Positions 1-64,000 of a DNA stretch of 64,000 bases are shown here, one piece after another. Position 1 is the first letter of the stretch. Every line of letters starts with the position of its first letter. The position numbers and the translations under genes are program-made. The notes under the pieces were generated by a model. That model saw only the letters and a program-made list of their open reading frames with translations, was not told the DNA's origin and did no database searches. Source of the DNA: a bacterium (GTDB lineage: Bacteria; CAIWAD01); assembly GCA_030429345.1 (NCBI GenBank), contig JAUIFJ010000015.1:30670-94669 (forward strand). The letters are read 5' to 3'.

Positions 1-795
1 TCCACCAGCATCCAGTCTTGTAATCTGCGTATTCTGCCAAACAATCCATCCATCTTGATAGGCTATTGGAATGGCTGTCCCCGTGTACTGCGATCCAGAG
101 AGCGTATCCTCGTGAACAATTTGCCGGAGTTCATCGTCCACAACGATATACCTTTGACCAAAGGCCGCGCTATCCGGGTTGCTATAGCGCGCAAATCCCG
201 ATGTAATAATCGTCCTGTCTCCATTGGAGGCCAGCTTCATGCTGAATTTTCCATAATCCAGCGAATCCCCCCAGGTCGTCACACGCAGCGAGTCCAGCAG
301 CGTGATCTGTCCTCCCGCATAATCGAGGTTCCACCAGTTGATTGTCGCCTGGTAGCGGTAGTCGTAGGGCCAGCCGGAGAGGAACTTCTCCTGGTCGAAG
401 GTCATCAGCTGGCCCTGGCTGTTCACGTGTGAGACACCAAAGGCGCCCGGGTGCTCGAGCCACTGGTCGGGCAGGAGGATTTCCCCGTGGGGCGAGATCA
501 CCGTGGCCGCGCCATCGTTGTCCGCAGGATCGGCGACGAGGAAATTAGGGTGCCAGTATACGAGCAGGTTGCTGTCCGGCAGGACGTGCTGCTCGACGAA
601 GTCAGAGTGCGCCGTGTTGTTGTCCAGGCGAATGAACCAGTCGAAGCGGGTCGAATCCACGGGCCAGTCCAGCTGGGCGTGGGCTGGAAGCGACAAGAGC
701 AGAATAAGCAGCAGGGAGGCAACACTGCATTCACGCAGGGCGGAGTGCCTTGAAAACAATGGCAAACGGCACAAGGATCTTGAGAATGGACGCAT
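1..795 (-). CDS. Secreted hypothetical protein, C-terminus cut by window edge
   Basis: An open frame of 265 codons starts at ATG 795-793 and runs off the left edge without a stop. GAGG lies just upstream of the ATG. The N-terminus has basic residues, then a hydrophobic run (ASLLLILLLSLPAHA) and a likely signal-peptidase site after AHA, so the product is exported. The mature part is rich in aromatic and beta-strand-like segments with no motif I recognise. The style (secreted, repetitive beta structure) resembles the large surface proteins elsewhere in the window, so a propeller-like or FlgD-Ig-tailed protein is possible, but its C-terminus is not visible. Confidence 0.75.
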   Translation of the reverse strand, partial: MRPFSRSLCRLPLFSRHSALRECSVASLLLILLLSLPAHAQLDWPVDSTRFDWFIRLDNNTAHSDFVEQHVLPDSNLLVYWHPNFLVADPADNDGAATVISPHGEILLPDQWLEHPGAFGVSHVNSQGQLMTFDQEKFLSGWPYDYRYQATINWWNLDYAGGQITLLDSLRVTTWGDSLDYGKFSMKLASNGDRTIITSGFARYSNPDSAAFGQRYIVVDDELRQIVHEDTLSGSQYTGTAIPIAYQDGWIVWQNTQITRLDAGG

Positions 796-960
796 ACCTC
801 AGTTTATGGAATAGGAGGGCTGAGATTCAAAGCCAAAAGCAGCGGACTTGACGAGGGGAGCGCAGACGTGCCAGCAGATCAGCCGCTAAATCGGCGCAGC
901 TGGTTTCCATTCAATACTGCTGAACGACAATTTCAGCCTCTCACGAACGACCGATCTGCT

Positions 961-1059
961 GTCGTGTGGGCTGGACAATAAATAACGCCGTTCAAAGCTA
1001 TGCACTGTGAGTAGGAGCGTGCAGAATCAATTACCCGCCTTTCGTCCAGCCCTTTGGAC
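961..1059 (+). repeat. 99-bp dispersed repeat, copy A
   Basis: Copy A of a family found six times here. It is bounded on the left by GTCG-N8-GGAC (961-976) and on the right by GTCC-N8-GGAC (1044-1059), and is exactly 99 bp. The core has AACGCCGTT, then TTCAAAGC and a TGCAC-N13-GTGCA inverted repeat at 1001-1023. It lies in the 625-bp non-coding stretch between the start of the leftmost gene and the stop of the copper-receptor-like gene. Confidence 0.9.
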
Positions 1060-1197
1060 AGCAATTATCTACCAGGTTCTACAATCTGGGAAGGCAAAAC
1101 CCTGTGAATCCTTTCCAGCAGTAGGCAATTCGTTTTTTTCACGCCAAGATTTTAGTCAAACTGCCAAGAATGGCTGACCGTCTTTTTGCCACTCTCC

Positions 1198-1296
1198 GTC
1201 TGAAGTACTGTACAATAAACAACGGCGTTTAAAGCCATGCACTGTGAGTAGGAGCGTGCAAACCCGATTACCCGCCTTTCGTCCAGTTCGCAGGAC
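1198..1296 (+). repeat. 99-bp dispersed repeat, copy B
   Basis: Same 99-bp layout as copy A, 237 bp downstream in the same orientation. The left palindrome is degenerate (GTCT-N8-GTAC); the right one is intact (GTCC 1281-1284, GGAC 1293-1296). The TGCAC...GTGCA inverted repeat is preserved. The rest of 796-1421 shows no gene or other feature. Confidence 0.9.
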
Positions 1297-1421
1297 ATGC
1301 GCAGGTGCGGATCTGGCCGAAAACTGCCGAATGCATCCAGGCATCGCGCAGATCATCCGGCAACAGGCGCTTGTCAATTGGACTTCCCCTCAGCGCAGCA
1401 CATCGCCGTCTAGACCCTCTT

Positions 1422-3683
1422 CTAGGGCATCGCATCCCAGCTTAGCGTCAGCAGGACACTGCGCCCCGGCGAGGGAAGAATCTCCCCGCTGCCGTGCAGG
1501 GGCCGGCTGAGGTGCTCGCGGATCTCGCGATCCAGCAGGTTGCGCACAGCCAGCGCGAGCTGTACGCCTCCCGGGGCGTTCCAGTTCAGTCCACCGTCGA
1601 GTCGTGCAAATCCTGGCGTCGGGCTTTCGCCGAAGGCCTGGGATACGCGATCCTGGTTGCGCACGAAGCGTGCCGCCAGCCAGGTATCCAGCGCCAATCG
1701 CTGCCACAGCTTCTCGATCCGCAGCAGGCCCTCGAGAGGAGGAATTTCCGGCAAGGGTTCTTCGCGGTCGACATCCTCCGCATGGGTATACGCGGCCTGG
1801 GCGCTGAGCCGAAGGTCGGGCAGCGCAAGCCAGATCGCCTCCAGCTCGAATCCGGCGAAACGGGCCTCCTCCAGGTTGACGAAACGGCGTACGCCGGGAC
1901 TGCTGGGCATGACAGGGGCCAGGCTGGTGTCGATGCGGGAGCTGATGAAGTTCCCGACCCGTGACACATAGATCGTCGCCTCCAGCTCGGCGCTCCGCAG
2001 CCTGCGGCCCAGCCGGAGATCCAGCTGCGTATTCGCTTCGGATGCCAGGCCCGGCGTGCCCAGCAGGTCGTAGGCGTCGCTGCCCACCGGGAAGGAATTG
2101 ATGTAGGTCTCGGTCAATCCGGGGCTGCGCCGCGCATGGGCCAGCCAGGCCCCGGCCTGCCAGCCGCCCGCCCACTCGCGTCCGAGACCCAGGCTCAGGC
2201 TGGGATCGGTCCAGGCGTGATCCAGTTCGCCCTGCCGCGAGGCGAAGCCGGCATCGGGACGACGCGCTTCCGCGCGGCTGTGCTCCAGACGGGCCGAGAA
2301 GCGTCGTGTCCATTCGCCTTTTTGCAGGCTGCCCTCGGCGAAGAGGCCGGCCCGCGTGATCCGGCCACCGTTCCAGACGGTATCGTGCATCACCCTGCCC
2401 GCCATCGGCCCCATGAGGACTTCGCGCCGCCGGGTGCCTTCCGCCTCCTCACGGCGCAGGTCGGCGCCGGCGTGGAGCACCCAGTCCCTGCCCTGCCAGC
2501 CCGTTTCGCCGCGCAGGCTTCCGCTGCGAGTCAGGGCGTCCGTGCGCGCGTCCATCATCCGGCCGGCTGTCGGGCGCTCCAGGTTGTCCATCACGTGGCG
2601 CACTCGATTCCCGTGTGCGCTGATCGTCCACTGGCGCAGGTGGGCATGCTTCGCCGTGTGACGCCATTCCAGGCGGAACAGGTTCGTGCGGTCCGAGCGC
2701 AGATCCATCGGCAGGGCCGGGAAGTCCGTCAGCCCTGCGACATTGCGTGATACATCCAGCCGGAACTCGTCCGCATCGCCCGCCAGCCCGCCCAGCGAGA
2801 GTCCGCCGCTGGAGCGATCGAAGCGGGACGCCACGTCCATGCCCATTCCGTCCTCGTAGTCGCTGCCCTTCGACCAGGAGCCGTGCAGCGCCAGGTCCGT
2901 CTTGCCGAGTACCTGGCCGACAACCGCTTCCGCCCGTCCCACGGAGCCGTTGCTTTCCCCGCCCAGGCTGAACCGCCCATAGGGCCGGTCGCCCGCGCTC
3001 CACTGGGAAGGTTCGCTGCGCGCCAGCACCGTGCCCCCCAGGGTCGAGCCATAGCGGAAACTGTGCGGTCCCTTCAGTACCTGCAGTTGATCGAGCCGGT
3101 TCGGCGCCAGCTGGCTGGAAGGAGGATCCATGCGGTTGGGGCAGGCCGCCGCCGCGCAGGCGCCCCCGTCGAGCACGATGTTCAGCTGATCGCGCCGGAA
3201 ACCGCGCAGCACTGGATCCACGCCATGGCTCCCGCTCTTGCGCACGCCGCCGAAGAGGGGGGAGGCGACCAGCCGTTCTCCCCCGTCGTGTGACAGGCGA
3301 TCCGCATCCTCCAGGCGCAGGCTCTCTCGTGTGCCGCCGGCCTTTCGCAGGCCGAAGACGGTGACGGGCTGCATTTGCAGCTGGGCAAGGGAGCGCCGCA
3401 GCGTGCCGCTTTCCAGGCTGGCGGCCAGCGGGACCCCGCTCAGCTGCCACTGGCCGTAGGACAGGTGGGAGAAACTCAGCGTATCCGCCCCGAAGGGTAC
3501 CTGCAGCATGCCCCTGCGATCGCTCAACAGCTCCAGGCTACCGACGCGGCAATGGGCTCCGGCAATCGGCCGCCCGCTCGCCTCATCGAGCAATTGCAGG
3601 GTTGTGGGTGCAGTCGATTCTGCGGCCATTGCGCAATCGGGAAGCATGGCCAGCAGAGTGGAAAGGACGATGATAAACATCAC
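1422..3683 (-). CDS. TonB-dependent outer-membrane receptor, OprC/NosA copper-receptor type
   Basis: 753 aa. It has a signal peptide (cleavage near CAMA|AES), a short carboxypeptidase-regulatory-like region (about 26-100), a plug with VLRGFRRDQLNIVLDGG (about 158-174), and a long beta-barrel ending in an aromatic-rich strand (LTLSW). The plug contains CPNRM (C181, M185) and the barrel HVM (H363, M365). These match the CxxxM and HxM motifs of the OprC/NosA copper receptors, so copper uptake is the best inference. GTG at 3683 and ATG at 3680 are both possible starts; GGAG lies 6-9 nt upstream. It is transcribed alone, after a terminator that separates it from the receptor/lipoprotein pair upstream. 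Confidence 0.85.
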   Translation of the reverse strand: MMFIIVLSTLLAMLPDCAMAAESTAPTTLQLLDEASGRPIAGAHCRVGSLELLSDRRGMLQVPFGADTLSFSHLSYGQWQLSGVPLAASLESGTLRRSLAQLQMQPVTVFGLRKAGGTRESLRLEDADRLSHDGGERLVASPLFGGVRKSGSHGVDPVLRGFRRDQLNIVLDGGACAAAACPNRMDPPSSQLAPNRLDQLQVLKGPHSFRYGSTLGGTVLARSEPSQWSAGDRPYGRFSLGGESNGSVGRAEAVVGQVLGKTDLALHGSWSKGSDYEDGMGMDVASRFDRSSGGLSLGGLAGDADEFRLDVSRNVAGLTDFPALPMDLRSDRTNLFRLEWRHTAKHAHLRQWTISAHGNRVRHVMDNLERPTAGRMMDARTDALTRSGSLRGETGWQGRDWVLHAGADLRREEAEGTRRREVLMGPMAGRVMHDTVWNGGRITRAGLFAEGSLQKGEWTRRFSARLEHSRAEARRPDAGFASRQGELDHAWTDPSLSLGLGREWAGGWQAGAWLAHARRSPGLTETYINSFPVGSDAYDLLGTPGLASEANTQLDLRLGRRLRSAELEATIYVSRVGNFISSRIDTSLAPVMPSSPGVRRFVNLEEARFAGFELEAIWLALPDLRLSAQAAYTHAEDVDREEPLPEIPPLEGLLRIEKLWQRLALDTWLAARFVRNQDRVSQAFGESPTPGFARLDGGLNWNAPGGVQLALAVRNLLDREIREHLSRPLHGSGEILPSPGRSVLLTLSWDAMP

Positions 3684-3783
3684 GGAAAGCTCCAGAAGCG
3701 GAAAGGCTCGGCATTAGCATTCGCAAGATAAGGCGATCGACTAATCCGAACAATGTTCCGTGCCCGTCGCAGGTAAAAATGTG

Positions 3784-3819
3784 AAACGCCGTCCACCCCT
3801 TGCGGAATGGACGGCGTTT
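3784..3819 (-). terminator. Intrinsic terminator after the receptor/lipoprotein pair
   Basis: A perfect 12-bp inverted repeat (AAACGCCGTCCA / TGGACGGCGTTT) with a 12-nt loop. On the minus strand it is followed by T-rich sequence. It lies 21 bp past the lipoprotein stop codon. Confidence 0.75.
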
Positions 3820-3840
3820 CTGGGAATATAGAGGAAAAGA

Positions 3841-5193
3841 CTAGTCGTTCCAGCGCACCCAGGCAGCCTGGGTCCAATCGTTGCTGGGGTCGATGGCGCC
3901 AATGAAGTCCACGCTGGTGAACCAGCTGCCGGAGGGGCTTACACCACTACCGTCTGCGGTTCCCCAGGGGGTGAAGTCCATGCCGGCGGCATCGTTGAAG
4001 AAGTCCATGGGGTAGACCATGTTGTTGGTGGCGGCATCACAGAAGCGCATGGAATCCGCTTCGCTGTTGAAGCCGCCGAAGTCGCCCGCTCCGTCCTGGT
4101 CATTGTTGTAGATCAGGGTGTTCGTGATCGTCAGCAGGTCGTTGTCGTAATTGTCGCTAGTGGCGTCGCCGTCACCGCTCTCGAGCTTCCAGTTGATGCC
4201 GGCGTAATTGGCGATCAGGAAATTGCTCAGTTCGCCTTCGAAGTCCTCGCGCAGGCGCATGCCGTAGTTCTTGTCCTCGGCGTCCTTGCCGGCGCCGAAG
4301 CCGTAAAGGGTCACATTGCTGAGGATGGGGCGCGTCGCGTCGCCGCTGCCCAGGGTCTTGCGGCCGTCGGACTCGAAGCCGTTGTCGGCGCCGGGGGCCT
4401 GCATGGCGAACCAGAACTGGCCGTTGCCGCGCCAGCCTTCGTCCATGTCGAAACTGTCGTCGTCGTTGTACATGCTGACCAGGTACTTGGCGCTGACATT
4501 GCCGCCGAACCATTCGAAACCGTCGTCGGTGCACTTGTAGACCTGGACGTGATCCAGCGTCGTGCCGCTGCCGCAGCTGTAGAGGCTCAGGCCGTTGAGC
4601 TCGCTGCCGGCGGCGATGCCGAAGCCGCAGTACTCGATGCGCACGTAGCTCAGGCTGCCGCTGTCGTCACTGGAATTGCTGCCGCCGTAGGCGATGCTCT
4701 CGCTCAGGCCTTCCACGTCGCCCTCGCCGCCGCTGATGTTGTTGGGGGCCTCGCCGATCAGCACGATGCCGCCCCAGTCGCCGGCCGATTTGGTGCCGCG
4801 GCCGCTGGTGAAGACCACCGGCTGGTCGGCCGTGCCGTTGCAGTGCAGCTGGGCGCTCGGACGGGCCGTGTCGAAATTGGTGGCGTCGGCGCGCAGGGTG
4901 ATGATGGCGCCCACGTCGTCCGGATTATCGTTGTGATACGCGAAGCTGACGGTGACGCCGGCCTCGATGGTCAGGTTCACGCCGGGCAGCACGTAGTACT
5001 TGCCGGAGAGGCTCATGTCGCTGCTCCAGGTGGTGTTCTCGGTGATCAGCGTACCCGGCAGGTCGGTGTAGACCTGGGGAATGGTCTGGTTGTTGCCGCC
5101 GTTGTCGTCATCGTCATCGTCGTCGCAGGCGGTCATGCTGAGCATGGTGGACGCGGCGACAAGGGCCAGAATCCAGTGCTTCTTGAGGGACAT
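3841..5193 (-). CDS. Surface lipoprotein, predicted parallel beta-helix, partner of TonB receptor
   Basis: 450 aa from ATG 5193, chosen over an upstream frame opening because AGGAG lies 6 nt before it and the signal peptide starts there. The N-terminus is a lipoprotein signal ending in MTAC, followed by a run of seven Asp. The body has the repeating pattern of a parallel beta-helix family: conserved segments LTIEAGVTVSF, GDWGGIVLIGEAP, LSYVRIEYCGFGI, DHVQVYKCTDDGFEWFGG and DEGWRGNGQFW. In other bacteria such lipoproteins often sit beside a TonB receptor. It begins 69 bp after the upstream receptor gene stops, so both are probably one transcript. The ligand cannot be read from sequence. Confidence 0.8.
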   Translation of the reverse strand: MSLKKHWILALVAASTMLSMTACDDDDDDDNGGNNQTIPQVYTDLPGTLITENTTWSSDMSLSGKYYVLPGVNLTIEAGVTVSFAYHNDNPDDVGAIITLRADATNFDTARPSAQLHCNGTADQPVVFTSGRGTKSAGDWGGIVLIGEAPNNISGGEGDVEGLSESIAYGGSNSSDDSGSLSYVRIEYCGFGIAAGSELNGLSLYSCGSGTTLDHVQVYKCTDDGFEWFGGNVSAKYLVSMYNDDDSFDMDEGWRGNGQFWFAMQAPGADNGFESDGRKTLGSGDATRPILSNVTLYGFGAGKDAEDKNYGMRLREDFEGELSNFLIANYAGINWKLESGDGDATSDNYDNDLLTITNTLIYNNDQDGAGDFGGFNSEADSMRFCDAATNNMVYPMDFFNDAAGMDFTPWGTADGSGVSPSGSWFTSVDFIGAIDPSNDWTQAAWVRWND

Positions 5194-5262
5194 CTTCACT
5201 CCTGTGTATTGCTTTGTGTCTCTGTCATGAACACGTTGGTTGCGACGGATGTGTGACACCTG

Positions 5263-7935
5263 CTAGAGCTCGTAGCTGAAGCCCAGCGAAACGGTGCGGC
5301 CGGGGCTGTAGGTGTCGGTGACAATGCCGGACTGCACGAACTCCACGTCGTCGTCCAGCAGGTTGGACAGGCTCAGCTTCGTGGTCCAGGCGCCCCACTC
5401 GCGGCTGGCCACCAGGTCCAGCTTGTGGAAGGGCTGCTCGTACTCGTCGTCGCCCTGGTTGAGGCTGCCGACGCTGCTGATGCGCTTGCCGAAGGTATTG
5501 TAGGCCAGGTTGAGCGTGCTGTTCAGCTCTTCGATCTTCCAGTAGTAGTTCAGGTTCAGCGAGTAGGGCGACTGGCCGTAGAGGGCGCGATCGCGGTTGG
5601 CCTGGTTGTGTACGTCGTCGGCATAGTTCACTTCGCTGTGGATCAGCGTCAGGTTGCCCGACAGCTGCATCTGGCGGTTGAGGTTCTTGCGCAGCTCGAA
5701 CTCCAGGCCGAAAAGGTCGGCCGAGTCCACATTGTCGTACACTACCTCCGGCTGCTGGCTGTTGCGATGGCGCAGCTCGATGGGCTTGTCGAAGTGCTTG
5801 TAGAAGGCGCCGACGGCCGCCAGCTCACCAATGCCGAAGTAGTACTCGTAGCGCAGGTCCGTGTTCGTGATGCGCGTGCGCTCGATCTCGCTGTTGCCGT
5901 AGGTCGTGCGGCCGCCGATGAAGTCGGTGAAGTAGAAGTCGGCCAGCTCGCGGAACTCGGGACGGGCCAGGGTCATGGAGGCGGCGCCGCGCAGGGCGGT
6001 ATCGTTGGTGATGCGCCAGGTCGTGTTGAGGGCCGGCAGCACATCCGTGTAGTTGGTCAGCTCCTCGTCGTTCAGGTCCTGGGCATCCTGCTCCAGGCGC
6101 ACGCCCAGGTTGACTTCCAGGGTCGGTGTGACATTGATCTCGCCGCTGACGTAGGCCGCGAAGCGGTTCTGCACGGCCTCGTAGGAGTCGCTGCCGCGGG
6201 TGCTTTCGAAGAAGCGCAGCTGGCCGGCGGCGACCACGTCCGGGCCGAGGGCGCTTTCGGCGTCCGTGCCGCGCAGCTCGGTCGGGTAGGGGCTGCTCGT
6301 GCCCGAGTTGTCGTAGGTGAACTGGCGTGCGTCGAAGGTCCGGTCGCGGTTCATGTACTGCAGTCCGGTCTTCAGGCCCAGCTTCTGAAGCGGACGGAAT
6401 TCGAGGCCCAGTTCCGAGTCGAGAATCCGGTCGTCCTGTTCGCTGAAGAAGTGGTAGTTGCCGCGCTGGGTCAGCACGATCTCGAAACGCCGTGTGACAT
6501 CATTGAAGGCGTAGTGCGTGTTGCGCGTGTCCGGTTCCTCGCGGCGCGTGCTGCTCAGGCCCAGGCGCGCCTTGACGCGGCCTTCGGGCAGCATGGGCAG
6601 ATCCTGCTTCAGCTCGAGGCTGTTGCTGAGCATGCTGCGGCGCTCGAACTTGAGAATGTCCTGGCGGTAGTCGCCGTCGCTGTTGTAGTACGAACCCGAG
6701 ACGCGGGTCGCCTTGTCCTCGGCCTGGTTCACGTAGAGGTTGCGCAGGCCGACGGTCGTCCGCGGGCTGAGCTTGAAGAAGACGTTGACCATGGCGCTCA
6801 GGCCGCTCTTCTGGCTGCCGGAAATGCGCTCGTAGTCGGAAGCCAGCGCGCCGGGCTGGTAGAGGTTGCGGTAGTCGCCGTTCCGGTTGTCTGTCTTGTG
6901 GCTCCAGGAAAAGGACGTCACCAGGCCCAGTTCGCGCTCGTTGAACAGCTCATACCTGTCCGCGTAGGACAGGCCCCAGCTCTGGTTGATCGGAGCGCTG
7001 TCCATGCCGGGCGTCCAGTTGTTCTGGAAAGCGGAGGCGGCCTGCATGCCTTCCTCGGAACTCATGCGGCCGTCGCCGTTGGCGTCGTTGGTATTGCCCG
7101 GCAGCTCGCGGGTGCCGTCGTCGTAGCCCAGGAAGTCCGTGTCTCCGCCTTCGTAGCTCAGGAAGTCCTTCCCGGTGCTGGTGGTATTGAAGCTGGTGCT
7201 CATGCCCACCTTGAGGCTGCGCTGGTCCGGAAACTCGCGGGTCTTGATCTGCACGCTGCCGCCGCCGAACTCGCCGGGCTGGTCCGCCGTGTAGGTCTTC
7301 TGCACGGTGACATTGTCGACCAGGCTGGAACTGAGCAGGTCGGCCGGTACTTCGCGGCGGTCGGGGTTGGTGGAAGGCAGGGCCGATCCGTTGAGCTGCA
7401 CGTTGCTGTAGCGATCCCCCATGCCGCGGACGAAAATGTCCTTGCCGTTCTGGATCGTCACGCCGGTGACACGCTTCAGCGCGCTGGCCACGTTCCCGTC
7501 GCCGCTCTTGCTCATCTGCTCGGAGCTGATGGCGTCGTTGACCGTGTCCGCCTTCTTGCGGGCGGTCAGCAGGGCGTTTTCGTTGTTGGTCTTGATCCGG
7601 CCCTGAATGACCACTTCCTCGCCCTTGAGCACGAAGGGGACGCACTGCAGGTCAATCACCGTCTCTTCGTTGTCGATGACGACGACCTGCTTCTTCTCAA
7701 GCGCTTCGTAGGAAATGTGCGAGACCTGGATGTCCCAGCTGCCCTGGTCGACGACGATGCGGTAGCGGCCGTCCAGGTCGGTCGAAGCGCCGGCCCGGCT
7801 GCCGACGACGACCACATTGGCGCCCACGATGGGCTCGCCGTCCTTGCTGCTGGTAACGGTGCCAGTGAGAGTGCCTTTGGCCTGGGCCAGGCCCGCGGCG
7901 AAGAGCAACACGACCAGTAGAGATCGAATGCGCAT
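5263..7935 (-). CDS. TonB-dependent receptor with N-terminal CarboxypepD-regulatory-like domain
   Basis: 890 aa from ATG 7935, with GGAGG 5 nt upstream and a signal peptide immediately (cleavage near AQA|KGT). Order: signal peptide 1-20; a carboxypeptidase-regulatory-like beta-sandwich (GTVTSSKDGEPIVGANVVVV) to about 100; a plug (DAISSEQMSKSGDGNVASALKR, then a VRGMGDRYSNVQLNG segment); and a 22-strand-type barrel ending in Leu after SFSYE. It probably imports a nutrient across the outer membrane. It is first in a two-gene unit with the beta-helix lipoprotein. The nearby phoR/phoB genes make a phosphate link possible but unproven. Confidence 0.88.
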   Translation of the reverse strand: MRIRSLLVVLLFAAGLAQAKGTLTGTVTSSKDGEPIVGANVVVVGSRAGASTDLDGRYRIVVDQGSWDIQVSHISYEALEKKQVVVIDNEETVIDLQCVPFVLKGEEVVIQGRIKTNNENALLTARKKADTVNDAISSEQMSKSGDGNVASALKRVTGVTIQNGKDIFVRGMGDRYSNVQLNGSALPSTNPDRREVPADLLSSSLVDNVTVQKTYTADQPGEFGGGSVQIKTREFPDQRSLKVGMSTSFNTTSTGKDFLSYEGGDTDFLGYDDGTRELPGNTNDANGDGRMSSEEGMQAASAFQNNWTPGMDSAPINQSWGLSYADRYELFNERELGLVTSFSWSHKTDNRNGDYRNLYQPGALASDYERISGSQKSGLSAMVNVFFKLSPRTTVGLRNLYVNQAEDKATRVSGSYYNSDGDYRQDILKFERRSMLSNSLELKQDLPMLPEGRVKARLGLSSTRREEPDTRNTHYAFNDVTRRFEIVLTQRGNYHFFSEQDDRILDSELGLEFRPLQKLGLKTGLQYMNRDRTFDARQFTYDNSGTSSPYPTELRGTDAESALGPDVVAAGQLRFFESTRGSDSYEAVQNRFAAYVSGEINVTPTLEVNLGVRLEQDAQDLNDEELTNYTDVLPALNTTWRITNDTALRGAASMTLARPEFRELADFYFTDFIGGRTTYGNSEIERTRITNTDLRYEYYFGIGELAAVGAFYKHFDKPIELRHRNSQQPEVVYDNVDSADLFGLEFELRKNLNRQMQLSGNLTLIHSEVNYADDVHNQANRDRALYGQSPYSLNLNYYWKIEELNSTLNLAYNTFGKRISSVGSLNQGDDEYEQPFHKLDLVASREWGAWTTKLSLSNLLDDDVEFVQSGIVTDTYSPGRTVSLGFSYEL

Positions 7936-7959
7936 GGTTCCTCCATATTCCCGAAACAA

Positions 7960-7991
7960 ACATCGCCGGCTATTCCCGTAACCGGCGATGT
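7960..7991 (-). promoter_or_regulatory. Leader hairpin upstream of TonB receptor, possible attenuator
   Basis: A perfect 10-bp inverted repeat (ACATCGCCGG / CCGGCGATGT) with a 12-nt loop, ending 24 bp before the receptor start. On the minus strand it is followed by TTTGTTT. Position and tail suggest a transcription attenuator or mRNA-stabilising hairpin. I see no cobalamin-riboswitch conserved boxes around it. Confidence 0.45.
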
Positions 7992-8106
7992 TCCCATTTG
8001 AATCGCGCTCAAAGTGAGAGCGGGCAATCAAGAGACTGTGAGCCGCGTGTTAGATCTCTGTCAAGGTGATTCCGGGCTTGCTTCGGAAATCGGAAAGAGA
8101 AGAAGA

Positions 8107-8130
8107 ACCCCGGGCAGGACGCTCCGGGGT
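8107..8130 (-). terminator. Terminator after the nucleotidyltransferase/phoRB unit
   Basis: ACCCCGG / CCGGGGT inverted repeat with a 10-nt loop, followed on the minus strand by TCTTCTTCTC. It lies 9 bp beyond the stop at 8139. Confidence 0.6.
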
Positions 8131-8138
8131 CGTGCATT

Positions 8139-8984
8139 TCAGCGGGACGCGCCAGATTCCGGGGGCAGCTGGACTCCCTGCTCATCCAGCAGTCCCAGGC
8201 AGTCCTGGAACCAGGCGCAGGCTTCCCGGTGGCGATCCGCCAACTCGGCAAGCTGTCCGACGAACCACAGGCGCTCGAGGCGCGGGTGCAGCTCTTCAGG
8301 CAGTTCGTAGTAGATGTAGCGCGTAGCGAAAGTGGCGTGGGCCGGACGGTGCAGCAGCCCCAGGACCTCCAGCAGCGGTCGCAGGGTGAAGCCCATATAG
8401 AAGGAATGGGCCTCGATCCAGTTGCCCCGGGCGAGTTCCTTTTCCACCAGGCACTGGAAGAGGCGGAAGCGTCGGCGGCAGGTCAGCAGCTGGCGCTCGA
8501 GCTGCTCCCGCAGCTGCTCCCGCCCGGATGCATCCAGCGGGCCGACGCGCACCTGCTCCTGCTTGTCGAAGTGGATCCGCGTGTCGCCGTGGATCTCGCG
8601 GGGAATGTGAATCCCCTCGCGATCAGGCTTCATCAGGCTCAGGTCGATCAGCAGGAAGGGGCCGGCGTCCTCTAGACGAAAGAAAGCCTGGGGCTGGCCA
8701 TTGAGGGTCGGCTGGGGCATCTCGAAGCGCATCTCGACGGGAGACAGGACGGACAGGCAGGCTTCGACGGCATGGAAAGTATCCTGCTCGCGCCCATCCT
8801 CCACCAGCAGTCCCAGATCGATGTCCGACCACTGGTCGACCCGCCCCCAGGCGGCCGCTCCGCCCTCGACCAGGGCCAGGGCCCAGGGCAGGGCGCCCAG
8901 GTCACGCACCAGGGCATTCAGAATCTGTTCACGAGTCAGCATGCGCATTGGACGAGGCGGCGGGGCATGCGTTTCAGGATTCAA
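8139..8984 (-). CDS. Nucleotidyltransferase-domain protein (MNT-like)
   Basis: 281 aa as written. The N-terminal part has the pol-beta-type nucleotidyltransferase signature: GGAAAWGRVDQWSDIDLGLLV, a Gly-rich helix followed by DxD. Later there is an acidic strand (LLIDLSL) that could hold the third carboxylate. The C-terminal half is alpha-helical, like HEPN/substrate-binding halves of such enzymes. TTG 8984 overlaps the phoR stop as TTGA, an overlap type also used by rarD here. ATG 8948 or 8942 are alternatives; none has a clear ribosome binding site. The substrate is unknown. Confidence 0.75.
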   Translation of the reverse strand: MNPETHAPPPRPMRMLTREQILNALVRDLGALPWALALVEGGAAAWGRVDQWSDIDLGLLVEDGREQDTFHAVEACLSVLSPVEMRFEMPQPTLNGQPQAFFRLEDAGPFLLIDLSLMKPDREGIHIPREIHGDTRIHFDKQEQVRVGPLDASGREQLREQLERQLLTCRRRFRLFQCLVEKELARGNWIEAHSFYMGFTLRPLLEVLGLLHRPAHATFATRYIYYELPEELHPRLERLWFVGQLAELADRHREACAWFQDCLGLLDEQGVQLPPESGASR

Positions 8985-10801
8985 CCGGATCCGGCCTGTG
9001 CCGCCGCCTGTTTCGTTCCGCTACCGGGCAGCGAGGACGGAATGCGCAACTGGAAGCAACTGCCCTTGCCCGGTTCGCTGTCGACCGTGATGCGGCCTCC
9101 ATGGGCCCGGGCAATGTGCTTGACGATGGACAGGCCCAGGCCCGTCCCGCCCATTTTGCGGCTGCGGGCCTTGTCGACCACGTAGAAGCGTTCGAAGAGC
9201 CGCGGCAGGTCCGCCCCGGGAATGCCGATGCCCTGGTCGCGCACGCAGAGCTGCAGCTCGCTCCCGTCTACCCAGGCCTGGATCTGCACCTGGCCGCCGG
9301 GATCGCTGTATTTGATGGCGTTCTCCACCAGGTTGCTCAGGGCGCGCTCGATGCGGTGGCTGTCGATGGACCAGGCCAGGTCGGCGGGACAGTCCAGCTT
9401 CAGTTTCACCTTCCGTTCCGCGGCCAGGGACTGGAAGAGTTCGCGCACCATGTCCAGCAGGGGAAACAACTCGATCGTCTGCCGATCGATGATTCCGCCA
9501 TCGCGCTCCTCGCGCTCGATGCGGGAAAGCTCCAGCAGGTCGTCGATGATGGCGTTCATGCGGGTCACCTGGCGCTGGATGATGCCCAGGAAGCGCTCGA
9601 GGGTCTCGCGGTCGGCTCCGCCATCCTCGAGCAGGGTCTCGACGAAACCGCGGATCGAGGTGATCGGCGTGCGCAGCTCGTGTGAGACATTGGCCACGAA
9701 GTCCTCGCGCACGGTTTCCAGGCGCTTGAGCCGCGTGATCTCGTTGAGCACGCAGAGCGTGCCGATCACCTGCTCGCTCGAGTCGAGCAGCGGTGTCACG
9801 CTGACCGCGTAGTGGCGCGTGCCCTCTCCGTCCAGCTGCACCCGGTGCTCCGAGTCCCCGCCTTCCGCCAGGGCGCTCTCGAGGGCCTGCCGCAGGCCGT
9901 CGTGTTCCAGGCATTCGGGGAAGATGCGGCGCAGCAGGCGCGCCTCGCGCGTGCGCAGGTGGCTGCAGGCGGCGCGGTTGATGAAGACGGAGCGCATGTC
10001 GCGGTCGAGACCGATCACGCCCTCGTTCATGCTGTCGAGCAAAGCCTCGCGCATGTTGCGCTCGCGGGCCAGGGAGCGCACCTTCTCGTCGACGCGCTCG
10101 GCCATGTGATTCATGGCCGCTCCCAGGCTGTTCAGCTCCTCCACCTTGCCCTCTTCCAGGCGCAGGCTGAGGCTTCCGCTGGCGTACTGCTCCGCCGCCT
10201 GCCGCATCTGCTCGATGGGAACGGAGATCCGTCGCGTATACCACAGGCTCAGCAGGGCCGCCAGCAGCATGAAGCCGAGGCTGATCCCGAAGATCTCACG
10301 TTGCTGGGCCAGGATCGCCTTCTGCACCCCGCGCAGGGGCACCGACAGGCGGAAGACCGGCGCGTCCCCTCGCGGGTCGAGCAGCATGGCGTGATACACC
10401 ATCTCCGCGCCCAGCGTCCGGCTGTAGCGCACGGACTCGCCCGCCCCCGTCGCGCGGGCCTGGAGGATCTCCGGCCGGTTGCCGTGGTTGTCCATCAGCT
10501 CGGGATCCTCGTCCGTGTCGGCCAGGACCAGGCCTTCGCGGGCGATCAGCGTGAAGCGGGTGTCGGTGCGGCGGGCGGCCCGCGCGAGCAGGCTGTCGAC
10601 GGCAGGGACCTCCGGATCGGAAAGGGCCTGGATCACGAAGGGCGCCAGCAGCCGGCTCTGCACGCCCAGGTCGCTGGTCTGGCGCTCGATGGCGACGCGA
10701 TGCAGGTGACGTCCGGCCACCAGGGCCAACAACGCCAGGCTCAGGACCAGAACCGCGAGGGAGGGGGGATAGATCAACCAGAAGAGCTTGCGCGGCCTCA
10801 T
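8981..10801 (-). CDS. phoR: Sensor histidine kinase PhoR-like
   Basis: 606 aa. TM helices at about 10-30 and 172-188 flank a periplasmic sensor region. Then come HAMP (about 188-240), PAS (about 250-355), a dimerisation domain with NVSHELRTPIT (phosphorylated His374) and an ATPase domain with N-box (LSNLVENAIKYS), G1 (DQGIGIP) and G2 (GGTGLGLSIVKHI). PAS plus HAMP plus the adjacent OmpR-type regulator is the PhoR layout of the phosphate-starvation system. It starts 36 bp after phoB stops, in the same direction. No pst transport genes are visible here, so the phosphate role is inferred from family and pairing. Confidence 0.85.
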   Translation of the reverse strand: MRPRKLFWLIYPPSLAVLVLSLALLALVAGRHLHRVAIERQTSDLGVQSRLLAPFVIQALSDPEVPAVDSLLARAARRTDTRFTLIAREGLVLADTDEDPELMDNHGNRPEILQARATGAGESVRYSRTLGAEMVYHAMLLDPRGDAPVFRLSVPLRGVQKAILAQQREIFGISLGFMLLAALLSLWYTRRISVPIEQMRQAAEQYASGSLSLRLEEGKVEELNSLGAAMNHMAERVDEKVRSLARERNMREALLDSMNEGVIGLDRDMRSVFINRAACSHLRTREARLLRRIFPECLEHDGLRQALESALAEGGDSEHRVQLDGEGTRHYAVSVTPLLDSSEQVIGTLCVLNEITRLKRLETVREDFVANVSHELRTPITSIRGFVETLLEDGGADRETLERFLGIIQRQVTRMNAIIDDLLELSRIEREERDGGIIDRQTIELFPLLDMVRELFQSLAAERKVKLKLDCPADLAWSIDSHRIERALSNLVENAIKYSDPGGQVQIQAWVDGSELQLCVRDQGIGIPGADLPRLFERFYVVDKARSRKMGGTGLGLSIVKHIARAHGGRITVDSEPGKGSCFQLRIPSSLPGSGTKQAAAQAGSG

Positions 10802-10837
10802 GCGCTTCCTTCCCGGATCAGGTCCGCGGCGGGGCGG

Positions 10838-11557
10838 CTAGTCGGTTTCTTCGACCTCTTCGGCAAAGCGGTAGCCGACGCCGCGCACGGTCTCGATCAG
10901 GCGAGCCGATTCGCCCAGTTTCTTGCGCAGTCCGACCACCTGGACATCCACGGAACGTTTGGTCACAGGATAGCCTTCTCCGCGGATACTGTCCACGATC
11001 TGGTAGCGGCTGAAGACCCAGCCGGGACGACCGGCCAACAGGGCAAGCAGATGGAATTCGGTGTAGGTCAACTCGAGGGCCTTGCCGTTCAGGGTCGCCC
11101 TGTGGCGGTTGGGGTCGATCTCTACGGGGCCGCGCTGAATGCGCCCGCTTGCCACAGGATGCGCGCCGCCGTCCTCTTCGCGCCGGCGTCGGCGGATTAC
11201 CGCGCGAATGCGCGCGCAGAGCAGTTTGGGACTGAAGGGCTTCGTGACATAGTCGTCTGCGCCGCTTTCCAGGCCCTGGATCATCTCCTTCTCCTCGCTG
11301 CGCGCGGTGAGCATGATCACCGGCGTCTGCGCCAGGCGGGGATGGGCGCGCAAGTCGGAACAGATCTGGTGGCCATTCTTGCCCGGAAGCATCAGGTCGA
11401 GCAGGATCAGGTCCGGCTCCATGCTTTCCGCGCGGGCCAGGGCCTCATCGCCTTTCTGCACCACCTCGGACTCGAAGCCCTCGCGGTGCAGGGTGAACTG
11501 GATCAATTCGACAATGTCGTCTTCGTCTTCCACCACCAGGATGCGTTCTGCCTTCAT
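10838..11557 (-). CDS. phoB: Response regulator PhoB-like (OmpR family)
   Basis: 239 aa. Receiver domain 1-120 with acidic pocket EDEDD, phosphoacceptor Asp54 (LLDLMLPG), switch Thr (MLTARS) and Lys (VTKPFS). The C-terminal winged helix (about 138-232) has the OmpR-type pattern LTYTEFHLL...SRYQIVDSI...KRSVDVQVVGLRKKLG. ATG is at 11557. It is first gene of the phoB-phoR-nucleotidyltransferase unit and would bind Pho-box-like sites once phosphorylated; I did not find a convincing Pho box in nearby promoters. Confidence 0.87.
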   Translation of the reverse strand: MKAERILVVEDEDDIVELIQFTLHREGFESEVVQKGDEALARAESMEPDLILLDLMLPGKNGHQICSDLRAHPRLAQTPVIMLTARSEEKEMIQGLESGADDYVTKPFSPKLLCARIRAVIRRRRREEDGGAHPVASGRIQRGPVEIDPNRHRATLNGKALELTYTEFHLLALLAGRPGWVFSRYQIVDSIRGEGYPVTKRSVDVQVVGLRKKLGESARLIETVRGVGYRFAEEVEETD

Positions 11558-11658
11558 CCAGTCTCTCCCGTCAGATTTGGGATGCCGTCGATGCGAGGAT
11601 CGGAATCGGAACCTCCTGCAGCGATTGTCTCAGAAAAAGGCAAAATGAAAGGCAACTG

Positions 11659-12174
11659 TTAGAAAGAAGTAAGTCCGATCCAGCCTGCCGGCCGTTGAAT
11701 GGCATCGCGCTGCCCGCGTCCTTCCAGCTCATCGAGGTGCTGGCGGAAGGTGGCGTAGTCGCTTTCCTGCAGCAGGCCGAGCAGGGGCTCGAGAACAACC
11801 AGATGCCCCCCCTTGCCGGCCAGGTGGACCAGACGCTCAACGTCCCGGCGGCCCAGGGCGAAAGGCAATCGATGGCTCGCCAGCCAATACAACAGGTCCC
11901 GCTCCAGATCCAGATCCACCAGCAGCGACCAGGGGCCGGGCAGGTCGAAATGCTCGGCCAGTCCCTGGAGCACCCGCAGACCGGGGCTGTGGTCGGGATC
12001 CCGCAGGATCGCCTGGATGCTGCCGGTTCCCAGCCCGGTCTCTTCGGAAAGGGCCAGCACACTGATGCCCTGACCCTGGCGCGCCTCGGCCATCAACCGT
12101 CGCAGGTTGCGGGCCACCAGGCCATGCAAGGGACGCGCCTCCGGATCCGGGCGCTTGCGCGCACGTGGACTCAT
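11659..12174 (-). CDS. XRE-family (Cro/CI-type) helix-turn-helix regulator
   Basis: 171 aa. Residues about 17-75 form a lambda-repressor-like helix-turn-helix: LVARNLRRLMAEA, then ISVLALSEETGLGTGSIQAIL as helices 2-3. The C-terminal 90 residues are helical and unassigned. It lies 101 bp upstream of phoB on the same strand and could be cotranscribed, but no control target is visible. The 209 bp upstream holds a short dispersed repeat and no gene. Confidence 0.7.
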   Translation of the reverse strand: MSPRARKRPDPEARPLHGLVARNLRRLMAEARQGQGISVLALSEETGLGTGSIQAILRDPDHSPGLRVLQGLAEHFDLPGPWSLLVDLDLERDLLYWLASHRLPFALGRRDVERLVHLAGKGGHLVVLEPLLGLLQESDYATFRQHLDELEGRGQRDAIQRPAGWIGLTSF

Positions 12175-12333
12175 GGTTCCTCCACTTCTGGAAACCCGTG
12201 CGTTCAGGTCTGGGGTCGATCGGGGGGGTTGTGCTTCAGGCGTCCGGATACGCCTTGGAATGGATACGGGACAAGGGCTGTATGGGTTCCCCTCTCCCTT
12301 CGAACAAACCTATCGGCACGATCACCCCCAAAA

Positions 12334-12355
12334 ATCGCTATCGGGATCGCTATCG
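12334..12355. repeat. Short dispersed repeat (ATCGCTATCG doublet), copy 1
   Basis: Two direct copies of ATCGCTATCG separated by GG, preceded by a C-run and A-run. The same 22 bp recurs at 31596-31617 with a similar C-rich flank. It lies between the XRE gene start and the UbiA gene stop. Confidence 0.7.
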
Positions 12356-12383
12356 AAGGTTGCCCTCCCCTGCAGGGCTGGCC

Positions 12384-13229
12384 TCAGAAGGGAATCCCTT
12401 CCCAGAGCTTCCCCCACCAGCAAGCCTGTACCCAGGCCAGCAGCAGCAGGCCCTGCAGCAGGCCTCTTCGGCGGGCATCAGCGCGGCCGGCATCCAGCCA
12501 CAGGGCGATCAGCAGCACCAGGGGCAGGCCCAGCCGAACGAGCAGGTCGAAGGGAGAGAACCAGGCCAGGGGCAGGCTGGCCAGCCACAACAGGCCCAGC
12601 AGCGGCCCGCGGCCGAGCAGCGCGCAGAGGGTGCGCTTGCCGGCGCGCAGATCCTCGTCCCGGTCAGGCAGGGTGGTGGCAATGGCGGCGATGAAGGCGG
12701 TCAGCAACAAGAAGAGCCAGTCCCCGGTCGGAAGAGCGGCGGCCGATGCGCCGCTCACCCACAGGGCCAGCAGGGGCAGGACGAGTCCGACTCCGGCGGT
12801 CTGCAGGAATTCGCCGCCACCGCGGTAGTTGAGGCGAAGGGGCGGAAAACTGTAGGCCAGGAACAGTCCCAGCCCGGCAAGGGCCAGCAGGGGCAGGAGC
12901 CACTTGCCGACCAGGGCGCCCAGCCAGGCGAAACACAGCAGATAGCCTTCGGCGGCCAGCATGCCCGCCGCCTTCAGCTGCCGGGGCCGCAGTTCCCCGC
13001 GAGGCAGCACGCCGGAGCCGCCGCTGATCCAGGTCGGCTGTCCGGCATCGCTTCCGCGGTCCGCGAAATCGTTGAGCCAGACGATGGCCAGCTGCAACAG
13101 CCAGCCGCCAATCAGCAGCGTGATCCACGGCGCGTCCCCGCCGGCCGCCTGTGCTCCAATCAACAGCGGCGGCCAGAGGTTGAGCACGGACAAGGGCCGC
13201 GCCGAACGAATCCAGGCAACCGGCTTCAA
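12384..13229 (-). CDS. UbiA-family prenyltransferase (MenA/UbiA-like)
   Basis: 281 aa integral membrane protein with 8-9 hydrophobic helices. The first metal/diphosphate motif NDFADRGSD is at 53-61 and the second, DRDEDLRAGKRT, lies near 205. The family transfers a polyprenyl chain to an aromatic acceptor in quinone or lipid synthesis. TTG 13229 is used because an in-frame stop lies just upstream and the N-terminus (WIRSARPLSV) aligns with family starts. A second UbiA protein at 23448-24335 shares a YRGGGE motif. A polyprenyl diphosphate synthase is at 51528-52544. The acceptor is not known. Confidence 0.8.
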   Translation of the reverse strand: MKPVAWIRSARPLSVLNLWPPLLIGAQAAGGDAPWITLLIGGWLLQLAIVWLNDFADRGSDAGQPTWISGGSGVLPRGELRPRQLKAAGMLAAEGYLLCFAWLGALVGKWLLPLLALAGLGLFLAYSFPPLRLNYRGGGEFLQTAGVGLVLPLLALWVSGASAAALPTGDWLFLLLTAFIAAIATTLPDRDEDLRAGKRTLCALLGRGPLLGLLWLASLPLAWFSPFDLLVRLGLPLVLLIALWLDAGRADARRRGLLQGLLLLAWVQACWWGKLWEGIPF

Positions 13230-13255
13230 GAGCGAAGCTGTGATTCAGAAGAACG

Positions 13256-13371
13256 CGCACGGAGAGCACAGAGAAGACAGAGAGCGCCGAGAAGAGATTG
13301 GGGCGGATTGCAGTGAACACCCATTCGATCTTCCTCCGTGTCCTCTGTCTTCTCCGCGCTCTCTGTGCGAG
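13256..13371. repeat. Inverted-repeat element of the CACGGAGAGCACAGAG type
   Basis: Left arm (from 13256) reads cacggagagcacagagaag; the right arm, ending near 13371, is its imperfect reverse complement. Related purine/pyrimidine-biased inverted repeats occur at 25152-25250 and, as a single arm, at 62086-62130. They are intergenic and look like common dispersed non-coding repeats rather than genes. Confidence 0.65.
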
Positions 13372-13385
13372 ATCTTAAATGAAAA

Positions 13386-13415
13386 GACCGCCCCGCCAGC
13401 AAGGGCAGGGCGGTC
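13386..13415 (-). terminator. Intrinsic terminator after acetyl-CoA hydrolase gene
   Basis: GACCGCCC / GGGCGGTC stem, extended inward by further G-C pairs, with TTTT on the minus-strand side. It begins 25 bp past the stop at 13441. Confidence 0.75.
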
Positions 13416-13440
13416 CATGGGATGCGTGTGCTACACTCCC

Positions 13441-14733
13441 CTACCCGGGAATGCTCAGGCCCCAGATCTCCCGGGCGCCCTTCATCAGCTCCTCGCGGAA
13501 ATCGGGGTGGGAGATTCGGATCAGCTCGCGGGCGCGCTCGCGCAGGCTGCGGCCCTTCAGGTTGGCCACGCCGTACTCGGTGACGATGTGCTGCACGTGG
13601 GCGCGCGTGGTCACCACGCCGGCTCCGGGCGTCAGCGTCGGCACCAGGCGTGATACGGTGCCGCCGGCCGCCGTCGAGGGCAGGGCGATGATCGCCTTGC
13701 CGCCGGGGCTCAGCGCCGCGCCGCGAATGAAGTCCATCTGTCCGCCGACGCCGCTGTAGATTTGCGTGCCCATGGAATCGGCGCAGACCTGGCCGGACAG
13801 GTCGACCTGGATCGCGCTGTTGATGGCCGTCACATTGGAGTTGCGGCGAATGTTGGCCGTGTCATTGACGTACTCGATATCCAGGAAGACCACTTCCGGA
13901 TTATCATCGACAAAATCGTAGAGCTTGCGCGAGCCCATGGCGAAGCCGGTGACGATCTTGCCCGGATGCACCTTCTTGCAGGCGCCGGTGATCACTCCGC
14001 GCTCCACCAGGTCGAGCACTCCCTCGGCGAACATTTCCGTGTGGATGCCCAGGTCCTTGTGCCCCGTCAGGTTGGACAGGGCCGCGTCGGGAATCGCGCC
14101 GATGCCCATTTGCAGACAGGCCCCGTCCCGGATCAGCGAGGCCACACGCTCGCCGATCGCGCGGGTGGTTTCCGTCTGCCGCGCCGGCGGGAACTCATGC
14201 AGGGGCACATCCTCTTCGTATACGGCGTGGAAACGGTTGTAGGGAATGAAGGCGTCGCCATGGGTGCGCGGCATGCTGGGATTGATGTGGGCGATCACCT
14301 TGTTGGCCACCTCGCAGGCCGCCTTGGCCGCCTCGACGCTGATGCCCAGCGTACACATGCCATGGGCGTCCGGCGGGCTGACCTGCAAAAGGACCGTGTC
14401 CACCCGCTGCTCGCCATTGCGGAAAAGCTTGGGAATCTCGGAAAGGAAGATCGGCACGTAGTCGGCCTTGCCCTCGTTGACGATTTTGCGCGAGGGCGCT
14501 CCGACGAAGAAGCAGCGCAGGCGGAGATGCCCTTCCAGCTCGGGGGCGGTGACGACCTGGGCGCCTTCCGTATGCAGCTGCATCAGGGTGATGTTGTGCT
14601 TGTCCATGGCATGCTTGGCAATGCCTTCCAGCAGGCGCACCGGCGTAGAGGCCATGCTGTGAACCCAGACAAACTCGTTGCTTTCGATCGAGGCCACCAC
14701 CTCTTCGGGTGAAGCCGCTTTATAGGGTGCCAT
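13441..14733 (-). CDS. Acetyl-CoA hydrolase / 4-hydroxybutyrate CoA-transferase family
   Basis: 430 aa, the usual family length. Diagnostic stretches are MGIGAIPDAAL, GIHTEMFAEG (the Glu is the expected covalent CoA carrier) and YSGVGGQMDFIRGA. The family moves CoA between acyl groups and acetate (for example 4-hydroxybutyrate or butyrate CoA-transferase) or hydrolyses acetyl-CoA; sequence alone does not decide. GGGAGG precedes ATG 14733 by 5 nt. It is a single-gene unit ended by the terminator at 13386-13415, divergent from the methyltransferase gene. Confidence 0.85.
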   Translation of the reverse strand: MAPYKAASPEEVVASIESNEFVWVHSMASTPVRLLEGIAKHAMDKHNITLMQLHTEGAQVVTAPELEGHLRLRCFFVGAPSRKIVNEGKADYVPIFLSEIPKLFRNGEQRVDTVLLQVSPPDAHGMCTLGISVEAAKAACEVANKVIAHINPSMPRTHGDAFIPYNRFHAVYEEDVPLHEFPPARQTETTRAIGERVASLIRDGACLQMGIGAIPDAALSNLTGHKDLGIHTEMFAEGVLDLVERGVITGACKKVHPGKIVTGFAMGSRKLYDFVDDNPEVVFLDIEYVNDTANIRRNSNVTAINSAIQVDLSGQVCADSMGTQIYSGVGGQMDFIRGAALSPGGKAIIALPSTAAGGTVSRLVPTLTPGAGVVTTRAHVQHIVTEYGVANLKGRSLRERARELIRISHPDFREELMKGAREIWGLSIPG

Positions 14734-14957
14734 TCGTCCTCCCGTTTCTCAGGCAATCTTCTAGTCGGGACTATCGTCATTTCCAGGCCGAGCTGGAGTA
14801 TACCAACCGCCGCTCTGCCGGGGAACAACGAAGCTAGAACGCGGGATCCCTCCTTGAATTGACCCACATCAACGGAAGCCCGGAAAGCGGAAAAGAGAGA
14901 AGAAAAATCGCAGGAAACGGGTGGCGCCGCGCCCCCTGCCAGCCCCATCTTTCCCCC

Positions 14958-15827
14958 ATGATACACCTGGACAACCACAGCCAGCAGCGCGTCCTCCGCG
15001 CCCTGGCCCTGATGAGCGACGGCCGGGCGCGCCCGGAGCTCGACCTGGCGACCATCGCCGCCGAAATGCAGCTCAGCCCGGCCCACGCCCAGAAGCTCTT
15101 CAAGCGCTGGGTCGGCCTGAGCCCGAAGGCCTTCCTGCAGGCCCTGACCCTGAAAGCGCTGCGCGAACGGATCCTGCAGGAGGGCAGCCTGGAACACCTG
15201 GCCTGGGATTGCGGGCTTTCCGGCGGCTCCCGGCTCTACGACCTGGTGCTGAAGACCGAAGCCTGCACCCCCGGATCCCTGAAGCGGCGCGGCCAGGGCC
15301 TGGAGATCCGCTATGGCATCCATTCCGGCCCATTCGGGGAGTTCCTGCTCGCCACCAGCGACAAGGGCATCTGCTTTCTGGGATTCCTGGCCCAGCGCGG
15401 ATCCGCCGCCGGTCTGGAAGAATTGCGGAGCCAGTTTCCGCTGGCCCGTCTGCTCGAGGACAGGGAGGGAACGCGAGAGGTGGCGGAACAGGTCTTTCCC
15501 GTGCGGGACGCGGGCAGCGCGCTTTCCCTGCACCTGCTGGGAACGCCTTTTCAGCTAAAGGTCTGGGAGGCCCTGTTGAGAATCCCCGATGGACAGCTGA
15601 CGACCTACCAGGAGATCGCCCGTGCCTGCGGACAGGACAAGGCCTCGCGGGCGGTGGGGGGCGGAGTCGGCGCCAATCCGGTTTCCTGGCTGATTCCCTG
15701 CCACCGCGTCATCCGGAAGATGGGCCTGCCGGGACACTATCGCTGGGGCGCGGGCGTCAAGCAAAGCCTGCTGGCCTGGGAAGGGACGCGGCGACCAGGC
15801 GAATCCTCTTGCGATCCAGAGGCTTGA
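14958..15827 (+). CDS. AraC-type HTH fused to O6-methylguanine-DNA methyltransferase (Ada-like, lacking N-Ada domain)
   Basis: 289 aa from ATG 14958; the longer frame from TTG 14859 adds a segment without family features. Residues 1-95 form an AraC-type DNA-binding domain with two HTH-like segments; about 105-280 is the methyltransferase, with the active site PCHRVI (alkyl-accepting Cys) after GGGVGANPVSWLI. The N-terminal zinc/phosphotriester domain that makes Ada methyl-responsive is absent. It may therefore act as repair enzyme and regulator without that switch. It is monocistronic with no clear ribosome binding site. Confidence 0.8.
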   Translation: MIHLDNHSQQRVLRALALMSDGRARPELDLATIAAEMQLSPAHAQKLFKRWVGLSPKAFLQALTLKALRERILQEGSLEHLAWDCGLSGGSRLYDLVLKTEACTPGSLKRRGQGLEIRYGIHSGPFGEFLLATSDKGICFLGFLAQRGSAAGLEELRSQFPLARLLEDREGTREVAEQVFPVRDAGSALSLHLLGTPFQLKVWEALLRIPDGQLTTYQEIARACGQDKASRAVGGGVGANPVSWLIPCHRVIRKMGLPGHYRWGAGVKQSLLAWEGTRRPGESSCDPEA

Positions 15828-15890
15828 AGCCCACCTTGGATCGGCGGCCTTCGGGCCCATCCCCCCCTTAGGAAAAGCGAGAGGTTCCCC

Positions 15891-17414
15891 GTGGATCCTG
15901 ACATGGAACACCCACAGGCAAACGCAGGACGATCACGCCCCTCCGAAGCTCCCGCCATCCTGGAAGTGGATCTCGACTTCCGTCTGCAATCTGCCAGCCA
16001 GGCCTGCCGGACGCTGTTGCCGGAACTGGACCCCAGGGATCCCTCCTCCGCGGCCCGGGTCCTTGAGCCGCTGCTTCGCACCTTGAAACGCCACCAGGCC
16101 GAATCCGGAGCCAGCGAGCTGCAGGCGATTCCGATCCGTTTCATGACGGAAGAAGACGGCGAGCGACAGCTTCCCCTGGCGCGCATCGAGACCCTGCGCA
16201 ACGAATCCGGACAGCCTCGCGGACACAGGATCACGCTGGCGGCGCCGGAAGGGCCTGGTTCAAGGGATCTTCCCCGTGTGCCCCAGGACAGGACGGTCTC
16301 TCCGGAAGAATGGCGCCAGGCCCGGTTGGCCTCCCTGGGGGCGCTCTGCGGGGGCGTGGCGCACAAACTGAACAACCTGCTGGTCAGCATCCTGGGACAC
16401 GCGGAGCTGCTGGGGCTGCAGAACCTGGACGCCTCGGACAAGGACGCGGTGAACCAGATCCTGCACGCAGGCCTGAAGGCGCGCGATCTGTGTTCCGACC
16501 TGCTGCACCTCAACAGCCGCTCGCCGGCCAACCTGGCCACGGTCAACCTGTGGCACCTGATCCACGAGAGCGCCCACCTCTTCAAGTTCAGCCTGCCCTC
16601 CGGCTGCCGTCTCGAATTGCGCGCGGAAGTGGAGGAAGCCTTTGTCCGGGCGGATCCGGCGCTGCTCAAGCGCATCATGCTGCAGATCCTGCTCAACGCG
16701 GGGCGCGCCGTTCCCGAGAACGAGGGACGGATCGTGATCTCCCGTTCCCGGGACAGTGACACGGACTCCATGCTGCTGGATTTCTGGAACAACGGCCCGC
16801 CCCTGCCGCCGGATGTACACGAAACCATTTTCCGTGCCGGGCTCAGCCTCTGGTCCGGCGGAAGCGGCCTGGGCCTCTACATGGCGCGGGAAGACGCCCG
16901 CAGCATGGGCGCCGAACTGTCCTGCGTTCCGGAAAGGGATGGCGCACGCTTCCGCTTGAGATTGCCCTTGAGCCTGTATACGGAACACGCGCCGGGCACG
17001 AGTCCGGGCGGGGAGGAATGGCAGGGCAGCGGGGACATCCTGCTGATCGATGACGAGGAGAGCAACCTCAAGGTGCTGGAGATGGTGCTCAACCAGCGCG
17101 GCTTCCGCACCTTCTGCGCGCAAAGCGGAAAAGAGGGACTGGAACTCTTCGCGCGGCGTGCGGGCGACTGGGGCCTGGCCCTTGTCGATCTGCGCATGCC
17201 GGACATGGACGGGCGGGATGTGATCCAGAGCATGCGCGAAGCCGCGCCCTCCCTGCCGATCCTGCTGACCAGCGGCATCGGGCCGGATGGCGCCTTGATG
17301 GCTCACGAATGCGGCGCCAGCGACTACCTGCCGAAACCCTTCACGGCGGCGCAGCTGGTGGAGACCATCCGCCGCTGGTGTCCGGAAGAATTCCGCCCCG
17401 GCGCGAGAAGCTGA
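15891..17414 (+). CDS. Hybrid histidine kinase with C-terminal receiver domain
   Basis: 507 aa, no membrane segments. A PAS-like N-terminal region (20-130) is followed by an NtrB-like dimerisation helix with GGVAHKLNN, where His is kept but the usual Asp/Glu/Phe follow-on is Lys-Leu. An ATPase domain follows (LLNAGRAV N-box; GGSGLGLYMAR G2). A receiver (about 380-500) has IDDEES, phosphoacceptor Asp in LALVDLRMPDMDG, LLTSG and LPKPF. GTG 15891 and ATG 15903 are both plausible starts. The receiver suggests intramolecular transfer or phosphatase control, with output through an unlinked partner. Confidence 0.8.
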   Translation: MDPDMEHPQANAGRSRPSEAPAILEVDLDFRLQSASQACRTLLPELDPRDPSSAARVLEPLLRTLKRHQAESGASELQAIPIRFMTEEDGERQLPLARIETLRNESGQPRGHRITLAAPEGPGSRDLPRVPQDRTVSPEEWRQARLASLGALCGGVAHKLNNLLVSILGHAELLGLQNLDASDKDAVNQILHAGLKARDLCSDLLHLNSRSPANLATVNLWHLIHESAHLFKFSLPSGCRLELRAEVEEAFVRADPALLKRIMLQILLNAGRAVPENEGRIVISRSRDSDTDSMLLDFWNNGPPLPPDVHETIFRAGLSLWSGGSGLGLYMAREDARSMGAELSCVPERDGARFRLRLPLSLYTEHAPGTSPGGEEWQGSGDILLIDDEESNLKVLEMVLNQRGFRTFCAQSGKEGLELFARRAGDWGLALVDLRMPDMDGRDVIQSMREAAPSLPILLTSGIGPDGALMAHECGASDYLPKPFTAAQLVETIRRWCPEEFRPGARS

Positions 17415-17460
17415 ACCCGTTCCGGATCCGGTCCGGAGCCATCAACCACGGAGAAGCCGC

Positions 17461-18144
17461 ATGCCACGGATCACCTTTCACAGCCATTCCTGTTTCGAGA
17501 TCGTGGGCGCGGGCAAGCGCCTGCTGGTCGACCCCTTCTTCAGCGGCAATCCCCTGGCCCAGGTCGGACCCGGCGATTTCGGCAAGCTGGACGCGATTCT
17601 GGTGACTCATGGCCACGGGGATCACATCGGGGACACGGAAGCCATCGCAAGGGCCACGGGAGCCCGGATCATCTCCGTCTACGAAATTGCCGGCTACTTC
17701 GAGGCCAAGGGCCTGAATGCCCATCCGATGCACATCGGCGGAGGCCGCGAGTTTCCCTTCGGCCACCTGCAGTGGACCATTGCCCACCACGGCTCCACCG
17801 GCCCCGGCGGGGAAGCCCTGGGCAACCCGGCGGGCTTCGTGCTCACCATCGACGGCAAGAAGATTTATCATGCCGGTGACACGGGGCTCTTCCTGGACAT
17901 GCAGCTGATCGGCAGCCACTACGGGCCGCTGGACCTGGCGCTGCTGCCCATTGGCGACAACTTCACCATGGGTATCCGTGACGCGGTCAAGGCCTGTGAA
18001 TTCCTCAAACCGGCGCTGACGGTACCCATGCACTACAACACCTTCCCGCCGATCGAAGTCGACCCGCAGGACTTCGCCAGGCAGGCGGAAGCGGCCGGAC
18101 ATGCCACCCGCGTGCTCGAGGTCGGTGAAAGCCTGGAGCTCTAG
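17461..18144 (+). CDS. UPF0173-type metal-dependent hydrolase (beta-lactamase fold)
   Basis: 227 aa, typical family length. The metal motif THGHGDHIGD lies near 57; later metal ligands are AHHGS, GDTG and VPMHYNT. The family is metallo-beta-lactamase-like (related to UlaG/RNase Z folds); its substrate is not established. It lies between the hybrid kinase and aroC, with only 6 bp before aroC, so the two are probably cotranscribed. Confidence 0.82.
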   Translation: MPRITFHSHSCFEIVGAGKRLLVDPFFSGNPLAQVGPGDFGKLDAILVTHGHGDHIGDTEAIARATGARIISVYEIAGYFEAKGLNAHPMHIGGGREFPFGHLQWTIAHHGSTGPGGEALGNPAGFVLTIDGKKIYHAGDTGLFLDMQLIGSHYGPLDLALLPIGDNFTMGIRDAVKACEFLKPALTVPMHYNTFPPIEVDPQDFARQAEAAGHATRVLEVGESLEL

Positions 18145-18150
18145 CCCTCA

Positions 18151-19236
18151 ATGGCCGGAAACAGCTTCGGACAACTCTTCCGTGTGACAACGGCCGGCGA
18201 AAGCCACGGCCCGGGCCAGCTCGCCATCATCGACGGCCTGCCGGCGGGACTGGAGCTTTCTGTGGACGACCTGCTCCCCGACCTGCGCAGGCGCCGACCC
18301 GGGCAATCGGCCCTGGTCACGCAACGCCAGGAGGAGGACCTTCCCGAGATCCTTTCCGGCCTCTTCGAAGGGCGTACGACGGGCGCTCCGCTCTCGATCC
18401 TGATCCGCAACACGGACGCGCGTTCGAAGGACTACGAGTCCCTGCGTGATACTTTCCGTCCGGGACACGCCGACTACACCTGGCAGTCCCGCTTCGGCAG
18501 GAGGGACCACCGCGGCGGCGGCCGCTCCAGCGCCAGGGAAACCGTTGCCAGGGTAGCGGCGGGCGCCGTGGCGCGCAAGCTGCTGGCGACGGCGGGAATC
18601 GCGGTCCTCGGCTGGGTCGACAGCGTGGGCGGGATCACCCTGCCCGCTTCCGGCGAGGACATGTATACGAGGGAGGAGGTCGAGGCCTCTCCGACACGCT
18701 GCCCGCACCCGGAAACGGCTGGACGGATGACGGAGCTCATCGAGACCTGCCGGGAAGAAGGCGATTCCATTGGCGGGACGGCCGTGATCACGGCCACGGG
18801 CCTGCCTCCCGGCCTGGGCGAACCGGTCTTCGACAAGCTTCGCGCCGACCTGGCCAAGGGCCTCTGCAGCCTGCCGGCGGTAATGGGCGTCGAGTTCGGC
18901 GCCGGCTTCTCTGCCGCGGAAGCACGGGGAAGCGCCTTCCAGGATGCCATCGAACACGCCGGCCCGGAAGGGCTGCGCACACGAAGCAACCGCCACGGCG
19001 GCCTGCTGGGCGGCCTGAGCAGCGGCATGCCCCTGCGGCTTCGTTGCGCCGTCAAGCCCACCAGCAGCATCCCAATGGCCCAACAGGGCGCGGGCAGCGA
19101 CGGATCCCCGAAGGAGGTTTGTGTCACAGGCCGCCACGATCCCTGCCTGCTCCCGCGCTTCGTCCCCATAGCCGAGGCCATGGTCCTGCTGGTCCTGGCG
19201 GACCACTGGCTGCGGGCGAGGAGTGCTGCACTGTAG
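18151..19236 (+). CDS. aroC: Chorismate synthase
   Basis: 361 aa, full length. It converts 5-enolpyruvylshikimate-3-phosphate to chorismate using reduced FMN, the last shared step to aromatic amino acids and quinone precursors. Signatures: N-terminal GNSFGQLFRVTTAGESHGP, the RRDHRGGGRSSARET segment, RSNRHGGLLGG, and C-terminal GRHDPCLLPR. ATG 18151 is 6 bp after the preceding stop. The following 730 bp hold the 308-bp tandem repeats. Confidence 0.95.
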   Translation: MAGNSFGQLFRVTTAGESHGPGQLAIIDGLPAGLELSVDDLLPDLRRRRPGQSALVTQRQEEDLPEILSGLFEGRTTGAPLSILIRNTDARSKDYESLRDTFRPGHADYTWQSRFGRRDHRGGGRSSARETVARVAAGAVARKLLATAGIAVLGWVDSVGGITLPASGEDMYTREEVEASPTRCPHPETAGRMTELIETCREEGDSIGGTAVITATGLPPGLGEPVFDKLRADLAKGLCSLPAVMGVEFGAGFSAAEARGSAFQDAIEHAGPEGLRTRSNRHGGLLGGLSSGMPLRLRCAVKPTSSIPMAQQGAGSDGSPKEVCVTGRHDPCLLPRFVPIAEAMVLLVLADHWLRARSAAL

Positions 19237-19254
19237 GCGACGGACCCCGGGAAT

Positions 19255-19889
19255 CTGCAGGCGAAGCCTGCAGTCCTGTAGGATGTTTCTTCCCACCTTG
19301 AGATCCACCCCGGAGAGGACGGATCACACCATTCCCCTGATTCGCGGACCCCTACCTTGTTGGATCACACAGTCAAGGGTGGAACCCCCTGGAAAACTGC
19401 AGGCGAAGCCTGCAGCCCTTTTTGGTCGGCCGTTGCACGGCCGTGGAAATGGCGAGAATGTTCTGGTGATTCGGACCGAAAAGGGTAGTCAATAGAAAGG
19501 GCGAACTGTCCGCGAAGAAATCAACTATCTAGAACGGCCGTGCAACGGCCGAGCCACTCTAGCTGCAGGCTTCGCCTGCAGTCCTGTAGGATGTTTCTTC
19601 CCACCTTGAGATCCACCCCGGAGAGGACGGATCACACCGTTCCCCTGATTCGCGGACCCCTACCTTGTTGGATTACACTGTCAAGGGTGGAACCCCCTGG
19701 CAAACTGCAGGCGAAGCCTGCAGCCCTTTTTGGTCGGCCGTTGCACGGCCGTGGAAATGGCGAGAATGTTCTGGTGATTCGGACCGAAAAGGGTAGTCAC
19801 TAGAAAGGGCGAACTGTCCACGAAGAAATCAACTATCTAGAACGGCCGTGCAACGGCCGAGCCACTCTAGCTGCAGGCTTCGCCTGCAG
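19255..19889. repeat. Tandem duplication of a 308-bp unit with nested palindromes
   Basis: Units 19255-19562 and 19563-19870 are nearly identical (a few substitutions), followed by a 19-bp start of a third. Each begins with a palindrome CTGCAGGC-NNN-GCCTGCAG. Inside are the same palindrome again (19397-19415), a GGCCGTTGCACGGCC-type palindrome (19426-19444) and their inverted counterparts (19534-19552 and 19563-19581). The composite 19397-19581 looks like a REP/BIME- or MITE-like element. Openings in this region encode no recognisable protein. Confidence 0.85.
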
Positions 19890-19970
19890 CCCAAATCCCC
19901 GACCAACCAACCCCCATCCGGAGTCCTGGATCACACGAGGCCGGGACCCCCTGTCCGAGACATCCATCCC

Positions 19971-21140
19971 CTAGGCAGGCTGGACCTTCAGTTCGCGCAG
20001 CAAGGTTTCCCAGTTGGACATCTTCTCGAGGATCTCCCGGCGCAGCTGGTCCAGTTCGGCGCGCAGGGCGCGGGCCTGTTCGCTGCGGCGGCTGATGTGC
20101 TTGGCGCGGAGGGCGCGGTATTCGCTCCAGGCGACCTTGCTGCGCTGGTGCAGTTCTTCCAGGTTCGCCTCCAGGGCCTGCAGCTTCTCGCGGGCCTGGG
20201 CGGAGAGGCGCGTGATCCATTCCGGGTCCCGGCGCTCCAGGCGGCGCAGCCTTTCGCGGTGCAGGGCGAGGCGGATCGTCGCCTCCGGCACGCGCTTCAG
20301 GCCCCAGGCCTGGCGTGTGCGCTCCAGCAGCCAGATCACCCACTTGCCGGGATCGAAGTGCCAGGCGCGAATGCCGTTGCGGTAGTCGCCGGGGTAGGCG
20401 TGGTGATAGTTGTGGTAGCCTTCGCCGTAGGTCAGGAAGGCCACGAAGCCGCTGTCGCGGGCGCTGCTCTCGCCGTCGTAGGGCCTACGACCGAGCGTGT
20501 GACAGAGGCTGTTGATGAAGAAGGTCCCGTGATGCACGAAGACGATGCGCGCCACGCCGCCGAAGAGGAAGCCGCTCAGCGCGGCCTGCAGCAGGCCGTA
20601 GCCCAGCAGCGAGCCGATCCCCAGGCCGACCAGGGTCGGCAGCACCAGGGACAGGCCGATCATCAGCTTGTGAATGTGGCGATCCTGCCAGACCAGGAAA
20701 GGATCCTTGAGCAGGTCCTTCACGTTGTCCCGGCTCAGCGGCGGTTGCTTGCGGATCAGCCAGCCTATGTGGGCATGAAAAAAGCCCTTGCGGATGTTGT
20801 AGGGATCGTAGGGCATGCCGTCGCGATCGACGAAGCGGTGGTGGTAGCGGTGCTCGCTGGACCAGGTGATGGCGCTGTGCTCCAGGCTGGCCGTCGCCGC
20901 CAGCACCGCCGCCTTGCGCACCCAGGGCCTGGCGTCGAAACTGCGGTGCGCCACCAGGCGGTGATAGCCCACCGTGATGCCCAGTCCGGTGGCGTAGGCC
21001 ATGAGAAGGAAATGCAGGATATCGAACAGCCCAAGGCCCCAGGTGGAGATGTACCAGGGCACGCCAACCAGCGCCACGACGGGACTGATCAGCAGGAAAA
21101 GGGTTGTTTTCCAGTTGATGGGGCGATCTTCTGTCTTCAT
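19971..21140 (-). CDS. Acyl-CoA/acyl-lipid desaturase (delta-9 type)
   Basis: 389 aa membrane di-iron desaturase. Three histidine boxes: HRLVAH (60-65), HRYHH (97-101) and HNYHH (243-247), spaced as in stearoyl-CoA-type delta-9 enzymes, with hydrophobic helices around 12-55 and 160-205. It introduces a double bond into saturated acyl chains, setting membrane fluidity. The last 90 residues form an unusually long, charged, coiled-coil-like tail (LEANLEELHQRS...LDQLRREILEKM) beyond the catalytic part. It is preceded upstream by 121 bp without a feature. Confidence 0.88.
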   Translation of the reverse strand: MKTEDRPINWKTTLFLLISPVVALVGVPWYISTWGLGLFDILHFLLMAYATGLGITVGYHRLVAHRSFDARPWVRKAAVLAATASLEHSAITWSSEHRYHHRFVDRDGMPYDPYNIRKGFFHAHIGWLIRKQPPLSRDNVKDLLKDPFLVWQDRHIHKLMIGLSLVLPTLVGLGIGSLLGYGLLQAALSGFLFGGVARIVFVHHGTFFINSLCHTLGRRPYDGESSARDSGFVAFLTYGEGYHNYHHAYPGDYRNGIRAWHFDPGKWVIWLLERTRQAWGLKRVPEATIRLALHRERLRRLERRDPEWITRLSAQAREKLQALEANLEELHQRSKVAWSEYRALRAKHISRRSEQARALRAELDQLRREILEKMSNWETLLRELKVQPA

Positions 21141-21261
21141 GGTTTCCTTCAGGATGAACCGATTCTCGGGAGTGCCTACCGAATGCCGAGCGACCCAGTT
21201 TAGGAAATCCGCCGAGCAGGGGCTTGACCGGCTCCGGAAAAAGCAAGTCCGCCGCCGGCGG

Positions 21262-23451
21262 CTACCGTCCCAGCGCGCCTTCCAGCGCCTCGGGTGAATC
21301 CAATGGCGCGGAGCAGCTGAAGTCTTCGCAAAGATAGACCCGGCAGCCCGTTTCCGGAATCTGCATCGCGCGGCACCAGGGCGTCAGGTCGTGCAGCGCA
21401 TCCGCGTTGGCATGCGTCTTCAGCAGGCGCACCTGGAAGGGCAGGAAGCGCCTGTCCAGGACCTGCAGCATCTCTCCGGCGGAGGCCCGGTCCGGCGCGC
21501 AGAGGACGATTTCGCTGCCTCCGTTCACCAGGTGATCCAGGGCGCAGAGGGCGCGATCCGCGCCATTGTGAGACAGCGCGGCTTCGGCCGCGATTCGCCC
21601 GGCCAGCGAGTGCGCGCGCTGCTCCAGTTCGGGCCGGGCCGTGAGACGGGCCAGCTGCACCAGGTTCTCGAGCGCCAGCGAATTGCCCGCGGGTAGGGCG
21701 CCGTCGTAAAAGTCCTTCTGCCGCGGAAGGGTTTCGCTGTACTCGGCGGCCGTCATGAAGTAGCCGCCGTGGTCCCGGTCCAGGTAGAGGCTGTCGCACT
21801 CCTGCTGCAGGCGCAGGGCCTCGCGCAGCCAGCGGGGATCGAAATCGGCCTGGTACAGCGCCAGCAGCCCGCCGATCAGAGCGGCGTGATCCATCAGCAT
21901 GGCCGGTATACCGGCCTGCCCCTTGCGCCAGCGATGCAGCAGGCCGCCCTGTTCATCCCTCATCTCCCGAAGAACGAACTCCGCGGCTTCGACGGCGGCG
22001 GCATGAAAAGCCGGCTCCTCCAGGACAACTCCTGCCCGCGCCAGGGCGGCGATCATCATGCCGTTCCAGTCGCAAAGCACCTTGTCGTCCAGCAGGGGAT
22101 GCGGGCGGGTCTCGCGGCTGGCGAACACTTGCCGGCGGGCCTTCTCCAGGGCCTCCAGATCGGTGCCCGGAGGAAAGAGTGTCTCACGAATGCCTTCCCC
22201 GGGTCCGCCGGGAAGACGCAGCACGTGCAGCCCCTCTTCGCGCCCGCTTTCGCCGGCCCAGTTCCCGGCTCCGTCGACGCCGTATGCCTGGCAGAAGAGC
22301 TCGCCTTCTTCGCCCGCCGCTTCCAGCAGCTGCAGCCTCTTCCAGGTGTAGAAGCGCCCCTCTTCCCCTTCGCTGTCGGCGTCCTCAGCGGAATGGAATC
22401 CGCCGGCGGGGTCCCGCATGCGCTGGATCACATAGCCGCAGGTCTCGCGGATCACGTCCTCGTAGAACGGGCGGCCCGTCTGCTGCCATGCGTCGCAGTA
22501 GACGGGAAGCAGCAGGGCCTGGTCATAGAGCATCTTCTCGAAATGGGGCACACGCCACTCCCCGTCCGTCGAGTAGCGATGAAAGCCATGGCCGACCTGG
22601 TCGTAAAGGCCGCCGCGCCGCATTTCCTGCAGGGTCTTCTCCGCGGCGTGCAGCATCTCCGCGCGTGGAGTCCGCGCGTGTTGCGCAAGCAGCAGGGCCG
22701 TGTGCTGCGGAGTCGGAAACCTCGGCGCGCCGCCGAATCCGCCCCAGGCGGCATCGAAGCGCTGCAGGAGCTGGCTGGCCGCCGTTGCCGGCAGTGAAGG
22801 ATCCACCTTGCCGGCAGGGCCCTCGAAGCGGCTGCGCTCGAGGGCCTGGCGGATCTGTGTCACCGTGTCACGCACTTTCCCGCGCTCGTCCCGCCAGGCT
22901 CCCGCCAGCGCGGGCAGCAGCTCGAGCATGCCCGGCCGGCCATAGCGCTGCTCCTGCGGGAAATAGGTCCCGGCGAAGAAGGCCTGGCCTTCTGGGTCCA
23001 TCACAATGGTCAACGGCCAGCCGCCCTGGCCGGTCAGGCTCTGGCAGATGCTCATGTAGTGCGCGTCCAGGTCCGGGCGCTCCTCGCGATCGACCTTGAT
23101 CGAGACGAATTGCTCGTTGAGCAGCGCGGCGACGCTGTCGTCCTCGAAGCTCTCGTGTTCCATGACATGGCACCAGTGGCAGGTGCTGTAGCCGATGCTG
23201 AGAAAGACCGGGCAATCGCGCCTGCGCGCTTCCTCGAAGGCTTCCGCGGACCAGGGCTGCCAGTGGACGGGATTGTCCTTGTGCTGCAGCAGGTAGGGGC
23301 TCAATTCCCCGGAAAGGCGGTTGTATGACATGCTTGCATCTCCCTTGGTTCCGGTTCCAGGCGCTTCGCTTCCACAGGCGGAAACAAGGAGGCCCGCCAG
23401 CAGCACGCAGCCGGGGATTCCTGTTCCCGCCCGCTTCCGGAGCAGTTTCAT
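21262..23451 (-). CDS. DUF255 / YyaL-type thioredoxin-domain protein, predicted lipoprotein
   Basis: 729 aa from ATG 23451, which overlaps the upstream UbiA stop as ATGA and has GGAG 4-5 nt before it; the larger frame upstream is a shadow. The N-terminus is a lipoprotein signal ([10 protein letters not shown], lipid-Cys near 32). Residues 45-200 are the DUF255 thioredoxin-like domain with CHWC in [16 protein letters not shown]; the rest is the six-hairpin-glycosidase-like domain. Family members (SPATA20/YyaL) usually lack a signal peptide, so export is notable. The biochemical role is unsettled; translational coupling to UbiA suggests membrane-linked function. Confidence 0.85.
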
Positions 23452-24335
23452 GCGCTCCAAAGGGCGAGCCAGAGCAGCAGCAGGATTCCTTTCTGCCACT
23501 TCTTGTAGCGGGCGAAAGCCTGTGTCCGCAGGGCGGCCGTCGCCGGCAGGAAGAGCGCGAGGGCCGGCAAGGCGGCCAGTGGAGGCATTCCCGGCCAGCT
23601 GTGCCACAGAAGCGCCCCCGCCGCGACCAGCAGAAGGAGCAGGCTGAGGCGCGCCGCTTCCACCGGCGACCAGAGCACGGCAAGGGTCTTCTTGCCGCTC
23701 CGGCGATCGGCATCGATGTGACTCAGGCCGCTGCCCAGGGCGGAAGAAGCGCCCAACAGGAAGCCGCAGCACAGCAGCCAGGCGGTGTGATCCAGAAGAA
23801 CACCGTGGAAATGACCGGCCACGATCAGCGGCAGGAGTACGCCGGTGCCGAGCGCTTCCAGCACTTCCCCGCCGCCGCGGTAATTGAAGGCAAAGGGCGC
23901 GAAGCCATAGGCCAGCACGCAGACCTCGGCCGCCAGCACCAGCACGCTCAGCGGACCGATGCCGCCCTCCTGCCAGAGGGCCAGCAGCAGGCAGGCCAGC
24001 AGCGAGAGGACGGCCACCACAAGAACGGAACGGTGTCCCAGCCTGCCCGCCGCAAGGGGGCGTCTGGCCGCCGCGGCCGGATTCCCGTGTACCTCCAGGC
24101 CATCCGCGCGCCGGTCGGCGAGATCGTTGCACAGGACAATGGCCAGGTGCGCCGGCAGCAGGAAGGCGCCCAGGGCCAGAAGACCGCCGGCATGTTGGGC
24201 CTGCAGCGGCCAGCCGGCCAGGTGCAGCCCCAGCCCTACGGGGAAGAGCAGCTTGGGAAAGGCCGCCGGACGCGCGCTGATCCACCAGGCGCGCCAGGAA
24301 GGCTTGACGGGCTGGATCTGTGTCAAGGTCGTCAT
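23448..24335 (-). CDS. UbiA-family prenyltransferase, second copy
   Basis: 295 aa from ATG 24335, where the protein begins to align with the family. About eight hydrophobic helices. Motif 1 NDLADRRAD at 70-78 and motif 2 [12 protein letters not shown] near 215 bind Mg-diphosphate. Shared segment [21 protein letters not shown] parallels the 12384-13229 paralogue, so the two may be a subfamily with related acceptors. Its stop overlaps the DUF255 start. It diverges from the hypothetical gene at 24405. Confidence 0.8.
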
Positions 24336-24404
24336 GAATAGAAGTTGCCAAGCTATGCCCTGATGGACAATTCCTTCGGCTCCAGACTCCGTGAAAGAAG
24401 GTGT

Positions 24405-25136
24405 ATGACAGGCCCGAACCCACTCATCGAATCGCTTTCCCTGCCCGCTTTGCTGGCGGATCGCCTGGCGGCCTGCGACCGGAAGGTGCAGGAACGGTCG
24501 GCCTCCTGGAACAGCCTGGCGCCCAACGGACGCCGCGCCGCCTTGCCCGGCGAGATCCTCCTGCGGCACACTCCCCTACTGGAAACGGACCATGCCTGGG
24601 TCGCCTTTCTATGCGAGTATACAGAGTCTCTGCTGGAACATTTTCCCGAAAACCTCTTTTGCGACCTGGACGGTCTGGCGAGCGCTACCCGGCAAGGGTC
24701 GGCCCCGCTTTTTCATGCCCTGCTGGAACTCAACCTGCTCTATGGATGCAAGGGGCCGATCCGTTTCCGCTACGTGCATGATTTTCTCTATGGCTGGGAC
24801 TGGGTCAAGTGGTTGCGTCGCACGCGCGGCAAGGCGGCAGAAACCCCGCCCTTTTCGATGAGTTTCCTGCAACACCTGCTGTCACGCGCAGGGGAGATCG
24901 GCCGGCAGCTCCAGGATCGTGATACAGGCTGGCAGGAACTGGCGCCCGGCGAGTTCCGCAACCCCTTTCCCTACAGTCGTGAGCAGACGGACGAGGCCCT
25001 TCTGCTGCGCGAGGCTTCCCGTCGCGGGCTGGTGCCGGTGCGGACCTGGGGAAAGCCGCTCTTCGAAGCCGCCGGTCTGGATCGCAACTGGCACCAGGAG
25101 CGCGAAGCCCTGGCCCGGGAACTGGGGTTGGCGTAG
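24405..25136 (+). CDS. Hypothetical protein, unrecognised
   Basis: 243 aa from ATG 24405, which has an AAGAAGG site 4-5 nt upstream; TTG 24345 and ATG 24363 are alternatives. The sequence is soluble, rich in Leu, Trp, Arg and aromatic residues ([17 protein letters not shown]), with no motif I can name. Codon use matches its neighbours. It is transcribed divergently from the UbiA-DUF255 pair and ends before an inverted-repeat element. Confidence 0.6.
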
Positions 25137-25151
25137 GGCCAAGGGTGTGTT

Positions 25152-25250
25152 CTCGCGCAGAGACGCAGAGACGCGATGGACATCCCGGTCAACCGGAGGC
25201 ACCCGAACGTCCCGCTTCTCTTCTCTGCGGCCTCAGCGTCTCTGCGTGAG
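25152..25250. repeat. Inverted-repeat element of the CGCAGAGACGCAGAG type
   Basis: Left arm at 25152-25174 (cgcgcagagacgcagagac) and right arm at 25227-25250, its imperfect reverse complement, around a 52-bp loop. It lies between convergent stops at 25136 and 25254 and may act as a bidirectional 3' structure. Related elements are at 13256-13371 and 62086-62130. Confidence 0.65.
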
Positions 25251-25253
25251 GTC

Positions 25254-26348
25254 CTAGCTCTCTTCCCGCTCGAGAATCTTCTCGACCACCGCGCTTCCCA
25301 GGCAGCGCTCGCCGTCGTAGAACACGGTGAACTGCCCCGCGGCGACTCCGGGGTCGGAGACATCCAGGGCAACCTGCCAGCGCTCTCCGTCTTCGGGTGT
25401 GACATGGCAGTCCCAGAGGCGCGGCCCGTGCCGCAGGCGGCACTGCAGACGGCCTTCGGGGGCCTCGGCCTGCAGCCAGTTGGGGGAGCCTGCGCGAAAG
25501 CGGCGACAGCGGCGCGCGGCGAGCCGCTCCGCGTGTGCCACATAGATCACGTTCTCGCCGATGTCCTTGTCCACCACGTACCACGGCCCGCCATGCAGGC
25601 CGATCCCCTTGCGCTGCCCGATGGTGTAGTACCAGTAGCCCTCGTGGCGACCGATCACGCTCCCGTCCTCCTCGACGATGATCCGCCCTTCGCGCGTTCC
25701 CAGGTGATGTCGCACGAACTCGTCATAGGGGATCTTGCCCAGGAAGCAGATGCCCTGGCTGTCCCTGCGTTCGCGGTTGGGCAGGTTCCAGCGCGCCGCC
25801 AGTTCGCGGACCCGGACCTTGGGCAGTGCGCCAAGAGGAAACAGGCAGCGGGCCAGCTGCTCAGGACGCATGCGGGCCAGGAAATAGCTCTGGTCCTTGA
25901 CCGGGTCGACGCCGCGGCGCAGCACGGACCCTTGGCTTTCGTGATCCAGGCGGGCATAGTGACCGCTGGCAACACGGGAAAAGCCGCTGCCCGCGCTCTC
26001 CATGAAAGCACCGAACTTGATCCGGCTGTTGCAGAGCAGGTCGGGGCTCGGCGTGTGACCGGCGCGCAATTCCTGTACGACATAGGAGACCACGCGCTCC
26101 CAGTATTCCTCCTGCAGGGGAATCACCTGCAGCTCGACTCCCGCCTGCTCGCAGACGGCGCGGGCGTAGGCCAGGTCCTCCTCCCAGGGACAGTCCCCCA
26201 GGAAGGCCAGCTCCTCCTGCAGCCAGATTTTCAGGTAGAAGGCCGTCGGCCGGTGGCCCTGTTCCTGCAGCAGCCGGAGGGCCACGGAACTGTCGACACC
26301 GCCCGAGAGCAGCAGCGCGATCTCTTCTCCCTGCCGCGGCCGGATCAC
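25254..26348 (-). CDS. mnmA: tRNA-specific 2-thiouridylase MnmA
   Basis: 364 aa from GTG 26348, whose codon overlaps the Rieske stop as GTGA; this gives the expected family N-terminus just before the PP-loop SGGVDSS. It thiolates U34 of Glu, Lys and Gln tRNAs. Visible: catalytic Cys in DLLCNSRIKF, second Cys in SQGICFLGK, the G-H-Y-A-R segment, and the C-terminal beta-barrel region starting near YTIGQRKGIGLH. The stop is close to an inverted repeat shared with the convergent gene. Confidence 0.93.
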   Translation of the reverse strand: MIRPRQGEEIALLLSGGVDSSVALRLLQEQGHRPTAFYLKIWLQEELAFLGDCPWEEDLAYARAVCEQAGVELQVIPLQEEYWERVVSYVVQELRAGHTPSPDLLCNSRIKFGAFMESAGSGFSRVASGHYARLDHESQGSVLRRGVDPVKDQSYFLARMRPEQLARCLFPLGALPKVRVRELAARWNLPNRERRDSQGICFLGKIPYDEFVRHHLGTREGRIIVEEDGSVIGRHEGYWYYTIGQRKGIGLHGGPWYVVDKDIGENVIYVAHAERLAARRCRRFRAGSPNWLQAEAPEGRLQCRLRHGPRLWDCHVTPEDGERWQVALDVSDPGVAAGQFTVFYDGERCLGSAVVEKILEREES

Positions 26349-26653
26349 AGTTCGACCTGGATCCTTCCGCCCTGCTCGCGCGCCGGGAAGGTGCGCAGGT
26401 CCTCGAAGGCCGGCGGCGTCAAGGCCGCTCCGGTGATCAGGCTGAAGCGCGCCCCGTGGATCGGGCACTCGATCTCCTCGCCTTCGCAGGGGCCGTCGTG
26501 CAGTTCGAAATCGTCATGGGTGCACAGGTTCTCCACCGCGTAGGGTTGTCCCTGGATGCGGCAGAGCAGCAGGTCGACTCCCAGCAGTTCCACCCGTCGC
26601 GGCTGCCCTTCCTGCAGGTCTTCCGCCGCGCAGGCATCCTTGTATTCGGCCAT
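26345..26653 (-). CDS. Rieske [2Fe-2S] ferredoxin-type protein
   Basis: 102 aa. The Rieske cluster motifs are CTH near 47-49 and CPIH about 18 residues later (CxH...CxxH), followed by a short C-terminal sheet. It is the size of ferredoxin subunits of ring-hydroxylating dioxygenases, but no oxygenase genes are nearby. GAGGAG precedes ATG 26653. Its stop overlaps the mnmA start, so the two products are translated together; an electron-transfer role linked to tRNA sulfur chemistry is speculative. Confidence 0.85.
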   Translation of the reverse strand: MAEYKDACAAEDLQEGQPRRVELLGVDLLLCRIQGQPYAVENLCTHDDFELHDGPCEGEEIECPIHGARFSLITGAALTPPAFEDLRTFPAREQGGRIQVEL

Positions 26654-26704
26654 GGGTTCTCCTCTCCGGCCGGGTTCTTCCGGCCGCCTGCAAGCATAAC
26701 ACGA

Positions 26705-27595
26705 TCAGGGGATTCTTGCCTTCGCCTTGCGCGAGGCCTGCAGCAGGTCCGCGCTGAACAGGGCCAGGCCGATCCAGATCAGGCTGAAACTGAGCAGCTG
26801 CCCCGGCTTGAGCGCCTCGCCGAAGAGGCTCACCGCCAGCAGGAACTGCAGGCTGGGCGCCAGGTACTGCAGCAGGCCGGTGACGCTCAGGGGCAGTTCG
26901 CGTACTCCGCGGGCGAAGAGCCAGAGCGGAGTCAGGGTGACCAGGCCACAGAAGGGCAGGGCCCAGGGGAGCCAGGGGGGAGCCGGCCCGGAGGCCTGCG
27001 CGCTGCCGGCAACCAGCAGCAGGGCTGCCGGCACCAGGATCGTCGTTTCGATGAACAGCCCTTCCACGCTGCCGCGGCGCAGGCTTTTCTTCAACAGGCT
27101 GTAGCCGGCGAAACTGCTTGCCATGGCCAAAGCCAGCCAGGGCGTCGTCCCGGCGACGAGCACCAGGTTGAGTACGGCAATGGCCGCCAGGCCGACGGCG
27201 CACAAACGAGCCGCGTTGAGTCTTTCCCGCAGCAACACCATGCCCAGCAGCACATTGAGAAGCGGATTGATGAAATAAGCCAGGCTGATGTCGAGCACCC
27301 GGTCGTGCTGCACCGCCCAGAGAAAAAGGCCCCAGTTGCCGCCGATCAGCAGGGCGCAGATCGCGCGACGCAGGAGAACCCCGTCAAGGCGCACCAGGCT
27401 CTTCAGCAGATGGGAGGGCAGCCCGCGGTGGCGCAGTGCCAGCAGCAGCAGCGCCGTGCCCGCCGACCACAGGATGCGCTCCCCGAGCAGGACCCGGGCC
27501 GGAAGGCTTTCGACCAGTTTCCAGTAAAGCGGCGCCAGCCCCCAGAAGACGAAGGCGGCCGCCACGGAGCCCAGGCCCCGCGGTAGACGGTTCAA
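26705..27595 (-). CDS. rarD: EamA-family transporter RarD
   Basis: 296 aa, ten hydrophobic helices in two EamA halves. The N-terminus VAAAFVFWGLAPLYWKLVE and internal NWGLFLWAVQHDRVLDISLAYFINPL match RarD-type permeases. It starts with TTG 27595, which overlaps the SDR stop as TTGA and sits exactly where the family begins. It is the last gene of the moaA-hypothetical-SDR-rarD operon. The transported substrate is unknown. Confidence 0.87.
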   Translation of the reverse strand: MNRLPRGLGSVAAAFVFWGLAPLYWKLVESLPARVLLGERILWSAGTALLLLALRHRGLPSHLLKSLVRLDGVLLRRAICALLIGGNWGLFLWAVQHDRVLDISLAYFINPLLNVLLGMVLLRERLNAARLCAVGLAAIAVLNLVLVAGTTPWLALAMASSFAGYSLLKKSLRRGSVEGLFIETTILVPAALLLVAGSAQASGPAPPWLPWALPFCGLVTLTPLWLFARGVRELPLSVTGLLQYLAPSLQFLLAVSLFGEALKPGQLLSFSLIWIGLALFSADLLQASRKAKARIP

Positions 27596-28287
27596 CGCGC
27601 CAGGGTCAGGGACGCGCCGCTGACCAGCCGCGAGGCCGGATCCGCCAGGAAGGAGATCACCTCGGCAATGCCTTCCGGCGGCAGCCAGGAGGAGGTGTCC
27701 GCATCCGGCATGGCCTCGCGGTTGGCGGGAGTGTCAATGATGGTCGGAATGACGGCGTTGACGCGAATGCCGTCGGGCAGCAGTTCTTCCGACAGCGAGC
27801 GCGTCAGGCCGAGCACGGCGGACTTGCTCGCCGTATACGCGGCCATGCTGGCGCCGCCGTCGTAGAGCGCGGGCCGTGCGCCGACCGTGATCACGCTGGC
27901 CGGCGACGCCTCGCGCAGGCGGGGCAGGGCCGAGCGAATGGTGTGATACAGCGAACGCAGGTTCATGTCCAGCATGCCTTCGAGATCCTCCGCCCCGGTC
28001 TCCGCCAGGCCGCCGAAGTGGAAGCCCCCCGCCATGCAGGCCAACGCATCCAGCCGACCCGCCGGCAGCGCCCTGAACCAGTCCTCGGCCGCCTGGGCTG
28101 AACTCAGGTCACACAGGGAGGCATGAAGCCTGCCTTCGCCCCGGAAGCCCTCCAGCAGGCGCTCCCTCTCCCGCTCGGTGAAACAGGGTACGTATACACT
28201 GCGACCGCCTTCCAGCAGGCTGCGCGTCACCGCGCTGCCCAGGAAGCCCGCGCCGCCGGTGACGACGGCCATGGACGTGCTGGCCAT
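27592..28287 (-). CDS. Short-chain dehydrogenase/reductase
   Basis: 231 aa. Rossmann motif TGGAGFLG (10-17), a CMAGG segment for NNAG, active-site YTASK and an Asn/Ser pair in the expected places, so it is a classical SDR binding NAD(P). The substrate is undefined. It is coupled to rarD by overlapping stop/start and lies 13 bp after the 115-aa hypothetical gene in the same operon. Confidence 0.83.
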   Translation of the reverse strand: MASTSMAVVTGGAGFLGSAVTRSLLEGGRSVYVPCFTERERERLLEGFRGEGRLHASLCDLSSAQAAEDWFRALPAGRLDALACMAGGFHFGGLAETGAEDLEGMLDMNLRSLYHTIRSALPRLREASPASVITVGARPALYDGGASMAAYTASKSAVLGLTRSLSEELLPDGIRVNAVIPTIIDTPANREAMPDADTSSWLPPEGIAEVISFLADPASRLVSGASLTLAR

Positions 28288-28300
28288 GAAATCCTCCTTT

Positions 28301-28648
28301 TCAGCCTTGCCTGGCGCCGGGCCAGTCTTCGCCTTCGTAGTAGCGCGTGCCCTGGTGCCCCTTGCGCGGGAAGGCCTGCCTGGCCCTCTCGCCCGGCGCT
28401 TCCACGTGGATCAAGGTGCGCGGCCGCCCGGACTTGGGGTTGATCGCCCCGGGCGTGAAGCCCGTGATACGCAGCCGGCCGACCACGCGGTGCTCGTGGA
28501 TCGTGTAGACCCAGTGTCCGACCTGCAGCTTCGAGGGGCTGCCCGCCATGTGGAACTCGTAGTCCTTGAGCCGGCCGTCGTAGAGGGAATCGACGAAGTC
28601 GGCCCCCTCGCCGGCCGGAATGGTCTTGGTGATTCCGAAATCGCTCAC
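28301..28648 (-). CDS. Hypothetical protein in molybdopterin operon
   Basis: 115 aa from GTG 28648. The GGAGG ribosome binding site for this start is formed by the last Gly-Gly codons of moaA, 1 bp upstream, which decides the start over the longer frame. The protein has a compact beta-rich pattern (VGHWVYTIHEHRVVGRLRITGF) and a basic, Gly/Pro-rich C-terminus. No family recognised. Cotranscription with moaA suggests, but does not show, a link to cofactor metabolism. Confidence 0.65.
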   Translation of the reverse strand: MSDFGITKTIPAGEGADFVDSLYDGRLKDYEFHMAGSPSKLQVGHWVYTIHEHRVVGRLRITGFTPGAINPKSGRPRTLIHVEAPGERARQAFPRKGHQGTRYYEGEDWPGARQG

Positions 28649-28649
28649 C

Positions 28650-29654
28650 CTATCCTCCGATGTAGGACATTTCGATGCGTTGTCCCTGCCCGGCGCTGCC
28701 GCGGCGCTCGGAATAGCGGTCCGAGCGGCGGCTCCACAGGCCCTGCAGAAGCTCGCGCAGCTTCCCGTCGTCCGCTCCCGCGCGCAGGGGAGTCTTGAGG
28801 TTGCTTCCCCGTGTGGCAAAGAGGCAGGTGTAGAGCACGCCCTCGGCGCTGAGGCGCAGCCGCGTGCAGTCGCCGCAGAAAGCCTGGCTCACGCTGGAGA
28901 TCAGGCCGATCTCCCCGGCCCCGTCCCGGTACTTCCAGCGCCGGGCCACTTCGCCGCGATAGGCCGCCCCGACAGCCTCCAGGGGCCAGCGCTTCTGCAG
29001 GCGCTCGAGGATCTCCGCGGACGGAACGACGGATTCGCGGTTCCAGCCGTTGCTGTTTCCCACGTCCATGAACTCGATGAAGCGCAGGGTTCGTCCTGTC
29101 TCACGGCAGTGTTCCGCCAGGGGCAGGAGGTCCTCCTCGTTGAGGCCGCGCTTGACCACCATGTTGATCTTGACCGGTCCCAGGCCCGCTTCTTCCGCGG
29201 CGCGAATGCCTTCCAGCACATGGGAAACGGGAACGCCCACGTCGTTGATGCGCTGGAAGACCTCGTCGCGCAGGGAGTCGAGACTGACCGTGACACGCTG
29301 CAGGCCCTGCCGCTTCAGCTGCTCCGCGTGACGGGGAAGCAGCAGGCCGTTGCTGGTCATCGCCAGGTCCAGGCCCGGCCGCGCCAGCATGCCGACCAGC
29401 GTGCTGCAGTCGTGGCGCAGGAGCGGTTCGCCTCCCGTGAGACGCACCTTCTGCAGGCCAAGCTCCTGCAGCAGACCGACCACCCGCGTGATCTCCTCGA
29501 AACTCAAGAGCTCCTTGCGCGGCAGGAAGCGATAGCCCTTGCCGAAGGTCTCGGCCGGCATGCAGTAGCTGCAGCGGAAGTTGCAGCGGTCCGTCAGCGA
29601 GATCCGCAGATCCCGCAGGGGGCGCTCCAGGCTGTCCGTCAGGGTCGTTGTCAT
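28650..29654 (-). CDS. moaA: GTP 3',8-cyclase MoaA
   Basis: 334 aa radical-SAM enzyme that starts molybdopterin synthesis. N-terminal cluster CNFRCSYC (C24, C28, C31), SAM-binding TGGEPLLR, and a C-terminal cluster in CGDCTRLRLSAEGVLYTCLF. It ends in Gly-Gly, the conserved tail needed for activity. First gene of a four-gene operon; other molybdopterin genes are not in the window. Confidence 0.93.
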   Translation of the reverse strand: MTTTLTDSLERPLRDLRISLTDRCNFRCSYCMPAETFGKGYRFLPRKELLSFEEITRVVGLLQELGLQKVRLTGGEPLLRHDCSTLVGMLARPGLDLAMTSNGLLLPRHAEQLKRQGLQRVTVSLDSLRDEVFQRINDVGVPVSHVLEGIRAAEEAGLGPVKINMVVKRGLNEEDLLPLAEHCRETGRTLRFIEFMDVGNSNGWNRESVVPSAEILERLQKRWPLEAVGAAYRGEVARRWKYRDGAGEIGLISSVSQAFCGDCTRLRLSAEGVLYTCLFATRGSNLKTPLRAGADDGKLRELLQGLWSRRSDRYSERRGSAGQGQRIEMSYIGG

Positions 29655-29861
29655 GGCTTCCGTGTGTTCGTTGCCCTCTGCCGGCCCGGCCGGTCGCGAT
29701 CCGCGCGAGCGGGCGCTTCATGGTAAGGCAATCCCGCTTCGAAATCGAGATCCGGCAAGCGCATTCAGCGACGGAGAAGAAAAACCGGATCTCTGGTGAA
29801 ACCTCTTGCCAGGGACGAAATCAAAGTGATATCATGATGACATCAATCGGAGGATCTGGAC

Positions 29862-30731
29862 ATGTTGAAAGACATCGAACGTAAAGCGGCCAATGGGCTG
29901 CCGATTCTGCTGTTGTTCATTCTGGCGGCTATCGCCTGCTTCGTCGGCCTGATCGCCAGCGCCAGGGCCGATTTCGTGCCCGGCATCCTTGGTAGCCTGC
30001 TGACCCTCGTCTTCTTCATCCTGATGATGGCCGGCTGCTTCATGGTCAATCCCAACGAGAGCCGCGTGCTGCAGCTCTTCGGCCGCTACGTGGGAACGGT
30101 GCACGACCAGGGCCTGCGCTGGGCCAATCCTTTCTTCACCAAGCGCAAGATCTCGCGGCGCGTGCGCAATTTCGAGACCTCGAAAGTCAAGGTGAACGAT
30201 GCCGGCGGAAACCCGGTCGAGATCGCCTGCGTGGTGGTCTGGCAGGTGGTCGACTGCGCCGAGGCCTGCTTCGAGGTCGATGATTTCGTCAACTATGTGC
30301 ATGTGCAGAGCGAGGCCGCCGTCCGCAACCTGGCCACGGCCTACCCCTACGACAGCCATGGCGAAGACGTGCTCAGCCTAAGCGGCGACACGGGACAGGT
30401 CAGCCTACAGCTGCAGAAGGAGATCCAGGATCGACTGGACAAAGCGGGAGTCAACGTAATCGAGGCGCGCATCAGCCACCTGGCCTATGCCCAGGAGATC
30501 GCCGCCGCCATGCTGCAGCGCCAGCAGGCGGGGGCCGTCGTGGCCGCCCGCTCGAAGATCGTCGAAGGCGCGGTGGGCATGGTCGACATGGCCCTGGAAC
30601 AGCTGAGCCGCAAGGAGATCGTCGAACTGGACGAGGAGCGCAAGGCGGCCATGGTCAGCAACCTGCTGGTCGTGCTTTGCAGCGATCGCCACACCCAGCC
30701 GGTGGTCAACACGGGCACGCTCTACAACTAG
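29862..30731 (+). CDS. SPFH/band 7 (slipin-like) membrane protein
   Basis: 289 aa. Two hydrophobic segments (about 12-34 and 40-60) anchor it; residues 62-220 are an SPFH domain ([29 protein letters not shown]...). A helical C-terminal part follows ([21 protein letters not shown]). Such proteins form membrane microdomain scaffolds. GGAGG lies 8 nt before ATG 29862. A palindrome TGATATCA and a TGATGACATCA repeat lie just upstream (29827-29846) and may bind the regulator encoded next. It is followed after 3 bp by the Arc-like gene. Confidence 0.85.
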
Positions 30732-30734
30732 ATC

Positions 30735-30917
30735 ATGGCGAAACGGAAGGCATTCCTGCTGCGGCTGGATCCGCGGCTGCTGGAAGCCCTGCAGCGCTGG
30801 GCCGGGGATGATCTGCGCAGTCTGAACGCCCAGATCGACTACCTGCTGCGCCAGAGCCTGAAGCAGGCGGGACGCAAGCTTCCTGAAGCTGGCGAAAGCG
30901 AGGAAGGGAAAGAATAG
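30735..30917 (+). CDS. Arc/MetJ-type ribbon-helix-helix protein
   Basis: 60 aa. [36 protein letters not shown] matches the beta-helix-helix of Arc-family DNA-binding proteins; the charged tail is disordered. It follows the SPFH gene by 3 bp and is surely cotranscribed. Pairing of an SPFH protein with a small Arc-type protein suggests local autoregulation. Confidence 0.82.
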
Positions 30918-30970
30918 GAAGCGGTCACCTCGCGGCCATGGGATCGACACCTCTGCAAAGAGGAGGTCTC

Positions 30971-31075
30971 ATGCAGCAAAGACACAAACAGAAACCCTGC
31001 GACGGCTTTTGCCTTGTCGCGCAGCTCATCAGCCTGGTCGTCTTCCTGTGGATGGTTTCGATCCAGCTGGCATGA
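30971..31075 (+). CDS. 34-aa small membrane protein
   Basis: Too short for ordinary gene calls but well supported: AGGAGG ends 4 nt before ATG 30971, the frame codes 34 residues, and the stop (31073-31075) runs into a strong terminator. The N-terminal third is basic and polar (MQQRHKQKPCDG); the rest, LVAQLISLVVFLWMVSIQLA, is one transmembrane helix. It is third in the SPFH-Arc operon, 53 bp after the Arc stop. Function unknown; it could be an interaction partner of the SPFH protein. Confidence 0.65.
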   Translation: MQQRHKQKPCDGFCLVAQLISLVVFLWMVSIQLA

Positions 31076-31079
31076 AAAA

Positions 31080-31104
31080 AGCCCCGTGCGCAGTGCACGG
31101 GGCT
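31080..31104. terminator. Bidirectional terminator between small protein and tRNA-Gln
   Basis: AGCCCCGTGC / GCACGGGGCT 10-bp stem with a 5-nt loop. Flanked by AAAAAA on the left and TTTT on the right, it works for the plus-strand small-protein operon and the minus-strand tRNA. Confidence 0.85.
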
Positions 31105-31116
31105 TTTGCGTTGTAT

Positions 31117-31187
31117 TGGCCTGCAGGGATTCGAACCCCGATTGCTGGAACCAGAATCCAGAGTCCTAGCCATTGGACGACAGGCCA
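31117..31187 (-). tRNA. tRNA-Gln, anticodon CTG
   Basis: 71-nt cloverleaf on the minus strand: acceptor TGGCCTG pairs CAGGCCA, D-stem GTCC/GGAC, anticodon stem CTGGA/TCCAG with loop TTCTGGT giving anticodon CTG (codon CAG), and T-arm with GGTTCGAATCC. No encoded CCA. A terminator follows at 31080-31104. Confidence 0.95.
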
Positions 31188-31240
31188 ATTGACAGAACGC
31201 AGATTATACCATTGCGGCAGCAAAAAGCAATGGGAGCCTT

Positions 31241-31540
31241 TCAGTCACCGAGCTTGTCGAGCCCGTCCTTGACATCCTTCGCCGTCTCGCCGGCCTTCTT
31301 GACCCCGTCGCGAACCGACTCGTAGGTCTCCTTGCCTTTCTCCTTCAGCGCCTCCAGCTCATCCGGCATGGGCGTCCCGGTCATCTCGAACCAGACCAAC
31401 GCGCCAATAAGGATCAAAAGCAGAAAGAGGGCCATCTTGAAGAGCTTCTTCAGCACGGCATAGACGATCACGATCAGCAGGCCAATGGCAATGGCCAGCA
31501 GCATGGGGCTGCCCAGCACCTTGTCGATGAATGCTTCCAT
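31241..31540 (-). CDS. Small membrane protein with amphipathic tail
   Basis: 99 aa from ATG 31540 (GAGGAG about 10 nt upstream); the larger frame extends into antisense of the next gene and is rejected. Two hydrophobic helices (about 12-28 and 32-52), then a charged helical tail with repeated Lys/Glu/Ala (KGKETYESVRDGVKKAGETAKDVKDG) resembling stress-protein-like repeats. No family assigned with confidence. Monocistronic, divergent from the GT39-like gene. Confidence 0.65.
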   Translation of the reverse strand: MEAFIDKVLGSPMLLAIAIGLLIVIVYAVLKKLFKMALFLLLILIGALVWFEMTGTPMPDELEALKEKGKETYESVRDGVKKAGETAKDVKDGLDKLGD

Positions 31541-31595
31541 GGGAACGGGTTCTCCTCTGTGAGTAAGAAAGGTAGGATTCCCCCCCTCCCAAACA

Positions 31596-31617
31596 ATCGC
31601 TATCGGGATCGCTATCG
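31596..31617. repeat. Short dispersed repeat (ATCGCTATCG doublet), copy 2
   Basis: Identical 22 bp to 12334-12355 with a C-rich left flank and a TTGCCC-type right flank. It lies in the divergent promoter region between 31540 and 31667, so a regulatory or REP-like role is possible. Confidence 0.7.
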
Positions 31618-31666
31618 CTACTTTTGCCCCTTGCACATGACACGATTGATCCGACACCTCCACCCC

Positions 31667-33166
31667 ATGAACAGCCCGTTGCCAGTGCTCCTGCTGGCGC
31701 TGCTGGTCCGGCTGCTTCACCGCCCCGGCTTCGTCTTCTCCGATGATGCCCACTATCTCTTCGTGGCACGCTTCGGGGAAGCGGCCTACGAAGGCTATCC
31801 GATCATGCCGCTGCGCGTGGCGCACATCGGCCTGCTGCGGTTCGCGGAAAGCCTCTTCGGGCCCGGCGACTTCGCCTGGACCCTGTTCCCGCTTCTCCTC
31901 TCTCTCCTGGCCGTCCTCGCCGTATACCGCATTGGGCGACTGCTGACGGGGCAAGCCGCGACCGGCGCCTGGGCGGCCCTGCTGCTGGCGCTGGTCCCCG
32001 TGGAGGCCGTCATGGCCGGAACCGCCTTCGCGGATACGGGAGCGGCGGCCTGCATAGCGGCGGGCATCTGGCTGCTGGTCGAGAGCGAACACGGGCGACG
32101 GTGGCTGCTCTGGCCCGGGGCGCTGCTGCTCGGCCTTTCGCTGCTCTTCAAAATGATCGCCCTTTGGCTGCTCCCCCTGCTGGCGATCGCCCAGCTGGCG
32201 GCGTGGATCACGGAGCGCAGGGAAGCAAGACCCTTGAGCCTGCAGCCGGCCCTGTGGGCCGCGGGATGCGGCATCGTGCTCGTGCTCGCCGCGGAGGCCG
32301 CCGTATATCACATCGATCGCGGCGACGCCCTGCACCGCTTCCGCATGCAGGCCCTGAATCACGAACTCTGCCCGGACGATTTCTTCAAACCCGGCAGCGC
32401 GCGGGGCTACGAGACCCCGGAGGACCGCGGCCCGGCCCTGGCGCGCCTGCTGCTGGAACGCAATCCGCGCTCCCTGTTGCTGCGCCGCACCTCCATGGGC
32501 CTGCCCCTGCTGGCCCTGCTGGCCATCGCGACGGTCGGCAGGCGTCGAGCCTGGCGCTGGGTCAGCCTGTGGTTTCTTGGCCTGCTGCTGCTTTTCTGGG
32601 GCGGGACGACCTCCTTCTCCTCCTGGCAGCCGCTACCCATGGACCTGCCCTGGTACATTCTGCCTCTGCTGGCCCCCGCTGCCCTGCTCGGCGGAGCCCT
32701 TCTGGCGGAGCAGAAAATGGCCCTGCAGCTCCCGGCTCTTTGCGGATTCGCCTTCCTCAGCGCGCACGGCAGCGGCCTGCTGCGCGACTATCTTGCCGTC
32801 GAAGACTGCAAGCGCCTGCGCGCCGCTTTCCAGGCCAGCGCGCCAACGACCGTTCACACGGACGGCTTCAGCCTCTACGCCCTGCGCGTACTGGCCATTC
32901 CGGCGCTGGAAAGCCGCATCGGCTTTGAAGACACCCTGCTGACGGTGATGCCGGAAGGGTATTTCCTGAGGCATCGCCAGAACCGCCGCGAATGGCGCGC
33001 CATGGGCCATCGCCTGCTCGAACCCCAGCCGGAATGGCCCCTGCAGCGAGTGGAAGGCGGAGCCGGCATGAGCTATTTGCGTTTCGGAGAAAAGGAGGAC
33101 CCGCCATGGAACCCGTCCCTGCCGCGCTACCCCGGGCCCTGGACGAAAACGGACGACGATTGCTAG
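31667..33166 (+). CDS. GT39/ArnT-like membrane glycosyltransferase-family protein
   Basis: 499 aa from ATG 31667 (ATG 31637 also possible; neither has a clear binding site). Multi-pass membrane protein with the GT-C-type acidic motif FSDDAHY in the first external loop, about 11 hydrophobic helices and a soluble C-terminal part. The family uses lipid-linked sugars to glycosylate proteins or lipids; donor and acceptor are unknown. Its last 61 bp overlap the next gene. Confidence 0.75.
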   Translation: MNSPLPVLLLALLVRLLHRPGFVFSDDAHYLFVARFGEAAYEGYPIMPLRVAHIGLLRFAESLFGPGDFAWTLFPLLLSLLAVLAVYRIGRLLTGQAATGAWAALLLALVPVEAVMAGTAFADTGAAACIAAGIWLLVESEHGRRWLLWPGALLLGLSLLFKMIALWLLPLLAIAQLAAWITERREARPLSLQPALWAAGCGIVLVLAAEAAVYHIDRGDALHRFRMQALNHELCPDDFFKPGSARGYETPEDRGPALARLLLERNPRSLLLRRTSMGLPLLALLAIATVGRRRAWRWVSLWFLGLLLLFWGGTTSFSSWQPLPMDLPWYILPLLAPAALLGGALLAEQKMALQLPALCGFAFLSAHGSGLLRDYLAVEDCKRLRAAFQASAPTTVHTDGFSLYALRVLAIPALESRIGFEDTLLTVMPEGYFLRHRQNRREWRAMGHRLLEPQPEWPLQRVEGGAGMSYLRFGEKEDPPWNPSLPRYPGPWTKTDDDC

Positions 33167-33420
33167 CGGACTACCTCAAGCGGGAACGACGCTCCTGGCT
33201 GCGCGAACTGGAAGTCCTGGGAGAGCAGCTGGCCTGTGAACTTGAAAGGGCAAGAGAGAGCATGCCCGACGACGCGCCGCGCAGCGGAGGCGACCACTTC
33301 CTGTGGGAGGAGGAGAACCGCGAATTCGAGGCCCTGGCCGGCCTGGCTGGCCTGCAAAGCGACCTGGAAGAGCGCCTGCGCCTGCTGCGCGCCGCGCTGG
33401 AGGAAGACCTTTCTTCCTGA
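33106..33420 (+). CDS. Small coiled-coil protein overlapping the GT39-like gene
   Basis: 104 aa from ATG 33106, with AAGGAGG 8 nt upstream inside the preceding gene. The product is Glu/Leu/Arg-rich and predicted largely helical: KRERRSWLRELEVLGEQLACELERARES and LQSDLEERLRLLRAALEEDL. It resembles DksA/TraR-like coiled coils in size and composition but has no zinc cysteines; no family assigned. The 61-bp overlap implies coupled translation. Confidence 0.65.
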   Translation: MEPVPAALPRALDENGRRLLADYLKRERRSWLRELEVLGEQLACELERARESMPDDAPRSGGDHFLWEEENREFEALAGLAGLQSDLEERLRLLRAALEEDLSS

Positions 33421-33491
33421 TGTCGACGATTGCGCGCCATGAAAGAGGATCTTGTTTGCAAGGGTCTCCGATTCTATCTTCGGGGCTTCGC

Positions 33492-33564
<73 letters not shown>

Positions 33565-33574
33565 TGCAAAAGAA

Positions 33575-33598
33575 AGCCCGCCGATCGGCGGGCTTTTT
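33575..33598 (+). terminator. Intrinsic terminator after tRNA-Thr
   Basis: AGCCCGCCGATCGGCGGGCT perfect palindromic stem followed by TTTTT. Confidence 0.9.
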
Positions 33599-33652
33599 CT
33601 CTCTTCGACGGAAAACTCGATCGACCAGCAATCGTCCAGGCGGGTTCGTGCC

Positions 33653-34339
33653 TCAGGATTCCTTGCCGATCCACTTGTAGACCGCGGCCCCCAGCACTCC
33701 ACCGATGATCGGCGCGACCCAGAAGAGCCAGAGTTGCTGGATTGCCCACCCTCCTGCGAAGAGGGCGACACCGGTGCTGCGGGCGGGGTTGACCGATGTG
33801 TTGGTCACCGGAATGCTGATCAGGTGGATCAGCGTGAGACAAAGGCCGATGGCGATCGGAGCCAGCCCCGCCGGGGCCCGCTTGTCGGTCGCGCCCAGGA
33901 TCACGATGAGAAACATCATCGTCAGCACGACCTCCGTCACCAGCGCGGCAAGAAGAGTATAGCCGCCCGGCGAGTGCTCGCCAAAGCCGTTGGAAGCGAA
34001 GCCCGCGCTGGCGTCGAAGCCCGCCTGTCCGCTGGCGATCACGAAGAGCACACCGCCTGCGGCAATGGCTCCCAGCACCTGGGACACGATGTAGGGCGCG
34101 AGTTCGCGGGCTTCAAAGCGCCCGCCAGCCCACAGGCCGATTGACACGGCAGGGTTCAGATGACACCCGGAGATGTGCCCGATAGCATAGGCCATGGTCA
34201 ACACGGTCAGGCCGAAAGCCAGCGAAACCCCCAGCAGGCCGATGCCCACTTCAGGAAACCCGGCGGCCAGGACTGCACTGCCGCAACCGCCCAGCACCAG
34301 CCAGAACGTTCCGAAAAACTCCGCTCCATATCGGTTCAT
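33653..34339 (-). CDS. aqpZ: Aquaporin Z-type channel
   Basis: 228 aa from ATG 34339 (GGGAG upstream). Six helices and two NPA half-helices: HLNPAVS (NPA 62-64) and SVNPARS in the second half; N-terminus [21 protein letters not shown] is typical of AqpZ. It conducts water across the inner membrane. The family Arg after the second NPA is present. Upstream lies 448 bp with a 99-bp repeat and no other gene. Confidence 0.93.
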
Positions 34340-34528
34340 GATTCGCTCCCGATGCTTGTACAACTCTGTCTCAATGACCCAACTCACTGGAAAGTAAAAC
34401 CTTCAACTGTCAATCATCATGTTAAAATCCAATGCCCTGACTCCTCAGCCGAATGCGCCGGGGCCCCGGCCGCTGCTGGATCTGAGTCGGGAGCGGGAAG
34501 GAAATCCGGCATGGAAATGGCGACAGCT

Positions 34529-34627
34529 GTCCTCTGGTGAGGACTTAAAATAACGGGGTTCAAAGCCATGCACTGTGAGTAGGAGCGTGCACGGCTTCTT
34601 TCTTCCCTTTCGTCCACCCCAACGGAC
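34529..34627 (+). repeat. 99-bp dispersed repeat, copy C
   Basis: Perfect terminal palindromes GTCCTCTGGTGAGGAC (34529-34544) and GTCC-N8-GGAC (34612-34627). Core TAACGGGGTTCAAAGCC and TGCAC...GTGCA are present. Copy D shares the same extended flanks on both sides, so C and D were duplicated with the giant genes. The rest of 34340-34787 carries the terminator only. Confidence 0.92.
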
Positions 34628-34709
34628 ACCGCCGCCAACATCCTGAACAACCCCATCACCCCACCAGGACACCCACCCAACCCGCTTCGCCCTTCATCCT
34701 TGAGAGAAA

Positions 34710-34737
34710 GCCCCCGCCGGCCGAAACCGACGGGGGC
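34710..34737 (-). terminator. Terminator after giant surface protein 1
   Basis: GCCCCCG / CGGGGGC stem extended to 11 bp with one mismatch, loop ccgaaa, followed on the minus strand by TTTCTCT. An identical one follows the paralogue (41447-41474). Confidence 0.75.
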
Positions 34738-34787
34738 CCGAGTTCAGGTCCCGGCGGGAACCACGCCGGGAGCCTGGAAGATGCGTG

Positions 34788-37700
34788 TTACTTCATCAAC
34801 ATCATCTTGCGCACGTCGCTGTAGAGCGAGGCGCCGCCGTTGTCGGCGACCGTCACACGGTAGAAGTAGACGCCGCTCGCCAGCGCGCTGCCGTCGAAGC
34901 GGAACTCGTGCCAGCCCGCGTCCAGGCGGTCGTTCCACAACAGGGACTGCCGCTGGCCGAGCAGGTTGTATACTTCCAGCTTGACCTGGCCCGCCTGGGG
35001 CAGGGCCACGCGCAGCATGGTGCTCGGGTTGAAGGGATTCGGATAGTTGGCGCCCAGCTCGAAACGCTCCGGCAGGGCCGGTCCGCTCGCAACATCCGTG
35101 ACGGCGCAGGGAGCCATGTAGTGCTCCACGGGATGCGCCAGGCCGTTGGTCGCGCCCAGGAAGACCGTTCCGTCCGTATGCAGGGCAATGCCGTGTACAT
35201 CCTCCAGCCCGCTGGGACAGAAGTCGCCGCGCGGCTCCACCTGGCCGTTGCCCAGATCCAGGAAGCATTCCATGCTGCCCGTCGAGCGGTTGACCAGCAA
35301 CAGCTGGTCGCTGCCTTCGTCGTAGTCCGCGCCGGCCGCGCCGGGCACGCCGCCGCTCCAGGGAAGCACTTCCGCGCTCAGGTCGACCGGGTTGGCGGGA
35401 TCGCTGATGTCGATGCGCACCACCTCGTCGAAGCCGGCGTTGGAACACACGGCCCAAAGGATCTCGCTGTCCGCGTCGTAGGCCAGGCCCATCGGCATGC
35501 GCCCCGTGCCTTCGGCGAGAATCGCCGGTTCGAAAGAGGCAATCGTCGAGCCGTCCGTGTTCTTGTGGCTGATGCCGGCCAGGTAGCTGACCCAGACCGT
35601 GTTGTCCCGGCTGTCCCAGGCGATGCCCTGGTAGTCGTGTCCGGCGGTCATCGCGGAAATCGTCGTCGCGGAGCCGTCCTCCGAGTCCTGCATCACGAAG
35701 CGGTTGACCGAACTGGCGTTCCAGAGAATCTGGCCGTCACCCATCCCTTCGCCGTCACTCAGGTTGACCATGCCGAAGAGGCCGTTGCCGGTCAGGTTCT
35801 GCGTGAGCTGCTCGATGTGGGTGCAGCTGGCCGCCGTCAGGAAACTGGCTTCGGCGAAGGCCGTTTCTTCGACCGTCGAGGTCACCGTGAAGACCGCCAG
35901 GTCGGTGAAGCTTTCCGGCTCCTCGGGTACGAAATGTCTCACGCCCAGGTTGAAGACCTCGTCATAGGCCAGTTCGGGAATCGCCGTGATCTCGGCCCAG
36001 GCGGCGTCTACATCGTGCCAGGTCACGTCCCAGATGTGTCCCTCGGACTCGATGCTGAAAGCGCTGGGGTTCTCGCCGCGATTCTCGACCTCGAAGGTAT
36101 ACTCCGCATACTCTCCGTTGACGCCCACGCCATCCTGCTCGGACGGATCGATATCGACGGCATAGGGACCGCTGGGGCCGATCACATTGAAGCCGAACCA
36201 GACCGCGCTCTCCGGGGTAGGCATCCAGCCCTGGCTGTTGTAGTTGCACCAGAAACCCTGTGTGCCATCGGCGTTCTCCTGGCCGATGGTCGCCGAGAGC
36301 ATGTCCAGGTCGTTCTCGAAGTTCTGGTAATTGATGCGCACGGCCTCCTCGTCGGGGTCGAGGATCACCTGGGCCGTAATACGACCGCTGGTCTGGCCGC
36401 CGGGGAATTCGGGCACGCCCAGGTAGTTGACCACGAACAGGCCGTCCTGCGTCCCGTACTCGATGGTGCCGTCATTGTTGCTGTCGGGGTCCAGGTCGTC
36501 CCAGAACATGGCGATCACCGCGTTCGGGGTCGAAGTATTCGGCAGTTGCTGGTTGCCCAGCGAATTCATGCCCGTCTCGGCAAAGCCGATCATGCCGTTG
36601 CTGCCGATCCAGACCTGGGTGTAATCCACGCCGTAGTGGTTCCAGGTGAAGCCGATATCGAAGGGGCCGGCGAAGCCGTCATCCGTGGCCGGGGCCGGGT
36701 TCGGGCTGTCCAGTTCGACCCAGTCGTACTCCACCTGGCCGTCGGCGTCCGTCGTGCTCCAGAAGTAGCCGTATTCGTCCGGACCGCCCTGGACCGGCAC
36801 CACCGTCAGCGAGACCGTGGTCGCATCCTGCCGGCTCGGGTCCCCGCTGCTTGTCGCCGTGACATCGAAGACGTACTGGATGTCCGCCGGCACCTCGGGA
36901 ATGTCGAACTCCAGCTCGAATTCGAAGGCCTCCAAAGGCTGGACAGTCGGCGTCGTGTTGCCCGGTGTGCCGTTGATCAGCACCTGGACTTCCACGTCGC
37001 TCGTCCCGCTGGCGGCGATCACGAAGCTGTCCTCCACCAGGCCGTTGTTGGTGACGCTCACCGGCACCGTGACCTGCGAATCCACACCGCCCGCCGTGTT
37101 CACGCCATCCTCCAGGACCGGGAAGTAGTCCGGCGGGGCGCCCAGGCTGAAGCGCACGGTCCACTGCGAGGCAGGCGGGAAGGGGTCATTGTTGTACAAA
37201 ACGGTCAGGCCGTCGCTGCCGTCGCTGTTCTCGATGCCGATCGTGCAGCTGCTCAGGTCGATGCCGTCGGCCAGCTGGTTGTAGTTATGGAACACATAGC
37301 CGCTCTCGAAATCGAAGACGGACTGTGCCACGACATTGCCGGGGCCGGAGGGGTATTCGATCACCCCGTCGTAGGTCAGCACGAAACGCCCGTCCTCGTC
37401 GTTGCCGTAATACACCTGCCCGCCGTCCGCGGGATCCAGGTCGTCCCAGAACAGCGCCAGGCAGTTGTTCGGCGTACTCGGGTCGGGGAAATTCTCGTTG
37501 CCGAGGGAATTCAAGCCCAACTGGTCAAAACCGTAGACGCCGTTCGAACCGACGTATACAGAGGAATAGGGGTTGCCGTAGAAGCTGATCGTCCCGTTCA
37601 TCTCGAAGGGTCCGCTGACCGAATCGTCGCCCAGGTCCGTGATATAGGTGCGATCCTCTTCCGGCAGATCGACCCAGAAGTAGTCCACGTCTCCACCCGC

Positions 37701-40700
37701 GCTGCTGATCCAGGTATTGCCCCAGGCGTCGGGGCCGCCGCCGGCGGCGTTGATCACGCTCGTGATCAATGCCAGATCCAGGAAGGCCTCCGAATTGTCG
37801 GAATCAATGCTGACGGAGGCGTTGTCCGTGAAGGTGCCGGTTTCTTCGGGAATCGTGACCATCACGTCCACGACCAGGCTCGCCTGGGGAGCGATGACTC
37901 CCGTGTTGCCGGCAGGCTGTCCATCGATGGTGATCTCGATCTCCAGCTGGTCCTCCGTGAGGGTCAGCGTGTAGCTGTCCTCGACGAGTCCGCCGTTGAA
38001 GAGGGTGAAGCTGCTCTGGATCACATCCCCCGGGCCGCCGCTCATCCCGAGCGGATCGGGGTTCGCGCTGACCGTATACTCGGGAATGATCAGGTCGAAG
38101 CGCACGGTCCACTCCGGCAGGGGCTCGAAAGGCGCGCCGTCGATGAGCACGTTGAGGCCGTCGTCCCCGGCGCCGTTCTCGAAGCCGATGGTGCAGTTGT
38201 CCAGGTCGAGTCCGTTGGCCAGGCTCTGGTAGTTCTGGTATACCTGGCCCGCGGCGAAATCGAAGACCGCCTGCGCCGTGATGGAACCCGGCGCGAAGGA
38301 CTCCGCCACCTCGTCGAAGGTGAGCACGAAGCGGTCCTGGTCGTCCGTGCCGTAATACACCTGCCCGCCGGCCGCCGGGTCCAGGAAGTCCCAGAAGAGG
38401 GCGAAGAGATTGTTGGGAGTGCCGACCGCGGGGAAGCTCTGGTTGACGCCGGATGCCATGCCCGTCGGCGAAAAGCCGTAGATGCCGTTGCTGCCGACAT
38501 AGAGCTGGCTGTAGGAGTCGCCGTAGAAGGAAAGGGCGCCGCCCAGCTCGAGCGGTCCGGCAACGCCGTTGCTCGCCAGCGTCAGGTAGGTGCGGTCTTC
38601 TTCCGGCAGGTCGACCCAGAAATAGTCCACATCCCCGCCGGCGCTGCTGGTCCAGCTGTTGCCCCAGGCGTCGGGGCCGCCTCCGGAAGCATTCACGACG
38701 GCTGTCGTGACCGCCAGGTTGATCACATCCTCGGAGTTATCGGAGCTGATGAGCACGAAAGCATTGTCTGTAAAGGTGTCGATCTCTTCGGGAATCGTGA
38801 CCTCGACCTCGAAACTGGCGCTGCCGGCGGGGTCGATGGTGCCCGTATTGCTGGCCGGTTCGCCGTCCACAAGCAGCTGGATCCCGAGAACGTCCTCGGT
38901 CGCCGCCAGGCTGTAGCTGTCCGGTTGCGTGCCGGCATTGAAGACCGAAACCGTTCCGCTGAGCACATCGCCGGGACCGCCGCCCAGCAGGAGCGGGTTG
39001 GGGTTGGCGCTGGAGGCGTAGTCCGGAATGATCAGGTCGAAGCGGATCGTCCAGGGAGCGAAGGGCAGGAAAGGCTGGCTGTTGAAGACCACCGTCAGGC
39101 CATCCGAGCCATCGGAGTTCTCGATGCCGATGGTGCAGCTGCTCAGGTCGATCCCGTCCGCCAGTTCGCTGTAGTTGTGGTACACCGAGCCGTTCTCGAA
39201 ATCGATCACCGACTGGGCGACGACATTGCCCGGCCCGGAAGGATACTCGATCACCCCGTCATAGGTCAGGATGAATCGACCGCTCTCGTCGTTTCCGTAA
39301 TACACCTGGCCGCCGTCGGCAGGATCCAGATCGTCCCAGAAAAGCGCAAGAAGATTGTTGGGGAAGGTGGCGTTGGGAAGTTCCTGATTGGAAAGCGAGG
39401 TCATCGAGGTCGGGTCGAAGCCGTAGTAGCCGTTCGAGCCGACGTAGACCTGGCTGTAGGCGTCGCCGTAGAAGTTGAGCGAACCGTTCATCGGGAAGGG
39501 GCCGCTGACCGAATCGTCGCCCAGGTCCGTGACATAGGTGCGGTCCTCTTCGGGAAGATCGACCCAGAAGTGCTCGTCGGTGCTCCAGGTGTTGCCCCAG
39601 ATGTCCGGGCCGCCGCCGGCGGCGTTGACCACGGAGGTCAGCACATCCACCGTGGCGCTGACATCGGCATTGTCCGAGTCGATGCTCACCAGCGCCGCGT
39701 CCTCATAGGTGCCCATCTCCCCGTCGATCATGGCGATGACATCGATGGTGATGCTTCCCTCCGGCTGGAGGGTGCCCGTATTGCCGATCGGCGTTCCCTG
39801 GTAGCTGAGTGTCACATCCACCAGGTCCTGTGTCACGGCCAGGGCATAGCTGTCTTCCAGCTGGCCGCGGTTGGTGATGGTGAAGCTGGCGTTGAGCACA
39901 TCGCCCGGGCCGCCGGTCTGGGTGATCAGCGCCGGCTCGGCCGTGACGCCATAGTCCGGCGGAACCAGGTTGAAGAGGATCGACTGGCCCTGGTAGTGCG
40001 CGCTGGCGTCCCCCACGTTCAGGCCTCGTGTGCCCGTGTGGTCGATGCCGCTGCTCTCGCAGAGCGCTCCCGTATCGTCCAGCAGATCGTACTGGAACTG
40101 AATGTCGCCATTGCCGTAGAGGATCACCTGGAAGGTCTGGACATTGTCCCGGTCCGTGTAGCCGGCCAGGTCGACCCAGGTGACGACAAAGCGGTCGGGT
40201 TCCGTCATCGCGCCGTAATACAGGTGACTCGTGTCCTTGTGGTACATGTCCAGCGACCAGGGGTCGATCAGCCGGTAGTCCGACACGTCGTCAGGCAGCC
40301 GGTAGGAGAAGCTGGGTGTCGCCCCCTCGTTGCCGACCATGATCACCCCGTTGGCGCTGAAGCGCACCTGATCCACCGTGTCATCGTAGAAGGGGAAGGA
40401 GAAGGGCAGGGTCATCCAGTCGGAAAAGGTGTCATCCTGGTTGAGGCCCGGCCAAAGCTCGGTATGCTCCTCTGCCACTGGATCGATCCAGGCGAAGGGC
40501 ATGCCGTTCTCCTCGTCCTGGTCATAGGCGGAGTAGCCGTATTCGTCCGGACCCCAGGACTCGTCCGTTCCCTGGCCGCCCTTGCGGACTTGCCTGGGCT
40601 GAGTCGGAAAACGCGCAAGCAATTGCTCCTTCTCCGCTGGACTCAGGGGCTGTCCAGCCAGATGCCGCATTCTCAGGAGATCCAGCGGATCCTTGGCCTC

Positions 40701-40985
40701 AGGCGGTGTCTGCGCAGGGCTTAGGATCTGTGATGACAGTTCGCTGGCCAGGTGCTCGGCGCGCCTTTCAGCCTGCTCTTCCGCGTTTGCTGCGCGCTCA
40801 GCCTCCGCATGGGAAGGCTGCTGGACAGCCGGTTCCTTTGCCTCTGACAGTTCCGTCTTGCGCAGCGCCTGAAGCTCGCGCTCCTTTTCGGCCTGCTCTT
40901 CCGGACTCAAGGCTTCAGCGACAAGCGCGGCAGGCAGAAGAAGCGCTGCCAGGGCAAAAGCCCGTTTCCTGCTGTGGTTCCTCAT
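34788..40985 (-). CDS. Giant secreted modular protein 1 with C-terminal FlgD-Ig/T9SS-like domain
   Basis: 2065 aa. Signal peptide to about 25, then a Glu/Ala-rich charged linker (26-145). A first nidogen-like module (GPDEYGYSAYDQDEENG...) is followed by three similar modules of about 330 aa. Each has a WGNTW-type start, VDLPEEDRTY, YSQVYVGSNGYYGF, LFWDDLDPADGGQVYYG and an Ig-like tail (GGPGDV...NTG...SDNS). A fourth variant begins GPDEYGYFWSTTD. Then a propeller-like region (TTISAMTAGHDYQGIAWDSRDN) and an NPFNPSTMLRVALP C-terminal domain with GVYFYRV...KMMLMK, as in type IX-like cargo. It is likely a surface adhesin or extracellular matrix protein. Long open frames on the opposite strand are shadows. 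Confidence 0.85.
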   Translation of the reverse strand: MRNHSRKRAFALAALLLPAALVAEALSPEEQAEKERELQALRKTELSEAKEPAVQQPSHAEAERAANAEEQAERRAEHLASELSSQILSPAQTPPEAKDPLDLLRMRHLAGQPLSPAEKEQLLARFPTQPRQVRKGGQGTDESWGPDEYGYSAYDQDEENGMPFAWIDPVAEEHTELWPGLNQDDTFSDWMTLPFSFPFYDDTVDQVRFSANGVIMVGNEGATPSFSYRLPDDVSDYRLIDPWSLDMYHKDTSHLYYGAMTEPDRFVVTWVDLAGYTDRDNVQTFQVILYGNGDIQFQYDLLDDTGALCESSGIDHTGTRGLNVGDASAHYQGQSILFNLVPPDYGVTAEPALITQTGGPGDVLNASFTITNRGQLEDSYALAVTQDLVDVTLSYQGTPIGNTGTLQPEGSITIDVIAMIDGEMGTYEDAALVSIDSDNADVSATVDVLTSVVNAAGGGPDIWGNTWSTDEHFWVDLPEEDRTYVTDLGDDSVSGPFPMNGSLNFYGDAYSQVYVGSNGYYGFDPTSMTSLSNQELPNATFPNNLLALFWDDLDPADGGQVYYGNDESGRFILTYDGVIEYPSGPGNVVAQSVIDFENGSVYHNYSELADGIDLSSCTIGIENSDGSDGLTVVFNSQPFLPFAPWTIRFDLIIPDYASSANPNPLLLGGGPGDVLSGTVSVFNAGTQPDSYSLAATEDVLGIQLLVDGEPASNTGTIDPAGSASFEVEVTIPEEIDTFTDNAFVLISSDNSEDVINLAVTTAVVNASGGGPDAWGNSWTSSAGGDVDYFWVDLPEEDRTYLTLASNGVAGPLELGGALSFYGDSYSQLYVGSNGIYGFSPTGMASGVNQSFPAVGTPNNLFALFWDFLDPAAGGQVYYGTDDQDRFVLTFDEVAESFAPGSITAQAVFDFAAGQVYQNYQSLANGLDLDNCTIGFENGAGDDGLNVLIDGAPFEPLPEWTVRFDLIIPEYTVSANPDPLGMSGGPGDVIQSSFTLFNGGLVEDSYTLTLTEDQLEIEITIDGQPAGNTGVIAPQASLVVDVMVTIPEETGTFTDNASVSIDSDNSEAFLDLALITSVINAAGGGPDAWGNTWISSAGGDVDYFWVDLPEEDRTYITDLGDDSVSGPFEMNGTISFYGNPYSSVYVGSNGVYGFDQLGLNSLGNENFPDPSTPNNCLALFWDDLDPADGGQVYYGNDEDGRFVLTYDGVIEYPSGPGNVVAQSVFDFESGYVFHNYNQLADGIDLSSCTIGIENSDGSDGLTVLYNNDPFPPASQWTVRFSLGAPPDYFPVLEDGVNTAGGVDSQVTVPVSVTNNGLVEDSFVIAASGTSDVEVQVLINGTPGNTTPTVQPLEAFEFELEFDIPEVPADIQYVFDVTATSSGDPSRQDATTVSLTVVPVQGGPDEYGYFWSTTDADGQVEYDWVELDSPNPAPATDDGFAGPFDIGFTWNHYGVDYTQVWIGSNGMIGFAETGMNSLGNQQLPNTSTPNAVIAMFWDDLDPDSNNDGTIEYGTQDGLFVVNYLGVPEFPGGQTSGRITAQVILDPDEEAVRINYQNFENDLDMLSATIGQENADGTQGFWCNYNSQGWMPTPESAVWFGFNVIGPSGPYAVDIDPSEQDGVGVNGEYAEYTFEVENRGENPSAFSIESEGHIWDVTWHDVDAAWAEITAIPELAYDEVFNLGVRHFVPEEPESFTDLAVFTVTSTVEETAFAEASFLTAASCTHIEQLTQNLTGNGLFGMVNLSDGEGMGDGQILWNASSVNRFVMQDSEDGSATTISAMTAGHDYQGIAWDSRDNTVWVSYLAGISHKNTDGSTIASFEPAILAEGTGRMPMGLAYDADSEILWAVCSNAGFDEVVRIDISDPANPVDLSAEVLPWSGGVPGAAGADYDEGSDQLLLVNRSTGSMECFLDLGNGQVEPRGDFCPSGLEDVHGIALHTDGTVFLGATNGLAHPVEHYMAPCAVTDVASGPALPERFELGANYPNPFNPSTMLRVALPQAGQVKLEVYNLLGQRQSLLWNDRLDAGWHEFRFDGSALASGVYFYRVTVADNGGASLYSDVRKMMLMK

Positions 40986-41237
40986 GGACCTGAACTCCCT
41001 TCTATCAATGGGATGGATGCACTACAAACGGCCAGGGCGGCCGAAGGGAAAAGCGAACAGGCCCACAATATGCCGGAATCCCCTCCCCGATTCCACCCCT
41101 TTTCCAAAGGCCGTGGAGAAACCTGTTTCTGGTTGTGCCGGTAACATCAGGTGCTTGCAAGGCAGGTTGGGAAATGGATCCAGGCAGGATCGGACTCGAC
41201 GATGACCAAGGATTCCGGCATGGAAGTGGCGACAGCT

Positions 41238-41336
41238 GTCCTCTGGTGAGGACTTAAAATAACGGGGTTCAAAGCCATGCACTGTGAGTAGGAGCGTGCA
41301 CACGCTCTTTTCCCACTTTCGTCCACTCCACAGTAC
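41238..41336 (+). repeat. 99-bp dispersed repeat, copy D
   Basis: Left palindrome identical to copy C; the right one has drifted (GTCC-N8-GTAC, 41321-41336). Core inverted repeat intact. It lies between giant gene 1 start and giant gene 2 stop. Confidence 0.92.
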
Positions 41337-41392
41337 ACCCCCGCCCACATCCTGAACAACCCCATCCCCCCACCAGGACACCCACCCACCCC

Positions 41393-41438
41393 ACTTCATA
41401 CTTCATACTTCATCCTTCATACTTCGTACTTCATCCTT
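41393..41438. repeat. 7-bp microsatellite (ACTTCAT)n
   Basis: Six imperfect head-to-tail ACTTCAT units (two single-base variants) followed by CCTT. It sits just beyond the terminator of giant gene 2; the equivalent position by giant gene 1 has only a short trace. Confidence 0.8.
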
Positions 41439-41446
41439 AAGAGAAA

Positions 41447-41474
41447 GCCCCCGCCGGCCGAAACCGACGGGGGC
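41447..41474 (-). terminator. Terminator after giant surface protein 2
   Basis: Same GCCCCCG / CGGGGGC hairpin as at 34710-34737, followed on the minus strand by TTTCTCT. It lies 51 bp past the stop. Confidence 0.75.
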
Positions 41475-41524
41475 CCGAGTTCAGGTCCCGGCGGGAACCG
41501 CGCCGGGAGCCTGGAAGATGCGTG

Positions 41525-44500
41525 TTACTTCATCAGCATCATCTTGCGCACGTCGCTGTAGAGCGAGGCGCCGCCGTTGTCGGCGACCGTCACACGGTAG
41601 AAGTAGACGCCGCTCGCCAGCGCGCTGCCGTCGAAGCGGAACTCGTGCCAGCCCGCGTCCAGGCGGTCGTTCCACAGCAGGGACTGCCGCTGGCCGAGCA
41701 GGTTGTATACTTCCAGCTTGACCTGGCCCGCCTGGGGCAGGGCCACGCGCAGCATGGTGCTCGGGTTGAAAGGATTCGGATAGTTGGCGCCCAGCTCGAA
41801 ACGCTCCGGCAGGGCCGGTCCGCTCGCAACATCCGTGACGGCGCAGGGAGCCATGTAGTGCTCCACGGGATGCGCCAGGCCGTTGGTCGCGCCCAGGAAG
41901 ACCGTGCCGTCCGTATACAGGGCAATGCCGTGTACATCCTCCAGCCCGCTGGGACAGAAGTCGCCGCGCGGTTCGATCTCGCCGGTGCCCAGGTCCAGGA
42001 AGCACTCCATGGAACCAGTGCTGCTGTTCACAAGGATCAGCTGGTCGCTGCCTTCGTCGTAGTCCGCGCCGGCCGCGCCGGGCACGCCGCCGCTCCAGGG
42101 CAGCGCTTCCGCGCTCAGGTCGACCGGGTTGGCGGAATCGCTGATGTCGATGCGCACCACCTCGTCGAAACCGGCGTTGGAACACACGGCCCAGAGGATC
42201 TCGCTGTCCGCGTCGTAGGCCAGGCCCATCGGCGTGCGCCCCGTGCCTTCGGCGAGAATCGCCGGTTCGAAAGAGGCAATCGTCGAGCCGTCCGTGTTCT
42301 TGTGGCTGATGCCGCCCAAGTAGCTGACCCAGACCGTGTTGTCCCGGCTGTCCCAGGCGATGCCCTGGTAGTCGTGTCCGGCGGTCATCGCGGAAATCGT
42401 CGTCGCGGAGCCGTCCTCCGAGTCCTGCATCACGAAGCGGTTGACCGAACTGGCGTTCCAGAGGATCTGGCCGTCGTCCATGCCCTCGCCGTCGCTCAGG
42501 TGAACCATGCCGAAAAGCCCGGTGCCGGTCAGGTTGCCCGTCAGCTGATCCATGTGGGTGCAGCTGGCCGCGGTCAGCACGGTGGCTTCCGCGAAGGCCA
42601 TCGGCTCCATGGTGGAAGTGACCTCGAAACTCACCAGATCGGTGAAGCTTTCCGGCTCCTCGGGCACATGGTGTCTCACACCCAGGTTGAAGACCTCGTC
42701 ATAGGCCAGCTCGGGGATCGCCGTGATCTCGGCCCAGGCGGCGTCTACATCATGCCAGGTCACGTCCCAGACATGGCCTTCGGAGGCGATGCTGAAAGCG
42801 CTGGCATTCTCGCCGCGGTTCTCCACCTCGAAGGTATACTCGGCATAGCCGCCGTTGACGCCCACCCCCTGCTGCGATTCCGGATCGATGTCGACGGCGT
42901 AGGGACCGCTGGGACCGATCACGTTGAAGCCGAACCAGACCGAGCTCTCGTTGGTCGGCACCCAGCCCAGGCTGTTGAAGTTGCACCAGAAGCCCTGCGC
43001 GCCGCCGGCGCCCTCCTGGCCGATCGTCGCGCTGCTCGTGTCGATGCCTCCGTCGAGGCTCTGGTAGTTGATGCGCACGGCCTCTTCGTCGGGATCAAGG
43101 ATCACCTGCACGGTAATGGAGCCGTCGCCTCCGAACTCGGATACGGCCGTATACTGCGCAACGAAGATCTCGCCGTTGGCCTCGTAGCTCACTGTGCCGC
43201 CTGCGCCGGGATTGAGGTCGTCCCAGAAGAAGGCGATCAGGTCGCTGGGGTCGTTCGGATCCGGAAGGTCCTGGTTGCCCAGGCTCCACATGTTGGTCTC
43301 GTTGAAGCCCATGTAGCCGTTGCTGGCGATGAAGACCTGCGTGTAGTCGTTGCCGTAGTGGTTCCAGGTGAGGCCCATGTCGATGGGATCGCTGTAGTCG
43401 TCATCTCCAAGGGTCAGGACGACCGGGTTCTGCATTTCGTACCACTCGTACTCCACCTGGCCGCCGGCATCGGTCGTGCTCCAGAAGTAGCCGTAGTCGT
43501 CAGGTCCGCCCTGGGTCGGCACCACGACCAGCGTCACCGTCGTGGCATCCTGCGCCGTCGAGTTGCCGACGCTGGTCGCCGTCAGGTCGAAGGTATACGT
43601 AATGTCCGAGGGCGAATCCGGAATGTCGAATTCCAGCTCGATCCCGAAGCTCTCCAGGGGCTGGACGACCGGGGTCGTGTTGCCCGGGGTTCCGTTGATC
43701 AGCACATCCACTTCCACATCGCCCGTCCCGGAGGCGGTGATGGTGAAGGAATCCTGCAGCAGGCCGTTGTTCGTGACATCCACGAAGGCGCTGACCTGCG
43801 AATCGACGGGGCCGACCGCGCTGACGCCGTCCTCGAGGGCGGGGTAGTAGTCGGGCGGAGCGCCGAGCTCGAAGAGCACCGTCCACTGCGAGGCCGGCGG
43901 AAAGGGGGCTCCGTTGTATACAACGGTCAGGCCGTCGCTGCCGTCCGCGTTCTCGATGCCGATGGTGCAGCTGGAGATGTCGATGCCGTCGGCCAGGGCG
44001 GCATAATTGTGATACACATGCCCCGCGGCGAAGTCGATCACGGCCTGGGCGACGATATTGCCCGGTCCGCTGGGATACTCGATGACCCCGTCGTAGGTCA
44101 ACACGAAGCGGCCGTCGTCGTCCGTGCCGTAGTAGACCTGTCCTCCATCCGCCGGATCCATGTCGTCCCAGAAAAGGGCCAGGATGTTGTTCGGGGCGTT
44201 GGCGTTCGGGAACTCCTGGTTGCTGAGCGAGCTCATCGAGGCAGGATCGAATCCGTAGTATCCGTTGGAACCGACGTAGACATCGCTGTAGCTCTCGCCA
44301 TAGTAGCTCAAGGCGCCTCCCATGGGGAAGGGGCCGCTGACGCTGTCGTCGCCGAGATCCGTCACGTATACACGGTCCGCCTCGTCCAGCTCCACCCAGA
44401 AGTACTCGATGTCGCCGCCGTTGCTGCTGGTCCAGGTGTTGCCCCAGCTGTCGGGACCGCCGCCGGAGGCGTTGATCACCAGCGTCGAGACCGGCATCCC

Positions 44501-46687
44501 GTCCGTTCCGTCGGAGTTGTCCGAACTGACCTGCACCAGGGCCTCGTCCGTGAAGGTGCCGGTCTCATCCGGAATCGTCACCACCACGTCGATCGTCAGG
44601 CTGCTTTCCGCCGCGATGCTGCCCGTGTTGCTGATCTCCTCGCCGTTCAGCAGGAGCTGCACGGCGAGCACATCCTCTGTCACACTCAATGCATAGCTGT
44701 CCGGGGTCGTGCCGGCATTGAAGATCGTGAAGTCGCCCGTGACCGTGTCACCGGGACCGCCGCTCAGGCCCAGGATCTCGGGGGAGATGCTGAAGGCGTA
44801 GTCCGGGACGATCAGGTCGAAACGCAGGCTCCAGCCCGCGGTGGGCACATAGGGATCTCCATCCGTGAGGAGGTGCAGGGCATCGTCGCCGGCAGCATTC
44901 TCCATGCCGACCGTGCAGCCGGCGACATCGATGCCGTTCTCCAGGGCGTCATAGTTGAAGAAGACCTGGCCCGCCGTGAAATCCACGACGGCCTGCATGG
45001 TGAGGGTTCCCGCTCCGCCGTACTCGCTGACCTGGTCGAAAGTCAACACGAGACGCCCGTCCTCGTCGTTGCCGTAATACACGGTTCCGCCGGAAGCCGG
45101 ATTGAGGTCGTCCCAGAACATGTAGAACTGGGCGTTCGGGGTCCCGCCGTCGGGCAGGACGGCATTGAAGCGGGAGGCCATGTTGTCGGGAACGAAGCCG
45201 AAGTAGCCGTTGCTGGCCACGTAGAACTCCGAGTAGGACTCGCCGTAGAAGGTCAGCGCGCCGCCCATGGGGAAGGGACCCGCGGAATTGTCATCGCCCA
45301 GCGTCACCGGCGTGCGGTCCTCTTCCGGCAGATCTACCCAGAAGCTCTCGACGCTGGTCCAGGTGTTTCCCCAGTTGTCCGGGCCGCCGCCGGCGGCATT
45401 GATCACGGAGGTCGACACGTCGACCGCCGCGCTGGCGGCGGCATTGTCCGAGGAAACGCCGATCACGGCCAAGTCGTCGTAGGTGCCCATCTCCTCGTCG
45501 ATGATCGCGGTCACGTCGATCGTCATCGTCCCGGCGGGCTGGATCGTGCCCGTATTGCCGATGGGCGTCCCCTGGTAGCTCAGGGTCACCTCGACCAGAT
45601 CCTGTGTCACATCCAGGGTGTAGCTGTCGGCCAGCTGGCCCATGTTCGTGATCGTGAAGCTGGCATTGAGCACGTCGCCGGGATTTCCCGTCTGGGCGAT
45701 GGTCGCCGGATCGACGGCAACGGCGTAGTCGGGCAGGGTCAGGTTGAAGAGGAGCGACTGCCCCGTGTAGTGCGCCGAGGCGTCCCCCACGTTCAGGCCG
45801 CGCGTGCCCGTGTGATCCAGGCCGCTGCTCTCGCAGAGAGCGCCCGTCTCGTCGATGTCGCCGTACTGGAACTGGATGTCCCCGTCGGGGAAGAGCAGGA
45901 CCTGGAAGGTCTGGAAGACTTCGCGGTCGTCGTAGCCCGCCAGGTCGATCCAGGTGACGACGAAGGCCTCCGGGTCCTCCTGCACGCCGTACCAGGCCTG
46001 CGAGGTCTCGGCAGTGTGATACATATCCAGGGACCACGGGTCGATCAGCCGGAAATCGGTCACGTCATCCGGCAGCCGGTAGGAGAACGAGGGCGTGGCT
46101 CCTTCGCCGCCCATCATGATCACGCCATTGGCGCTGAAACGCAGCGAATCGACCTCGTCGTCGTAGAAGGGGAAGGAGAAAGGCAGCGTGAGCCAATCGG
46201 ACATGGTGTCGTCCTGGTTCACTCCCTCCCAGATCCGCGTGTGCCCTTCGGCCAGCGGGTCGATCCAGGCGAAGGGCATGCCGTTCTCCTCGTCCTGGTC
46301 ATAGGCCGAATAGCCGAACTCGTCCGGTCCCCAGACCTCGTCGACGGTGTGATCCGGCCCCTTCGGTCGGGGATTCGCGGACCGGAAGCGATCCGCCAGC
46401 TGCGCCTTTTGCGAGCTCGTAAGGGGATCCCCGTCCAGGTGGCGCTGCATCAGCTGCTCGAGGGGATCTTTTTGTGTGACCGCGACGGCCGGGTCCGAGG
46501 CCCCGCCGGCATGCCGCGCCGGCTGATCCGCCAGCTTCTCGGCATGCAGGGCCTGGGCGCCCGAGTGCTGCAAGGCTTGCCGCTTGTCTTCGAGTTCCTC
46601 CGGGGTCAAGGTCCCTGCAAAGACAAGGGCCGGCAGCAGGAAGGCTCCTGTTCCCAGCGCTGCCATTGAGCGAAATGATTGTACCAT
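41525..46687 (-). CDS. Giant secreted modular protein 2, paralogue of protein 1
   Basis: 1720 aa from ATG 46687 (TTG 46690 adjoins it; GGGAG about 9 nt upstream). Same architecture as the 34788-40985 protein but one module shorter: signal peptide, charged linker, nidogen-like module, two WGNTW modules, the GPDDYGYFWSTTD module, propeller-like region and FlgD-Ig C-terminus. The last about 400 residues and their DNA are almost identical between paralogues, while N-terminal linkers differ, pointing to tandem duplication with later module change or gene conversion. Confidence 0.85.
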   Translation of the reverse strand: MVQSFRSMAALGTGAFLLPALVFAGTLTPEELEDKRQALQHSGAQALHAEKLADQPARHAGGASDPAVAVTQKDPLEQLMQRHLDGDPLTSSQKAQLADRFRSANPRPKGPDHTVDEVWGPDEFGYSAYDQDEENGMPFAWIDPLAEGHTRIWEGVNQDDTMSDWLTLPFSFPFYDDEVDSLRFSANGVIMMGGEGATPSFSYRLPDDVTDFRLIDPWSLDMYHTAETSQAWYGVQEDPEAFVVTWIDLAGYDDREVFQTFQVLLFPDGDIQFQYGDIDETGALCESSGLDHTGTRGLNVGDASAHYTGQSLLFNLTLPDYAVAVDPATIAQTGNPGDVLNASFTITNMGQLADSYTLDVTQDLVEVTLSYQGTPIGNTGTIQPAGTMTIDVTAIIDEEMGTYDDLAVIGVSSDNAAASAAVDVSTSVINAAGGGPDNWGNTWTSVESFWVDLPEEDRTPVTLGDDNSAGPFPMGGALTFYGESYSEFYVASNGYFGFVPDNMASRFNAVLPDGGTPNAQFYMFWDDLNPASGGTVYYGNDEDGRLVLTFDQVSEYGGAGTLTMQAVVDFTAGQVFFNYDALENGIDVAGCTVGMENAAGDDALHLLTDGDPYVPTAGWSLRFDLIVPDYAFSISPEILGLSGGPGDTVTGDFTIFNAGTTPDSYALSVTEDVLAVQLLLNGEEISNTGSIAAESSLTIDVVVTIPDETGTFTDEALVQVSSDNSDGTDGMPVSTLVINASGGGPDSWGNTWTSSNGGDIEYFWVELDEADRVYVTDLGDDSVSGPFPMGGALSYYGESYSDVYVGSNGYYGFDPASMSSLSNQEFPNANAPNNILALFWDDMDPADGGQVYYGTDDDGRFVLTYDGVIEYPSGPGNIVAQAVIDFAAGHVYHNYAALADGIDISSCTIGIENADGSDGLTVVYNGAPFPPASQWTVLFELGAPPDYYPALEDGVSAVGPVDSQVSAFVDVTNNGLLQDSFTITASGTGDVEVDVLINGTPGNTTPVVQPLESFGIELEFDIPDSPSDITYTFDLTATSVGNSTAQDATTVTLVVVPTQGGPDDYGYFWSTTDAGGQVEYEWYEMQNPVVLTLGDDDYSDPIDMGLTWNHYGNDYTQVFIASNGYMGFNETNMWSLGNQDLPDPNDPSDLIAFFWDDLNPGAGGTVSYEANGEIFVAQYTAVSEFGGDGSITVQVILDPDEEAVRINYQSLDGGIDTSSATIGQEGAGGAQGFWCNFNSLGWVPTNESSVWFGFNVIGPSGPYAVDIDPESQQGVGVNGGYAEYTFEVENRGENASAFSIASEGHVWDVTWHDVDAAWAEITAIPELAYDEVFNLGVRHHVPEEPESFTDLVSFEVTSTMEPMAFAEATVLTAASCTHMDQLTGNLTGTGLFGMVHLSDGEGMDDGQILWNASSVNRFVMQDSEDGSATTISAMTAGHDYQGIAWDSRDNTVWVSYLGGISHKNTDGSTIASFEPAILAEGTGRTPMGLAYDADSEILWAVCSNAGFDEVVRIDISDSANPVDLSAEALPWSGGVPGAAGADYDEGSDQLILVNSSTGSMECFLDLGTGEIEPRGDFCPSGLEDVHGIALYTDGTVFLGATNGLAHPVEHYMAPCAVTDVASGPALPERFELGANYPNPFNPSTMLRVALPQAGQVKLEVYNLLGQRQSLLWNDRLDAGWHEFRFDGSALASGVYFYRVTVADNGGASLYSDVRKMMLMK

Positions 46688-46801
46688 CAACCTGTTCTCC
46701 CTTCGTTGGGGGTGTGTGGGAATGAAACTGCAACCGGATGTGGAACCGGCAACCCGCGCCCCCGGGGGGCACGTGGATCATCCGGTGTAAAAAACCTGCC
46801 G

Positions 46802-47800
46802 CTACTCGACCAGGTCGTCCTGCTCCTGTATACACACATGGGTCGCCGCGCCGGCGCGCTGGTCGTCGGGCGGGCGGACGATGAAGAAGCTGACCGGCAT
46901 GCCCATCAGCTCCTCGCTGAACTCGAGGCCTTCGTCCAGGTCCGTGTAATGGAAGAAATAGTCCTCCCCGGAATCGCTGGTCAGGAAGCCGAAGCCTTTC
47001 TCGATCTTGACGGTCTTGATCGCGCCGTATACTTCCTCGCCCTCGTCGATCGCCCGCTGGCGGTCCTGCTCGATCTCCTCCAGCTGCTTCTGCCGCTGGT
47101 TGTAGCTCACCTGGGGACGGGCAGCGCCCTCGCCGTGTTCGCCATCGTCGTAGGGGGCCGAGCGCGAGGGCAGTTCGCGTGTCAGCTGGATCTCGTTGAC
47201 CATGTCGTCCATCCAGATCGTGTTGAAATCGGCCACCATGGCCCGCTCGTGCGAACTGGAGAATTCCGGGGTGCAGCTGTTGCGGATGCTGATCACCACC
47301 GTGCGCTTGCCGAAGCGGCGAATGGCGCGGATCGCCGGCTTGTAGTCGCGGTCGCCGATCAGGAAGGCCGCAATGTCAAAGGCGTGATTATGCGCGCACT
47401 GCAGGGCCGTCGTCGCCAGCGAGATCGAGGCCTGGGCCTCGCGCGGGTGGAAGGGATCCGTCGGGTCGCGGTCGCTGCGGCGGATCCGGCGGCCCTTGAA
47501 ATTGACGGGATAGGTTTCGACATGGTAGAAGAAGTCCTCGCGCATGCGCGTGTAGAAATCCTTCTGCCGTTGCGAGAGCATCTCGTCCATCGGGTCGACC
47601 TTGACGGGGAAGGCGCCGAACATGAAGCCGCGGACGAAGTCCAGCTCCAGGCCGGGCTGCTGCCCGCCAAGCTCCTCCAGGATGGACTGGGGCAGCTTGT
47701 TGAAGTCGATCTGATAGTAGCGGTCCTCGGTGTAGTCCAGGAGCCGGGCCATGTTCTGGTAGAGCCAGGTGCCATCGACGAACAACATCACACGTGCCAT
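46802..47800 (-). CDS. NYN-domain (PIN-like) nuclease fused to a cold-shock domain
   Basis: 332 aa. Residues 1-210 form a LabA/DUF88-type NYN domain with acidic residues FVDG (D9) and IGDRDYKPAI (D150, D152). A charged helix (232-256) links to a C-terminal cold-shock OB-fold: RNP1 KGFGFL (268-273), RNP2 YFFHY (281-285). A PIN-like RNase tethered to an RNA-binding domain suggests RNA processing or decay. GGAGG lies just upstream of ATG 47800. It is 97 bp downstream of ptsI on the same strand. Confidence 0.85.
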   Translation of the reverse strand: MARVMLFVDGTWLYQNMARLLDYTEDRYYQIDFNKLPQSILEELGGQQPGLELDFVRGFMFGAFPVKVDPMDEMLSQRQKDFYTRMREDFFYHVETYPVNFKGRRIRRSDRDPTDPFHPREAQASISLATTALQCAHNHAFDIAAFLIGDRDYKPAIRAIRRFGKRTVVISIRNSCTPEFSSSHERAMVADFNTIWMDDMVNEIQLTRELPSRSAPYDDGEHGEGAARPQVSYNQRQKQLEEIEQDRQRAIDEGEEVYGAIKTVKIEKGFGFLTSDSGEDYFFHYTDLDEGLEFSEELMGMPVSFFIVRPPDDQRAGAATHVCIQEQDDLVE

Positions 47801-47897
47801 TTGTAGTACCTCCGAGTACAGGAATAGAAGTGTATACCGCGCGGCCTTCCCCGCGCGCTCTGCTGAAGGCGCCGGATCACGCCGGCGCCGGACTGTC

Positions 47898-49682
47898 CTA
47901 GTTGCGCGTCCCCGAGGAGACGATGTTCTCGGCCCAGATCGGCAGGTCCGGAAAACGGGCGCTCATGTGCTCGCGGCAGGCCTGCAGGATGCTGTCGGCC
48001 TTCTCCATGGTCAGGACGCGGGCCGTGAACTGTTCCGCCTCCTCCAGGCTCATCGAACGGACGAGCAGCTTGATCTCCGGAAGGATCACGGGACTGACGC
48101 TCAGCTCGTCGAGCTTCATGCCCACCAGCAGCATGGTGACCGTGGGATCCCCGGCCATCTCCCCGCAGAGACCGACCTGGATGCCCGCGTTGCGCGCCGC
48201 GTCCACGGTCATGGCGATGCCGCGCAACACGGCGGGATGCATGCTGCGGAAGAGCCTCGCGACCAGCTTGTTGTTGCGATCCACGGCCAGCATGTACTGC
48301 GTCAGGTCGTTGGTGCCGATGGAGAAGAAGTCCACCATGGGCGCCAGTTCGGTCGCGCAGAGCACGGCGCTGGGCAGCTCGATCATGATGCCGGTGCGGA
48401 TGTTCTCGTCGAAGTCCTCGCCGCTTTGGCGCAGCTCCTCCTTGACGTCCTCGAAGACCTCCAGCACGCGCTCCAGCTCGGCCTTGCCGCTGATCATCGG
48501 GAACATGATGCGCACGTTGCCCACCGTGCTCGCCTTGAGGATGGCGCGCAGCTGGGTGCGGAAGAGCCGCGGCCGGTCCAGGCTGACGCGGATCGCGCGC
48601 CAGCCAAGGAAGGGATTGGCCTCCTGGGGGAACTCCATGCCCGCCGGCTGCTTGTCCCCGCCCAGGTCGAAGGTGCGTATCACGAGCGGATCCGGGTGGA
48701 CGGCTTCCGCCGCGCGGCGGTATTCCTTTTCCTGCAGCTTCTCCCCCGGCATGGTCCGCGAGGCCAGGTAGAGATACTCCGTGCGGAAGAGGCCGACCCC
48801 GCGGCTGCCGGCCTTGAGCACCTGGTTCAGCTCGACGGGCAGTTCCAGGTTGGCGCTGAGCTCGATCTCGTGGCCGTCCTTCGTGATGCAGGGCTCGTCG
48901 CGCAGCCCCTGCAGCTCCTCCTCGAAGCCCAGGAAGACCTGGCGCGCCTTGCGGAAGCGGCTTGTCGTACGGGCGTTCGGGTTGATGAAGATCTTGCCGC
49001 TGGTGCCGTCGAGGATCACCAGGTCGCCGTCCTTGACGACTTCCAGGATTCCCTCCGCGCCGACGATCGCCGGCACGCCGACGCTGCGGCAGAGAATGGT
49101 CGTGTGACTGGCCTGGCTGCCCTTTTCCGTGATCAGCGCCAGCACCTGGGTCGCGTCGAGCAGCGCCGTCTCGGAGGGACTCAGGTCGTCGGCGATCAGG
49201 ATCACGGGCTTGTCCGGCTGTCTCACGCGGCGCCGGCGGCGGCCCTGCAGGGTCTCGATCAGGCGGCGTCCGACATCGTGCACGTCGTCCACCCGCTGGC
49301 GGATGAACTCCTCCTTCGTGTTCCGGAACTGCCGCGCGAGTTCTTCCAGGTGCTGGTGCAGGGCGTAGTCGGCATTGACCCGCTCGTCGCGGATCATCTG
49401 CTCGACGGGTTCGAGCAGCATCGGATCCTTGAGGATCATCAGGTGCGCCTCGAAGATGCCCGCGCTTTCCGTGCCCAGGCGCTCGGCAACCTGTTCGGCC
49501 AGCTTGGCGATCCGCTTCTCGGCCGTTCCCAGGGCGCGGCGGAAGCGCTGCAGCTCGGGAGCGATCTCCGATTCGCGCAGGCTCCGCGGCTGCACGGTCT
49601 GGGCCGCGTGGGAGCGTCGGGCCACCGGACCGATCACGATGCCGGGGCTGACGCCGATGCCCGTACGCTTGATTTCTGCCAT
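47898..49682 (-). CDS. ptsI: Phosphoenolpyruvate-protein phosphotransferase (PTS Enzyme I)
   Basis: 594 aa. N-terminal domain with active His193 in GSQASHTTILCRSVGVPAIVG; PEP-binding barrel signatures GVGLFRTEYLYL, MFPMISG, DFFSIGTNDLTQYMLAVDR and LCGEMAGDP. It transfers phosphate from PEP to HPr. It starts 35 bp after ptsH on the same strand, in an IIC-IID-HPr-EI order. Confidence 0.95.
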   Translation of the reverse strand: MAEIKRTGIGVSPGIVIGPVARRSHAAQTVQPRSLRESEIAPELQRFRRALGTAEKRIAKLAEQVAERLGTESAGIFEAHLMILKDPMLLEPVEQMIRDERVNADYALHQHLEELARQFRNTKEEFIRQRVDDVHDVGRRLIETLQGRRRRRVRQPDKPVILIADDLSPSETALLDATQVLALITEKGSQASHTTILCRSVGVPAIVGAEGILEVVKDGDLVILDGTSGKIFINPNARTTSRFRKARQVFLGFEEELQGLRDEPCITKDGHEIELSANLELPVELNQVLKAGSRGVGLFRTEYLYLASRTMPGEKLQEKEYRRAAEAVHPDPLVIRTFDLGGDKQPAGMEFPQEANPFLGWRAIRVSLDRPRLFRTQLRAILKASTVGNVRIMFPMISGKAELERVLEVFEDVKEELRQSGEDFDENIRTGIMIELPSAVLCATELAPMVDFFSIGTNDLTQYMLAVDRNNKLVARLFRSMHPAVLRGIAMTVDAARNAGIQVGLCGEMAGDPTVTMLLVGMKLDELSVSPVILPEIKLLVRSMSLEEAEQFTARVLTMEKADSILQACREHMSARFPDLPIWAENIVSSGTRN

Positions 49683-49717
49683 GGAAGACCTCGTCTACAA
49701 TAAACCGAGACTCGCGC

Positions 49718-49993
49718 TCAACCCTGCTTCAGTTCATGGAAGCCGGCGGCGAAGAGCTCTCTCAGCCCGTCCATCAGGGCCTGCTCGTCGGCGCCCTCCG
49801 TCTCGACGGTCACCGGGGCTCCGCACTCGGCGGCCAGCAGCAAAACGCCCATGATCGACTTGCCGTTGATGCGGTTGCCGTCCTTCTCGAGCCACAGTTC
49901 GGCCTGGTGTTTGGCGGCCAGCTTGACGATGTGCTGGGCGGGCCGGGCATGGATTCCCAGATCGTTGATCACCATCAGTTCTTCTCTCAGCAT
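49718..49993 (-). CDS. ptsH: PTS phosphocarrier protein HPr
   Basis: 91 aa, full length. GIHARPA gives phosphorylatable His15; KSIMGVLLLAAE gives Ser46, the regulatory site used where an HPr kinase exists (none is visible here). It starts 14 bp after the IID stop. Confidence 0.95.
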   Translation of the reverse strand: MLREELMVINDLGIHARPAQHIVKLAAKHQAELWLEKDGNRINGKSIMGVLLLAAECGAPVTVETEGADEQALMDGLRELFAAGFHELKQG

Positions 49994-50007
49994 GAACCGT
50001 GACCTCT

Positions 50008-50721
50008 TCAGAAAAGGGCTGTCGCGAGGACCGCCAGGACCAGGATGTATACAGGCAATGCCCAGTGCCGTTCGGGCAGCTGCCAGGAAACCAGTGTGAC
50101 AAGACCCAGGCCCGCCAGGCGCGGCCCGTCGAGTCCCAGTTGCAGGGCGTGGGCGAATCCCACTCCCAGGAAAAGCCCGGCGCTGAGCGCGAAGGCCCTG
50201 GCCGTCCAGCGATTGACCGGGTGCTGCTTGAGCGCCATGATGTCCCGGTGCACCTCGCGGCCCAGCTCCATGCCCCGGCTGATGCCGCGCCAGCGAATCC
50301 AGAGATGCATGGCGTTGTAGCCCAGCCAGGCCACGATCACCAGGGACAGCCCCAGGCGGCGGTAGCCCGCCAGGCCGAGCACCAGCCCCCAGCAGGAAAG
50401 CACCCCGGAAAGCGGCCGCAGGTAGTACCAGAACAGCCGGTCCCCGACCGCGCCCAGCGGCGGAATCGCCGCCTTCTTCAGGCGCTCGAGCACCTGCCCT
50501 TCATGATCCTGCTCCATGCGGGCGCTGGCGCCGATGATGTAGCCCGCCAGGTAGGGATGCGAATTGAAGAAGCCGAAGGAGCGCCCCAGTTTCTCCTGTC
50601 GCCCCTCGGGCTGCTCCTTCCACTGCGGCAGCAGGGCCCAGAGAATGCCGATATGCGTCATGCCCCGGTAGTTGATCAGGGCCTGATTGAAAAAGCTGCG
50701 CCAGAACAGGCGACCTTTCAT
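50008..50721 (-). CDS. PTS mannose/fructose/sorbose-family IID component
   Basis: 237 aa from ATG 50721, whose codon overlaps the IIC stop as ATGA. Family signatures: NYRGMTHIGILWALLP near the N-terminus, FFNSHPYLAGYIIGASARMEQ, then membrane helices. It forms the sugar channel with IIC. No IIA or IIB genes lie in the cluster. Confidence 0.88.
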   Translation of the reverse strand: MKGRLFWRSFFNQALINYRGMTHIGILWALLPQWKEQPEGRQEKLGRSFGFFNSHPYLAGYIIGASARMEQDHEGQVLERLKKAAIPPLGAVGDRLFWYYLRPLSGVLSCWGLVLGLAGYRRLGLSLVIVAWLGYNAMHLWIRWRGISRGMELGREVHRDIMALKQHPVNRWTARAFALSAGLFLGVGFAHALQLGLDGPRLAGLGLVTLVSWQLPERHWALPVYILVLAVLATALF

Positions 50722-51440
50722 GCGGCCAGTCCCTCCAGCGCCAAGAGCAGGGCGGCACCGGCCACCCAGCCGACGACGGTCAAACTGCCCGGTTGCCGGC
50801 CCGTACCCAGCTTCAGACCTGTGCCGATGGCCGTGGCCAGCACGAGCCACTTGAAGTAGGATGGGTTCAGCTCCGTCGCGGCCAGTGTGCTCAGGATCCA
50901 GGCCGCAAGGGGGCCCAGCAGCGCCAGCACCAGGAAGGCGAAGCCGAAGGCCATCAGGAAACTCCCGACGAGGGCCTGCAGGAAGAGCTTGTTCACCTGA
51001 TCCGGCTGATCGCCCTGGACCGCGGCTTCGAAGCGGCCGTACCAGTGCCTCGTGTTCCGCTGGCGCTGCGCATGGTTGTGCCAGCCGGCCAGGTAGCTGA
51101 AACCGATGGCGAAGAGCAGGCCGCAGAAGATCCGCCATTCCAGCCCCGCCTCTGCGTTTCCGGCAGTAGGGATCACCACCAGCAGGCCCAGGTAGCCGCC
51201 CATGGCGGGATCCGGCGGGCTGGTTGCTCCCAGGGGCAGTTCACGAAGCAGCAGCAGTTCCAGGCAGAGCCCCATCCAGAGGCCCAACTCGATCTGCCCC
51301 GCCACCAGGCCCACCAGCGGCAGCACGATCGCAGGGCGCCCCAGCTGGAACTGGCCGATGGCCCAGGTCTCCAGGTAGAGCAACGCCGCCGCCAGCGAAG
51401 CCAGCGCCAGAAGAAGAGGCTGTTCGGGAAAAAGTCCCAT
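50718..51440 (-). CDS. PTS mannose-family IIC component
   Basis: 240 aa from ATG 51440. About seven hydrophobic helices with GRPAIVLPLVGLVAGQIELGLWMGLCLELLLL, the typical N-terminal block of sorbose/mannose IIC proteins, and PPDPAMGGYLG. It overlaps IID by 4 nt. The substrate cannot be told. Confidence 0.85.
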   Translation of the reverse strand: MGLFPEQPLLLALASLAAALLYLETWAIGQFQLGRPAIVLPLVGLVAGQIELGLWMGLCLELLLLRELPLGATSPPDPAMGGYLGLLVVIPTAGNAEAGLEWRIFCGLLFAIGFSYLAGWHNHAQRQRNTRHWYGRFEAAVQGDQPDQVNKLFLQALVGSFLMAFGFAFLVLALLGPLAAWILSTLAATELNPSYFKWLVLATAIGTGLKLGTGRQPGSLTVVGWVAGAALLLALEGLAA

Positions 51441-51527
51441 GGCATCCGGTCGGCGCGGCTCCGGGGGAGCGCGCGGAAACACCTGTGCTACAACCTGGAT
51501 TGCGGCCCGTCGGCCGTCCTACTCGAA

Positions 51528-52544
51528 CTACGATTTCCGCCGCAGCAGCCAGGTGGCATAGGCGCGCAAAGCCTCCACCTTGAGCCCCGCGTCGGCTTCG
51601 TCAAGAACATCAAAGGCTTCGCCGAAAAGGCTGTCCACCAGCTTGCGCCCATCCTCCAGCACGCCGCCGTCCACCAGCAGAGTGCGCAGTTCGCGCAATT
51701 CATCAGCCCCTGCCTGACGCGCAGCCAGCAGTTCGCGGCAGCGCTTCAAGGCATCGCCCTGCAGCAGCTCCAGCGCTTTCAGGGTGACGAAAGTCTTTTT
51801 ATGCATCGCCATGTCGGAACCGACATTCTTGCCCAGCTCCTCCGTGGTCGACAGGTAGTCCAGCAGATCATCCTGAATCTGGAAGGCCTTGCCGATGAGC
51901 GCCCCGTAGCGCTCCAGCAGGTCGACCGTCGCCGGATCGCAGCCCGCGGCCATGGCGCCGATGCGGGTCGACATGCAGATCAGGCGCCCCGTCTTGCGGG
52001 CGATCATGTCCTCGTAGTCTGCCAGGGTGACCTTGCCGGACTCCTCGAACTCCTTGTCCAGGGCCTGGCCTTCGCAGACCTCCACCACGGCTTCAGTGAA
52101 GGTGCGCACCTGGCCGGGCAGATCCTCTCCGCAGGAATCGCAGAGACAGCGGTAGGCAATGCCGATCAGCGCGTCTCCGGCGAGAATCGCCGTACCCTCG
52201 TCCCAGCGCGCGTGGATCGTCGGTTGGCCGCGGCGCACCAGGTCGTGGTCCATGATATCGTCATGGACCAGGGTGAAATTGTGCAGCAGCTCGACCGCAA
52301 CGGCGGCGTTGAGCACTTTGTGCATGGGCAGGCCGCCGGCTTCGGCGGTCAGAATGGTCAGAATGGGGCGGATGCGCTTCCCGCCGATGCCCATGATGTA
52401 CCGCAGGGGTTCATAGAGGCTGACGGGCTTGCGATAGCGGGAAAGGATCTCGGCAATGTGCGCCTCGATCGCTTCCCGCTCTTCCTGAAAGGGGTTTTCA
52501 GGCAGGACAGGCAAGGGGCGAAGGTGCTGCAACTCAGTCTTCAT
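51528..52544 (-). CDS. Polyprenyl (trans) diphosphate synthase
   Basis: 338 aa. First aspartate-rich motif DDIMD (D95, D96, D99), second DDLLD (D225, D226, D229), GKRIRP substrate motif and KTG in the middle. It extends allylic diphosphates with IPP; the chain length (geranylgeranyl to octaprenyl) is not decidable by eye. It supplies isoprenoid tails for quinones and, potentially, the two UbiA enzymes. Its start overlaps the response-regulator stop by 11 bp. Confidence 0.9.
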   Translation of the reverse strand: MKTELQHLRPLPVLPENPFQEEREAIEAHIAEILSRYRKPVSLYEPLRYIMGIGGKRIRPILTILTAEAGGLPMHKVLNAAVAVELLHNFTLVHDDIMDHDLVRRGQPTIHARWDEGTAILAGDALIGIAYRCLCDSCGEDLPGQVRTFTEAVVEVCEGQALDKEFEESGKVTLADYEDMIARKTGRLICMSTRIGAMAAGCDPATVDLLERYGALIGKAFQIQDDLLDYLSTTEELGKNVGSDMAMHKKTFVTLKALELLQGDALKRCRELLAARQAGADELRELRTLLVDGGVLEDGRKLVDSLFGEAFDVLDEADAGLKVEALRAYATWLLRRKS

Positions 52545-52917
52545 CGACCGGATCGTTGAAGGCCTTCTCGATCAGCTGGGTCATGGCCTGCAGCTTGACC
52601 GGCTTGACCAGATAGGTATAGCCGTCGTTCTCGATGGTCTTGAGAATGGTTTCGGAACTGGGGTAACCGGTCAGAATGATCACTCGCACCTTCTCGTTGA
52701 GGCTGCGGATCTTCTGCAGGAGGGTCATTCCGTCCATGTGGGGCATCTTGATGTCCGAGATCACCAGGTCGATCCCCCGTTCCTGGAAGACCTGCAGGGC
52801 CATGTCGCCATCGGTGGCGCTGTAGGCCTGGTAGCCGAGCTGTCCGATCAGCTGGGAAAGGATCTCGCACTGTGCAGGATCGTCGTCGACGATCAGGATC
52901 TGCTTTTGATCTGCCAT
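52534..52917 (-). CDS. Single-domain response regulator
   Basis: 127 aa from ATG 52917 (GGAG 8 nt upstream); the longer frame is rejected. Receiver only: acidic VDDDP, phosphoacceptor Asp in DLVISDIKMPHMDG, Thr in ILTG, Lys in VKPVK. No output domain, so it works through a partner or a phosphorelay such as the hybrid kinase. Coupled to the polyprenyl synthase; divergent from mpl. Confidence 0.83.
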   Translation of the reverse strand: MADQKQILIVDDDPAQCEILSQLIGQLGYQAYSATDGDMALQVFQERGIDLVISDIKMPHMDGMTLLQKIRSLNEKVRVIILTGYPSSETILKTIENDGYTYLVKPVKLQAMTQLIEKAFNDPVDED

Positions 52918-53032
52918 TGATTGCTCCAAGGGAGGGACATCCGTAACTCGTACAATAGAAACGGGAATATAGGGATCCCCGCCGGAAATGCGTTCAAGCC
53001 GACACAAGGCGAAATCTGCGGGAAAAGCGAGC

Positions 53033-54418
53033 ATGGATGACTGGATCATCGGCATTGGCGGCACGGCAATGGCATCGCTGGCGATCTGCCTTCGCCGGCA
53101 GGGACGGGTGGTCGGCGGCAGCGACGAGGGGGTCTATCCTCCCATGTCCGACCTGCTGCGGGAAGCCGGCATCGCCTGGCGGGAGGGCTACTCGGCGAAG
53201 AACCTGCCGGATGCCCCCTGCCGGATCATCGTGGCCAATGCCATTCCCCGAGGCAACCCGGAACTGGAGGCGGCGCTGGAGGCCGGTCGTCCCCTGACCT
53301 GTCTGCCGGAGCTGATCCGCAGCGACTTCCTGCCAGGCCGCCATTCGGTGGTCGTCAGCGGCACGCATGGCAAGACCACCACGACCAACCTCTTGGCCCT
53401 GCTGCTGCGCGAGGCCGGCCTGGATCCCGGCTGGCTGATCGGCGGACGCCCCGCCGGCCTGCCTTCGCCGATGCACGCCGGAAGCGGCCCCTTCCTGATC
53501 GAGGGCGACGAGTACGACACGGTTTTCTACGACAAGCGCAGCAAGTTCCTGCACTACTGGCCACGCACCCTGGTGATCAACCACATCGAGTTCGACCATT
53601 CCGACATCTTCGAGAATGTATCACAGATCCAGCACAGCTTCCGCCTGCTGCTGAGGCTGCTGCCCGCCGGCGGCCGGCTGATCGTCAATGGCGACAGTCC
53701 CCTGGCCATGGAAGTCGCCGCCGACTCTCCGGCCCCGCTGACCACTTTCGGCGAGGGGGAAGGCTGCGACTGCCGCCTGCTGGGCGAACGGCCGGAGGGT
53801 GAATCCTCCGTATACACGTATCTACTGGATGGCGTGGAACACGCGCTGCGTTCGCCGATGCAGGGAGCGCACAACGGGCGCAACCTGGCCGTGGCCCTTC
53901 TGCTGGCGCGGCAGTTCGGCGTGCCCCAGAGCATTCTCGAACAGGTGGCCGCCGGCTTCTCCGGCCCGGGACGGCGCATGGACCGCTACGAGCTGAAGGG
54001 CGGCGGCCTACTCTACGACGATTTCGCCCACCACCCGACGGCGATCCGCGAAAGCCTGCGCGGCCTGCGCCTGCGCCACCCCGAGCGGCGGATCACGGCG
54101 CTCTTCGAACCGCGCTCGAACACCAGCGTCACCAATGTGATGCAGCAGGAGTTCATGGAGGCCCTGTCCGGAGCGGACCGCGCCGGCATGGGGGCGCTGC
54201 ACCGGGCCTGGAAGTACGCTCCGGAGACGCTCTTCGACTTCGCCCTTGCCGCGGGCTGGTTCGCCGGGCGCGGCATTCCCTTCGCCCAGCGCGACAAGGC
54301 GGAAGAACTGGCGGACTGGGCTCTGGAGGACTTCGGCAAGGACGACCTGCTGGTGCTCTTCAGCAACGGCAGCTTCCAGGGCCTGAGGGAGCTGGTGCTG
54401 GAGCGGCTCGCAAAATGA
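53033..54418 (+). CDS. mpl: UDP-MurNAc:L-Ala-gamma-D-Glu-mDAP ligase Mpl
   Basis: 461 aa from ATG 53033, where the protein aligns with Mur ligases (IIGIGGTAMASLA); ATG 52988 is an alternative. ATP-loop SGTHGKTTTTNLLA, Glu/His of the central domain (EGDEYDTVFYDKRSKF, NHIEFDHSD), C-terminal domain DDFAHHPTAIRE and RSNT. It recycles cell-wall tripeptide by attaching it to UDP-MurNAc; presence implies mDAP peptidoglycan recycling. Its stop overlaps the GNAT gene (ATGA). Confidence 0.9.
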   Translation: MDDWIIGIGGTAMASLAICLRRQGRVVGGSDEGVYPPMSDLLREAGIAWREGYSAKNLPDAPCRIIVANAIPRGNPELEAALEAGRPLTCLPELIRSDFLPGRHSVVVSGTHGKTTTTNLLALLLREAGLDPGWLIGGRPAGLPSPMHAGSGPFLIEGDEYDTVFYDKRSKFLHYWPRTLVINHIEFDHSDIFENVSQIQHSFRLLLRLLPAGGRLIVNGDSPLAMEVAADSPAPLTTFGEGEGCDCRLLGERPEGESSVYTYLLDGVEHALRSPMQGAHNGRNLAVALLLARQFGVPQSILEQVAAGFSGPGRRMDRYELKGGGLLYDDFAHHPTAIRESLRGLRLRHPERRITALFEPRSNTSVTNVMQQEFMEALSGADRAGMGALHRAWKYAPETLFDFALAAGWFAGRGIPFAQRDKAEELADWALEDFGKDDLLVLFSNGSFQGLRELVLERLAK

Positions 54419-54864
54419 AGCAGGAATTCGTGATCCGCCGGTTGAAGAGCCCGGAGGCCGAGTGGCTGCGGCTGCGGCAGCTGTTGTGGCCCGCCCAGGA
54501 AGAGGAGCATCTCACGGAGATGCTGAAGGAGCTCCGCGAGCCGGAGCGCTTCGCGCACTGGCTGGCCCTGGACGATCGGGGAAAGGCCCGCGGCCTGGCC
54601 GAGGCCAGCCTGCGGAACGACTTTGTGGAAGGAGCTTCCTCTTCCCCTGTGGCCTACCTGGAAGGGCTCTTCGTCGAGGAGGCCTTCCGGCGGCAGGGCA
54701 TCGCCGCGGCACTCGTGATGCAGGTCCGCGACTGGGGCCGCGGGCGCGGCTGCCGGCAGCTGGCCTCCGACACGGAACTGGAGAACACGCTCTCGCAGGC
54801 CGTTCACGAAGCCCTGGGCTTCGGCGAGGCCGGACGGGTGGTCTGCTTCATCCGGGAGCTCTAG
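54415..54864 (+). CDS. GNAT acetyltransferase, AAC(6')-like
   Basis: 149 aa. AcCoA-binding motif A LFVEEAFRRQGIAAALV and C-terminal ASDTELENTLSQAVHEALGFGEAGRVVCFIREL closely follow the aminoglycoside 6'-N-acetyltransferase pattern. It overlaps mpl by 4 nt and RDD follows by 1 bp. Resistance activity is not proved; the family includes cryptic enzymes acting on other amines. Confidence 0.83.
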   Translation: MKQEFVIRRLKSPEAEWLRLRQLLWPAQEEEHLTEMLKELREPERFAHWLALDDRGKARGLAEASLRNDFVEGASSSPVAYLEGLFVEEAFRRQGIAAALVMQVRDWGRGRGCRQLASDTELENTLSQAVHEALGFGEAGRVVCFIREL

Positions 54865-54865
54865 C

Positions 54866-55690
54866 ATGCTGCACTCCGACCGGCGCCGCAGGGTGACTCT
54901 CGAGCCTCTGGCTGTGACACAGGCTTTGCTGGGCCTGCCCCTGTCCAGCGTGAGACGGCGTGCGGCGGCGCTTTCCGCGGACCTCTTCCTGGTCTTTCTC
55001 TACAGCCTGGTCCTCCTGCCTGCGGGCATCCTGTTCACGCTTCAGTGGCAGGAGCCGCGCCTTCTTCCCCGCCTTGGGGAGCTGCTCGAGCAGGACCAGG
55101 ATCCCTGGGAGGACACGGAGTTCCTGTACTACCTGATGCGCATGGCCACTCGCCACTATCCGGCCTGCCTCTCCCCCGAACTGCGCGAGCTGGTCGTGGC
55201 GGAGGACCTGCAGGGTCTGGAACAGGTTCTGGGCAAGTATCACATCCAGGGCACGATCAGCTTCGGCGAAGTATACAACGAGCCCTACGTGCCGGATTCC
55301 CGCCAGGTCGTGCTCACCCTGAGCTCCGTCGCCGGCGAGGACTCGAAAGTGCTCAACTTCCTGCTTGTGCTCGTTCCGTATTTCACGCTCTTCGCATGGT
55401 GGGGCAAAGGAAAGACACCAGGCAAGCTCCTCTTCGGCATACGCGTCGTGCGCTTGACAGGCGGCCCCTTCCGCCTGAGGGACAGCTTCAACCGCGCCGG
55501 CGGCTACACGGCGAGCCTTTCGACCTTCGGCCTGGGCTTTCTCGAGGCCGTGCGCGACCCGAACCGACAGGCCCTGCATGATCGCATCGCGGGCACGGTC
55601 GTGATCCGCGCGGGCAGGAAGATGTACCGGGAATTTCCCCCGGCCGGGGCGGCGGAAGCTGCTCAAGGAGTGTCCAACGGGGAGGACTGA
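54866..55690 (+). CDS. RDD-family membrane protein
   Basis: 274 aa. Two or three hydrophobic helices (about 35-60, 165-185) with RDD hallmarks: SVRRRAAALSADLFLV near the start, KTPGKLLFGIRVV in the middle and HDRIAGTVVI at the end. A polar insert (75-150) separates helices. Function of the family is unsettled (some are ion transport-like). Its last six codons and TGA stop lie within repeat copy E, so the C-terminus was supplied by the repeat. Confidence 0.8.
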   Translation: MLHSDRRRRVTLEPLAVTQALLGLPLSSVRRRAAALSADLFLVFLYSLVLLPAGILFTLQWQEPRLLPRLGELLEQDQDPWEDTEFLYYLMRMATRHYPACLSPELRELVVAEDLQGLEQVLGKYHIQGTISFGEVYNEPYVPDSRQVVLTLSSVAGEDSKVLNFLLVLVPYFTLFAWWGKGKTPGKLLFGIRVVRLTGGPFRLRDSFNRAGGYTASLSTFGLGFLEAVRDPNRQALHDRIAGTVVIRAGRKMYREFPPAGAAEAAQGVSNGED

Positions 55691-55770
55691 AAGTAACGGG
55701 GTTCAAAGCCATGCACTGTGAGGTTGAGCGTGTAAGGGCCCAAAGTCCACTTTCGTCCTCCCGCATGGAC
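55672..55770 (+). repeat. 99-bp dispersed repeat, copy E
   Basis: Terminal GTCC-N8-GGAC at 55672-55687 and 55755-55770, again 99 bp. The central inverted repeat is slightly changed (TGCAC...GTGTA). It supplies the RDD stop codon. Confidence 0.92.
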
Positions 55771-55816
55771 AAAATGCCCAGATGAGGCGGTTCACGGCTG
55801 GATCGGACCGGCAAAT

Positions 55817-55915
55817 GTCTGGAGAGGAGGACTGAAAGTAACAGCGTTCAAAGCCATGCACTGTGAGTAGGAGCGTGCACGGGCTCAATGTCCACTTTTG
55901 TCCACCCGCCTGGAC
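55817..55915 (+). repeat. 99-bp dispersed repeat, copy F
   Basis: GTCT-N8-GGAC (55817-55832) to GTCC-N8-GGAC (55900-55915), 99 bp, starting 145 bp after copy E, same orientation. AACAGCGTT replaces AACGGGGTT. The remainder of 55691-56057 has only a hairpin. Confidence 0.92.
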
Positions 55916-55951
55916 ATGTGGACAAGCCGAATCAGTTCAGTTCGAGTGCAA

Positions 55952-55981
55952 ACGGGCTGTCTCCGCCAGGAAACAGCCCGT
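55952..55981 (-). terminator. Possible terminator after folE
   Basis: ACGGGCTGT / ACAGCCCGT 9-bp stem with a 12-nt loop, between convergent genes. Only a short TTT follows on the minus strand, so the call is weak. Confidence 0.4.
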
Positions 55982-56057
55982 GATACATTCCATGCTCTCT
56001 TGCGCGGCCCAGTCCTATGCAATTCCACGATGCCGGGAAATGAATCCCGTCGCGAAT

Positions 56058-56630
56058 CTACTTGGCCTGACGATTGAGAATGCTCAGGAATTCGGCGCGG
56101 GTCTCGGCGTGGTCGTGGAACTCGCCCAGCATGGCACTGGTGGTGGTCATGCTGTTCTGCTTCTGCACGCCGCGCATCTGCATGCACATGTGCGCTCCCT
56201 CCATGACCACCGCGACTCCCAGGGGCTGTAACACCTCCCTCAGGGCCTGGGCCACCTGGTGCGTCAGGCGCTCCTGCACCTGCAGGCGACGCGCGAACAT
56301 GTCGATAATCCGCGGAATCTTGGACAGGCCGATCACCCTGCCGTCGGGGATGTAGCCGACATGCGCCTTGCCGAAGAAGGGCAGCAGGTGGTGTTCGCAG
56401 AGGCTGTAGAATTCGATGTCGCGCACGATCACGATCTCGTTGCAGTCCTCTTCGAAGACGGCTTCGTTGACGATCGTCTCCAGGCTCTGCGAATAGCCCA
56501 CGGTCAGGTCCTGCCAGGCCCGGGCCACGCGTCGCGGAGTCCGTAGCAGGCCTTCGCGCTGCGGATTCTCGCCCAGGGTCTCGAGCAGGGAGCTTGTCAG
56601 CTCCTGCAGTCGTTCTTGCTTGTCACTCAC
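56058..56630 (-). CDS. folE: GTP cyclohydrolase I
   Basis: 190 aa, GTG 56630. [22 protein letters not shown] holds zinc ligands and the active His; [12 protein letters not shown] completes the active site; HMCMQMRGV gives the last zinc Cys. It makes 7,8-dihydroneopterin triphosphate, used for folate, and for queuosine via QueD. Its GTG overlaps the stop of the queuosine-precursor transporter gene, so coupling to queuosine is likely. Confidence 0.93.
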
Positions 56631-57375
56631 CCTGAGGGTTCCTTTCCATGGGTTTCTCCCCCTCTGCGTCCTGCCAGGCCCGTTCGTCCGGATCCTGGTG
56701 CACGCGGGGCTTGAGTAAAAGTACCGCCAGATAAAACAGTGGCGTATCGAAGAGCGCGACCAGCACCTTGAAGAGGAAGCCGTTGAGCAGCAGGCCCCCG
56801 AAGCGGTCCCAGGCGATCACGCCGGCCAGGCAGAGCAGGAGCAGCACGGCGGCCGTGTCCACAAGCTGGCTCACAATGGTCGAGCCGTTGTTGCGCAGCC
56901 AGAGGTGCTTGCCTTTCGTGAGACGCTTCCAGAAGTGGAAAACGCGAATATCGATGAACTGCGCCGCCAGGTAGGCCGACATGGAGGCGAAGACCGCGGG
57001 ACCGAAAAGGCCGAAGACCCGGCCGAAGGTCTCGTCGTCGACGGGCGACCAGGCGGTCTGCGGCACGGCATTGGCGAGCATCACGATGCCCATCACGAAG
57101 AGGCTGGCGACGAAGCCGCTGAAGACGACCCAGTTGGCCCGCCGCCTGCCGTAGAGCTCGCTGATGATGTCGGTCACCAGGAAGGTCACCGGATATGGCA
57201 GGATGCCGACGCTGATCTCGAAAGTATACAGCCCGAAGGGCGTCCAGGTGAAGAACTTCTGGAAGATCAGGTTGCAGGCGACCAGCGAGCTGATGAAGAT
57301 CGCCGCCAGCACCAGGAAGAGCACGCGCGCAAAATCGGTGATCTCGGGATGCTCCGTATACGCAACCTGTTTCAC
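56623..57375 (-). CDS. yhhQ: Queuosine precursor transporter (YhhQ family)
   Basis: 250 aa from GTG 57375, overlapping the nth stop (GTGA). Six or so hydrophobic helices with [33 protein letters not shown] and [15 protein letters not shown]...[17 protein letters not shown], the COG1738 signatures. It imports queuine or preQ0/preQ1. Joined to folE by an 8-nt overlap. Confidence 0.88.
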
Positions 57376-58022
57376 GCCGTCTTCCCCGCGGAGGGGCAGA
57401 GGTCGGCAAGCACGCAGCGGGCGCAGGCCGGGCGCCGGGCAATGCAGACCGCGCGGCCGTGCTCGATGACTCGGTGCGTCAGCCTGACCCACTCGGCGGG
57501 TTCGAAGAGGTCCATCAGTTCCCGTTCCAGTTTGACAGCATCCCTCGTCTTGCCGAAGCCCAGCAGGTTCATGATGCGGATCATGTGCGTGTCGATGACC
57601 ATCGACGGCACGCCGAAGACTTCGCCCAGAATGCAGTTGGCCGTCTTGCGACCGACTCCCGGCAGCTTGACCAGCTCCTCCATCGTCCGGGGCACCTGCC
57701 CGCCATGGAGTTCGAGCACGGCCCGGCTCATACCGACGATGCTGCGCGCCTTCTGGTTGTGGTAGCCGCAACTGTGAATGTCGACCGCCAGCTCCGGCGC
57801 TTCGACAGAAGCGAAGGCCCTGGGCGAGCGGTACTTGCGAAACAGCGGCTTGCAGACCTGGTTGACACGCTCATCCGTGCATTGCGCCGAGAGGATTGTG
57901 GCAACCAGCAACTGGTGTGGGGTTTTGTAGTGCAGCGAGCAGCGGGCGTCCGGCCATTCTTTCGCCAGTCTGCGAACCACTTCGGCGGCCCGCTCCTGAC
58001 GCTTTTTCCTGCTTTCCCTCAT
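57372..58022 (-). CDS. nth: Endonuclease III
   Basis: 216 aa from ATG 58022 (GGGGAG 8 nt upstream). Helix-hairpin-helix LPGVGRKTANCILGEVFGVP with catalytic Lys126, catalytic Asp144 in VIDTHM, and [4Fe-4S] cysteines 193-200-203-209 (C-x6-C-x2-C-x5-C). It removes oxidised pyrimidines and nicks the strand. First of a three-gene overlap unit nth-yhhQ-folE. Confidence 0.94.
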   Translation of the reverse strand: MRESRKKRQERAAEVVRRLAKEWPDARCSLHYKTPHQLLVATILSAQCTDERVNQVCKPLFRKYRSPRAFASVEAPELAVDIHSCGYHNQKARSIVGMSRAVLELHGGQVPRTMEELVKLPGVGRKTANCILGEVFGVPSMVIDTHMIRIMNLLGFGKTRDAVKLERELMDLFEPAEWVRLTHRVIEHGRAVCIARRPACARCVLADLCPSAGKTA

Positions 58023-58375
58023 CGAAGCGGACTCCCCTGCAACTGGCCGGATCAGCATACCAATTCGGCAGGGTTCCTGCATGGAATCCCTTGGTGCGAA
58101 AGGGGCGCTCCCGCGCTTGATGGACCTGCACCCCTTCCGCATTGCGCAGGGCCTTGAGGCGCCCCGGAGCAGAAAAAGTTGGATGGCTTCCAGGACAAAA
58201 ACCGGAAAGCGGCGATTTTCCGGAAGGGAGCGGAGTCCGTGAAGTAGTTTTGATCTTCTTTTCTAGTTGATTTCTATTCGCTTAAGACCATTGCAACAGA
58301 AAATGCACAAAAAGATGAAACTGTAAGGTGCCAGCGATCAGCCTGTAAGAAATAGGGCCTAGATTTCCCCCCGAA

Positions 58376-58904
58376 TTCGAAATCAAGCCCGGGGCGCCCA
58401 GTCGGGGGACCACGGCGCCCCGGGAGATTTCGAAGGCTTTCGACGCCAGGCGTCGATCCTCGACAGACCAACGCAGGGATGCCAGCAGCGGAGGCATTCC
58501 TTCAGCGGGACACCCGTGAACGGGTCTCCTTGAAGCGGCTCGGAACAAGAGATTCCGGGCCGCCGGAAACAGCGGCTTTCCCGTCCCGGAGCGGCCGGGG
58601 CGGGAAAACGGCCGCCACGAACAGCGAAACAGAATCGGCAAACACACAGCGCCGAGCTGGAAGTGGCCGCGAAGAGGCGGCCAGACAGGCGAAAGAAAAA
58701 GGAAAGAGACGCGAAGGCGTTCCGGGACCGTCGGTCGGGGGACACGGCGGTCCCGGAGCTTCGCACTCAGAATGCAGCACGGGCCAAAGCTCCTGGTGCG
58801 CATGAAAGCGAAACAAGAGTTCTCTTCTTCCATAAAAATTCCGCCCTGGACAAGGGAGTCGGCGCCGGTGGGGACAGGCCCGGACGAACCGACAGGGCGG
58901 TTTT
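58376..58904 (+). ncRNA. Candidate large structured RNA, unrecognised class
   Basis: No credible protein gene lies in 58023-59238. Within this span about ten hairpins follow each other. Main ones: 58376-58434 (9-bp + 11-bp stems, all paired), 58479-58496, 58500-58535 (stem with TGAA tetraloop), 58537-58561 (9 bp), 58577-58607 (13 bp with one G-T), 58635-58655, 58664-58683 (7 bp), 58711-58764 (6-bp + 11-bp stems), 58771-58802, and 58841-58900 (8 bp, followed by TTTT). Loops are purine-rich on the plus strand, suggesting that strand is transcribed. The first and eighth hairpins share layout and a GTC-GGGG-GAC tip but differ in stem sequence. I recognise no RNase P, tmRNA or SRP motifs. Upstream 58226-58340 is AT-rich, with no clear promoter. 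Confidence 0.5.
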
Positions 58905-59238
58905 GATTCTGCGCATGGCCGCAGGGAGATTCTGGTGAACTGCCCGATCCGGCGGGTGGTGGAAGGTCTCCCCGCGGTTTTGCAGCATTTCGACTCCTTC
59001 TATTAGCCGCAACACCACCTTCCCATGTCACCCTATACACATGAGAACATCTTTCACTTCCGGGATCCTTAACTGAAAGGCGATGGTGGGCCTAGTGAAA
59101 GCTGCAATAGCGATACTAGACTAAAACGAACAGCTACTCCTGATCTTGACACATAAATCAGGCTTCACCAGTCACATTTAGTCAATACAAGCGACTGGGG
59201 TGTAGCGAACAATGAACACACTGTTGAGGGGAAAACTC

Positions 59239-61809
59239 ATGCGCACCTCTTTCCAGCCAGTACTCCGACTTCGAGCTTTAGGCCGCCTTTGCTTCGCTGC
59301 GGTCGTCGGTCTGCCAAGCTTGGTCGATTCAGCCATGGCCGAGGACATTGCCTTTGCGTCAGAAGAGGTCTTGGCCGGGGATTTAATCCGACCCATAGGT
59401 TTAGCTGGAGCAGACATTGATGGCGATGGAGACGATGATGTAGTAGCCACCTTCAACGGTTCGGATCACATTGTCTGGTTGGAAAACACAAACGGTCAGG
59501 GTACAGAGACCCGGCGTCATGTCATTTCGGATCAGCTGATCGAACCGCGTTGGGTACAATGCAGAGATCTGGACGCGGACGGGGATCTCGACATCATCGT
59601 GAACAGCGTTTCACTGGATGACGGGTTCTTGTACTGGTACGAAAACCTGGACGGTGCGGGCGGCTTCGGCCCGGGACACCAGATAGGAGATAGCGGGCTG
59701 GCCTTCCAAGGTCTGGACATTGTCGACATTGATGAAGACGGCGACCTGGATGTTCTTTCCACCAGCGCAAATCTGGCGTTGTACTTCGAGAACACCGACG
59801 GTCAGGGTGCCTTTGCCGATGAACAGATTCTCTTGCAGACGGATCACAACCTGCAAAATATCTACGCCATGGAGTTGGACGGAGATGAGACCATGGAATT
59901 CGTCCTTAGTACAGGACTAGAGGACGAATCGGCCAGTGTGTATGTGGTTCAGCAGACACAAAACGGTTTCGCTCTTTCGCAGTCATTCTCTTTTGACGGC
60001 TATCCAATGAAAATCGTACAGGGAGATCTGGACCAGGATGGAGACCAGGACTTTGCAGCAACACTGTTCTCCTCTCAAGCCGGGATAGGCCTTGTCTGGT
60101 TTATGCAGGAAAATGACTCAACCCTGTTTACACTCCAGGACCCTATCGTCAATGGGTCCGATTGGGGTGGGCGAGGTCTGCTGGCCTTGGATACCGATAA
60201 CAACGGCACATACGAACTGGTTGCAAGCTTTCTGAATACGGGAACTGCTGCATGGCAAGAAGAGCTACGCAGATACCACTACGACGAGGAGAGCACGGCC
60301 TTTGTGGGCGAGGTACTGGCTGAAGATTTTCGCAGCAATCCGATATCCCTTGAACTTGCGGATCTGGATGGGGATGGATACAAGGACTTTCTTGCAGCAA
60401 GTCAGTACAAGGGAGTCGGATGGTTCAAGAATCCTGGAACGGAGAATAGCACCGCCCACTACAGCACCCTGACCCCATACCTGGGCCAACAACCGGAACT
60501 CCTGGTAACAGACCTGGAGGCGGATGGACATGTCGACATCGTTGCAGTGACACTGGGAGGAACGACTCTTCACAACTACTTGCCCAGCGGTATTGAGTAT
60601 CACTCCCACCTGTTCTCAAGTTCGGGTGAAAACCCAGGACTTACGCTCTTCGAAGAAGCACAAACACCCCATCTTGTCTACGCCGCATCTGGAGCCGTAG
60701 CTATCATGGAGTACGACGCAATTCAGCGCACCTTCGTTCTTGAGCAGGAGCTTGTCTCTGACTTTGAGACCAGGCACACGGAGCTTATAGACCTGGATGA
60801 TGATGGCGATCTGGACATTATTGGCTGGGAGCATGTGGATCACGATTGGGATTGGGCCGGTGGAGCTGCCCATCTATTCATGATGTCGGATTCACTGCAG
60901 GGCTACGAGCCAGCATTGTACCTTGGATTCGACGATGTATACGACATCGTTTGCGGGGACTTTGACGACGACGGCGACATGGACATTGTTAAGGCCGGCA
61001 CTTGGCAACTGTCCTTCATGGAAAACAATGGTGAGGGTGAGTTTTCTGCCGACTCAATTGATTCATCGATCGCAGCACCTGGTGCTCTTGCGACGGTGGA
61101 TATCGACCTGGATGGTGACCTGGACCTCGTTGTTGGTTCAACGGAGAGGCCAAATTCGTACTACGGGACACTTGCCTGGATTGAGAACAGAATCTCGAGC
61201 GATGGTGGCTGGGTCGTCAATGAACTCCATACTCACTTACCACGATACTCAGTTGATACACCCGATTTGGACCAGGACGGGGATCCGGATATACTGACGA
61301 GTTCCGGCTCAGATGTACTGTGGCATGAAAATCTGGATGGCAACGGCACCTTCAGCGAAGCCCGATTCATACGGGATGTACCCTGGTCGCACTACTGCTA
61401 CGCCGTATCCACTGGCGACATCAATGGAGACGGCTTGTTGGATGTGATCGCAATGATCGAGGAGGGATACGAATCGAGCATTCTCTGGTTTGAAAACCAG
61501 GGTGCCGTGTCCGTCGAGGACTATGGGACTTCCTTCAGGCAGCCCCAATCCATGGCGCTGTTATCCGTTTACCCAAATCCCTTCAACCCGCAGACCCTCA
61601 TCCGCCTGGAGCTGGTCCAGCCAGCAATTGCGGAAGTGGGCGTCTACAATCTGGCCGGACAACTGGTACGTACCGTGCATCACGGCAACTTGCCGAAAGG
61701 TACGACGGAACTGGTCTTCGACGGCAGTGCCCTGGGCAGCGGGATGTATGTTGTCCAGGCCGAGACAAAATACCAGGTCGTTAGGGAAAAGGTGCTTCTG
61801 CTGAAGTGA
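59239..61809 (+). CDS. Secreted FG-GAP/VCBS-repeat protein with FlgD-Ig/T9SS-like C-terminus
   Basis: 856 aa from ATG 59239 (GAGGGG upstream); ATG 59212 is an alternative. Signal peptide with cleavage near AMA|ED. At least eight FG-GAP-type blades with calcium loops such as DIDGDGDDDV, DLDADGDLDI, DIDEDGDLDV, DLDQDGDQDF and DFDDDGDMDI form a beta-propeller. The end has YPNPFNPQTLIRLEL and a GMYVV...KVLLLK domain typical of type IX-like cargo. Base use is visibly less GC-rich (many A/T-ending codons) than neighbours, which suggests acquisition. It stands alone. Confidence 0.85.
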   Translation: MRTSFQPVLRLRALGRLCFAAVVGLPSLVDSAMAEDIAFASEEVLAGDLIRPIGLAGADIDGDGDDDVVATFNGSDHIVWLENTNGQGTETRRHVISDQLIEPRWVQCRDLDADGDLDIIVNSVSLDDGFLYWYENLDGAGGFGPGHQIGDSGLAFQGLDIVDIDEDGDLDVLSTSANLALYFENTDGQGAFADEQILLQTDHNLQNIYAMELDGDETMEFVLSTGLEDESASVYVVQQTQNGFALSQSFSFDGYPMKIVQGDLDQDGDQDFAATLFSSQAGIGLVWFMQENDSTLFTLQDPIVNGSDWGGRGLLALDTDNNGTYELVASFLNTGTAAWQEELRRYHYDEESTAFVGEVLAEDFRSNPISLELADLDGDGYKDFLAASQYKGVGWFKNPGTENSTAHYSTLTPYLGQQPELLVTDLEADGHVDIVAVTLGGTTLHNYLPSGIEYHSHLFSSSGENPGLTLFEEAQTPHLVYAASGAVAIMEYDAIQRTFVLEQELVSDFETRHTELIDLDDDGDLDIIGWEHVDHDWDWAGGAAHLFMMSDSLQGYEPALYLGFDDVYDIVCGDFDDDGDMDIVKAGTWQLSFMENNGEGEFSADSIDSSIAAPGALATVDIDLDGDLDLVVGSTERPNSYYGTLAWIENRISSDGGWVVNELHTHLPRYSVDTPDLDQDGDPDILTSSGSDVLWHENLDGNGTFSEARFIRDVPWSHYCYAVSTGDINGDGLLDVIAMIEEGYESSILWFENQGAVSVEDYGTSFRQPQSMALLSVYPNPFNPQTLIRLELVQPAIAEVGVYNLAGQLVRTVHHGNLPKGTTELVFDGSALGSGMYVVQAETKYQVVREKVLLLK

Positions 61810-61841
61810 TTGGTTACTGTCCAGGAGCAAAGGGTCTGTTC

Positions 61842-62084
61842 ATGACAAGGCAAACGATCGGGTCCCGTAAAACAAAGACTCCCCTGGACGACCAGCCCTT
61901 CCGCTGGCAAGCGGCGGGAGAGGACCGTATACAGATCTTCTGGGAAGGGCGCGTCGTGACCACGGTCTCCGGCAAGGCGGGACTGAAGCTGAAACACAAG
62001 CTCGAGCAGGCCGACGAGCTGGAAACCCAGCACCTGCTGGCCCGCGCCACAGGCAACTTCCGCCGGGGGAACGAGAGGGGATGA
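61842..62084 (+). CDS. Small conserved protein of TGNFRRGNE type
   Basis: 80 aa from ATG 61842; the longer frame starts inside the upstream gene's tail. Central IQIFWEGRVVTTVSGKAGLKLKHKL and terminal LLARATGNFRRGNE resemble a small family found in many bacteria whose role I cannot state. It follows the FG-GAP gene by 32 bp and precedes a very strong terminator. Confidence 0.7.
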   Translation: MTRQTIGSRKTKTPLDDQPFRWQAAGEDRIQIFWEGRVVTTVSGKAGLKLKHKLEQADELETQHLLARATGNFRRGNERG

Positions 62085-62085
62085 A

Positions 62086-62130
62086 GACCTCGCACGGAGG
62101 CCGCAGAGGGGGCGGAGAGCACAGGGAAGA
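62086..62130. repeat. Single arm of the CACGGAG-type repeat
   Basis: Purine-rich stretch (cgcacggaggccgcagagg, cggagagcacaggg) resembling the left arms at 13256 and 25152, without the inverted partner. Confidence 0.5.
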
Positions 62131-62132
62131 AC

Positions 62133-62167
62133 AAAAGGGGGGCGTCGCGAAGCGACGCCCCCCTTTT
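62133..62167 (+). terminator. Strong intrinsic terminator
   Basis: A perfect 15-bp stem starting AAAAGGGGGGCGTCG with a CGAAG loop, ending CCCCCCTTTT. It terminates the small-protein transcript and marks the left boundary region of the IS. Confidence 0.92.
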
Positions 62168-62207
62168 CACTACTCCTAAGGGACGCTTGTCATATATGGT
62201 CCGTCCC

Positions 62208-62478
62208 TTTCCTGCAATTGAATCCATGCGATTTTGAAGCAGCGCTGCGGTCATATATCCGGCCTCTTTGTGGAGGTTCAAGCCTCCGGGCCCTGATGAA
62301 ATCAGCTCCCCCAAGTCCTCAGGCATCCCGACGATCTTGATGATCGATGACAGCGTACAGGTTATCCAGGGGGCGCTTTCGCTTCTTCGTCATCACATGC
62401 CTGATTCAACAGGCAGCGCATGGGGTGGTCTCTCTTTCCTTAACACTTCTTTCTCTTTGGCCGAATAGGCGGGAGGGT
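62208..62478 (-). ncRNA. Candidate bridge/seek RNA region of the IS1111 element
   Basis: The 271-bp non-coding stretch on the 3' side of the transposase, the usual location of the guide RNA in IS1111-group elements. It contains hairpins at 62272-62287 (GGAGG/CCTCC) and 62398-62415 (TGCCTG/CAGGCA). Existence inferred from subgroup; loop-target pairing was not resolved. Confidence 0.4.
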
Positions 62479-63522
62479 TCAGATCAAATCAGCAGTGTAG
62501 CGCGAGTCCCTGGCCATCAACGCCCAGCCGATCCGCGCCATCTTGTTGGCCAGGGCGACATACGTTTTTTGCTTGCCCCGTCGTGCGACAAGCGCCTGGA
62601 TCCAGCGGCTCAGGGAATCCTCTTTCCCCGCCGCCTGACTGACGACCGCGCGGGCTCCGTGCACCAACAGGTAGCGCAAATAGCGGTCCCCGTTTTTGGT
62701 GATCCTGCCCAAACGGGTTTTGCCGCCCGTCGAATGTTGCCGCGGCACAAGCCCCAGCCAGGCAGCGCAATGACGGCCGTTGGCAAAAGCCTGGGCCTTT
62801 CCCACAGCGGCGGGGAAAGCGGTGCTAAGAATGGGTCCGAAACCGGGAATCGCCTTCAGGCGCTGGCTGACCTCGCTGTTTCGGCACAGCTCTTCAGTTC
62901 TGGCAGTAAGTACTTGCAATTGATCGTTCAGCTGGTCCAGGCCTTTCTTCAGCGTGGTCAGAATGTCCTTCAAGAACTGGGTGATACGACTCTCGGATGC
63001 ATCCAGGAGCATCGGCAGAGCCTGCATCACATTGGCGATGCCGATCTGGATCGTGATGCCGTACTCCATCAACAGGCCCCGGATCTGATTGCATAGGGAC
63101 GTACGCTGCCGGACGACCAATTGGCGTACACGATGCAGGGACAGGATGTCCTGTTGTTCGATGGACTTGACCGGCACGAAACGCATGTTCGGGCGCTGGA
63201 CGGCTTCACAAATGGCTTCAGCATCCAGGGCATCATTCTTCTGGCTCTTCACGAAGGGCTTGACGAACTGGGGAGCCATCAGCTTCACGTCAAGTCCCAA
63301 CTCGATCACTCTTCGTCCCCAGTAGTGCGCTCCACCGCAAGCTTCCATGCCGACGAGACAGGGAGGCAGCTGCTGCAATAGCTCCGGCAGATGCTTCCGG
63401 CTGCAAGTCTTCCGAAACACAGTCTTGCCGCAGCGATCCACCCCGTGCAGGGAAAAGCTGTTCTTGGCCAGATCAATGCCAAGCACCTTGACTGTCTTGA
63501 TCGATGTCGCAAGCTTCTTCAT
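62479..63522 (-). CDS. IS110/IS1111-family transposase (DEDD recombinase)
   Basis: 347 aa, apparently intact. N-terminal RuvC-like DEDD domain: GIDLAKNSF (Asp16), GMEACGGAHYW (Glu60), KNDALDAEAI (Asp about 96 and 99). C-terminal transposase_20 domain with IPGFGPILSTAFPA and the Ser-bearing PRQHSTGGKTRLGRITKNGDRYLRYLLVHGA block. It catalyses scarless insertion guided by a structured RNA in characterised relatives. Confidence 0.95.
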   Translation of the reverse strand: MKKLATSIKTVKVLGIDLAKNSFSLHGVDRCGKTVFRKTCSRKHLPELLQQLPPCLVGMEACGGAHYWGRRVIELGLDVKLMAPQFVKPFVKSQKNDALDAEAICEAVQRPNMRFVPVKSIEQQDILSLHRVRQLVVRQRTSLCNQIRGLLMEYGITIQIGIANVMQALPMLLDASESRITQFLKDILTTLKKGLDQLNDQLQVLTARTEELCRNSEVSQRLKAIPGFGPILSTAFPAAVGKAQAFANGRHCAAWLGLVPRQHSTGGKTRLGRITKNGDRYLRYLLVHGARAVVSQAAGKEDSLSRWIQALVARRGKQKTYVALANKMARIGWALMARDSRYTADLI

Positions 63523-63603
63523 TGGTCCGTCTCCTGTTTTGTGGGTTCACAATTCCACAATGGCACATCGATGCCGAAACATCAGGGGACGGACCATTTC
63601 ATT

Positions 63604-63626
63604 ATCCCGCGGCTTGACCGCGGGAT
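63604..63626. repeat. REP-like palindrome next to the IS
   Basis: ATCCCGCGG / CCGCGGGAT 9-bp stem, loop cttga. IS1111-group elements often insert beside such structures, so it may mark the target. Confidence 0.6.
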
Positions 63627-63632
63627 CGGTTT

Positions 63633-63768
63633 CTGCGCCGCAGGCAGAAGCAGTGGGGATGCAATACGGCACCGCAGGCAGAAGCGGCGGGGATCCACTA
63701 CTGCGCCACGGGCTGCAAAGGCGGGGATGCGCCAAGGCTCCGCAGGCTACTGAAGCCGGAATGTAATG
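63633..63768. repeat. 34-bp tandem repeat, three clear units and one degenerate
   Basis: Units at 63633, 63667 and 63701 share CGCAGGCAGAAGC-like and GGGGAT blocks; 63735-63768 is a decayed fourth. Units abut with no spacers, so this is not CRISPR. Confidence 0.75.
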
Positions 63769-64000
63769 TGCTGGGTGTAGTACATGCGGAACGGCACTTC
63801 GGCGGATTGGCTCCAGGACCGTTCGGATGACAGGCACTCCGGTCTGCGACAAGGACAAGGATCCCGTGGTCAAGCCCACTAGTGTCCGGTTTAGCCTGTT
63901 GCTCTTGGCCGTCAATCGTGTACTGAAGCCGCGCCACAGCGATTTTTGGGTGGTGGCGATTTCAACTGCGAATTGATCAAATTCCCTTTTCTCGTCTGAT
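63769..64000. other. Right-edge region with no confident gene
   Basis: A minus-strand frame enters from the right edge and stays open to about 63547, but it runs through the 34-bp repeats and the REP palindrome, so much of it is not coding. The first 35 residues at the edge (REFDQFAVEIATTQKSLWR) could be the C-terminal end of a gene cut by the window or by the repeats. No family recognised. Confidence 0.25.

What the first reader, a model, noticed from the sequence alone, without database searches (positions are those of the whole stretch)
58376..58904. Candidate large structured non-coding RNA with paired hairpins showing covariation
A 1.2-kb gene-free stretch contains about ten consecutive hairpins. 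Two of them (58376-58434 and 58711-58764) have the same plan: an outer stem, an asymmetric internal loop (aag/a versus gcgtt/ag), an 11-bp inner stem and a GTC-GGGG-GAC tip. Their stem sequences are entirely different yet fully paired, the pattern expected from selection on structure. Another 13-bp stem (58577-58607) has one G-T wobble. The last long stem is followed by TTTT. I find no motifs of RNase P, tmRNA, SRP, 6S, or group I/II introns. It could be a new large ornate RNA.
Basis: partly seen in the sequence, partly recalled or inferred. Interest (0 to 1): 0.78.

Follow-up and report, generated by a model that had tools for sequence, protein, structure and literature searches.

The report
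Orphan large structured RNA candidate
A gap between two ordinary genes of an uncultured bacterium carries about ten consecutive RNA-like hairpins, two of them carrying the same tip, which looks like a gene for a large structured RNA of unknown class; no relative was found elsewhere, so its function cannot yet be checked by evolution.

Summary
The hairpins are real. Block 58340-58910 of the gene-free stretch 58023-59211 has 10 strict stems (at least 7 Watson-Crick pairs); 97 other blocks average 3.3, maximum 8. It folds far better than dinucleotide shuffles (z -8.4 on +, -7.4 on -). Unpaired bases on + are 43% A and 10% U, close to this genome's own RNase P RNA (41%, 17%). All four wobble positions in the strict stems are G-U on +, none A-C. 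Together these favour a plus-strand structured RNA of about 540 nt; transcription is untested.

One claim fails: the twin hairpins do not have "entirely different" stems. They share the 10-nt tip GUCGGGGGAC, the outer CGAA/UUCG and much of the inner stem, with four double changes that keep pairing. They look like diverged copies, or copies under one shared constraint; this is covariation from two sequences only. The tip-plus-flank motif occurs twice in the 4.2-Mb genome, both here.

New: CCCCCGA at 58368-58374 is complementary over 7 bp to both tips, so a pseudoknot or dimer contact is possible.

No Rfam match. No homologue in the same-family or same-class genomes, about 380 further genomes (hairpin model only), phages, plasmids or 80 neighbouring-gene loci. 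It remains an orphan candidate.

The parts
58340..58910 (+). candidate large structured non-coding RNA (ends approximate)
   Evidence: MFE z -8.4 on +; AT skew up to +0.85 inside; unpaired A 43%, U 10%; no Rfam or Pfam match
58368..58374 (+). CCCCCGA leader segment, complementary over 7 bp to the tips of both twin hairpins (possible pseudoknot or intermolecular contact)
   Evidence: 7 Watson-Crick pairs with 58402-58408; duplex -15.7 kcal/mol with either tip; CCCCCGA occurs 3 times on the + strand of the 64-kb window
58376..58434 (+). twin hairpin H1: outer stem 58376-58384/58426-58434, inner 11-bp stem 58388-58398/58414-58424, tip GTC-GGGG-GAC 58401-58410
   Evidence: -40.9 kcal/mol; model R1 82.1 bits
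58440..58456 (+). short hairpin, 7 bp
58475..58501 (+). hairpin, 8 Watson-Crick pairs plus one G-U; overlaps a 37-nt stretch (58455-58491) that recurs once elsewhere in the genome
58500..58535 (+). hairpin with internal loop
   Evidence: -16.3 kcal/mol
58535..58563 (+). hairpin, 10 Watson-Crick pairs plus one U-G
58572..58615 (+). hairpin with the 13-bp stem 58577-58589/58595-58607 (one U-G) extended by a lower stem
58664..58683 (+). hairpin, 7 bp, flanked by A-rich linkers
58711..58764 (+). twin hairpin H2: outer stem 58711-58716/58759-58764, inner 13-bp stem 58721-58733/58745-58757 with one U-G, tip GTC-GGGG-GAC 58734-58743
   Evidence: -40.8 kcal/mol; model R1 56.1 bits; similarity to H1 reached by 2 of 20000 shuffles
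58774..58803 (+). weaker hairpin
58841..58904 (+). terminal stem 58841-58848/58893-58900 with a 44-nt structured interior, followed by TTTT; possible 3' end or weak terminator
   Evidence: not found by the terminator scan, which allows loops of at most 8

Best explanation
The stretch from about 58340 to 58910 is a gene for an independent plus-strand structured RNA of roughly 540-570 nt. SHOWN: a dense array of strong hairpins joined by A-rich linkers, with no protein or Rfam match. SHOWN: twin hairpins near the two ends of the array (H1 and H2, about 330 nt apart) carry an identical 10-nt tip on diverged stems that stay fully paired. INFERRED: the tips are kept because something recognises them. 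The likeliest partner within the sequence is the leader CCCCCGA (58368-58374), which can form 7 bp with either tip. That gives either a local pseudoknot with H1, a long-range contact with H2 that brings the two ends together, or a contact between two molecules (one leader, two receptor loops). INFERRED: the RNA acts in trans as a folded scaffold, not as a leader of the gene 300 nt downstream.
For: Fold energy z -8.4 on +, 0 of 100 shuffles as good. 10 strict stems against mean 3.3 and maximum 8 in 97 control blocks; 88 against 25 (maximum 60) Watson-Crick pairs. Top of 2278 windows of this genome in combined structure and unpaired-A score. Unpaired A 43%, U 10% on +, like the genome's RNase P RNA (41%, 17%) and unlike nth coding on the same strand (23%, 24%). 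Wobbles in strict stems: G-U 4, A-C 0, against 207:201 in the rest of the window. Twin hairpins: all cells paired, 4 double changes; slid versions pair 32-54% with no double change. Tip motif twice in 4.2 Mb, both here. Leader-tip duplex -15.7 kcal/mol. RNase P RNA and tmRNA found elsewhere.
Against: No homologue anywhere searched, so no test of conservation or covariation across species. The minus strand also folds well (z -7.4) and carries a terminator-like hairpin at 58223-58202. No sigma-70-type promoter found. The plus-strand terminator is weak (T4, 44-nt loop). The 4:0 wobble ratio is small (one-sided p 0.06), and unpaired-A bias does not mark the sense strand of tmRNA or of the tRNAs with this method.
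Confidence: 0.6

Rival explanations
1. The functional RNA lies on the minus strand, starting right of 58910 and ending at the terminator-like hairpin 58223-58202, upstream of nth.
For: Minus strand also folds well, z -7.4. A 22-nt hairpin followed by TTTTTGTCC on the minus strand at 58223-58202, with no minus-strand protein gene recognised between it and 59212.
Against: Unpaired bases would be 40% U and 15% A. All wobbles in strict stems are G-U on + and would be A-C on -. Energy is 7 kcal/mol poorer on -.
Confidence: 0.13
2. The hairpins are a cis-acting leader (attenuator-like) of the T9SS/FG-GAP gene at 59212.
For: Same strand; the next gene downstream; the last stem with TTTT could be an attenuator.
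Against: About 305 nt separate the last stem from the start codon, and the AT-skew signature ends near 58900. No detectable homologue of the gene (E <= 1e-20) in the same-family genomes in which to test linkage.
Confidence: 0.1
3. The stretch is a decayed or non-autonomous mobile element or a cluster of DNA palindromes, not an RNA gene; the twin hairpins would be its end structures.
For: Twin hairpins in the same orientation near both ends of the array; the genome has other palindrome-rich spacers and GGTGCC tandem arrays; an IS110 transposase lies 3.6 kb away.
Against: Single copy in the genome. No long repeats flanking the region. Plus-strand bias of wobbles and unpaired A is not expected for DNA palindromes. 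Paired stems have not decayed.
Confidence: 0.1
4. The structure is a by-product of a GC-rich spacer with A-rich strand skew, with no function.
For: One genome only; no homologues.
Against: Far beyond dinucleotide shuffles and genome windows; identical 10-nt tips on paired, diverged stems.
Confidence: 0.07

Closest known systems
OLE, ROOL and GOLLD RNAs (large ornate bacterial RNAs; PMC12286853)
   Same: Large, hairpin-rich, without a recognised protein partner in the locus; a possible loop-strand contact resembles in kind the kissing contacts that hold those RNAs together as multimers.
   Different: No Rfam match at all. Single chromosomal locus beside nth; no tRNA within 24 kb on the left or 5 kb on the right, whereas ROOL and GOLLD lie in phages or prophages, often near tRNA islands (PMC12286853). 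No conserved tertiary motif could be shown. Architecture here looks like a linear string of hairpins.
Multi-hairpin protein-binding or sponge RNAs such as CsrB/RsmZ (from own knowledge)
   Same: Repeated hairpins with the same apical sequence on different stems, a design that titrates or docks a partner.
   Different: Only two copies of the tip; the tip GUC-GGGG-GAC is not the ANGGA loop of CsrA sites; no Rfam match.
RNase P RNA and tmRNA
   Same: Size class; unpaired-A composition close to RNase P RNA of the same genome.
   Different: Both genes were found elsewhere in the genome with high scores; no match here.

Membership tests
Any Rfam 15 family (the library also covers large RNAs such as OLE, ROOL, GOLLD, RNase P, tmRNA, SRP, 6S, group I/II introns) | Covariance-model score at the curated threshold | tested here: not met
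   No match at gathering score in the region; only chance-level matches at relaxed E-value
RNase P RNA / tmRNA | This locus is the genome's only candidate for the gene | tested here: not met
   RNase P RNA at C40 224.7 bits; tmRNA at C87 168.6 bits
Large structured bacterial ncRNA (general kind) | Extensive stable secondary structure beyond chance in a gene-free region | tested here: met
Large structured bacterial ncRNA (general kind) | Covariation among homologues | tested here: inconclusive
   No homologues found; only internal covariation between H1 and H2
Large structured bacterial ncRNA (general kind) | Discrete transcript | not testable with these tools
   No RNA-seq available
Large ornate RNA-only complexes (ROOL/GOLLD/OLE-like) | Homo-oligomer held by kissing loops and A-minor contacts | not testable with these tools
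   Only a 7-bp leader-tip complementarity seen
Protein-coding gene or pseudogene | Match of an overlapping ORF to a protein family | tested here: not met
   Seven overlapping ORFs; one sub-threshold match, E 0.18
Mobile element (multicopy) | Further copies in the genome or in plasmids/phages | tested here: not met

The most novel reading that the evidence does not exclude
A new class of large bacterial RNA in which one 5' leader strand (CCCCCGA) can pair with either of two identical receptor loops 330 nt apart, so that the molecule either closes its own ends or links to a second copy, giving a self-assembling RNA particle unrelated in sequence to OLE, ROOL and GOLLD.
Probability: 0.12. Interest if true: 0.8.

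Novelty: new variant of a known kind. Interest (0 to 1): 0.45.

Why it matters
Large structured bacterial RNAs are rare and several have unusual biology (ribozymes, membrane particles, RNA cages). A 540-nt orphan in a poorly sampled lineage would add a class and a defined test: whether a shared loop on two hairpins and one complementary leader drive folding or self-assembly. Without homologues or a transcript it stays a candidate.

Tried and rejected
BLASTN of 58250-58950 in own genome and 60 relatives: remaining hits short; the same-class hit (L009) lies inside a protein-coding gene. Synteny: spacers upstream of nth in G001, G002 and G004 show no such region; in G001 only about 750 bases remain before the contig end. 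Hairpin model R1: hits in G002 and G003 (29 and 27 bits) lie in the same reading frame of a conserved gene (GQAVIDGVMMRAPGRVATAV..., DUF1385-like by memory), so rejected as RNA homologues. R1 in 386 genomes: nothing else at E <= 0.005. Single-sequence models R2 and R3: no homologue. Viral contigs: a 36-bit R1 match in L160 was selected by a 16-base exact pattern, has several broken pairs and sits in GC-rich phage sequence without a second twin or A-rich array; judged chance, though not excluded. 80 nth loci of other bacteria: nothing (the R1 scan covered 53 of the 80). A 300-nt shuffle profile of the whole window timed out and was replaced.

Full report
Setting. The window lies on contig C56 of a 4.2-Mb draft genome for which the relatives search returned three genomes of the same family and one of the same class; all others share only the domain. 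The feature sits in a 1.2-kb gap between nth (endonuclease III, minus strand; likely start near 58022) and a plus-strand gene at 59212 for a secreted FG-GAP protein with a type IX sorting tail. ORFs that overlap the gap match no protein family. Long minus-strand frames there are explained by the T-poor plus strand, which yields few minus-strand stop codons (inference).

Is it real. The region 58340-58930 folds at -291.5 kcal/mol as plus-strand RNA, against a shuffle mean of -236.2 (z -8.4), and z is -7.4 on the minus strand. Counting only strict stems (at least 7 Watson-Crick pairs, loop under 40), the block has 10 stems and 88 pairs; 97 other blocks of the window average 3.3 stems (maximum 8) and 25 pairs (maximum 60). 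Over 464 kb of this genome (2278 windows) it ranks third by energy, behind two overlapping windows of one spacer made of repeated palindromes, and first when energy and unpaired-A excess are combined.

Strand. Three weak signs point to plus. Unpaired bases are 43% A and 10% U, close to RNase P RNA of the same genome (41% and 17%) and unlike nth coding on the same strand (23% and 24%). Wobble positions within strict stems are G-U four times and A-C never, while the rest of the window is 207 to 201. The plus-strand fold is about 7 kcal/mol better. Each is imperfect: the unpaired-A sign does not mark the sense strand of tmRNA or of the tRNAs in this test, 4 to 0 has a one-sided p of 0.06, and a terminator-like hairpin at 58223-58202 points the other way.

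The twin hairpins. They are not: both have CGAA...UUCG outside, a similar GC-rich inner stem, and the tip GUC-GGGG-GAC followed by ACGG. In a hand-padded alignment every scorable pair forms: of 21 pairs, 15 are identical in both, four differ on both sides, one is C-G to U-G and one has a padded position; partners slid by one to three columns pair only 32-54% of the time with no double change. The similarity is reached by 2 of 20000 pair-preserving shuffles of H2, and by 137 of 20000 when the tip is held fixed. GTCGGGGGAC followed by ACGG within two bases occurs exactly twice in the whole genome, both here, and never in the four relatives. So these are diverged copies, or copies held by the same constraint. 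The paired changes fit selection on structure, but with two sequences this is weak covariation.

A possible contact. Just before H1, CCCCCGA (58368-58374) is complementary over 7 bp to UCGGGGG in both tips; the calculated duplex energy is -15.7 kcal/mol with either. CCCCCGA occurs only three times on the plus strand of the 64-kb window, so its place a few bases before H1 is suggestive. It would require opening the 3-bp tip stem. Whether it forms, within or between molecules, is not shown.

What it is not. No Rfam family matches at curated or relaxed thresholds. RNase P RNA and tmRNA are elsewhere in the genome. It is single copy and absent from phage and plasmid records.

Homologues. None were found: BLASTN in 60 relatives, the hairpin model in 386 genomes, two single-sequence structure models in 31 genomes, syntenic spacers, 80 nth loci of other bacteria by BLASTN, 53 of them also with the hairpin model, and three viral-contig patterns. 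Two apparent family-level hits lie in a conserved protein-coding gene. One viral-contig hairpin scoring 36 bits was reached by first selecting an exact 16-base match and lacks the rest of the array. The search is limited: few close relatives are held, and metagenomes could not be scanned.

Verdict. The most likely reading is an orphan, independent, plus-strand structured RNA of about 540 nt (confidence 0.6). A trans-acting scaffold in which two identical receptor loops are read by the leader or by a protein is the mechanism I think most likely, but each functional step is inference. Known large bacterial RNAs (OLE, ROOL, GOLLD; PMC12286853) are the nearest in kind, not in family.

Noticed in passing
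window 58455-58491; L002 1501-1537 (reverse strand): A 37-nt stretch of the RNA (86% identical; core CCAANGCAGGNATGCCAGCAGCGG) recurs once in the genome, in the spacer between a deoB-like and an eutN-like gene (names from memory of the sequence), in the same sense as those genes; no other place within 3 mismatches. It could be a shared binding site or a target mimic.
   Followed up: partly
window 58202-58223: Terminator-like hairpin plus T-run on the minus strand upstream of nth, with no recognised minus-strand protein gene to its right before 59212.
   Followed up: no
L142 16600-16910: Spacer with repeated palindromes (CTGCAGGTGAAACCTGCAG, CTGCATGTGAAACATGCAG, and long GTCGGCCGTTGCACGGCCGA pairs): the strongest local folding in the 464 kb sampled, no Rfam match.
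   Followed up: partly
L131 13685-13995; L144 1-180: Tandem arrays of a 12-base unit GGTGCCAGGGAC and variants in the same genome.
   Followed up: no
L166 1501-1576 (G000:C25:22784-22859): A second tmRNA-family match (34.2 bits, below cut-off, 76 bases) besides the full tmRNA on C87; it could simply be a tRNA.
   Followed up: no
window 57372-58022: The nth protein is 59-65% identical to those of Neomarinimicrobiota MAGs, as close as to its own family relative (63%), which may mean horizontal transfer or a nearby lineage.
   Followed up: no
window 62479-63522: IS110-family transposase gene, minus strand; its non-coding ends were not examined for a bridge RNA.
   Followed up: no
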